The position numbers and the translations under genes are program-made. From the IMG/VR virus record IMGVR_UViG_3300017786_000089, positions 1 to 29,265 of that record: a stretch of DNA of 29,265 nucleotides, one strand, 5' to 3'. The notes below the pieces were generated by a model that ran no database searches, was not told the origin of the DNA, and saw nothing but the letters and a program-made list of their open reading frames with translations. This DNA comes from a virus. Numbering within the stretch: the stretch's first letter is position 1; each line of letters begins with the position of its first letter. Of the stretch, positions 1 through 29,265 are shown piece by piece.

Positions 1-1
1 G

Positions 2-184
2 ACAGCAGAGGAGACAGAATATGATAACTATGCAGCAGCAGAGCAGAAGTCAGTCACTGAAGAGCAAGTCCTTAGGAAACTTGAAGATTCTTACCAAGCA
101 TCAAAAGCTCCTGAGACAACACCCACTTCTGATGACAATGATGATGACGCTATGTCTTACTTCGCTAAACTTGCAGACTCATAA
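2..184 (+). CDS. C-terminal fragment of an acidic protein, possibly gp32 single-stranded DNA-binding protein (5' end outside window)
   Basis: The reading frame that starts at base 2 is open from the window edge to a TAA at 182-184 and gives about 60 residues. The first part is glutamate-rich (TAEETEYDNYAAAEQ) and probably helical. It is followed by a Ser/Thr/Pro linker, a patch DDNDDDA, and a short hydrophobic end, MSYFAKLADS. An acidic tail closed by a hydrophobic tip is the layout of the C-terminal interaction tail of T4-type gp32, which recruits replication and recombination partners. With no DNA-binding domain in view this is only a suggestion. A scaffold or other acidic phage protein would look similar. 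The gene converges on gp53, with a bidirectional terminator between them. That it is coding is likely; the identity is not. Confidence 0.4.
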   Translation, partial: TAEETEYDNYAAAEQKSVTEEQVLRKLEDSYQASKAPETTPTSDDNDDDAMSYFAKLADS

Positions 185-192
185 CCCTGTAA

Positions 193-264
193 TCAAAAAT
201 CAACTTTGATTCCAAAAATGGGGGTAAAAATTTTCCAAGAAAAAATTGACCCCCTTTACTTTTT
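193..264. terminator. Bidirectional intrinsic terminator, copy A of a repeated element
   Basis: Between two convergent genes lies an inverted repeat. GGGGGT (220-225) pairs with ACCCCC (249-254), extended after small mismatches by AATTTT with AAAATT. T-rich tracts follow on the plus strand (TTTACTTTTT) and on the minus strand (ATTTTTGG read from the other side). This fits termination of both the upstream plus-strand gene and the minus-strand gp53 transcript. Nearly the same sequence recurs at 19446-19517. The right edge touches the gp53 stop codon. Confidence 0.7.
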
Positions 265-928
265 AGAAAAGGTTTATGTTCTCACCTTGAACTAAACTTC
301 TAGATACAAATTGTGTGCTACCTTCTTTATACTTCATCAAATTCTTGATGTCTTTGATTACAGTTTGAATAAGGTCAGGTCTCAACAAGAATATACTTCT
401 CTTATCATCTTGAAGTCTTGATTCATACTCATAATTAGTAACACCTAAATTTGTATCTGTGATGGTGCTTTCTTTTCCTAGAGCACCATCATAGAAAGTA
501 ATAGAATAATCAGAAGGGACTTCAAGTCCCTTTTTTAATACAGTAAAACTTTCACTAGAGTCTTTTACTTCAATAGACTCATAGTGATGTATTCCATCAT
601 AATTTGTTACACCATATTTTTTATTCATATACAATTCAAATGTTCTATTACTCATAGGCCACTCATCTTGTATGTTTATAATATTATTTGACAATAGGAT
701 AATCCAATCATAATTAGGAGTGTCATAAATTTTGTTTGAGACATTATCAGGTCTCTCATCACCAACAATTTGATACTTTGTAAAATTAGTTAAATCCTGA
801 AACAAATCATTATTCAGTTTAACTCTCTTAAAAAGATTTTTTACTTCTGTGTATGAGGATATACTCTGTTCACTAGGAATTCTATTAACATATTCAAAGT
901 TTGGAAGATAGGAAAAGTAATTTGCCAT
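263..928 (-). CDS. 53: Baseplate wedge subunit gp53
   Basis: This 221-residue protein has the length and opening of the T4-like gp53 family, beginning MANYFSYLPNFEYVNR. It has the family feature of an aromatic, Asn-rich segment, YDTPNYDWIILLSNNI (about residues 70-85), followed by WPMSNRTFELYMNKKYG. In T4, gp53 is a wedge protein that helps link wedges around the hub when the baseplate closes. The start ATG lies two bases after the gp48 stop, so the two genes should be translated from one late transcript running leftward. The gene ends at the shared terminator. The family call is from recognition of sequence pattern and context. Confidence 0.85.
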   Translation of the reverse strand: MANYFSYLPNFEYVNRIPSEQSISSYTEVKNLFKRVKLNNDLFQDLTNFTKYQIVGDERPDNVSNKIYDTPNYDWIILLSNNIINIQDEWPMSNRTFELYMNKKYGVTNYDGIHHYESIEVKDSSESFTVLKKGLEVPSDYSITFYDGALGKESTITDTNLGVTNYEYESRLQDDKRSIFLLRPDLIQTVIKDIKNLMKYKEGSTQFVSRSLVQGENINLF

Positions 929-930
929 TT

Positions 931-2364
931 TTAGTAACCCATATTTCGATGGTCGTTAAATCTACCTACATCAGAATCACTTTCACTATCATATTCATCT
1001 GCATAAATTGGTTCTATCTCACCAAAACTCATCTGTAAATCATAAGAAGTTAATGAACCAGTTTCATTGTATGTCATGTAAGTGCCGTCAGGTGTATAGT
1101 TGACATTTAAATTAGTCATTGCCATTGGTTTGAAAATATTCAAATATGGATGTTGCTGACCAGCATTTTCACCTTTTGCATTATATATGTACTCAACAGT
1201 AAAAATATTAGGTGTGAGTAAGAATAAATTAGAGGATGATCTCTGAACTGCCATATTCTTTTTAAAGACTCTAATTATTTGTTTTACTTCCTCTGATTCT
1301 TTTGGTGACCTTGGTGTAAATCTAAAGTTAAAAGCAAATGTACGAAGATTTGGCCCTTTAAAAAGAAGTTCAAGATTAGGATTTAGAGTTACTCCAGCAG
1401 ACCTACCAAGAATGTTTGCACCAACTGCTTGACCAGCAAAATATGCAGTAAGAGCTGCTTGAGAGGCAGGATCATCAATTGCTGATAACACATCATTTGC
1501 CAAACTTTTAAAAGTTTCACCAATTATAGCTCTTGAATCTGCAAATCCACCTTTTGGATCAGCAGCTGCTCCAATTGCTTGAATCAGTCCTGTTGCAGCT
1601 CCTGCACCAAGCAACTGTAAAGGATTAATATTATCTCCACCCCAATTCACAGCATTTGATTCAGAAAAATTTGGTTGCATTGGAAGAATAATTGTTTCCA
1701 ATGGACTATTATTAGATAATAGTCTTTCTTTTGCACTTTGTTTTTTGCCCAATTTCAAAGATTGTCTGCCACCAGCAATATATTTGTATGCTGTAATTTT
1801 GATGAAATCATATCCCAGATCTGGAATTGATAGTGGATACCTTAATAATTTTTTTCCAGTAGGAACTGTTTTTGCCTCATATGCTGCATTGCCTTGTGCC
1901 ACAGAAGCATTGCCAAGTTCAACATTAGTAGATGATGAATTTGCTTTAGATTTATATAATTCACTACTTGCTAAAGCTTCGTAATCTACATTATCTAATT
2001 TAATTTTTGCATTGACTAATCCCTCTGTTGTTGCTAAATCTAATATTTTATCAAGTTGTAGAGAGGTGTGTGGTTGTGAAGGATCAAAAAATTGATTAAA
2101 TTTAGATGAATCAGGAATTACTTTTGTACCATCTGATTTAAATATGGCTAATGATATATTTTGTGCATTACCAGGAAGTTTATGATACAACTCTATGTCA
2201 CCAGTAGTGATATTGACTTCTGTTTCTACACTAGTTTTAGATTTAGTTGATTTATTTGCTGGGTCAATATAGGTATCAACTAATGATGTAGATCGATAAG
2301 CTGTTTCACCAAAAGGAGCACCTGTATATATTGAAAATCCTGAGTTGTTACTGGTTGCTGCCAT
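931..2364 (-). CDS. 48: Baseplate tail-tube cap gp48
   Basis: This 477-residue protein matches the tail-tube-cap family. The C-terminal half carries the tube-fold strands (GPNLRTFAFNFRFTPRSPKES near residue 340, then PMAMTNLNVNYTPDGTYMTY near 415). It ends in an acidic DEYDSESDSDVG stretch. In T4 (364 residues) gp48 sits on the hub and, with gp54, nucleates the tail tube. The extra length here is an N-terminal 150-residue region plus a small-residue and Ala-rich stretch (about 255-320) that may be a membrane-like or packing segment. The start has a good ribosome site (AAGGATGATCAATG), and an AATAAATA late-promoter box lies about 20 bases upstream. It is followed by gp53. Confidence 0.8.
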   Translation of the reverse strand: MAATSNNSGFSIYTGAPFGETAYRSTSLVDTYIDPANKSTKSKTSVETEVNITTGDIELYHKLPGNAQNISLAIFKSDGTKVIPDSSKFNQFFDPSQPHTSLQLDKILDLATTEGLVNAKIKLDNVDYEALASSELYKSKANSSSTNVELGNASVAQGNAAYEAKTVPTGKKLLRYPLSIPDLGYDFIKITAYKYIAGGRQSLKLGKKQSAKERLLSNNSPLETIILPMQPNFSESNAVNWGGDNINPLQLLGAGAATGLIQAIGAAADPKGGFADSRAIIGETFKSLANDVLSAIDDPASQAALTAYFAGQAVGANILGRSAGVTLNPNLELLFKGPNLRTFAFNFRFTPRSPKESEEVKQIIRVFKKNMAVQRSSSNLFLLTPNIFTVEYIYNAKGENAGQQHPYLNIFKPMAMTNLNVNYTPDGTYMTYNETGSLTSYDLQMSFGEIEPIYADEYDSESDSDVGRFNDHRNMGY

Positions 2365-2379
2365 TGATCATCCTTGCAT

Positions 2380-2757
2380 TTAATTATTTATTAGTAAATG
2401 TTGAAAAGGAATAGATCTTGCATCCCTTAATTCAAGTGGGTAGATAACATGAAGATTACCAATCACTTCATCCCATGTGTAGTTTCTAAACTTACCCCAG
2501 TGATAATTAATACCTCTAAATCCCCATCTATCTACAGATACACAAGCAATTAAAGGATTTTGATCATATCTAATTCTTGGTGTCTTTGGTTGATATACAA
2601 AAGTGTAATATCTTCCAACATCAGGAACAACCTCCACTTCAGTAAGGACTTCAAGAAGAGCAATCATTCTATCATCAGCAGTTGTTTTGTTGATGATATC
2701 ATCTACAACATATTCTAATCTATTTTCTGCGCTTTCTAGATACTCCTCTTGTTCCAT
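2380..2757 (-). CDS. Conserved-looking protein of unknown function between gp4 and gp48
   Basis: This 125-residue protein has an acidic helical N-terminus (MEQEEYLESAENRLEYVVDD) and a compact C-terminal part rich in aromatic residues, with VGRYYTFVYQPKTPRIRYD then WGFRGINYHWGKFRNYTW (about residues 47-100). The pattern of YxPKTP, an NPLIA strand and GINYHW suggests a small beta-rich domain, plausibly a virion or assembly component given its neighbours. I do not recognise a named family and assign no function. The start ATG has AGGA eight bases upstream and lies inside the last 38 bases of gp4, so translation is probably coupled. Its 3' end overlaps the gp48 promoter box. Confidence 0.75.
   Translation of the reverse strand: MEQEEYLESAENRLEYVVDDIINKTTADDRMIALLEVLTEVEVVPDVGRYYTFVYQPKTPRIRYDQNPLIACVSVDRWGFRGINYHWGKFRNYTWDEVIGNLHVIYPLELRDARSIPFQHLLINN
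2385..2392 (-). promoter_or_regulatory. Late promoter box for gp48-gp53
   Basis: The minus strand reads AATAAATA, matching the T4-like late consensus NATAAATA, about 20 bases before the gp48 ATG with a Shine-Dalgarno sequence in between. It overlaps the end of the 125-residue gene. T4-like late transcription uses a phage sigma factor (gp55) that reads only this -10-type box, so no -35 element is expected. Confidence 0.6.
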
Positions 2758-3208
2758 AATTCTTCCTAGTATGATGTTTTTCTGGGAAGATTTGATTCTC
2801 CGTCATTATCTGAAACTCAATTCCATTATCTTTGGCAAACTCAGATGCTGCCTTCCACTTAGCTTTATTTATCTCAAAAGTTGCACATTCATACAAATAT
2901 GACTTTGTTACCCTGCTCTTTTTTACAGGAGGTTTAGTTTGGTGGTCAGGTTTAATCTCTATAATATATCTTTTACCATCACTTTTCTCAATTAAGAAGT
3001 CAGGATAGTATCTATGAACCTTACCATCTGCAGGTGATACATATGGGATTGAGAACTCTTCACTTGCCCACTTCACAACACCTGGATTAGTATCACACTC
3101 TTTACAAAACCTTCTTTCCCAAGAACTTCTACAAATAATATTGTTGGGATTGCCCATATATTTGTCAGGGTTGGTGGGTTTATATTTTGTTTTCAAAGAT
3201 TGTCCCAC
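2720..3208 (-). CDS. 4: Head completion protein gp4
   Basis: The protein has about 162 residues and carries the motifs of T4 gp4 (150 residues), which finishes the packaged head before tail joining. These are KYKPTNPDKYMGNP at the N-terminus, CRSSWERRF (about 25-33), EEFSIPY, then HRYYPDFLIE and IIEIKP. The RSSWE, PDF and EIK pattern resembles the core of restriction-type nuclease folds, as noted for this family. The open frame extends to a TTG at 3235. I prefer the GTG at 3208 because AGGAGG lies just before it and because a late promoter box at 3239-3246 would start transcription near or after the TTG. The spacing of three bases is short for a ribosome site, so a start at the next TTG is possible. 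The C-terminus is very basic (TRGVSRKRRK). Confidence 0.85.
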   Translation of the reverse strand: MGQSLKTKYKPTNPDKYMGNPNNIICRSSWERRFCKECDTNPGVVKWASEEFSIPYVSPADGKVHRYYPDFLIEKSDGKRYIIEIKPDHQTKPPVKKSRVTKSYLYECATFEINKAKWKAASEFAKDNGIEFQIMTENQIFPEKHHTRKNYGTRGVSRKRRK

Positions 3209-3238
3209 TTTCCTCCTACATAGTATGGTAATCAAATT

Positions 3239-3246
3239 TATTTATA
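3239..3246 (-). promoter_or_regulatory. Late promoter box for gp4
   Basis: The minus strand reads an exact TATAAATA, the T4 late consensus, about 30 bases upstream of the preferred gp4 start. It lies in the 39-base gap between two divergent genes, one base before the ATG of the plus-strand gene. Confidence 0.7.
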
Positions 3247-3247
3247 G

Positions 3248-4081
3248 ATGCCTACTGGACCTGGCGCAGGTATTAAAAAATATACCACAGAGAATTTGAT
3301 CACAAAGCTGATGCATTCAGCTACTACATCAAACTACTTTCTGTCTATCAATGTTCCTCGTGTTGTATTATCACACATTACAAAGACAAAAGGTTTAGCC
3401 ATCACCTCTAATCTTAGAGAAAGAATTAATATTGCTTGCACTAGTGCTACTCTTCCTGGTTCATCATTTGCAACCCATGATGTAACATCTGATTATATGG
3501 GTGTTACTGAAAAGATGGCATATAGAAGAATGTATGATGATCAAATGGCAGTTGAAATGTTAGTTGATTCTGAATATAAAACTCTTCACTTTTTTGAAGG
3601 ATGGATGGATTACATTTCTGGAAAAGGAATTAGTGATAGAGGAAATAATGAGAATTATAAAAATTTTAGAAATGGATTTAGGATGAATTATCCTGATTCT
3701 AATCCTGGTGAACTGGGTAAAGGTTATAGAGAAAAAAATCTAATTGAGTTATATAAATTTGAAAGAGATACATCAGTGTCTCAAAGTATTAAGTACACAA
3801 TGGTACAGGGATTTCCTATTTCCATGAATGCCATGCAACTCAATTATGGTGGCACTGAAGTTCTTAGATTGACAGTAAACTTTACTTTTGTAAGATATGT
3901 AACTGAACCATATACTCCTGGTTCATCTACACCATCACCTCCATCAACCAATCCCAAAACTACTATTAAGGGAATACCAGATCAACCTTTTCAATTTCAA
4001 CAAAATAGTGGATTTCTTCTTAATCAGAATTTATATAATGAATTTGGTCAATTTATTCCACCATCTCAGAACATTGCCTAA
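3248..4081 (+). CDS. 54: Baseplate tail-tube initiator, gp54-like
   Basis: This 277-residue protein has the tube-fold layout of gp19, gp54 and gp48 relatives. An early strand pair (SNYFLSINVPRVVL, about 29-42) is followed by CTSATLPGSSF, a central helix with HFFEGWMDYISG (about 117-128), and closing strands MVQGFPISMNAMQLNYGGTE and LRLTVNFTFVRYV (about 190-220). The same order of FRMxxxxxxxxxxxDW, GCIPISVSAPELSY and FDVTFAYRV features is known from T4 gp54. The size (320 in T4) and the neighbouring gp26 favour gp54 over the main tube protein gp19, but gp19-like is the alternative. A Pro/Ser/Gln-rich tail of about 55 residues follows. No clear ribosome site precedes the ATG. It is the first gene of the long rightward operon. 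Confidence 0.6.
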   Translation: MPTGPGAGIKKYTTENLITKLMHSATTSNYFLSINVPRVVLSHITKTKGLAITSNLRERINIACTSATLPGSSFATHDVTSDYMGVTEKMAYRRMYDDQMAVEMLVDSEYKTLHFFEGWMDYISGKGISDRGNNENYKNFRNGFRMNYPDSNPGELGKGYREKNLIELYKFERDTSVSQSIKYTMVQGFPISMNAMQLNYGGTEVLRLTVNFTFVRYVTEPYTPGSSTPSPPSTNPKTTIKGIPDQPFQFQQNSGFLLNQNLYNEFGQFIPPSQNIA

Positions 4082-4111
4082 ATATTCACACTGACTTCAT
4101 CATAGGATATC

Positions 4112-4828
4112 ATGCCTTTACCAAAGATTGTTACACCAACATTTGAGTTGGATTTGCCTTCATCAGGAAAAACAATTAAGTATAGACCCTTCCTAGTAAA
4201 GGAAGAAAAACTTCTAGTCATTGCACTTGAGTCTGAAGACTCACAACAGATTACAACAGCAATCAAAGCAGTTATTTCTGATTGTATTCTTTCAAAAGAT
4301 GTAAAGATTGAAACACTACCAACCTTTGACATTGAATATCTTTTCCTTAATATTAGAGGTAAGTCTGTTGGTGAGGTTGTAGAGGTTAATATTGTATGCC
4401 CAGATGATGGTGAGACTGAGGTCAAGATTTCTATTAATCTTGATGAGATTCAGGTTGTTAGAAATGAGGAGCATACTAAAACTGTAAAACTTGATGATAC
4501 TTACTTTATGGATATGAAGTATCCTTCTCTTGAACAATTCATTAGAAACAATTTTGAATTTGAAAACCCAGATATGGATCAATCATTTGAATTGATTGGT
4601 TCTTGTATTGATAAAATTTATGATAATGAAGAGGTTTGGTCTACAAGTGACGTAAGTCCTCAAGAAGTAAAGGATTTTCTTGAGCAGTTGAACTCTACAC
4701 AATTTAAAGAGATTGAAAAGTTCTTTAGCACTATGCCAAAACTTTCTCATACTATTGATGTGAAAAATCCAAAGACCAAGAAGAAGAGTAAAGTTACTCT
4801 GGAGGGACTGTCAAGTTTTTTCGCATAG
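4112..4828 (+). CDS. 26: Baseplate hub assembly protein gp26
   Basis: This 238-residue protein is typical of the T4 gp26 baseplate protein family (208 residues in T4). It begins PLPKIVTPTFELDLPSSGK, then KYRPFLVKEEKLLVIA (about 24-39), a D-rich middle with LPTFDIEYLFLNIRGKSVG, and a cysteine strand VNIVCPDDG. In T4, gp26 and gp51 act in hub assembly and are not main virion parts, a role like that of tail assembly chaperones. The ribosome site AGGAT lies five bases before the ATG. The last sense codons, AGT TTT TTC GCA, form a T TTT TTC slippery heptamer (4816-4822), and the -1 frame from there runs directly into the downstream small gene. Some ribosomes may therefore make a longer gp26-gp51 fusion. 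Confidence 0.85.
   Translation: MPLPKIVTPTFELDLPSSGKTIKYRPFLVKEEKLLVIALESEDSQQITTAIKAVISDCILSKDVKIETLPTFDIEYLFLNIRGKSVGEVVEVNIVCPDDGETEVKISINLDEIQVVRNEEHTKTVKLDDTYFMDMKYPSLEQFIRNNFEFENPDMDQSFELIGSCIDKIYDNEEVWSTSDVSPQEVKDFLEQLNSTQFKEIEKFFSTMPKLSHTIDVKNPKTKKKSKVTLEGLSSFFA
4816..4822 (+). other. Candidate programmed -1 frameshift site (T TTT TTC) with downstream hairpin
   Basis: In the gp26 frame the codons are agT TTT TTC gca tag, which is the X XXY YYZ arrangement with U at X and Y. A one-base slip back continues as CGC ATA GGT ATG GCA, entering the next gene in frame with no stop between. Two bases past the heptamer, ATAGGTATG (4825-4833) can pair with CATACTAT (4853-4860) with one bulged G. 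A short ACAT/ATGT stem (4838-4841 with 4849-4852) can form inside. The fusion would be about 294 residues. Frameshifting between adjacent assembly-chaperone frames is well known in lambda (G and GT) and many tailed phages. Use here is an inference. Confidence 0.5.
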
Positions 4829-4830
4829 GT

Positions 4831-5001
4831 ATGGCACACATGGATATGATGTCATACTATAAACTTAATTTTTCCTTGATGCAGTACCATAAATATTCAT
4901 TAACTGAGATTGAAAATTTGATCCCTTGGGAGAGGGAAGTTTATACCATTTTACTTGAGCAACACCTTAAAGAAGAAGAGGAAAAGGCAAAGAGAAAGTA
5001 A
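4831..5001 (+). CDS. 51: Small gp51-like hub assembly protein
   Basis: This 56-residue frame reads MAHMDMMSYYKLNFSLMQYH and then YSLTEIENLIPWEREVYTILL, closing with a charged helix, LKEEEEKAKRK. The position directly after gp26 and before the tail-interior genes matches T4 gene 51, the hub assembly catalyst (249 residues in T4). The protein here is far shorter, so the label rests on position and on the assembly-chaperone-like pattern of a helical acidic tail. The segment LTEIENLIPWEREVYTILL resembles the second half of tail assembly chaperone pairs. It begins two bases after the gp26 stop with no clear ribosome site of its own, and it is in the -1 frame of gp26. Its stop overlaps the next start (TAATG). 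Confidence 0.6.
   Translation: MAHMDMMSYYKLNFSLMQYHKYSLTEIENLIPWEREVYTILLEQHLKEEEEKAKRK
4888..4895 (+). promoter_or_regulatory. Possible internal late promoter box
   Basis: CATAAATA fits NATAAATA and lies about 105 bases upstream of the next large gene, inside the gp51-like frame. It may boost transcription of the tail-interior genes. Short AT-rich matches occur by chance, so this is weak. Confidence 0.3.
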
Positions 5002-7373
5002 TGGCAACTACCCAAACTAACGTAAACAAGGAAGTTAATCAGGGTATCTTGCGCGATTATCTTGGCATTAGTGATGGAAGTGATATTGATTTTGGTACAT
5101 ATAAAACACTAATTCAAGAAAAGATTACTGCTGCTAGAGTAAGTAGCAGTAAGGTGGATAGTGGTGACATAGCAATTCTTACAAAGGAATTTGTTAGAAT
5201 AAAGAAGATAAAAATACCAGGTAGTCAAGAAAAATCCAAGATTGACGCAAAGAAATTTTTTAAAGAGCAAGAGAAAGCAGCAAAGAAAGTTGCAGAAAAA
5301 TCTAACAAAGCTGCTGAAAAAATATCAAAACAGAAATTTATAGGCACTGCCACAAATCAAAAATCTGAAAAAAAAGAGAAAGCAAAACCACAACTTTTAC
5401 TTCCTGGTGGTGCAGAACCACAACAAGAAAGTGTTAGTAATGATGAAGTAAAGAAGGGTATTGATGATGTATCACTCAAACTTTCTGGACTTAAGGACAA
5501 CCTGCAAAGTATCTTAGATACTCTAAAGAAGCAAGCAAAACTTGAACTGAAAGAAGATAGAGAAGAAAATGCTCAAGCTCAAAAGAGTAAGAGAGTAGAT
5601 AAAGAAAAATTATTAGAGAGTAAAGGTAAATCTACAGGGGATGATAAGAATTTAGCTAAGAAGGCAGTGAAACCTGCAAAGGGAATTTTTGATATGTTGA
5701 TGGATTTCTTTAAAAATATCTTACTTGGAGGAGCACTTTTATTCTTATTAAAAGTATTAAAAGATCCAAAGAAATTTTTACAACCTTTGATTGATGTTTT
5801 TAATAATGTTTTAAAATTCTTTAATGGTATTATAGGAGGAATCAATGGTTTCATAGATGGATTTAACAAATTTGTACTAAGTCCAATTAATGATTTTGTT
5901 CTTAAACCAATTCATTCATCTTTGAATTTTATTGAAGATAGAATTAATGATGTTCTAGGTCTTTTTGGTGCTGATCCTCTTGAAAATATATCAGAACAAC
6001 CTCCAATATTGGAAATTCCTAAGATACCTGAGATTCCAATGTATGATCCTTTTAATGTAAGACCTGAAAATCAAAAAGCACCACCTGTTCAAACATTTTC
6101 TGGTGGTGGTAAGATAACAAATAATAGTATTAATATTACAGGTGCAGGTGCTGATACTCAATTGATTGCTGCTCAACCTGGTGAGATTGTAATGAGTAGA
6201 GGTGCTGTTAATAAGTATGGTGCAAGTAATCTATTAGCAATGAATGCTGCTGGTGGTGGTAGTAATGTTCCCAAAAATAATAACAATATTCAGGGATTTA
6301 GTGGTGGTGGATTGGTTGGTGGTACAGCAGGTGCCAACTCTCCTGATAGAGCAGGTGGAAAAGCAAAGAATACAAAAGTTTTCTTACACTGGACTGGAGG
6401 AGATCATAATAGTAATGTTGGACCATATCACCAAGTTTTTAGTGGTAGTGGCAAACCATTTAGAAATGCATCATATGGTGTTGATAATAGAGATGGAACT
6501 GGTGGATATAATGGAAACTCAATTGCTCTGGCAGCAGCTGCTATGGGTCATGGACCACCAAGAAAACCTTACAGTGATAGTAGAGGGTGGAAAGAAAATC
6601 CACTAACAAACGCTCAGACCACTGCTATGGCTAAAGAAGCAGCAGGTTTATTAAAAGCATATGGTCAGACTGCTGCTGATGTAGATAAGAATGTGATGAC
6701 TCATGGAGAAATTGAAAGATTTGGAGTTAAGAGTGGAAAGTTAGGTGGTGGTGTTCAAAGATGGGATTTAGATTCTCTATCACCTGGATCATATAATCAT
6801 CCAGGTGGGTTTTTCTCTACTAGACAAGTTAAATCAACTGGTGGCAACCAGATGAGGTCTAAGATTAAGAGTTTCATGGCAGGAGGTAACGGATCATCAG
6901 TATTCACTAGACCAAAGGGAGTTAGTTCTACAAACTTTACTTTACTTACTGCTATGGGTAAAGATTCAAGGCAAAAAATCCTAATGAGTAAAGTGGGTGA
7001 TAAAGTTGATGGAGTAACAGTCACAGAGAGTTTGAGAAGTGAGACAAATACATACAATCTTGCAAAATCTGACTTTGATAAGATGACTTTAGCAGCTACA
7101 TCTAGTGTCAAAGACCCTGCTGAAACTGCTGGCACATCTGCACCTGCCAATATTACATCTTCTCCAACAAGACAAGCACCAGGTCCTAGAGTAGTTGATA
7201 ATAGTATTTTTATGGGTCCAAATCAGGGAGATGGTACAGTGCCTAGAGGTGCCACACCTACATCACTTGCTGGTAATGCTAATGGAACTGAAGGAGTTCC
7301 TTCTTTTTCATCACAAGATTCAATGAATACTGAGACTCTTATTATTAAATCAATCTATAGTTTGGTAGGATAA
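5001..7373 (+). CDS. Tail-interior (tape-measure-like) protein with peptidoglycan amidase domain
   Basis: This 790-residue protein has, in order: a Lys/Ala/Glu-rich coiled-coil N-terminus (about 1-230); a hydrophobic motif NILLGGALLFLLKVLKDP (about 239-256) followed by amphipathic segments to about 320; a stretch AAQPGEIVMSRGAVNKYGAS (about 390-410) typical of the C-terminal part of tape-measure proteins; and a domain from about 458 to 595 with the layout of type-2 N-acetylmuramoyl-L-alanine amidases. That domain shows LHWTGGDH with His463, NGNSIALAAAAMG, PLTNAQTTAMA, MTHGEIERFG with His568, and WDLDSLSPG. His463 and His568 are likely zinc ligands. Such an enzyme cuts the bond between muramic acid and the stem peptide. 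Here it would act locally at the tail tip during infection. The last residues (YSLVG) and the anchor motif are shared in style with the next gene. Start overlaps the gp51-like stop. Confidence 0.75.
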   Translation: MATTQTNVNKEVNQGILRDYLGISDGSDIDFGTYKTLIQEKITAARVSSSKVDSGDIAILTKEFVRIKKIKIPGSQEKSKIDAKKFFKEQEKAAKKVAEKSNKAAEKISKQKFIGTATNQKSEKKEKAKPQLLLPGGAEPQQESVSNDEVKKGIDDVSLKLSGLKDNLQSILDTLKKQAKLELKEDREENAQAQKSKRVDKEKLLESKGKSTGDDKNLAKKAVKPAKGIFDMLMDFFKNILLGGALLFLLKVLKDPKKFLQPLIDVFNNVLKFFNGIIGGINGFIDGFNKFVLSPINDFVLKPIHSSLNFIEDRINDVLGLFGADPLENISEQPPILEIPKIPEIPMYDPFNVRPENQKAPPVQTFSGGGKITNNSINITGAGADTQLIAAQPGEIVMSRGAVNKYGASNLLAMNAAGGGSNVPKNNNNIQGFSGGGLVGGTAGANSPDRAGGKAKNTKVFLHWTGGDHNSNVGPYHQVFSGSGKPFRNASYGVDNRDGTGGYNGNSIALAAAAMGHGPPRKPYSDSRGWKENPLTNAQTTAMAKEAAGLLKAYGQTAADVDKNVMTHGEIERFGVKSGKLGGGVQRWDLDSLSPGSYNHPGGFFSTRQVKSTGGNQMRSKIKSFMAGGNGSSVFTRPKGVSSTNFTLLTAMGKDSRQKILMSKVGDKVDGVTVTESLRSETNTYNLAKSDFDKMTLAATSSVKDPAETAGTSAPANITSSPTRQAPGPRVVDNSIFMGPNQGDGTVPRGATPTSLAGNANGTEGVPSFSSQDSMNTETLIIKSIYSLVG

Positions 7374-7374
7374 T

Positions 7375-10188
7375 ATGGCTGTTTTTCTACTTCCTCTTGC
7401 TAAAGGTTTATTGAGTGCTGGTGCAAAGGCAGGCGCTAAAAAAGCGCTTATGAATAAAGCAAAAAGTGTTGCTAGTAATAAAGCAAAGAAATTTTTAAAA
7501 AATAAAAAAAGTAATAAAAAAACTAGAAGCACAAGTTCTGAAAAATCAACAACAAGTAAAGGTGGTGCTCTAGTAAAAGCAATGAATGGTGGTGGTGTCA
7601 CTGCTATGAGAAAATCATCATCTGTGAAAGTTAAGAATCCAAATTTAAGTGCAAAGGGGTCTAAAATTGGTTTTCAAAAAATCAATATTCAACTTGATAA
7701 TATCAATAAGTTAACAGGTTCTATTGATGATGCTCTCAAAGGACAATATCAGAAAGAAGTTCAGGAGAGAAAAAGCAGAAGAGAAGCAGCAGCAAAATTA
7801 AGAAAGTCAAGAAGAGAACAACTTCTTGAGGGTGGTAAGAAAGCAGCAGGTGTTGCTTCTGGTGTTGTTTCTGGAGTTGGTGGAGCATTTGATTTTATGG
7901 GATTCATCACCAACATATTACTTGGTGGTCTTCTCCTTTTTCTTGTAAAGAGTTTCAAAAAAATAATTAGTGCATTTAATTTTGTAAGAGATAATCTTTA
8001 CTTAGTATTTGCTTCTTTAAGAGCAATACTGCAAGCATTCAGATTAGCAGGTAGTGGACTTAAAGCCTTTGTTAGAGGTGCCATCAAGGCACCACTTAAA
8101 ATTATAAAGGCAGGGTTTAAGGGATTTTTTAGATTATTCTCATCAATATTAAGGAAAGGTGGTTCTCTAATTGGTGCAGGATTAAGAGGACTTGGCAATG
8201 CTTTATTTGATTTTGGTGCAGCAGCGATTAAAAGAATAAAAGATTTAGCAGTTGTAGCAGGGAGAGGTTTAGTTCGTGGTGCTAAAGCTGCTAGAGATTT
8301 AGCAAACTTTTTAAGAAAAACAGCACCTCTAACAAAACTCAGGTCAGCAGCTGGTAAATTATTTCAAAAAGCACTAGCAACACCAGCAGCACGTCTTGCT
8401 AGTAAAATATCATATACAAGATTAGGTAACAAAGCAGCTGAATTGATTTTTGATGCAAGACTTGGAATAAGGTCTGCTAAAAAAGCATTAGCACCAGTGT
8501 TATCAACAGGTAAAGATCTCCTCAAAGCTGGTGCTGCTGGAGGAAGAAAATTAATAACTGAAGGAGGAGAGTTATTAGTAAGGGGTGCAGATAAGGGAAG
8601 ACGTGCAGCAAGTGCTTTAAAAGGTAAAGTAAGTCCATTCCTTAAAAAACTCTTGGGTAGTAAGGGAGCACAAGAAGTAGCAGGTGCAGCACCATTTCTC
8701 AAAAGATTAAAAGGTCCATTAAGTAAAATCAAGATTCCAATCATTGGACCACTCCTTGTACTTGGTATAAATTTACTTGATCCTGATGTAGGTGTAGAGG
8801 AGTCAATCTTCAAAGCATTAGGAACAGCAGTTGGTGAGATTATTGGCACATTAGTTCCTATACCAATTCTTGGTACATTGATTGGTGGTCTTCTTGGTGA
8901 GTATGGAGGTTCTCTTCTCTATACATTGATTAGAGGTGGTGGTATTGGACCATTTCAAAAAAGAATAAGTGAAGACTTTAAAAAACTAATTGATGTAGGT
9001 AAACAGGGGTGGGAATTTATAAGTGGTGGAACAAAAAGATTGATTGATAATTTTCCAGAGATAAAAGTTCCTAAAAAACTTGGTCTACAGACAACACTTG
9101 GTTTAATGTTTCCATTAGTTGGTCCTCTTCAAGGAAAAAGACTTGGTGCAAGGATAGAAACCCTTCCTGATCTTGGTGCATTTTTTAATATGGATAAGAT
9201 GGGGTCATTAATGAAAGGTTCATTCTTCCCTGATAAATTTGATATGCCAAAATTTAAAAGTGCAGAACCCAATTTAGATGATTTAACTGAAGAAGAGCAG
9301 GCAATGATAGATACTATGCCCACAAAAACCAGCACACCTACAACACCTTTGGTGGGTGAGGTTAAAGATCCAAAAGAGACTGATGGACAATCTGCTCCAA
9401 AAGCAACTCCAACAACTGGAACTGGATTAAAAGATGTTGTTCCTACTGCTAACCTTATGGCAAGGGGTGTTGGCACTGGTGATGTTGGTATGACTAGTGG
9501 AAGAGGAATGAGGATGAGTCCCACACTGGGAAGAATGAAACATCACGCTGGTGTTGACATTGGCACTAATGGTGAGAAAGGATATTTTGTAGCCTTTAAA
9601 TTGAAAGGAAAGGTAAGTCTTATATCTAACTTGTCTGGATATGGAGAAACTGTTATAATTGAGGCAGGTGGATATGATTTCTTATTTGCTCATCTTGCTA
9701 GAAGATCAACTCTTACACAGGGTCAACCTTATAACGGTGAAATCATTGGTGAGATTGGTAACACTGGAGTTGGAACAGGTGAGCACCTTCATTTTGAAGT
9801 TAGATCAGTTGGTGGTGGCAGTGGAACTGATGTAGATCCAATGCCTTTTGTAAAACATCTTGTAATTGGTAGAATGGGAGATGGTTCTGCAGTTGGAACG
9901 CAAACAGCACCCTCAACAACATTCTCGCAGGTTACTGAATCTGTAATAAGACCTGCTTCACCAGGGTCTTCAGCACCTGCTGCATCTAGAAACTTAGAAC
10001 AATACCCCTCATATGATGATGCTCAAAGAAATATCATTGTGATGGGTCAAGGTGGCAGAAGAGGTGGTGGAGGGTCATTACCAAGTAGAGGTGGTGGTAC
10101 TACAATGAGAACAGGTGCTTCTACAACTGACATGTTAAATAGTTATTATAAACAACAACTCTTAGGGTTACTGTATAAAGTAGGATAA
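7375..10188 (+). CDS. Tail-interior protein with M23 peptidase domain
   Basis: This 937-residue protein has a very basic N-terminus (about 1-60) and a Gly/Ser-rich linker. A coiled stretch of RRE/KSRR repeats leads to a hydrophobic motif TNILLGGLLLFLVKSFKK (about 179-196) that closely resembles the one in the gene before it. A long basic amphipathic region (200-440) follows, then a hydrophobic Gly-rich segment (about 450-520) with PIPILGTLIGGLLGEYGG. Near the C-terminus lies an M23 (lysostaphin-type) metallopeptidase domain with HHAGVDIG (His724, Asp728), FAHLARR, and GNTGVGTGEHLHFEVR (His804, His806). All expected zinc ligands are visible. Such enzymes cut peptide cross-links of peptidoglycan. 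The ribosome site AGGAT lies within the end of the previous gene. It could be the tape measure itself, because residue count and hydrophobic segments fit. Confidence 0.75.
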   Translation: MAVFLLPLAKGLLSAGAKAGAKKALMNKAKSVASNKAKKFLKNKKSNKKTRSTSSEKSTTSKGGALVKAMNGGGVTAMRKSSSVKVKNPNLSAKGSKIGFQKINIQLDNINKLTGSIDDALKGQYQKEVQERKSRREAAAKLRKSRREQLLEGGKKAAGVASGVVSGVGGAFDFMGFITNILLGGLLLFLVKSFKKIISAFNFVRDNLYLVFASLRAILQAFRLAGSGLKAFVRGAIKAPLKIIKAGFKGFFRLFSSILRKGGSLIGAGLRGLGNALFDFGAAAIKRIKDLAVVAGRGLVRGAKAARDLANFLRKTAPLTKLRSAAGKLFQKALATPAARLASKISYTRLGNKAAELIFDARLGIRSAKKALAPVLSTGKDLLKAGAAGGRKLITEGGELLVRGADKGRRAASALKGKVSPFLKKLLGSKGAQEVAGAAPFLKRLKGPLSKIKIPIIGPLLVLGINLLDPDVGVEESIFKALGTAVGEIIGTLVPIPILGTLIGGLLGEYGGSLLYTLIRGGGIGPFQKRISEDFKKLIDVGKQGWEFISGGTKRLIDNFPEIKVPKKLGLQTTLGLMFPLVGPLQGKRLGARIETLPDLGAFFNMDKMGSLMKGSFFPDKFDMPKFKSAEPNLDDLTEEEQAMIDTMPTKTSTPTTPLVGEVKDPKETDGQSAPKATPTTGTGLKDVVPTANLMARGVGTGDVGMTSGRGMRMSPTLGRMKHHAGVDIGTNGEKGYFVAFKLKGKVSLISNLSGYGETVIIEAGGYDFLFAHLARRSTLTQGQPYNGEIIGEIGNTGVGTGEHLHFEVRSVGGGSGTDVDPMPFVKHLVIGRMGDGSAVGTQTAPSTTFSQVTESVIRPASPGSSAPAASRNLEQYPSYDDAQRNIIVMGQGGRRGGGGSLPSRGGGTTMRTGASTTDMLNSYYKQQLLGLLYKVG

Positions 10189-11516
10189 TGGAAAAACTGG
10201 CAAAACCTTTCGAATCTGGTGATATTGTAGATTTTAGTATTAGCTCTAATTCTAAAAACTTTTCTATTGACATCTCACCAAGTGTTGTTGAGTTTAGATA
10301 TTTTGAAAGTGTCTTATCAAATACAATAACTGCTACGGCAGTTGTTACAGACACTGGTGTTCAGGAAGGAAGCAAGATAGGTGAAGGCAGTATTATTGAT
10401 GCTCTACCAATTAGAGGTAGTGAAAGAGCAGATATAACTATTCAAGATAATGAAGGAAATGAATTACAATTAGAACTTTATGTGAATAGAGTTAGAAATA
10501 GTGTTCCAGGCACTCAAAATGAAGTATTCTTTATTGATTTTTCATCTAAAGAATATTTTGCTAATGAGCAGTTTAGAGTAGTCAAGAGATACAAAGATGC
10601 TCCAATCTCAACACATGTTTCTGATATCACCAAAGCAATGGGTATCAGTTCAATTGATGTTGATGATACTGCTGGTAATTATAATTTTTATGGTAATGAT
10701 AGAAAACCTTTTTATATCCTAACCTGGTTAGCATCTAAAGCAATTCCAAGTAAATCTGGACAAGGTTCAGGACTTGGTGGTGCTGCAGGATATATGTTCT
10801 TTCAAACTAGAGATGGACACTTCTTTAAATCAATTGATACACTTCTTGATCAACCAAAGAAAAGAACTTTTATTCAAACCAATACTGTAGGAATACCTGA
10901 TGATGATGAATATGATGGAAAAATTCTATCTTATAACATTAATGCAGACATTGATGTTCAACAAAATCTTGCACTAGGGGTCTATAATAATAGGACTATT
11001 TTCTTTGATCCAGTAAGTTTCACTTATGTTGTCCAAGGATTTGGTGAAAATCAACAGGATGGCAAAATTAATACTGCAGGTGATTCAGAGGCAACTCCAG
11101 GAAAGTTATTGAATCCACAATTATTGAGCACTCCATCTAGATTGATGTCTAGAGTGTTGGATGTAGGATGGAATCAAGCAGGCACTGGTGATGAACAGAT
11201 TCCAAATTACAAAGATGGTGATGAGACAAAATTAAATGATAACTCTACAAAAAATCTTGTCCAATCTGTGATGAGATATAATCAGTTATTTACTATTCAG
11301 ACTGAAATTAAAATAGCTGGTGACTTTTCAATCAGGGCAGGTGATATTGTCAAATGTGTCTTCCCTCAAATTGGTCCAGAAGATACCACAGGTGCAATAA
11401 ATAATGAAACAAGTGGTGAGTATTTGGTGGCTCATGTATGTCATAGAACCACACCAAAGGATACTTTTTCAAGTCTCACATTAGTGAGAGACTCATACAG
11501 GGTAAAGAATAAATGA
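10188..11516 (+). CDS. 27: Baseplate hub protein, gp27-like
   Basis: This 442-residue protein opens with strands FSIDISPSVVEFRYFESVLS and ITATAVVTDTG (about 22-55), then PIRGSERADITIQD and VFFIDFSSKEYFANEQFRVV (about 75-125). It ends with a beta-rich segment containing IRAGDIVKCVFPQIG and SGEYLVAHVCHRTTP. The pattern of paired barrel domains is that of gp27-type hub proteins, which form the trimeric torus joining the tail tube to the spike (391 residues in T4). Its place directly before gp5, with which gp27 forms a complex in T4, supports the call. The start overlaps the previous stop (TAATG), and the stop overlaps the gp5 start (ATGA), so expression of hub and spike is coupled. Confidence 0.7.
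   Translation: MEKLAKPFESGDIVDFSISSNSKNFSIDISPSVVEFRYFESVLSNTITATAVVTDTGVQEGSKIGEGSIIDALPIRGSERADITIQDNEGNELQLELYVNRVRNSVPGTQNEVFFIDFSSKEYFANEQFRVVKRYKDAPISTHVSDITKAMGISSIDVDDTAGNYNFYGNDRKPFYILTWLASKAIPSKSGQGSGLGGAAGYMFFQTRDGHFFKSIDTLLDQPKKRTFIQTNTVGIPDDDEYDGKILSYNINADIDVQQNLALGVYNNRTIFFDPVSFTYVVQGFGENQQDGKINTAGDSEATPGKLLNPQLLSTPSRLMSRVLDVGWNQAGTGDEQIPNYKDGDETKLNDNSTKNLVQSVMRYNQLFTIQTEIKIAGDFSIRAGDIVKCVFPQIGPEDTTGAINNETSGEYLVAHVCHRTTPKDTFSSLTLVRDSYRVKNK
11396..11403 (+). promoter_or_regulatory. Possible internal late promoter box before gp5
   Basis: AATAAATA fits NATAAATA, about 110 bases upstream of the gp5 start and inside the hub gene. Chance occurrence in AT-rich coding sequence is possible. 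Confidence 0.3.
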
Positions 11517-14500
11517 TAGATCAAGGTTTTCTTAAATCACATTTTATTGGTAGAGATGGGTTCATCTGGTGGATAGGACAAGTTGCGCCTAAGGAGACCT
11601 GGGAAAAGAATTTTGGTACAGGTGGTGAAACAGACGACTCATCATCTATTGAGGGATTTGGAGAGAGATATAGAGTTCGTATTATGGGTTACCATACTGC
11701 GAATAAAGAGGATTTACCTGATGATGAATTGCCATTTGCCACTATAATGTATCCAGTCACTGGTGGTGCTGGTGGTGAAGCTTCCACATCATCAAATATA
11801 AGACAGGGTAACTTTGTATTTGGTTTCTTCCTTGATGGGGAAGAGGCACAACAACCTGTCATTATGGGTTTGATTGGTTATAATAACTATCAGCAAGTTA
11901 TAGATGCTGTTCCCACCATTGGTTTTAAACCTTTCTATGGTCTTGATGGTAAGAAACCTGGTGGTGGTAAATTAAAAGAAACACAAACAGATGGTCTTGA
12001 AACAAAAACCACACAAAATGTAAGTGGTGCAACAGACTCCAGTGCTTCTAGTAGCACTGCCAATACCACTTCTGCTAATGATACTACTTCATCTAATGTC
12101 ACAGGTGTTGAGGGACATAAGAATTTAACAAGAGCAAAAAGTGTTGCAGAAGCAACAGATCCCTCAGAGAGAATACCAAAATATCTTCCAAGTGCTAGTT
12201 CAAATGAACTTCCTATAAAGGGCATTCAATTTGCACTACAAAAATCTATACAAGAAATTGAAAACCTTAAAAGAACTATCAGAACTATTGGGTCTGAACA
12301 ACTTGAAACATTAAACAACATAGAAAATGAGATCAATACTAAAATTGATCAGGCAGCATCATCTATAGCAAGTGCTATAAAATGGATCTATGAAATGATT
12401 GAGGAGCATATCTTCAAGAATATGGATAAAGCTTTCAAGAAAGTTTTCTCCTTAGCAAAACCAAGTGAGCAGGGAAAAGTATCAGAAACAGCATCAACAA
12501 TAATGGATACTATGGCTTGTTTCTTTAGAAAGTTATTTGGTGGTCTTCTTGGTATGATAAGAAACTTTATTAAAGAGGCAGTTGATAAAGTTGTTAATGT
12601 TCCTACCTGTTTTGTTGAGAAGTTTGCTGGTAATATTTTAGGAACTATAAGTGGGTCTTTGTCTAGCGCAATGGAAGGAATCACAGGTCTTATTGAAGGT
12701 GCTGTAGATTTAGCAGGTGAGGGTTTAGATATTGCCTCTGATGTGATGGGTATGGCTTCAAACCTCCTTTCATTCCTGAATTGTGATGAATTTCCAGAAG
12801 ACTCTCCTGTCAGTGAGTGGAGTCATATCTATGGTTCAGGACCACAATTTGGTAAAGGTGACATAGCAAATATTTTAAATAGAGCAAAGGGATTTGCCTC
12901 AAATGCAAAAACACAGGGTTTAGATGCACTTGATACATTTGATTTTGCAAAAGATGCAAACTTTTCTGAACTACTTGATGTAAAAAGTCAACTTGATGGT
13001 TGTATTACTGATGAGTTTCCTTGTGGTCCTCCCAATTTAAATTTCTTTGGAAGTCCACAGGGTGCTGGCGCTGCAGGTAATCTTGTTATCAACGCTGCTG
13101 GTAATGTAATTGGTGTTGATATGCAGAGTTTTGGTGTTGGTTATGATGATCAAACTAGAATTAATATTTCTGACTTATGTGGTAATGGGCAAGGTGCAGT
13201 TTTAAGACCTGTCTTTGGTAATGTTAATAATGCTTTTGCACAACCAGTAACACCATCAGGTCCATCTAATCCTGGAACACCAGCACTTGCACCTGATAGT
13301 CTTGGATTTGGACCATTTGATGATAATCCATATCCATTTGACAATAATGTTCCTGGATCTCAGAGAACATCACCTTACAATCCAGGAGGAATAGCATATG
13401 GAACACCTGCATATGGTCTAGGACCAAGTTTTTCTAGACTTGGCAAGAAAGCACCTAAAACACAACTTGGTATTTCCACTGCAAATTATACTGTAAACTT
13501 TACTATTGAAACATTTTCAATTCCAGTTGCTGAGACAAAAAGTCAACCAGTTGTAAAGTTTGTACTGCAAAATAAAACACAACTTGAAAACATTGATACT
13601 GATTTTGACTTTACACCTGATGATATATCAGGACAGGGGAGATTGGAGAATGGTCAAGTTGTAGTTGGTAGTGGTGAAGAAAAATTTGCTTTAGCACCAA
13701 AAAATGTTATTGATCAGAATGGACAAGAACTTGAATTCCAAGAGGCATTTAAAGGAGGACAGAAACAAAGAGTTGTTGAGGATGAAATTTACCTTGTTAG
13801 AGGATTTCAATTTAATGGCGATGCATTAATAAATCCTATTAAGATTAGCAATGATGGTAAATGTGCCAAGATTGATGCTGTAGATAATGTAAAAATTACA
13901 ACAGTTGCAAAAAATGTTGAAGTTAATACATCTATTAGTAAAAAAGTTGATTTTAGAATTACAACTGATGCAAAATATGGAAATGGTATAAAAATTTTAG
14001 GAATTGATCTTGATATAAAGAAACCTTATGATGGTGATCAATTAGACCTCACTTCTTCAAAAAATGCTCAAACAGGAATTGTTTATGATGTTGAAATCTA
14101 TAGTCCTGAATCAAGAAATGGATGTAGATTGAGACTAAAAGGAAATACATTAGAGTTAGAAGATCATAGTGATAATGATTGGACAGATCTTGTTGTCACA
14201 CCTAGTGAGGGAAGATTTTTTGATTTGCAAGATGGTGGATCAAATGGAAGACCTAAAAATATTGCAACATGTAAGTTTGTTATTGATAGAGTAACAACAT
14301 TTAAAACAGTATATGAAGATGTTAAAACAGGTGGTGATAGTGATAATGATTATGATGATTTGGTAATTTGTGCAAAGAGAGGTAAATTTAAACTTCCAAG
14401 GTCTGCAAAATTAAAAGCAGAGGGAGCTGTGCTTTACATTCTTGAAAAGCAAGCTACACCTTCACCCTCTTCACCAGTAGTTCCTACCTCTTTACCATCA

Positions 14501-15775
14501 CCAGGTGTTCCTGCGCTTCCAATACCAGATTATTCTGTTGTAAGTCCTGGACCCACTAGTGGAGGAATTCCAGGCACTCTTACACCTGGTCCAAGTGTAA
14601 ATTCTTCATTCCATCCATTTCCTGGTTCAACTACTTTAGGACCTGGTAAGTGGGTTCCTGGTCCTGTTCCTCCTGGTGGTGGTGGTCCTCATGTTGGACC
14701 TGCTGTGTTTATTCATGATGGACAATTGTTTGGTGAATTGACAGGACAACAAGGCACTCCAGCACCTTCATCAGTTAGTCCTGCTGGGTCATTTGCTCCT
14801 AATACTGGTGGTGGTGGAGGAGTTGGTGATAATGTGGGTGGTATTGTAGGACCTGAAGAAGATGGAAGTTTAAGAGGAGGACCTGGTGGTATTGGAGAAC
14901 CTCTTGGTAGAGAATCTACCCCTGGTGGTTTTGAACCTGGTTCAGGTGGTGGAGGAGGAGCATCTAATCCTGGTGGTCCAATTGGTCCCATTACTTCATT
15001 ACCTCCAGGACCTGGTGTATTTTATCCTGATTTGGCAACTGATGTTGGTCCTATTATTGGAATTCCAGTTGCTCCAGGAGTAATGGTTCCTCCAGAATTG
15101 GGTGGTATTACTGGTCCAGGAATTGGTATTGTTGATATTATTGTTGAGGATGGTGGAGTTGGATATCTTTCTGGACCAGATGGTAGCACTGGTGGTGACG
15201 GTAGAACCTATAGCGCACCAAGTGACACTAGAGTCACTTACAGTGATGGTGTGAAAGAGATTCCAATTGGACCTGGTAATAGAATTTGTGTAGATGCAGG
15301 TGATATTGTTATATTGCCCATTGGCACTGAAGTGATTACAGAACCATTTGATGGAGAAGGTGGTGGTGAATTAATTATTGGTGGTGCTCCACATGTCATG
15401 CAAAAACCAGGTTGCTTCTATACTCCTCAAGGTGGAGAGAAACCTCCAACTGATGGAACTTATCCAGTAATAATGTATCTTTGTGATGTCATTGTCAAAA
15501 AACCTGGTTTTGGATATAAAAATACTGACAAGGTAATTATAAATCCAAGAATGGGTGCAGAAGCAGAATTAGTTGTTGATAAATTTGGTAGAATTTCAGA
15601 TGTCTTAATTACTAAACCAGGTGAAGGATTCCAAGAGATTCCAACCATTACTATTGAGAGTGTGACAGGACAAGATGCTGACTTACTTGCAAAACTTTGT
15701 ATAGATAGAATAAGTGATGAAACAATTGATCAAGATAAAGTAATTCAAGTAGTAGATTGTGTAGGTAAGTTTTAA
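11513..15775 (+). CDS. 5: Giant gp5-type baseplate hub/spike protein without lysozyme domain
   Basis: This 1420-residue protein starts with the OB-fold of T4 gp5: RDGFIWWIGQVAPKETW, YRVRIMGYHT, LPDDELPFATIMYPV, and GNFVFGFFLDGEEAQQPVIM (about 14-125). No T4-lysozyme domain follows. Instead there is a Thr/Ser linker (130-220) and a helical region with hydrophobic stretches (about 235-420). A GVGYD beta module lies near 540. A domain at about 645-965 carries two acidic motifs, DHSDNDWTDLVV (about 883) and GGDSDNDYDDLVI (about 940), that look like calcium loops. A Pro/Gly-rich stretch spans about 985-1205. A C-terminal beta region has GFGYKNTDKVIINP and ISDVLITKPGEGF (about 1330-1375). T4 gp5 has 575 residues. 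The needle helix is missing and appears as the next gene. The OB-fold call is secure; roles of the insertions are unknown. Confidence 0.75.
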   Translation: MIDQGFLKSHFIGRDGFIWWIGQVAPKETWEKNFGTGGETDDSSSIEGFGERYRVRIMGYHTANKEDLPDDELPFATIMYPVTGGAGGEASTSSNIRQGNFVFGFFLDGEEAQQPVIMGLIGYNNYQQVIDAVPTIGFKPFYGLDGKKPGGGKLKETQTDGLETKTTQNVSGATDSSASSSTANTTSANDTTSSNVTGVEGHKNLTRAKSVAEATDPSERIPKYLPSASSNELPIKGIQFALQKSIQEIENLKRTIRTIGSEQLETLNNIENEINTKIDQAASSIASAIKWIYEMIEEHIFKNMDKAFKKVFSLAKPSEQGKVSETASTIMDTMACFFRKLFGGLLGMIRNFIKEAVDKVVNVPTCFVEKFAGNILGTISGSLSSAMEGITGLIEGAVDLAGEGLDIASDVMGMASNLLSFLNCDEFPEDSPVSEWSHIYGSGPQFGKGDIANILNRAKGFASNAKTQGLDALDTFDFAKDANFSELLDVKSQLDGCITDEFPCGPPNLNFFGSPQGAGAAGNLVINAAGNVIGVDMQSFGVGYDDQTRINISDLCGNGQGAVLRPVFGNVNNAFAQPVTPSGPSNPGTPALAPDSLGFGPFDDNPYPFDNNVPGSQRTSPYNPGGIAYGTPAYGLGPSFSRLGKKAPKTQLGISTANYTVNFTIETFSIPVAETKSQPVVKFVLQNKTQLENIDTDFDFTPDDISGQGRLENGQVVVGSGEEKFALAPKNVIDQNGQELEFQEAFKGGQKQRVVEDEIYLVRGFQFNGDALINPIKISNDGKCAKIDAVDNVKITTVAKNVEVNTSISKKVDFRITTDAKYGNGIKILGIDLDIKKPYDGDQLDLTSSKNAQTGIVYDVEIYSPESRNGCRLRLKGNTLELEDHSDNDWTDLVVTPSEGRFFDLQDGGSNGRPKNIATCKFVIDRVTTFKTVYEDVKTGGDSDNDYDDLVICAKRGKFKLPRSAKLKAEGAVLYILEKQATPSPSSPVVPTSLPSPGVPALPIPDYSVVSPGPTSGGIPGTLTPGPSVNSSFHPFPGSTTLGPGKWVPGPVPPGGGGPHVGPAVFIHDGQLFGELTGQQGTPAPSSVSPAGSFAPNTGGGGGVGDNVGGIVGPEEDGSLRGGPGGIGEPLGRESTPGGFEPGSGGGGGASNPGGPIGPITSLPPGPGVFYPDLATDVGPIIGIPVAPGVMVPPELGGITGPGIGIVDIIVEDGGVGYLSGPDGSTGGDGRTYSAPSDTRVTYSDGVKEIPIGPGNRICVDAGDIVILPIGTEVITEPFDGEGGGELIIGGAPHVMQKPGCFYTPQGGEKPPTDGTYPVIMYLCDVIVKKPGFGYKNTDKVIINPRMGAEAELVVDKFGRISDVLITKPGEGFQEIPTITIESVTGQDADLLAKLCIDRISDETIDQDKVIQVVDCVGKF

Positions 15776-16386
15776 TGTCAGAAAAAATCAATTATGAAAC
15801 CTATAGATTAGGCACAAAAGATGGTGAAATTAAATTTGGACACATCTCACATAATCAACAAATATATTCTGTCTATTTAAATAATTACCTCACTGATGCC
15901 AATCACTATATTGCTATGGTACAAACTGGAGAGTTTGACTGGCAGAAAGATAGTACCCTTTGCAGATCAAAGGGTTCTTTTGCTGTTATCGCTGGTGATA
16001 ATGCAAAGGATGGAACACCATCTATTGACCTTACAGCAAACAGTGGTGATATTACTATTAGTGCTCCACATGGTAGAATAAAACTCATGGCAAAAGATAT
16101 TGAGTTAGTTTCTAGTGGAGATAGTGGAACTAATGGTAATATCAGATTGAAAGCTAATGAAAAGATTACACTTGATGCTGGACAAATGGTGGATATTCAT
16201 GGTAAAGTATCTGTAAAGATTTTTTCTGATAAAGATGTTGAAGTTATGGGTAGAAATATTTGTAATTTAATTGGTAATTTTGTAAATATGTGTGATGGTT
16301 CTGATGCTGTTGCTGCCTCTCTAGGTAGAGTAAGAAAAGGTGGATCAGCAACAGATATTAGACAATCTCAAACTTTGTTAGCATAG
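15775..16386 (+). CDS. Baseplate spike needle, gp5 C-terminal beta-helix-like
   Basis: This 203-residue protein has an N-terminal part with KFGHISHNQQIYSVYLNN and then a run of short strands from about 78 to 160: SIDLTANSGDITISAPHGR, IKLMAKDIELVSSG, NIRLKANEKITLDAGQMVD, VKIFSDKDVEVMGRNICNL. The spacing of alternating hydrophobic strands and glycine or polar turns is that of the trimeric beta-helix at the end of T4 gp5 and of related membrane-piercing spike proteins. I infer that it forms the tip needle that T4 makes as part of gp5. Its start overlaps the gp5 stop (TAATG), fitting a stoichiometric partner. An iron-binding tip motif is not obvious. The C-terminal 40 residues (AASLGRVRKGG...) are not helix-like and could cap or attach the needle. 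Confidence 0.65.
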   Translation: MSEKINYETYRLGTKDGEIKFGHISHNQQIYSVYLNNYLTDANHYIAMVQTGEFDWQKDSTLCRSKGSFAVIAGDNAKDGTPSIDLTANSGDITISAPHGRIKLMAKDIELVSSGDSGTNGNIRLKANEKITLDAGQMVDIHGKVSVKIFSDKDVEVMGRNICNLIGNFVNMCDGSDAVAASLGRVRKGGSATDIRQSQTLLA

Positions 16387-16394
16387 GAGGTATT

Positions 16395-17090
16395 ATGTCA
16401 GACGCAGGTAATTTTCATGTTGGTGGATTATTAGAGGTTGGTGAGGGTAAAGCAACACAATTTGGTCGTCCAGGAATTCCAAATACTTCTGTAAGAGGTA
16501 GTGCATACCTTGAGGGTCCTTGCATTATTGGTGACCCCTCTCAATTTGCTAAACCAGTATTTGAGAGAGGAAGTTTGATGGCAGGACAAACTGCTAACCC
16601 AGATACTGCAGACAGTCCTACATTTCTAGGTGTTCCATTCTATTCATTCTTTGCCTCTACATTTGCTAGGATTAAAGGTTTTTTAAAGGTTGATACTCTT
16701 CTGTGTGTGAAGGTTATTAAATCAAAAGTGATTTATGCAGAAGTTATTATGGCAAAGGTAAAAAACTTTTCTATCCCACATCCAACCTTACCTAACACAA
16801 ATCTTGTTTATGCATGTCTTGAAGGACCAGAAAATGCAGTGTATGTGAGAGGAGTGTTGAGAAATAAAGATACTATATATTTACCAGAGGTTTGGAAGGA
16901 TATAGTTTCTCCAAATTCCATCACAGTATCTCTTACATCAGTTGGTATTGACCAGGGTTTGATGGTTAAGAGAGTTGCAAATAATCAGGTTGTTGTGCAA
17001 GCAAAACCTGGTCTTCCCATTCACTGTCACTACCATATCTTTGCTGAAAGAAATGATGTTGAGAAATTACAAACTGAGGTAGCATTATGA
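16395..17090 (+). CDS. Fibre or adhesin-like structural protein with EGPE module (paralogue 1)
   Basis: This 231-residue protein has an N-terminal half that is Gly-rich and fibre-like (NFHVGGLLEVGEG), and a repeated KVI.. beta stretch around residue 100 (LCVKVIKSKVIYAEVIMAKV). The C-terminal module, about residues 120-225, reads KNFSIPHPTLPNTNLVYACL, EGPENAVYVRGVL, IYLPEVWKDIV, and SITVSLTSVG. The same module is in the following gene. IPHP...EGPE...YxRG...LP.yW modules are found at the ends of phage fibres and related proteins, often after trimeric helices, and are thought to help folding or attachment. That reading is from pattern memory, not a search. A strong ribosome site (AGGAGG, five bases before ATG) suggests high expression. 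The stop overlaps the next start (ATGA). Confidence 0.6.
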   Translation: MSDAGNFHVGGLLEVGEGKATQFGRPGIPNTSVRGSAYLEGPCIIGDPSQFAKPVFERGSLMAGQTANPDTADSPTFLGVPFYSFFASTFARIKGFLKVDTLLCVKVIKSKVIYAEVIMAKVKNFSIPHPTLPNTNLVYACLEGPENAVYVRGVLRNKDTIYLPEVWKDIVSPNSITVSLTSVGIDQGLMVKRVANNQVVVQAKPGLPIHCHYHIFAERNDVEKLQTEVAL

Positions 17091-17983
17091 GTGTTTGGCA
17101 AAATCTTTTTCCTGGAAATCCAGAAGGTGGTGTAGAGGGTTCTCTGCCATTTAGATTTGAAAACTTTGGAACTTTTGCTGGTCCACAGTTTAGTTCTACA
17201 AACTTTGACTATGAAAAACTTAGTATAGAGGGGGAATGGCCAAATTCAGTTCCTGGTGATTCATATACATTCACTAATACAGACCTAGGTGCATATCTGT
17301 ATAATAATAGGACAAATTATGTTGGATTTCATTGTGATGGGGTATCAACAGCACAGATGTACTTGCAACATTCTGCTGGTCCTATTCCAATCTTCACTGT
17401 TAAAGCAGATGTAACAAATGTTTTAGGCAATACCCTTAATACTACAGGTAACATTCATGCTGCTGGTAATATTACTGCTAATGGTAACTTTATCTTCAAT
17501 GGGCCAATGCAACTCACTGGACTTGGCGATGTTGCAACTAAAGTTCTAGCAGTAGAGGTAATTGCCAATAGTAAAAAGTCTTTTGATATCCCTCACCCCA
17601 ATAAGGAAGGATATAGATTAAGGCATGTTTGTGTGGAGGGTCCAGAGGATGGTCCAATCTATACTAGAGGTAAATTGGAAGGTAATCTTTTAAAACTCCC
17701 TGATTACTGGGATGGTCTAGTTGATAAAGAAAGCATCAGTGTTCATCTTACTCCAATTGGTTCTTTTCAAGAACTCTTTGTTGAAAAGATTGAGTGGGGT
17801 AAGAATGTTTATATTAAGAATGCAAGTGGTGGTCCAGTAAAATGTTACTACCAAGTATGGGCTGCTAGACAATATGAGGAAAAACTTCATGTTGAATATG
17901 AAGGTGAGACACCTGCTGATTATCCAGGAGATAACTCACACTTCTCAATTGCTGGATACGATTATGATAGGAGAGTAAACTAA
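17087..17983 (+). CDS. Fibre or adhesin-like structural protein with EGPE module (paralogue 2)
   Basis: This 298-residue protein has an N-terminal half with beta segments (PFRFENFGTFAGPQFSSTNF), a short fibre stretch with repeated Gly/Asn turns (GNTLNTTGNIHAAGNITANG, about 116-135), and then the same module as the gene before: KKSFDIPHPNKEGYRLRHVC, VEGPEDGPIYTRGKL, LPDYWDGLVDKES, ISVHLTPIG (about 163-225). A further 70-residue tail ends GYDYDRRVN. The two proteins are clearly related in the C-terminal module but not in the N-terminal half, so they probably occupy different positions with a common distal end. Start and stop overlap neighbours (ATGA and TAATG). The function is inferred as a baseplate-attached fibre or collar-like part. 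Confidence 0.6.
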   Translation: MSVWQNLFPGNPEGGVEGSLPFRFENFGTFAGPQFSSTNFDYEKLSIEGEWPNSVPGDSYTFTNTDLGAYLYNNRTNYVGFHCDGVSTAQMYLQHSAGPIPIFTVKADVTNVLGNTLNTTGNIHAAGNITANGNFIFNGPMQLTGLGDVATKVLAVEVIANSKKSFDIPHPNKEGYRLRHVCVEGPEDGPIYTRGKLEGNLLKLPDYWDGLVDKESISVHLTPIGSFQELFVEKIEWGKNVYIKNASGGPVKCYYQVWAARQYEEKLHVEYEGETPADYPGDNSHFSIAGYDYDRRVN

Positions 17984-19155
17984 TGGGATTTGCAGTAACA
18001 AGTTATTCAGATGGTGCAGTTGGTATTTTATCTGCAAGAATAATTTCCCTTGACCAAACACTTAATCTCCCTGAAAGCGTAACACAACTTCAGGTAGATG
18101 AGGATAGATATAATTTATTTAAAAATCCTGCTTCTACTATTGATCAAAAAATATTAACTTCATTTGTTGACCCTATCAATACCAACAAATCAGACATTGT
18201 AACTGCTGGTGGTAAAAGTGTTTGGTCTGCAAATGAAAAAGTATATTCTTCTCAAGCAGATGCAACAACAGCATTAGAAACACTTGTTGGTGCTGTTACA
18301 AACAAAGATTGTGTTATTTCTGATAGACAAGTTCTAACTGTCTTAAATTTCAATGGCACAGCTTCATCTGGAATTGGAACAGAAGAAGTGCCTGCCAATC
18401 CACCAGCAGGTAGTGCAAGTATAGGTGCTGCAGTAATACAGGGTGGTGTGACTGGTAAACTTGATTTCGCTGTTAGCACAACTGCTGGCACAACTGGAAG
18501 AGCAATCGTAAGAGATGTTACTGGTGGTGACTTTACTGCTGGAACACCTGGTGTAGTTGGACCCCCTAGCTCTGGAGTTGGCACTATTACAATTGGTGGT
18601 GCTGAATATTATGCCACAAGTATTTCATATATTGGATTAGGAGAGGTTCATCAAGATGTAGATGTATTTCATTTTTATCCTAATCTTGAACCACCTGACC
18701 CTAATGTAGATGATATCTTTGGTAGTGCTGAAAATAGAATTCTTACATCATCTAATACTGGTGTAGGATTTGCAAATACATTTTTTCCAAATGGTTTAAA
18801 TACCTCACTTACAGCACCTACTCCAGTTTTTGGTGTTTTTGTTCAAGCTAGCTCATCTGTTCCTGCAATTGGTGATGTTTATACTTTTGATACATCAACA
18901 ACTGGAGGTACAACTGCCTTAAACACTATTAATACTGAGAGACAAGCAATTGAGGACTTGAGATTTGGTGTTGTTTCAACACCAAATGATGTAGGTGTTA
19001 GTTCTTTTAATTCAGCTTCTGAACAGGTTAAAGGTTTAAAAAAAGCACATGCTATAGGCACTTGGTCTGGTAAAAGAATGAGAGTTGTGGCTACATCTGA
19101 GAAAGGTGGATTACAAGCTGCCATTCAGGTCTTAAGTGACCCTACCTTCCAGTAA
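17983..19155 (+). CDS. Unknown virion structural protein, last gene of the hub operon
   Basis: This 390-residue protein is not one I can name. It opens GFAVTSYSDGAVGILSARII and is acidic and Ser/Thr/Gly-rich, with alternating small residues and no clear enzyme motif. A middle segment (about 125-215) has repeats of GxxxTGxAxVxxVTGGDFTAG type, with a Pro-rich link GVVGPPSSGVG, then IGGAEYYATSISYIGLGEVH and a charged C-terminal helix (ALNTINTERQAIEDLRFGVV, about 310-330). The many beta-type strands and absence of a signal peptide fit a fibre-like or baseplate component. It is translationally coupled to the previous gene (TAATG). The operon ends after it, before the sigma-70 type promoter at 19175. 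Confidence 0.6.
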   Translation: MGFAVTSYSDGAVGILSARIISLDQTLNLPESVTQLQVDEDRYNLFKNPASTIDQKILTSFVDPINTNKSDIVTAGGKSVWSANEKVYSSQADATTALETLVGAVTNKDCVISDRQVLTVLNFNGTASSGIGTEEVPANPPAGSASIGAAVIQGGVTGKLDFAVSTTAGTTGRAIVRDVTGGDFTAGTPGVVGPPSSGVGTITIGGAEYYATSISYIGLGEVHQDVDVFHFYPNLEPPDPNVDDIFGSAENRILTSSNTGVGFANTFFPNGLNTSLTAPTPVFGVFVQASSSVPAIGDVYTFDTSTTGGTTALNTINTERQAIEDLRFGVVSTPNDVGVSSFNSASEQVKGLKKAHAIGTWSGKRMRVVATSEKGGLQAAIQVLSDPTFQ

Positions 19156-19174
19156 TAAAACTGGCACATTGTCC

Positions 19175-19203
19175 TTGACGCTGCTCCTGTATTGCCCTAT
19201 ACT
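19175..19203 (+). promoter_or_regulatory. Host-type sigma-70 promoter (early type)
   Basis: TTGACG (19175-19180) and TATACT (19198-19203) are separated by 17 bases, near the ideal for the host vegetative sigma factor. It lies just after the structural operon and about 20 bases upstream of the 78-residue gene. It contrasts with the late boxes elsewhere and suggests that the genes to its right are expressed early in infection. Confidence 0.75.
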
Positions 19204-19225
19204 ATAGAAGTCACAAACAAACCTT

Positions 19226-19462
19226 ATGACCACTTACAATGCTGAAGACTATTATCGTGATGATGATAATGATGAGTATCTAACTAAAGTTGTTGTAGAT
19301 ACCTGTGGAAGTAAGTTTTATCTTTACTCCAATGAAGGAGAAACAAGAACTGTTGACTGTGATAATGTGGATGAGTTTATGAATGTGTTAGAGTTAGTTA
19401 GAGCTGTGTGTGATGAGGAGATTGTTTCATACACTGAACCCCTAGTCAAAAGTCAACTTTGA
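19226..19462 (+). CDS. Small acidic protein of unknown function
   Basis: This 78-residue protein begins MTTYNAEDYYRDDDNDEYLT, then VVVDTCGSKFYLYSNEGE and NVDEFMNVLELVRAVCDEE. It is strongly acidic and probably a small alpha/beta protein with two cysteines (about residues 27 and 62). No ribosome site is visible, and with the promoter above, the leader would be only about 15 bases. The last codons (VKSQL) fall inside the repeated terminator element, so that part of the protein may have been set by the element. Small acidic early phage proteins often bind host factors, but nothing here identifies a target. Confidence 0.65.
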   Translation: MTTYNAEDYYRDDDNDEYLTKVVVDTCGSKFYLYSNEGETRTVDCDNVDEFMNVLELVRAVCDEEIVSYTEPLVKSQL

Positions 19463-19517
19463 TTCCAAAAATGGGGGGAAAAATTCTCCAAGAAAAAATT
19501 GACCCCCTTACTTTTTT
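19446..19517 (+). terminator. Intrinsic terminator, copy B of the repeated element
   Basis: This element is nearly identical to 193-264 over about 70 bases, differing at three bases and one T. GGGGG pairs with CCCCC (19501-19507 side) with an AT-rich inner stem, and ends in a T tract (CTTTTTT). It closes the transcript from the sigma-70 promoter after the small acidic gene, or reduces read-through to the tRNA. The similarity extends a few bases further left (AACCC...TCAAAA). Confidence 0.65.
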
Positions 19518-19523
19518 AAATAT

Positions 19524-19556
19524 GGGAGTGTGGCGGAAGTGACTACTTAAATTCAA
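19524..19556 (+). other. Possible decayed 5' half of a tRNA-Leu-like gene
   Basis: GGGAGTGTGGCGGAA (19524-19538) looks like the acceptor, TG and D-arm start of cyanobacterial and bacterial leucine tRNAs, and is followed by ACTTAAAT (19545-19552), reminiscent of a UAA anticodon loop. No matching 3' half follows; the intact tRNA begins instead. This may be a remnant of an older tRNA. The resemblance is short and could be chance. Confidence 0.3.
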
Positions 19557-19630
19557 GCCCGTGTGACCCAGCGGAATGAGGTTCTCGACTTAAAATCGAG
19601 CAGTCGTGGGTTCGAATCCCACCACGGGTA
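19557..19630 (+). tRNA. tRNA-Leu(UAA)
   Basis: A full cloverleaf is visible. The acceptor arms are GCCCGTG and CACGGGT, with a G-U first pair as in E. coli tRNA-Leu(UAA), and A73 as discriminator. TG is at positions 8-9. A three-pair D stem (ACC/GGT) carries GG in the loop. The anticodon stem CTCGA/TCGAG encloses loop CTTAAAA, giving anticodon UAA (19591-19593), which reads UUA. The variable arm is only five bases (CAGTC), and the T arm is GTGGG-TTCGAAT-CCCAC. CCA is not encoded. Leucine tRNAs normally have a long variable arm, so charging by the host enzyme is uncertain. UUA is a common codon in this AT-rich genome, so the tRNA may supplement the host. Confidence 0.85.
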
Positions 19631-19649
19631 TTTACAAATATTACTTAAA

Positions 19650-19772
19650 ATGGTAGAATTACATATAGATGGTAACCATAGTAATAATAATCTTAGCAAT
19701 CTCAGAGTGATATGTCCTAATTGCCACGCACAGACAGAAAACTACAGAGGAAAGAACAAAAAACCATACTAA
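19650..19772 (+). pseudogene. Truncated HNH endonuclease remnant
   Basis: The last 40 residues of an HNH-type homing endonuclease remain: VELHIDGNHSNNNLSNLRVI followed by CPNCHAQTENYRGKNKK. The LHIDG histidine, the NNLSNL asparagine and the CPNCH histidine make up the HNH core, and the CPNC pair is half of the usual zinc site. The upstream half (the other CxxC, N-terminal DNA contacts) is missing, because the tRNA begins 20 bases before the first ATG. The frame is open back through the tRNA, which is incidental. HNH genes of this type are free-standing mobile elements in T4-like phages. I infer a decayed insertion next to a tRNA. A short expressed peptide cannot be excluded. Confidence 0.65.
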
Positions 19773-19814
19773 ATAAGGTGCCCTTGTGGCAGTAATATAA
19801 CACAAACACCTTAT
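19773..19814 (+). promoter_or_regulatory. Hairpin immediately upstream of a start codon
   Basis: ATAAGGTG (19773-19780) pairs with CACCTTAT (19807-19814), and inside it TTGTG pairs with CACAA, giving about 13 base pairs with a small asymmetric bulge. The 3' arm ends at the base before the ATG at 19815 and no ribosome site is visible. It could mask the start, act in attenuation or mark an RNA end. Confidence 0.45.
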
Positions 19815-20126
19815 ATGTACCCAACACCAAACAAATACGACAAAATCTACGTAAAATCTAGAAACCCATACAAACAGAATATAGCAGTAGAAAAACTCAT
19901 AGATGAAAAATATAATCAACTCAGATTATACTTCAGATGTGAAAGTTCATTTTTCAATAGAACAATGAAAGTAAATCTTTGGTACTCAGAACACACTAAA
20001 GAATGGAGATGGACACTCAGTTGTGATGAAGACCCCAAACTACAAGAAAGTGGTGGTCAAGAAAATCTTAGAGAGGCAATGGAAGATATTGCCAATACTG
20101 TAGAATATCTCAAGGTTACTAAATAA
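19815..20126 (+). CDS. Small protein of unknown function
   Basis: This 103-residue protein has a basic N-terminus, MYPTPNKYDKIYVKSRNPYK, a hydrophobic strand LRLYFRCESSFF (about 37-48), then KVNLWYSEHTKEWRWTLSC (about 52-70) and an acidic helix ENLREAMEDIANTVEYL at the end. It looks like a small alpha/beta fold, but I recognise no family. It lies between the HNH remnant and a strong terminator, and its only visible start context is the hairpin ending at the ATG. It probably belongs with the early-type island rather than with the structural genes. The start at the first ATG is the only reasonable one. Confidence 0.6.
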   Translation: MYPTPNKYDKIYVKSRNPYKQNIAVEKLIDEKYNQLRLYFRCESSFFNRTMKVNLWYSEHTKEWRWTLSCDEDPKLQESGGQENLREAMEDIANTVEYLKVTK

Positions 20127-20148
20127 CCAAGTGTGAAGGAAGAGCGCT

Positions 20149-20175
20149 GGAGGGTCTTGTACCCTCCCTTTTTTT
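20149..20175 (+). terminator. Strong intrinsic terminator
   Basis: GGAGGGT, loop CTTGT, ACCCTCC, then C and seven T. This is a perfect seven-base-pair GC-rich stem with a T tract, ending the early-type island just before the late promoter of the next operon. Confidence 0.9.
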
Positions 20176-20178
20176 GCG

Positions 20179-20186
20179 GATAAATA
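20179..20186 (+). promoter_or_regulatory. Late promoter box for the 1962-residue fibre-like gene
   Basis: GATAAATA fits NATAAATA, 26 bases before the ATG at 20213 and right after the terminator, as expected for an insulated late transcription unit. Confidence 0.65.
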
Positions 20187-20212
20187 AGTCATAATAGAGT
20201 CTGCGTAGAGAA

Positions 20213-23200
20213 ATGCCACTAGCACGTCTTGATAATTTCCTGAAAAATGTTCGTGGAAATATCCTTTATGTAAGTCCTAATGATCTTGATTCCACTGATT
20301 CCATTGAGAACCAGGGTAATTCAATGGCAAGACCCTTTAAAACAATTCAAAGGGCACTTGTTGAAGCAGCAAGATTTTCATATCAGAAGGGATTAGATAA
20401 CGATAGATTTGGTAAAACAACTATCATGATGATGCCTGGTGATCATCTGATTGATAATAGACCAGGATACATTCCACTTACAGGAACTAATTACCTACAA
20501 AGAAGTGGTACTGAGGTATCTGATTTTAATGCATTTGATGCTAATACAAACTTTGATATTGAATCACCAACAAACGCATTATTTAAACTAAACAGTGTGC
20601 ATGGTGGTGTCATCATACCCAGAGGTACGTCTTTAGTTGGTTATGATTTAAGAAAAACAAAGATTAGACCATTATATGTACCTGACCCCACCAATTCAAA
20701 TATTGAAAGAACTGCTATATTCAGAGTAACTGGTGGATGTTATTTCTGGCAGATGACCTTCTTTGATGGTCAACCTAATGGACTTGTTTATAAGAACTAT
20801 ACAGATTCACAATTTGTTCCAAACTTCTCACACCATAAAGTAACTTGTTTTGAGTATGCTGATGGTGTTAATAATGTATATCTCAATGATGCTTTCAATG
20901 TAAATAAACAGTTTAATAGAACTGACCTTGACATGTATTATGAGAAGGTTGGTTTGGCATATGGACCTGCCTCTGGTAGAACCATTGAACCTGACTTCCC
21001 AGCATCTGGTCTTGACATTCAAGCAAAAATTGATGAATTTAGAATTGTTGGACCAAAAGGTGGTGCTGTAGGTATCTCAACAATTAAGGCAGGAGATGGC
21101 ACAACAGGAACCAAGACAATTACTGTCAATCTTGGTGTAGGCGCAGGTAATGTTCAAGGCATTGATGGTCTGCAAGTTGACACAATGTTCCAGGTGAATG
21201 ATTGTGCTGATTCTGCATACAATGGACAATTTGTAGTAGATACTATCTCTAAAGTAGATTCAGTAACAGGAAGAGTCCTTGAATTTACATATCAAGTCCC
21301 AACAATTCCTACTGATGCACTTGAGAATCCAGCATCTGCAACTATTACTCTAGATACTGATACTGTTAAGTCAGCATCACCATATATCTTTAACATCTCA
21401 ATGAGATCTGTTTATGGTATGTGTGGAATGCACGCTGATGGTAGTAAGGCAGGTGGATTTAAATCAATGGTTGTTGCCCAGTTTACTGGTGTATCACTTC
21501 AAAAAGATGACCAAGCATTCATTAAGTATAAGAATGATGGGACATTTGAGAGAGGAACATCCAACCTACACAGTGATGGAGATGCTAGATATCATCCTGA
21601 TTACTATAGTTATCATATCAAAGCATCAAATAATTCAGTTATTCAAATTGTATCTGTATTTGCCATTGGTTATGCACAACAATTCCTTACAGAGTCAGGT
21701 GGTGACTTCTCAGTTACCAACTCAAACTCAAACTTTGGAGAAATTGCTCTAAACTCAGTAAGTTATAGAGAGGAAGCATTCCCTCAGGATGATGTTGGAT
21801 ATATCACTCACATTATTCCTCCACAAGAGATTACATCAGATAATTTTAACCTTGAGTATGATGCAATTGATGTAACAAAAACACTTTCTGTTGCTGCTGG
21901 TGCTGCAACCACAAGTAAGTTATTCCTTGCAGAAAAAACTAATGTTGATGATGCTCCAAATACTCTTGTTCAGGGACATAGAATTGGTGCATCTGTAAAT
22001 GATACAATTAATGTAGGTATCTCATCAGACATTACTGGCACAAAGGAATATTCTGCCAGAATTGTGATGCCTAACAGCACATCTATTTCTAAGAAAGAAT
22101 TTTCTGTAGGAAGAGTAGGAACTGCAAATAGCATTACAAGTGATATTATCACACTTACTGAAAATCATTCCTTTATTAATGGTGAAACAATTAGATTTAT
22201 TTCAGATGATGCTAGATTGCCTGATGGTCTTGAGAATAATCAAGTTTACTTTGCTATCACAGATAGTTTAAATGCTGATCAAATTAAAGTTGCATCAACA
22301 TTCACTGAAGCATCTGCTGGTCAACAAATTCCTATTAATAATCTTGGTGGTTCACTTAAGGTACAAAGTAGAGTCAGTGATAAAATTGTTGGTGATTTGG
22401 GTCACCCAATTCAATTTGATTCTACAAATGGTCAATGGTTTATCAATGTATCAACTGATTTATCTTTGAACAACATTTACCATGCTATAAAAGGCATTGG
22501 ATCTGGAATTGTTGGTGATGCTACATCAAGGTCATTCATCACAAGAAAATCTGATACCAGACCTCTTGGAGATAAAATTTATAAGTTTAGGTATGTTCTA
22601 CCTTCTGGTGCTGGTATTTCATCTGCAAGACAACCACTCACTTCTTATGTTGTTGAAGAGTCAAACACTGTTATTGGTTCTACAAATGCTGAAGTAGCAT
22701 TGCAGTTTAGTCCATCTTCTCAGACAATGAGCAATCAGTCTGAGATGAGAAACTTTAGATTCATTAAGAGTGCTGCAACTGATGGTACATTTAACTACTT
22801 CAACAGTGAATTGCCTCATGGTTTAACACTTGGTTCTGAAGTAAGAATTAATCAAGTAACCAGTTCTACAAACCCAACTGGTGTTGCTAATTCTGGATAT
22901 AACCAGAAATATACAGTTGTTTCTGTTCCAAAATCTGACCAATTTGTTGTTCAGATGGGTGTTGTAAATCCTGGAACATTTACTAATAACACGTCACAGA
23001 GAAATACAAGTCTTCCAAACTTTAATAGAGTTAAAGCACCAAACAACTACTTCATCTATGATGTAGATACTATTAATGAATATAAAACTGGTATTCAAGA
23101 TGGTGTCTATTATCTAACTATTGTTGATGCTACAAATACTCCTCAAATAGCACCATATAATGACAGGAATAAATTTGCATTTGCACAACCAATCAAGGAT

Positions 23201-26101
23201 TTGTTCCCACAATATGATAGAGACAATCCTAATTCAAACCCAGATGCTGCAATTGCATACGCATCATCAAGAGTTCTTGGTAATGTAGAAATTGATGACC
23301 CTAAGCATTCTCTTACTAGATTTGTTGCTTCACAAGGTCAAGTAGACCTGGCAGTTGGTTTTGGTATTACTGATATTGTATCCAACTCTGCTGGAACTGC
23401 TCACACTATCTTTACTAAGACAGAGCATGGTCTGAATAGAATCACAAATGTAAGTATTGTTGGTGCTGGAGGGTCAGGTTATGGAAATAATACTGGTGGT
23501 GTAGAAAGTCTTTACAATGCCACACTCACAGGTGGAAATGGCATAGATGCTAGTGCAAGAATTACTGTAGATTCTATTGGTTCAGTTACTGGTATTGAGA
23601 TAATGAATCCAGGAACAGATTACCTGGTTGGTGATGTATTGACAGTTACTGGTGTAACAACATTCAGTCCTTACAGTCCTGCAACTGTTACAGTTGGAAA
23701 TATCTTAAACAATGTTGGAAACACAATTAGAATTGAGAATATCTCTTCTTTCAAGAGAAAAGAATATAATAAATTATATGAAATTACTGGAATTTCTACA
23801 AACAAAGAAATTCAAGTCACATCAATTGGTGGAACAATTACAGACCCATCATTTACTGGAATTGGTGCTACTGTAACCAATCTGTCCTTTGGAACTTTGA
23901 CAGGCATTGGATTGACAGTAGACAATACTAAATTTGTATATGATAAATCTTCTGGTATTGCCACTGTAACCACACTTGAAAATCATGGTTTCAGAGCAAG
24001 TAATCAAATCACATTAGATGGTTCTGCTGCTACATTGTATAATGGTGATTTCATTGTTAAGCAGATTGTTGGTCTAACTACATTTACTGTAAATATTGGT
24101 AAGAGTAGTTCAGTTCCATCAATTAGTGGCACTGTTAGAGCATATACTCCTGGTTTAATTCCTCAACCTGGTATTATTAATCTGTTTGATGAAAACTTTG
24201 GTGGAAGAGTTCTCAATGTCTATGATAATCTAACAGCACAATTATCATCTCCTGTATCTACTTTAGTTACTGATGAAATCAATATCACTAATCTGAATAA
24301 CTTTGACTTTAAGATTGGTGATTATATGAGAATTGATGATGAGATTGTAAGAATTAAAACTAATGTTACCTCTAATCCAGTTAAGGTATTCAGAGGATTG
24401 ATGGGCACTAAAACTGCAACTCATGTCTCAGGATCTGTTGTCAGAAGGGTTCTTGTAGAACCAATTGAACTTAGAAGACCATCTATCATTAGAGCATCTG
24501 GTCATACATTTGAATATCTTGGATTTGGTCCAGGTAATTACTCAACTGCATTACCTGAGAAGCAATCTAGACAACCTTCTACTAAGGAGCAACTTGCTAC
24601 ACAATCATTCAATAGTGCAGGTGGCATCACTGTATTCACTGGAATGAATGACAGAGGTGACTTCTTTGTTGGTAATAAGAAGATTTCCTCCAACACTGGT
24701 AAGGAAGAGGTGTTTGACACTCCAATTCCAACCATTACGGGTGAAGATATCTTCTCTGTTGGCACAGATACTGGTATTGATATTATTAACCCTGCTGAGA
24801 TTACGATCTCTAGAACACTTAAAGTTGAGGGTGGTAACACTGGCAATCTACTTTCACAGTTTGATGGTCCTGTACTATTCAACAAGAAGATTACTTCTAC
24901 CTCACCTGAGGGTATTGAAGCAAACCACATATTCATTCAGGGTGATGCAACAGTTTCAAGAAAGTATTCAGTTGGAATTGCTACCCCCACAAATTCTGCT
25001 ACAGCAGGTGATGTTGTATGGAAAGCACAACCTGAAGAAGGTTCAAATTCTGGTTGGGTATATACCACAGATAATGAGTGGTATCCATTTGGTAGTATTA
25101 GCATAGACAAAGATAATCAAATCTATATCTTTGATGATGTTGGCGTTGGTACAACTTCTCCAGGAACTAATACATTCCAAGTTGGTTCAGGTACATCATT
25201 AGTTGCCATTGATGGTAATGGTGGTGTTGGTATTGGAACCACTGCCAATGGATATGATATTAGAACTAATGGTGATGGTATCTTTGTTGGTTCAGGTGGC
25301 ACTTACTTTGGTGATGGTTCAGGAATTTATAATCTATCAAATGATAGTCTTTTCCAAGGTGTTAACTCTGGATTTGGCACTGGTATCCATCCAGTTCAAA
25401 ACTTTAATGTAGGAATTGGAACCACAGTATTTGATCAAACACACACCTTACAACTTGGTTCTCCTGGTACAGGTAAGACAGATCTTCTGGTTAATAATCT
25501 ATCCAGATTTAAATCTACTGCAGATTTTGAAGGTTCTGTAAACATTGTTGGAAGATTAACATCATCAGACTTTGATCTTGACTCATCTTCACACAATATT
25601 ACTGTTGGTGTCCTTACTGCAACTAATATCAATGTTGGATCTGGTTCTACTATATTAACTACAACAACTTCTGGAGTTGGTATTAATGCTACTACTCCTA
25701 CTGCTGCTCTTGATGTTAGAGAACCAGCTAGATTACAAAGCACCTATGAGATTCCAGAAACTGTAACAAGTTCTTCTAATGCAATTACATTACAAGTTGA
25801 TCAGTCAAATACATTCTTACATACCACCACTGAAAATGTAAGTAAATTTGTACTCTCTGGTGTTAAAGCAAGTAGTTCAGCATCATTTACAATTAAAATT
25901 GTTCAAGGTGCCACAACAGCAAGAACAGTTGCAGTTGATACCTTTGAAACCACTGGAGGAGTTTCAATACCAGTGAATTGGCCTGGAGGGGTTGTGCCCA
26001 CTATGACCAATGCTGTAAATGCAATTGATGTATATTCTTACATCACATTTGATGGTGGTGCCTCACTCTATGGTGTTGTTGGAGGTCAGAACTTCTCATG
26101 A
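20213..26101 (+). CDS. Very large fibre-like virion structural protein
   Basis: This 1962-residue protein opens PLARLDNFLKNVRGNILYVS, then NSMARPFKTIQRALVEAARF (about 37-56). The RPFKTIQRAL phrase is typical of the first turn of right-handed beta-helix (pectate-lyase-like) phage proteins. TTIMMMPGDHL and HGGVIIPRGTSLVGYDLRKT follow, in keeping with that fold up to about residue 530. The middle is a long series of beta segments with GHPIQFDSTNGQW and similar, and a GGSGYGNN...GTDYLVGDVL module (about 1085-1145) like those in gp5. The last third has fibre-type phrases, VGVGTTSPGTNTFQVGSG and GGVGIGTTANGYDIRTNGDG (about 1642-1690), and a closing beta domain. No transmembrane part or enzyme motif was seen beyond the helix-type start. 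It is probably a long, trimeric host-contact or neck/baseplate fibre. The stop overlaps the next start (ATGA). Confidence 0.7.
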   Translation: MPLARLDNFLKNVRGNILYVSPNDLDSTDSIENQGNSMARPFKTIQRALVEAARFSYQKGLDNDRFGKTTIMMMPGDHLIDNRPGYIPLTGTNYLQRSGTEVSDFNAFDANTNFDIESPTNALFKLNSVHGGVIIPRGTSLVGYDLRKTKIRPLYVPDPTNSNIERTAIFRVTGGCYFWQMTFFDGQPNGLVYKNYTDSQFVPNFSHHKVTCFEYADGVNNVYLNDAFNVNKQFNRTDLDMYYEKVGLAYGPASGRTIEPDFPASGLDIQAKIDEFRIVGPKGGAVGISTIKAGDGTTGTKTITVNLGVGAGNVQGIDGLQVDTMFQVNDCADSAYNGQFVVDTISKVDSVTGRVLEFTYQVPTIPTDALENPASATITLDTDTVKSASPYIFNISMRSVYGMCGMHADGSKAGGFKSMVVAQFTGVSLQKDDQAFIKYKNDGTFERGTSNLHSDGDARYHPDYYSYHIKASNNSVIQIVSVFAIGYAQQFLTESGGDFSVTNSNSNFGEIALNSVSYREEAFPQDDVGYITHIIPPQEITSDNFNLEYDAIDVTKTLSVAAGAATTSKLFLAEKTNVDDAPNTLVQGHRIGASVNDTINVGISSDITGTKEYSARIVMPNSTSISKKEFSVGRVGTANSITSDIITLTENHSFINGETIRFISDDARLPDGLENNQVYFAITDSLNADQIKVASTFTEASAGQQIPINNLGGSLKVQSRVSDKIVGDLGHPIQFDSTNGQWFINVSTDLSLNNIYHAIKGIGSGIVGDATSRSFITRKSDTRPLGDKIYKFRYVLPSGAGISSARQPLTSYVVEESNTVIGSTNAEVALQFSPSSQTMSNQSEMRNFRFIKSAATDGTFNYFNSELPHGLTLGSEVRINQVTSSTNPTGVANSGYNQKYTVVSVPKSDQFVVQMGVVNPGTFTNNTSQRNTSLPNFNRVKAPNNYFIYDVDTINEYKTGIQDGVYYLTIVDATNTPQIAPYNDRNKFAFAQPIKDLFPQYDRDNPNSNPDAAIAYASSRVLGNVEIDDPKHSLTRFVASQGQVDLAVGFGITDIVSNSAGTAHTIFTKTEHGLNRITNVSIVGAGGSGYGNNTGGVESLYNATLTGGNGIDASARITVDSIGSVTGIEIMNPGTDYLVGDVLTVTGVTTFSPYSPATVTVGNILNNVGNTIRIENISSFKRKEYNKLYEITGISTNKEIQVTSIGGTITDPSFTGIGATVTNLSFGTLTGIGLTVDNTKFVYDKSSGIATVTTLENHGFRASNQITLDGSAATLYNGDFIVKQIVGLTTFTVNIGKSSSVPSISGTVRAYTPGLIPQPGIINLFDENFGGRVLNVYDNLTAQLSSPVSTLVTDEINITNLNNFDFKIGDYMRIDDEIVRIKTNVTSNPVKVFRGLMGTKTATHVSGSVVRRVLVEPIELRRPSIIRASGHTFEYLGFGPGNYSTALPEKQSRQPSTKEQLATQSFNSAGGITVFTGMNDRGDFFVGNKKISSNTGKEEVFDTPIPTITGEDIFSVGTDTGIDIINPAEITISRTLKVEGGNTGNLLSQFDGPVLFNKKITSTSPEGIEANHIFIQGDATVSRKYSVGIATPTNSATAGDVVWKAQPEEGSNSGWVYTTDNEWYPFGSISIDKDNQIYIFDDVGVGTTSPGTNTFQVGSGTSLVAIDGNGGVGIGTTANGYDIRTNGDGIFVGSGGTYFGDGSGIYNLSNDSLFQGVNSGFGTGIHPVQNFNVGIGTTVFDQTHTLQLGSPGTGKTDLLVNNLSRFKSTADFEGSVNIVGRLTSSDFDLDSSSHNITVGVLTATNINVGSGSTILTTTTSGVGINATTPTAALDVREPARLQSTYEIPETVTSSSNAITLQVDQSNTFLHTTTENVSKFVLSGVKASSSASFTIKIVQGATTARTVAVDTFETTGGVSIPVNWPGGVVPTMTNAVNAIDVYSYITFDGGASLYGVVGGQNFS

Positions 26102-28191
26102 GACAGAGTGTACCTTTCAGTAGAACAATTCAAACACCGTTGGATCTTAATGGTCCAACTGTTGGTATGCAGAGTCAACCAGTTGGAACTTCCTGTAGTG
26201 TAGCATCAGGAATAGCAACATTTATAGGTATTGGCACTGCTATATTTCCAGCTGGTCAAACAGCAAGAAACACCAATTCAGGTACTATTACACATCAATG
26301 GCACCAAGTAGGTGTTGGTGCTTTAACTGATGGTACAAATATTACTGGGTCAGGAACTACAACTTTGACCCTATCTGGTTTAACTAGTCCAACTGATAAT
26401 CAGAATGAATATTTCTGTAAGATAGGATATGATCCAAGTGATTTATCTCCTAATGCAATCAATGAACCATTTGACTCTTCATCAGCAAAAGTCACAGTTT
26501 CTCCTGTAATTAGTATAACAACACAACCTGAAAATGTTACAATTGAACAAGGTAATCTAGCTACATTTAGTGTAGTTGCAACTAATTCAGACCCTCTTTT
26601 TGCAACTGATGAGCAGACCAGACCTGCACCTTTGCAATATCAATGGGTCATGGATGGCGAAGATTTACAAGATGGTACATCTTTATTACTTGATCGAGGA
26701 GAAACTGTAGTTTCTGGCGCTAAATCGCCTACATTGTCTATTAATCAAACATATCCTGATTTTAAAAAAATATTTTGTAAAGTATCACACTTCTTTGCAA
26801 ATCCAGGAATAGTAACAACAAATCAAGTAAATTTAGATATAACATCTCCTAGATTTCTTCTTGCTTATCAAAGATTTGGTGATGGAACAACTTCTCTTGC
26901 TGATAGTGGACAAAGAGAATTAAAATCATTAGGTGCATTATCATTTAGAGCTGATACTGATCCTGATAATAGAATTGTAGTAGTACATGCTCCTGAAAGT
27001 GATATTGATGTAAAAATTACAATGGGTGGAGCAGCAGGTGAAGATTTTGGGTCATCAGAAGGAGGAGAGGGTGGAATTTCTGTATTTAAAGTATCATTAA
27101 AAAAGGGTGATGAATATCTTATAAAATTAGGAGTTAATCCTGGACAAGGTGGTGCTCCTAGAGGAGGTAATAGAAGTTCTAGAGCAGGTGGAGGTGGTGG
27201 TCTTGCTGCCATTTATCACAAAGGAAAATTGATTGCAGTATGTGGTGGTGGAGGTGGTGCTGGTAGTAGCAATAATGGTGGAGATGGTGGAGGACTTCAA
27301 GTAGAGGGTGAGGATGGATTTGGTGGTGGTAATGTAGGGAGAGGTGGAGATACATTTACACAAGGATTACTTCCTACACAGGGTATGACACAAGCAGGAA
27401 GAACTGGACCAGATGATTTTGACAGTAACTCAACTGGTGGAGGTAGAATAGGAGGATGCACAGTTGGTAGTACTTGGTGGAGAAATGAAGGATTTTCACC
27501 TTGTCAAGATGTTCCTGGAGCTACTCGTTTTAGAAATTCTGATGGAAGTCTTAATACTGCAACAGCATTATTGTCTAGAGGTTTTAAATCTGGACAGGGT
27601 TATATAAACAATGGTGGTGCTGGAGGAGGTACTGGTTGTGGAGCAGGTGGTGCTGGAGCTAATGGAGGTAGTGGAGCATTAAGTGTTGGTAGAGGTGGTG
27701 GAGGTGCATCAGGTTATGCTAGTGATGAAGTAGAACTTCTTTCTAGTTCTGTTTTATCATCAGGAACAAGATTAGGTGGTAATGATGGTGTAGCTTTTAT
27801 TTCTTTTGAGGCATGGGAAGGTATTTCTTTTGCAAATCCTGACCCATATGTTCCTAATATTCCACCAAAAGTTTTTGGGGATATTTTTATAGTTGAAAGA
27901 TTTAGTGTAACTAGAGATAATTCTGATACTAATACAGTTACTTTTACCTTGCAAAGTGGAACTGGTCCAAACACTATTAGATTTGGACCTAATGGTGGTA
28001 CAGTAACAGCACAAATAGGAAAAGGTGCTGTTTATCAACTAACAAGCTCTACAAATAGTGGTCCTGGTAGTTTAGCATTTAGACTTAATGGACGCACTCT
28101 TGAGTTAGATGAAAGGTTTGGAATCTCAGGTATCTTGGGAATTACTCCAACTAATGGAACATTTACAAGCACCGTAAGATTAGTTTATTAA
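26098..28191 (+). CDS. Ig-like plus glycine-rich adhesin-type protein
   Basis: This 697-residue protein has two Ig-like domains. One, about 20-135, has HQWHQVG and EYFCKIGYDPS. The other, about 138-255, begins SITTQPENVTIEQGNLATFS and has YQWVMDGEDLQDG and KIFCKVSHFF. Each shows the usual Trp then Cys pattern. After a beta linker comes a glycine-rich region (about 307-545) with many GGGGG and GGxGG runs and a few cysteines (GGCTVGSTWW, GCGAGGAG). This resembles polyglycine-II-type sandwiches of T-even and S16-like gp38 adhesins and glycine-rich animal receptor domains. A C-terminal beta domain follows (to 697) with FIVERFSVTRDNSDTNTVTF. Domains and position, coupled to a giant fibre gene, suggest a receptor-binding tip or fibre adhesin. 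The fold assignment of the glycine region is an inference from pattern only. Confidence 0.65.
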   Translation: MRQSVPFSRTIQTPLDLNGPTVGMQSQPVGTSCSVASGIATFIGIGTAIFPAGQTARNTNSGTITHQWHQVGVGALTDGTNITGSGTTTLTLSGLTSPTDNQNEYFCKIGYDPSDLSPNAINEPFDSSSAKVTVSPVISITTQPENVTIEQGNLATFSVVATNSDPLFATDEQTRPAPLQYQWVMDGEDLQDGTSLLLDRGETVVSGAKSPTLSINQTYPDFKKIFCKVSHFFANPGIVTTNQVNLDITSPRFLLAYQRFGDGTTSLADSGQRELKSLGALSFRADTDPDNRIVVVHAPESDIDVKITMGGAAGEDFGSSEGGEGGISVFKVSLKKGDEYLIKLGVNPGQGGAPRGGNRSSRAGGGGGLAAIYHKGKLIAVCGGGGGAGSSNNGGDGGGLQVEGEDGFGGGNVGRGGDTFTQGLLPTQGMTQAGRTGPDDFDSNSTGGGRIGGCTVGSTWWRNEGFSPCQDVPGATRFRNSDGSLNTATALLSRGFKSGQGYINNGGAGGGTGCGAGGAGANGGSGALSVGRGGGGASGYASDEVELLSSSVLSSGTRLGGNDGVAFISFEAWEGISFANPDPYVPNIPPKVFGDIFIVERFSVTRDNSDTNTVTFTLQSGTGPNTIRFGPNGGTVTAQIGKGAVYQLTSSTNSGPGSLAFRLNGRTLELDERFGISGILGITPTNGTFTSTVRLVY

Positions 28192-28199
28192 TAATGTTG

Positions 28200-28207
28200 T
28201 ATAAATA
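28200..28207 (+). promoter_or_regulatory. Late promoter box for the last fibre gene
   Basis: An exact TATAAATA lies nine bases after the previous stop and 35 bases before the ATG at 28243, in the only sizeable gap of the region. Confidence 0.75.
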
Positions 28208-28242
28208 ACTAAAACCTGTGGGGATAGTGAACCACTTAGCTT

Positions 28243-29265
28243 ATGGCTGTAAATAAGAATTTTGTAGTCAAAAATGGTATAGAGGTTGGCACAAGGTTAA
28301 TTGTTGCTGATGCTCAGAATACCCATGTAGGTCTGGGGACAACTGCTCCCTTGACAACTCTTGACGTCAGAGGCGATGTAAGATTTGCTGATGATGGAGG
28401 GACCACTGCCAATACAGTGGATATTGCTGGTATCACTACCTTCAGGAAAGATGTTAACATTGGAGTGGGTGCTACCACTGTTAAGGTTGATGTCAATAAT
28501 GGTTATGTTGGTATCAATTCTGCCTCACCAAGTTTTTCTCTTGATGTAAAAGCAGGTGCTGGTGACACACTAGCAGCATCATTTGATAATGATATATTTG
28601 CTCCCAATTTAATTGTATCTGGGGGTTCAATTAATTATATTGTTGCTATTGCTGCAACTATTGGCACTTTAGGTGTCACTGGTGTTGCAACAGCAAACCA
28701 ATTAGCAGTTTCAGGTTTAACAACACTTGCTCAAAATGGTGGTATTACAACCACTGGTGGAGACCTTTATGTTGGTGGTGACTTATTTGTTAAAGATGAT
28801 GTAGTATATGATGAGGTAACTGGTAGAAATATCAATATCTCTGGTATTGGTACAATTGGTACACTTGGTGTTACTGGTATTGCTACAGCAAGTGGACTGA
28901 ATGTCTTTGGTAATTCTAATGTAACAGGTGTTACTACACTTGCATCTTCAGGTGGTATTACAACCACTGGTGGAGACCTTTATGTTGGTGGTGATTTATT
29001 TGTTGCTGATGACATTGTTTATGATGAGGTCACTGGTAGAAACATTAACATCTCTGGTGTTGGCACCATTAATGGTGTTAAGATTGGTGATCCATCTGGA
29101 ATTGTAACAGCAAGTAGTGCCACTGGAATTGTCACTTATTTTGGTGATGGTTCCAACTTAACAGGACTTGCTCCTAGTCTTATTGCTGCAGTTGGTGTTT
29201 CTTCTGGTGGAACTCTCATTGGTGCTGGTGCAACAATGATTGACTTTGCTGCTGCAAATGCCACC
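28243..29265 (+). CDS. Tail-fibre-like protein, 3' end outside window
   Basis: The frame is open from ATG to the window edge, 341 codons. It begins MAVNKNFVVKNGIEVGTRLI, then VGLGTTAPLTTLDVRGDV and VGINSASPSFSLDV. These are the classic N-terminal phrases of phage fibre proteins with repeating beta-strand and glycine turns. Two repeats of about 40 residues (GGITTTGGDLYVGGDLFV followed by YDEVTGRNINISG) lie at about residues 167-207 and 238-278. The period is 71 residues. The next visible stretch, SATGIVTYFGDGSNLTGLA, is also typical of fibre repeats. It probably encodes another host-contact fibre; the receptor-binding end is beyond the window. Confidence 0.75.
   Translation, partial: MAVNKNFVVKNGIEVGTRLIVADAQNTHVGLGTTAPLTTLDVRGDVRFADDGGTTANTVDIAGITTFRKDVNIGVGATTVKVDVNNGYVGINSASPSFSLDVKAGAGDTLAASFDNDIFAPNLIVSGGSINYIVAIAATIGTLGVTGVATANQLAVSGLTTLAQNGGITTTGGDLYVGGDLFVKDDVVYDEVTGRNINISGIGTIGTLGVTGIATASGLNVFGNSNVTGVTTLASSGGITTTGGDLYVGGDLFVADDIVYDEVTGRNINISGVGTINGVKIGDPSGIVTASSATGIVTYFGDGSNLTGLAPSLIAAVGVSSGGTLIGAGATMIDFAAANAT
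28741..29073 (+). repeat. Direct in-frame repeat of about 120 bases in the fibre gene (period 213)
   Basis: Bases 28741-28860 recur at 28954-29073. The first 40 bases are identical and the rest differs mainly by synonymous or conservative changes. Both copies encode the phrase GGDLYVGGDLFV and then DEVTGRNINISG. Tandem duplication of a fibre module is the simplest source. Confidence 0.85.

Follow-up and report, generated by a model that had tools for sequence, protein, structure and literature searches.

In phage lambda and in other phages with frameshifted tail assembly chaperones (TACs), a short form such as gpG is accompanied by a long form such as gpGT, which carries an extension read in the -1 frame (Levin 1993; Xu 2004; review PMC5009743). 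That review, from 2016, still set T4 apart as the exception to the conserved G-T frameshift (PMC5009743). PMC3004832 describes T4 gp51 as required but not present in the particle and counts gp26 and gp51 among the hub assembly chaperones; it also cites evidence for gp26 in the T4 hub. As relayed by two papers that cite it (PMC10885494, PMC12846349), the study of Vladimirov, Gautam & Davidson 2022 (Virology 566:9-15) deals with the tail assembly chaperones of T4-like phages, with gp26 as TAC-N and gp51 as TAC-NC. PMC10885494 takes from that study that some T4-like phages do without frameshifting and have a short gene plus a long fusion gene, and PMC12846349 refers to it for -1 slippery sequences of the poly-T kind in T4-like TAC-N genes. 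A poly-T -1 signal at the end of the TAC gene has also been described in myoviruses of the Vandenendeviridae and Andersonviridae, which are other virus families and have the motif GTTTTT (PMC12846349).

A literature search under the names gp26 and gp51 returned no description of a frameshift at gp26/gp51, and the 2022 study surfaced through a citing paper. An earlier note on the DNA analyzed here had likewise known of no such description for T4-type gp26/gp51, a statement that has to give way to the 2022 report as PMC12846349 cites it for poly-T -1 sites in T4-like TAC-N genes. Given this prior report, we treat the locus as an instance, and a well-supported one, of a phenomenon already reported in 2022: frameshifting in T4-like tail assembly chaperones. 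What may add to the known work is the upstream Shine-Dalgarno (SD)-like element, together with the statistics on folding and the distribution over marine phages.

The window is the whole stretch of DNA that was analyzed, 29,265 nt of virus record IMGVR_UViG_3300017786_000089. Its gp26 and gp51 belong to the same protein family as the T4-like TACs of Vladimirov 2022, and the gene order is tail tube, gp26, -1 extension/gp51 and tape measure-like gene. The features of the locus are as follows.

3248-4081, + strand: tail tube-type protein directly 5' of gp26 (PF23849 Phage_TTP_2; PHROG 45 tail tube)
4112-4828, + strand: gp26, zero-frame product of 238 aa (PF12322 T4_baseplate, PHROG 150); putative short tail assembly chaperone form
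4801-4806, + strand: GGAGGG, SD-like element 9 nt 5' of the heptamer; probable stimulator
4816-4822, + strand: slippery heptamer T_TTT_TTC, in frame, two codons 5' of the gp26 stop
4822-5001, + strand: -1 frame extension after the slip (RIGMAHMDMMSYYK...), putative C-terminal part of the long form; fused product of 296 aa
4828-4858, + strand: predicted stem-loop, 5-nt spacer from the heptamer; probable stimulator
4831-5001, + strand: annotated-type gp51 ORF within the -1 extension, 56 aa, -1 phase
5001-7373, + strand: 790-aa protein that occupies the tape measure gene position of relatives; its own tape measure profile match is weak (E 0.006)

The gp26 gene (4112-4828) ends in AGT TTT TTC GCA TAG, with TAG at 4826-4828. 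The earlier note had placed the heptamer within these last codons and had claimed a -1 frame free of stops into the ATG of the 56-residue frame; both claims hold in the window sequence, where no stop interrupts the -1 frame from 34 nt 5' of the gp26 stop up to and including the ATG at 4831. A slippery site at the 3' end of a first ORF, with the -1 frame open into a second, is a feature of the gpG/gpGT type. The window heptamer differs from that of lambda gpG/gpGT in being U_UUU_UUC, and the searches used found no sequence similarity between lambda-type TACs and the window gp26/gp51. Lambda-type TAC genes lie between the tail tube and tape measure genes. In the window the tube gene upstream is clear from its Pfam and PHROG matches, and in the relatives phiM12 and D490 the same downstream position has matches to tape measure PHROGs. 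Where one tape measure gene is expected, the window has two proteins, the 790-aa protein (5001-7373) and a 937-aa protein (7375-10188) with a metallo-endopeptidase (endolysin-like) domain at residues about 700-840.

The best reading of these sequences, and in our judgment a highly probable one, is that -1 frameshifting makes a short/long tail assembly chaperone pair; gp26 and gp51 would be one gene with two readings. Most ribosomes would terminate at the TAG and release the 238-residue short form. A minority would pause at UUU UUC, aided by pairing of GGAGGG with 16S rRNA behind and by the hairpin ahead. Both tRNAs would then slip by -1, and translation would continue as far as 5001; the resulting long form of 296 residues would have residues 1-237 in common with the short one. 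The two forms would be T4-family counterparts of lambda gpG/gpGT, serving as chaperones for tail tube and tape measure assembly.

Conservation of the heptamer among relatives

The + strand of the AT-rich window has 115 heptamers of the form X XXY YYZ, and several of these are in frame. A motif this common proves nothing alone, and the case rests on conservation in relatives. We drew 157 relatives with a complete gp26/gp51 junction from viral contigs and phage records; the non-redundant set comprises 130 genes with <85% DNA identity to each other and a median pairwise DNA identity of 58%. The heptamer T_TTT_TT[C/T] is present at an unchanged aligned position and phase in 155 of the 157 (136 TTC, 19 TTT), counts that are not independent trials, as the relatives share ancestry. 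A small frame in another phase, or loss of the heptamer, was looked for as the earlier note had proposed, and neither was seen in these 155. The heptamer extends to phages of Vibrio (KVP40 type), Aeromonas (PX29 and CC2), Stenotrophomonas, Sinorhizobium, Pelagibacter and Methylophilales, and two Rhizobium phages have the variant T_TTT_TTG (U_UUU_UUG) at the site.

The two relatives that lack the heptamer are the Ackermannviridae-type phages Kuja and Vibrio D506. Among phages of this type, Vibrio Kuja, Vibrio D506 and Serratia 3M (L086, L087 and L165) have a small -1-phase frame after gp26 and no tandem slippery heptamer (CCTTTTTCAA, CTTTTCAAG, GGTTTTCATC). These heptamer-less relatives may use another signal or coupling.

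Codon 236 is TTT in all 130 non-redundant genes, compared with 28% TTC among Phe codons elsewhere in the gene, and the base 5' of this TTT is always T, compared with 72% T-ending codons among the other Ser, Asp and Asn codons. Codons 235-237 have the highest excess codon conservation of all three-codon stretches in the gene (0.295, against a mean of 0.045 and sd of 0.055). The heptamer stays fixed while the gp26 stop varies in position, lying one codon past it in 123 relatives, immediately after it in 15 and 8 codons past it in 16. The last group (L096-L100, L106, L108 and others) would have a short form with a different tail.

Candidate stimulators on either side of the heptamer

The -1 signal of E. 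coli dnaX consists of an SD-like element about 10 nt upstream, a slippery heptamer and a hairpin a few nucleotides downstream. The window has the same layout, with spacers of 9 nt and 5 nt, and stimulation by the two flanking elements is predicted. It differs from dnaX in its heptamer and in its purpose, the frameshifted product of dnaX being the shorter one.

The upstream GGAGGG (4801-4806) had no place in the earlier note's account of the signal. In the relatives, SD-like 4-mers start almost only 12-15 nt 5' of the heptamer, and the mean anti-SD duplex energy upstream of the heptamer is -6.3 kcal/mol, versus -2.1 kcal/mol in control windows of the same genes. The Glu-Gly pair 5' of the heptamer is written GAGGGN or GAAGGG, both of which keep AGGG, in 80 of 88 genes, compared with 19 of 55 Glu-Gly pairs elsewhere. 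Where Glu is GAA, Gly is GGG in 17 of 25 cases at the element and in 1 of 37 elsewhere. Judged from these codon counts, the retention of AGGG is a choice made at the DNA level, beyond the need of the protein.

Downstream, a hairpin does follow the heptamer, as the earlier note had claimed, although not with the coordinates (4825-4860) or the 2-nt spacer that it gave: the best fold covers 4828-4858, at -10.5 kcal/mol and with a dinucleotide-shuffle z of -2.0. Spacers between heptamer and hairpin usually measure 5-9 nt. With 5 nt at the best-folding stem the spacer is therefore within the usual range, and the short spacer that had been named as a weak point is not one. Among the relatives, the opening 14 codons of the -1 frame form more stable folds than synonymous versions of the same stretch (mean z of -1.68, versus -0.44 and -0.65 in control windows). 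The stem differs from clade to clade, and RNAalifold on an anchored gapless alignment of the relatives found no consensus structure. This rules out one fixed covarying hairpin as a claim, and we therefore claim only locally optimized folding.

Routes to the -1 product

The -1 frame is under selection as protein. After the slip it encodes a conserved R-I-A-L-S-H-x-x-L-E-x-Y. Among the 49 relatives without a start codon in this stretch (see below), L, H and E are nearly invariant and the third codon positions are the most variable (0.50, versus 0.35 at position one and 0.29 at position two). One way to obtain this protein without frameshifting would be to make gp51 separately from ATG 4831, by termination-reinitiation at the gp26 stop, with the heptamer as a mere conserved Phe pair. 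That ATG is two bases past the TAG, and gp51 is annotated as a gene of its own in records, with a start that overlaps the gp26 stop in Vibrio D490, Mendera and PVA8. We consider this route highly improbable. In 49 of the 130 non-redundant relatives, neither ATG nor GTG nor TTG occurs among the first 14 post-slip codons of the -1 frame, and yet the stretch is conserved as protein, which makes separate initiation of gp51 unlikely in them; on this sequence evidence, their -1 stretch could hardly be translated by any route other than from gp26. The window ATG itself has no SD at the usual spacing, GGAGGG ending 24 nt upstream, in agreement with the earlier note, which saw no clear ribosome site for the small gene. 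A mere Phe pair also fits poorly with a gp26 gene whose other Phe codons are both TTT and TTC. The T4 homologue of the -1 stretch is fused to a gp26-like domain, and in Aeromonas phage CC2 no gp51 is annotated, though the -1 frame (L164, 3205-3373) is open and conserved. The window phage, with ATG codons at 4831 and shortly downstream, may make some gp51 separately.

Slippage could instead occur during transcription, on the T run, so that an mRNA with one base less or more would yield the long form by ordinary translation. The six-T run is present in nearly all relatives and reaches eight T in a few (Melnitz-3, L120, L124). Six-base runs are short for bacterial transcriptional slippage, however, and the heptamer preserves the pattern needed for tRNA re-pairing. 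An SD-like element at a fixed distance and a downstream fold make sense for ribosomes, and transcriptional slippage seems to us a very poor candidate beside ribosomal frameshifting.

Relation to T4 gp26 and gp51 and meaning for the family

Both products of the locus are homologous to the T4 gp26/gp51 family (PF12322, PHROG 150/634), and T4 gp26 and T4 gp51 themselves both belong to PF12322. In PHROG 150 (282 positions), T4 gp51 matched over 13-280 and T4 gp26 over 14-235. On a profile of the fused product (297 positions), the gp26 proteins of T4, Krischvirus, Acinetobacter KARL-1 and RB43 match as far as about 237, the slip point, whereas the match of most T4-type gp51 reaches 281-291; the very divergent gp26 of Aeromonas 31 matches it in part. 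A profile built from the -1 products finds T4-type gp51 and not gp26. By these matches, T4 keeps the short and long forms as two genes, 26 for the short and 51 for the long.

Genes 26 and 51 of T4 are separate and divergent, and separate gp26 and gp51 genes are also present in Krischvirus, Aeromonas 31, Acinetobacter KARL-1 and RB43. Instead of this two-gene arrangement, the window and most relatives have one gene with a -1 junction. At the equivalent place T4 gp26 reads GAG TTC TTT, with no heptamer. In an unrooted tree the T4-type gp51 proteins grouped firmly, and the gp26 proteins of Aeromonas 31 and RB43 (Aer31_26, RB43_26) had long branches. These data are compatible with a single change between the two-gene and one-gene arrangements, its direction unproven with an unrooted tree. 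A viral_contigs search with the Vibrio D490 gp26 protein found no relative.

Annotation of the gp26/gp51 locus is inconsistent across public records. T4 gp51 is a member of PHROG 150 and also of PHROG 634, and the latter (baseplate hub assembly catalyst, annotated cyanophage gp51) appears to consist largely of C-terminal fragments of the frameshift product.

To look for structural relatives, we compared an AlphaFold2 model of the window gp26 (pLDDT 86.6) with 350,542 PDB chains using Foldseek. The HK97 tail assembly chaperone 2ob9 ranked 1 and 2 and YqbN (3klu) ranked 5, with probabilities of 0.75, 0.87 and 0.38, respectively, and weak E values of 0.5-1.3. A fold search with a T4-type gp51 model gave no chaperone match, and searching solved structures by sequence with the T4-type profile yielded no useful match. 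The idea of the earlier note that gp26/gp51 are of the tail assembly chaperone type gains support from the gene order, the homology to T4 gp26/gp51 and the weak structural match to the HK97 chaperone. We infer from these that they act as short and long tail assembly chaperones in the style of lambda gpG/gpGT.

Most likely, the short "gp51, baseplate hub assembly catalyst" annotated in hundreds of cyanophage genomes does not exist by itself; it would be the C-terminal portion of a product made by frameshifting. This reading also gives T4 gp26 and gp51 a role open to testing, that of the short and the long tail assembly chaperone. The signal and its two likely stimulators are now located and can be tested directly by reporter assay. 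More speculatively, the three-part signal (SD-like element, U6 heptamer and hairpin) across marine Kyanoviridae might be both undescribed and the ancestral state, with T4 having swapped the frameshift for a duplication into genes 26 and 51. We hold this combined proposal to be doubtful; if it is true, T4 would no longer be an exception among long-tailed phages.

Follow-up and report, generated by a model that had tools for sequence, protein, structure and literature searches.

The window analysed here, the whole stretch of 29,265 nucleotides (positions 1 to 29,265 of IMG/VR record IMGVR_UViG_3300017786_000089), carries an open reading frame whose product is called the adhesin below, after the role proposed for it. 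The original prediction had described this ORF as Ig-like domains joined to a glycine-rich region and encoded next to a giant fibre gene; translation, Pfam, the structural model and composition confirmed the first part, and a tail fibre gene indeed lies immediately upstream, overlapping the adhesin gene by four bases. The following gene (starting at 28243) is a member of baseplate-wedge-associated families, and the adhesin gene sits in a baseplate/tail block, not among capsid genes. A promoter and terminator scan of the adhesin gene gave no result above chance. The features of the locus are as follows.

20213..26101, + strand: giant tail fibre gene, proposed partner of the adhesin (1962 aa; phrog_529 tail fiber, E value 0)
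25724..26098, + strand: fibre C-terminal domain, proposed docking socket (last 125 aa, ending in YGVVGGQNFS)
26081..26085, + strand: GGAGG, possible ribosome-binding site of the adhesin, within the last fibre codons
26098..28191, + strand: adhesin gene (697 aa ORF; ATGA overlap with the fibre stop)
26140..26157, + strand: LDLNGP motif, residues 15-20, proposed docking peptide at the end of the low-confidence N-terminal tail
26149..26508, + strand: Ig-like domain 1, residues 18-137 (model; VIA-align to tandem Ig domains)
26509..26850, + strand: Ig-like domain 2, residues 138-251 (model; VIA-align), fast-diverging
26851..27849, + strand: TG domain, a TNF-like beta-sandwich with a glycine-rich lattice, residues ~252-584 (AlphaFold2; ALK/LTK match)
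27244..27765, + strand: glycine-rich stretch between the TNF-like strands, residues about 383-556, predicted polyglycine-II-type lattice
27457..27504, + strand: conserved cysteine loop, residues 454-469 (CTVGSTWWRNEGFSPC), with C454 and C469 invariant in alignment A2
27850..28188, + strand: optional C-terminal beta-sandwich, residues 585-697 (model)

Domain architecture and protein family

The AlphaFold2 model of the whole 697-aa protein (pLDDT 86) places two Ig-like domains first, then the TG (TNF-like plus glycine-rich) domain and finally the C-terminal beta-sandwich; the TG domain modelled separately reached a pLDDT of 89 and a pTM of 0.90. The model starts with Ig-like strands, and helices of at least four residues are absent before residue 275. 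In the N-terminal tail the pLDDT was below 50 at residues 1-10 and 12-17, and L17, N18, G19 and P20 were invariant among the 40 aligned family members. Modelled residues ~18-251 matched the tandem Ig domains of MuSK and Robo (Z ~13). By sequence, Pfam Ig_3 was found in the N-terminal piece at residues 139-223 with an E value of 0.0028, under the Pfam cut-off, and at E <= 0.1 in 26 of the 40 members. The Ig domains also match Ig-like phage tail proteins (PDB 9ncf and 9c2d; E 1.4e-14 by profile), which are strings of Ig domains, and the match stops short of the glycine-rich domain of the adhesin. In some relatives extra glycine domains are inserted in Ig-like domain 2 (alignment A1). The columns of the C-terminal beta-sandwich were filled in about 8-11 of the 40 members, and this domain gave a sub-threshold match to Invasin_D3 (22.7 bits against a cut-off of 33). 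The NCBIfam search of the adhesin gave no consistent match.

Alignment A2, to which these counts refer, consists of the studied adhesin and 39 relatives hand-picked from 86 loci (L004-L089); the selection dropped duplicate sequences, the majority of proteins bearing large inserts and several that were incomplete, and in several sequences the C-terminal end was trimmed or stops where the match ends. Alignment A3 holds 37 of the same 40 sequences. All 40 members match phrog_24848 (1208 bits for Bellamy gp28), a family with the gene order found at the adhesin locus and with no assigned function; one is proposed here. A pattern scan of genome contigs gave 591 pattern matches and no adhesin relative, and no paper on this family was found in the literature searched.

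Regarding variation, mean identity over 35 pairs was lowest in Ig2 (0.66), followed by Ig1 (0.71), the glycine part (0.73), the TNF-like stem (0.75) and the fibre (0.79), while comparison with the nearest relative gave 95% identity in the glycine part and 73% in Ig2. Variation between phages with different hosts had been suggested as a check. The comparisons give no clear support for hypervariability at the glycine tip: the glycine part diverges more slowly than both Ig2 and the C-terminal domain.

The glycine-rich domain and its nearest folds

Glycine accounts for 54 of the 173 residues at 384-556 in the glycine-rich stretch (31%), and the richest 60-residue segment contains 26 glycines; in 1000 shuffled versions of the protein this count averaged 17.1 and never exceeded 24. 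Because the adhesin lacks any series of at least five consecutive G-X-Y triplets, this region is not collagen-like, and with a pLDDT mostly above 90 it is not predicted to be disordered. Neither of the two states that the original prediction had named as contrary evidence is thus predicted. The stretch is almost without DSSP strands and is flanked in the model by strands at residues 293-382 and 557-572. It aligns structurally with the glycine region of ALK. Structure prediction, proposed as a check for packed polyglycine-II helices, yielded an ordered glycine lattice; the polyglycine-II state itself is suggested by analogy with ALK.

In a Foldseek search of the PDB with the TG domain, all 21 matches at E <= 0.001 were ALK or LTK. 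Using VIA-align, the ligand-binding TG domains of the human receptors ALK and LTK gave Z scores of 14.7-16.4 with an rmsd of 2.6-3.7 A over about 200 residues (215 residues for the top score of 16.4), followed by worm ALK (12.5) and by the phage tail proteins Pam3 gp24 (7.6 and 7.1) and Bxb1 tail tip (6.8); the rows below Bxb1 had a Z of 3.0 or lower. As modelled, the glycine-rich lattice is inserted between the strands of the TNF-like beta-sandwich, which is the arrangement of an ALK/LTK-type TG fold (PDB 9g5i, 7nx0 and 7lrz; PF12810). The phage protein differs from ALK/LTK in having no kinase, in joining its TG domain to Ig domains, in carrying a conserved C-x14-C loop and in a sequence under Pfam detection, with an identity of about 21% that is inflated by glycine. 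Its own glycine domain had no match to PF12810 ALK_LTK_GRD (cut-off 24.5 bits), a profile passed by the extra glycine domains of the relative at L004 (56.8 bits) and of phage Bellamy (59.1 bits). Similarly, PF21722 Gly_rich_2 (cut-off 24.3 bits) had no match in the adhesin and was passed by the relative at L083 (73 bits). Neither whole-protein phmmer nor the profile searches retrieved ALK chains from the PDB by sequence, and tblastn of the glycine domain against phage records found nothing.

The original prediction also pointed to unusual cysteine pairs in the glycine region. The TG domain has four cysteines (382, 454, 469 and 514); since only 454 and 469 are invariant among the 40 aligned members, these pairs reduce to a single conserved one. 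Cys 514 was present, in the alignment checked, only in the studied adhesin and its nearest relative. Of 60 distinct full-length proteins, 55 have a C..G...C loop together with RGxKxG, and 3 others have a longer cysteine loop, read by eye.

T2/S16-type gp38 adhesins are glycine-rich tip proteins of the distal fibre. The adhesin resembles them in being separately encoded directly downstream of a fibre gene and differs from them in its Ig domains and TNF-like sandwich and in having no N-terminal helices or beta-helix attachment. S16 gp38 itself has a beta-helix and short N-terminal helices (PMC9608196), and PMC12892980 places the separately encoded, glycine-rich gp38 of T2 and S16 at the tip of the distal fibre. 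S16 gp38 (PDB 6F45) is absent among the matches listed, and this absence is no evidence against a shared polyglycine-II fold. The resemblance to gp38-type adhesins initially proposed is thus retained only as an analogy, in the separate gene after the fibre gene and the proposed adhesin role, and the nearest solved folds are instead the ALK/LTK TG domains; gp38 would be a functional analogue and not the nearest fold.

Among phage proteins, a TNF-like plus glycine-rich receptor-binding part is found, as in the adhesin, in Pam3 gp24 (PDB 7yfw and 7ypx), a receptor-binding tip (PMC9608196), and in Klebsiella phage TFP_Y, in which changes to the glycine-rich domain altered host infection (PMC12671077). 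The Pam3 match is weaker than that to ALK. In addition, Pam3 gp24 attaches to the baseplate unaided and has a helical, trimeric stem at its N-terminus (PMC9608196); the phage studied here instead has two Ig domains in the adhesin itself and a giant fibre as a distinct protein.

Pairing with one type of fibre C-terminus

The fibre C-terminal domain alone was used as query in a tip-first search, independent of the adhesin sequence, which kept 80 of 135 relatives. An adhesin-first search kept 80 of 126 relatives. A member of the adhesin family directly followed the fibre stop in 77 of the 77 tip-first loci with downstream sequence, and a fibre-type ORF lay directly upstream (-4 to +17 bases) in 80 of 80 ORF rows of the adhesin-first search, counts that are not of independent events because they include contigs common to both searches and near-duplicates. 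The strict start motif was fitted by 74 of the 77 tip-first loci, and these 74 hold 63 distinct downstream proteins; L100, L129 and L141 show FDLNGP, KQLNGP and VELNGP, respectively. Among the 86 loci the start motif was located in 80 ORFs, missing L014, L036, L037, L043, L078 and L089, the first four of which carry a variant motif (L014, L036 and L037 were used in A2).

The fibre N-terminus was found in 460 phage records and the adhesin in nine, the same nine accessions that have the adhesin-type fibre C-terminus. Four adhesin-less fibres were sampled: those of P-SSM2, S-SSM7 and S-CAM9 end in a Peptidase_S74 self-chaperone, and that of S-B43 has neither an adhesin nor an S74 end, so a two-way split between adhesin and S74 is incomplete. 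In four other phages the adhesin-type fibre C-terminus is immediately followed by another large or glycine-rich protein; the glycine-rich protein of Mel-JY34 had no PDB sequence match.

Strict pairing with one fibre C-terminus would also suit an assembly chaperone, like T4 gp38 and Pam3 gp25, that is released once it has folded the giant fibre. Such genes typically come after the fibre gene, and T4 gp38 is a chaperone not retained in the virion (PMC9608196). This explanation is nevertheless unlikely, as the protein is large and multi-domain with a ligand-binding-type fold, no match to a tail fibre assembly family was detected, and the extra glycine domains of some relatives suit an exposed adhesin better. 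We likewise give a low probability, close to that of a chaperone and somewhat below it, to a separate receptor-binding fibre or spike attached to the baseplate or to another part of the tail and not at the giant fibre tip: the next gene indicates that the neighbours include other tail parts, and Ig domains occur in many tail proteins, but it is the kind of C-terminus on the fibre, and not the locus alone, that the presence of the adhesin tracks. A Hoc-type capsid decoration protein bound through its Ig domains is highly improbable, given that the 6 of 40 members matching a Hoc-like PHROG at E <= 0.01 do so by Ig-level similarity only, that 20 of 40 match a tail-protein PHROG, and that the gene overlaps the fibre gene and tracks its C-terminus within a baseplate/tail block; a capsid role, named at the outset as contrary evidence, was set aside on this location.

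Proposed role of the adhesin

By computation, the protein has two Ig-like domains, an ALK/LTK-type TG domain and an obligate pairing with one fibre C-terminal domain. We consider it quite probable that this protein is encoded separately and caps the giant tail fibre in a marine, T4-like cyanophage. The idea of a receptor-binding adhesin by the giant fibre is well supported, both by the strict pairing and by a fold in common with phage receptor-binding tips, and we infer its docking and receptor binding. Its synthesis would be translationally coupled to that of the fibre, and its conserved N-terminal tail (LDLNGP) and Ig1 would dock onto the fibre C-terminal domain. For Ig2, and for extra domains where these are inserted, a role as spacer or accessory binding module is proposed. 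The glycine domain is the candidate host-gripping part: its rigid polyglycine lattice may display loops for binding a molecule on the host surface, and the C454-C469 pair would brace one of these loops. Phages lacking the adhesin have fibres with a different C-terminus, an S74 chaperone domain in three of the four sampled.

Coliphages are split between T2, with a gp38 adhesin, and T4, with a gp37 tip, and the occurrence of adhesin-bearing and S74-ended fibres recalls this division. A wider reading, which we advance tentatively and as a whole incline to doubt, is that the fibre C-terminal domain is a general socket in unrelated phages (those of Roseobacter and of Microcystis as well as T4-like cyanophages) into which varied, separately encoded adhesins are plugged (the Ig-Ig-TG protein, a plain glycine-rich protein or one with DUF7483), and that phage TG domains and the ligand-binding domain of animal ALK/LTK have a common ancestry. 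If this were true, host range would change through exchange of the plug gene or through the gain of extra ALK-like glycine domains within the Ig domains of the plug.

The ALK-like fold suggests an explanation for the misleading name 'receptor protein-tyrosine kinase' on some phage proteins. A related lead, that cyanophage virion 'protein kinases' are misnamed glycine-domain proteins, is unsupported in PMC10665884, where the kinase is APH/ChoK-like.

Little is known of the protein by which marine T4-like cyanophages recognise their hosts, and the adhesin family, so far annotated only as 'hypothetical protein' or unknown PHROG, is a concrete candidate with a fibre partner. Beyond Pam3, it adds a larger and closer match to the phage examples of the ALK-type glycine domain, and isolates such as P-TIM68, S-SM2 and Bellamy allow direct tests of its docking, binding and host range.

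Tail locus and domain organization of the adhesin

Judged by PHROG matches, the adhesin gene of the window, a linear 29,265-base virus record, sits among the tail genes of a T4-like phage. The gene order is baseplate wedge, tail tube cap, tail tube, baseplate hub, hub with tail lysozyme, giant fibre and adhesin, directly followed by a gene with baseplate-wedge-family matches. The protein and DNA matches of the window were to Synechococcus and Prochlorococcus phages, plus viruses of marine single cells, which makes a marine picocyanobacterium the likely host. Elsewhere, two adjoining genes (16395-17090 and 17087-17983) look like tandem duplicates, since both match PHROGs 17490 and 28536, and a 937-residue tail protein (7375-10188) has a metallo-endopeptidase/endolysin-type match at about residues 706-841. 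A tRNA-Leu with anticodon TAA (19557-19630) lies immediately upstream of the fibre gene, and tRNAs occupy the corresponding place in S-SM2 and SynMITS9220M01 too.

Features of the fibre-adhesin locus and predicted domains of the adhesin
20213-26101 (+): giant tail fibre gene, 1962 residues
26098-28191 (+): adhesin gene, 697 residues
Residues about 18-251: two Ig-like domains (Ig1 and Ig2), Z about 13 against the Ig pairs of MuSK and Robo
Residues 252-584: TG domain (TNF-like beta-sandwich plus glycine-rich lattice), predicted as a single domain in which strands flank a long glycine-rich stretch
About 110 residues after 584: C-terminal beta-sandwich, in roughly a quarter of aligned members

The AlphaFold2 model of the adhesin, built on 40 aligned sequences (the window and 39 hand-chosen relatives), had a pLDDT of 86. 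The original prediction of Ig-like domains and a glycine-rich region in one protein beside a giant fibre gene was right, as the ORF was confirmed and both parts are present in the model. The structure prediction proposed at that time for the glycine region gave an ordered domain with high confidence (residues 252-590 modelled alone, pLDDT 89, pTM 0.90). DSSP strands were almost absent from the glycine-rich stretch, yet its model confidence was high. Residues 1-17 had low confidence, though they lead into LDLNGP, the family's most conserved motif, in which L17, N18, G19 and P20 are invariant in the 40 members.

In 55 of 60 distinct full-length adhesin-family proteins, RGxKxG comes no more than 60 residues after a C..G...C loop. 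Three more have a longer cysteine loop, and the exceptions are SynMITS9220M01 and the short ORF of locus L060. Ephrin_rec_like proteins have CxxG...C loops of a similar kind, and one of the 40 members matched that family weakly. Extra glycine-rich regions lie upstream in 14 of the 60 proteins; in the alignment they fall inside Ig1 for L004 and inside Ig2 for S-SM2 and AG-345-O18. A poly-proline run was present in 7 of 67 distinct proteins. In phage SynMITS9220M01 the adhesin gene (L007, 9968-13402) closes with long stretches of poly-proline and poly-arginine and has an unrelated C-terminus; a terminal glycine domain that bears the cysteine motif is encoded by a separate later gene. Three other loci (L132, L157 and L174) resemble it in N-terminus and length and likewise lack the motif. 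In L060 (6503-7219) the ORF ends at 238 residues and tblastn similarity runs on to the end; this short ORF represents a frameshift or assembly error.

Pairing of the adhesin with the fibre end

Gene coupling was established from both sides, in two overlapping sets of relatives that include near-duplicates. Starting from the adhesin, a fibre-type ORF (a few cut by the contig end) lay upstream in 80 of 80 ORF rows, ending between 4 bases inside and 17 bases before the adhesin. Starting from the last 125 residues of the fibre, 80 of 135 relatives were taken, three of which end before any downstream gene is visible. In all 77 scored loci the next gene opens with an LNGP-type motif or close variant, and it starts between 46 bases inside and 26 bases after the fibre stop. 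The strict motif had a background of 6 in 253 ORFs, five of these six being adhesins.

Co-occurrence was likewise established. Within the limits of tblastn sensitivity, on which these record sets hinge, 460 phage records had the fibre N-terminus, and the nine with the window-type fibre C-terminus were the same nine with the adhesin; these represent six viruses, three of them each as two records. Four cyanophages that lack the adhesin were examined: Peptidase_S74 forms the fibre end in P-SSM2, S-SSM7 and S-CAM9 and is absent from that of S-B43. The fibre C-terminal domain was also found in a small sample of four phages outside the group (L095-L098), where it is directly followed by a DUF7483 protein in Roseobacter phages CRP-9, CRP-13 and CRP-603 and by a 288-residue glycine-rich protein in Microcystis phage Mel-JY34.

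Fold and variation of the glycine domain

All 21 Foldseek matches to solved structures at E <= 0.001 were ALK or LTK ligand-binding domains. In VIA-align, the glycine domain matched human ALK and LTK (Z 14.7-16.4), worm ALK (12.5), the Pam3 cyanophage fibre (7.6 and 7.1) and the Bxb1 tail-tip protein (6.8), every further match having a Z of 3.0 or less. Searches of the window's domain with the Pfam models PF12810 and PF21722 gave no sequence match. Among six extra glycine domains tested in relatives, those of L004 and phage Bellamy exceeded the ALK_LTK_GRD cut-off, that of L083 exceeded the Gly_rich_2 cut-off and the other three were below the Pfam cut-offs. The TG-type fold is not new in phages, because a published account already likens Pam3 gp24 to worm ALK and S16 gp38 (PMC9608196). 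The present analysis adds the Ig-Ig-TG architecture and its pairing with the fibre. Several phage proteins among the viral predicted structures with the glycine-rich fold bear the name 'receptor protein-tyrosine kinase', one of them from cyanophage S-RIM12; this is probably a naming artefact that stems from the shared glycine domain, not from a kinase.

The adhesin diverges faster than the fibre, as expected for a host-contact protein. Compared with its nearest relative, the window had an identity of 97.5% in the fibre, 98% in Ig1, 95% in the TG domain, 82% in the C-terminal domain and 73% in Ig2. Mean identities over 35 pairs were 0.79 (fibre), 0.75 (TNF-like stem), 0.73 (glycine part), 0.71 (Ig1) and 0.66 (Ig2), and that of the C-terminal domain over six pairs was 0.50. 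Over the 35 pairs the glycine part is thus not a variation hot spot, so that Ig2 and the C-terminal domain may also be involved in binding or, alternatively, the glycine loops may vary at few positions only (in the closest pair, around residues 428-439 and 459-473). Within the C-terminal domain, a 26-base stretch (in the region 28118-28158, + strand) agrees at 25 of 26 positions with the opposite strand of ORF 5001-7373 (6002-6039, - strand); of 60 random 26-mers taken from the adhesin gene, none exceeded 20. The nearest relative has there a longer stretch with a DNDYNDL motif, and the swap is in frame; the match may reflect templated exchange or be an artefact of assembly.

A proposed two-part fibre tip

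The proposal of an adhesin is well supported by the predicted fold, the gene coupling and the co-occurrence with the fibre C-terminus. In T2, gp38 is a receptor-binding adhesin. The gp38-type label given in the original prediction holds for role, while the nearest fold is that of ALK/LTK (Z 14.7-16.4). The closest analogy to the fibre-adhesin pair is T2 gp38 on gp37 (PMC12892980). A binding role for the TG fold is supported from other phages: infection by Klebsiella phage with the protein TFP_Y was altered by two changes in its glycine-rich domain (PMC12671077). We infer the docking site, the stoichiometry and the receptor binding. On the best reading, the tip would be made of two parts, a socket domain at the fibre end and a separately encoded adhesin. 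The N-terminal tail and Ig1 of the adhesin may serve to dock it on the fibre, and loops of the rigid TG domain would then be displayed to a host molecule.
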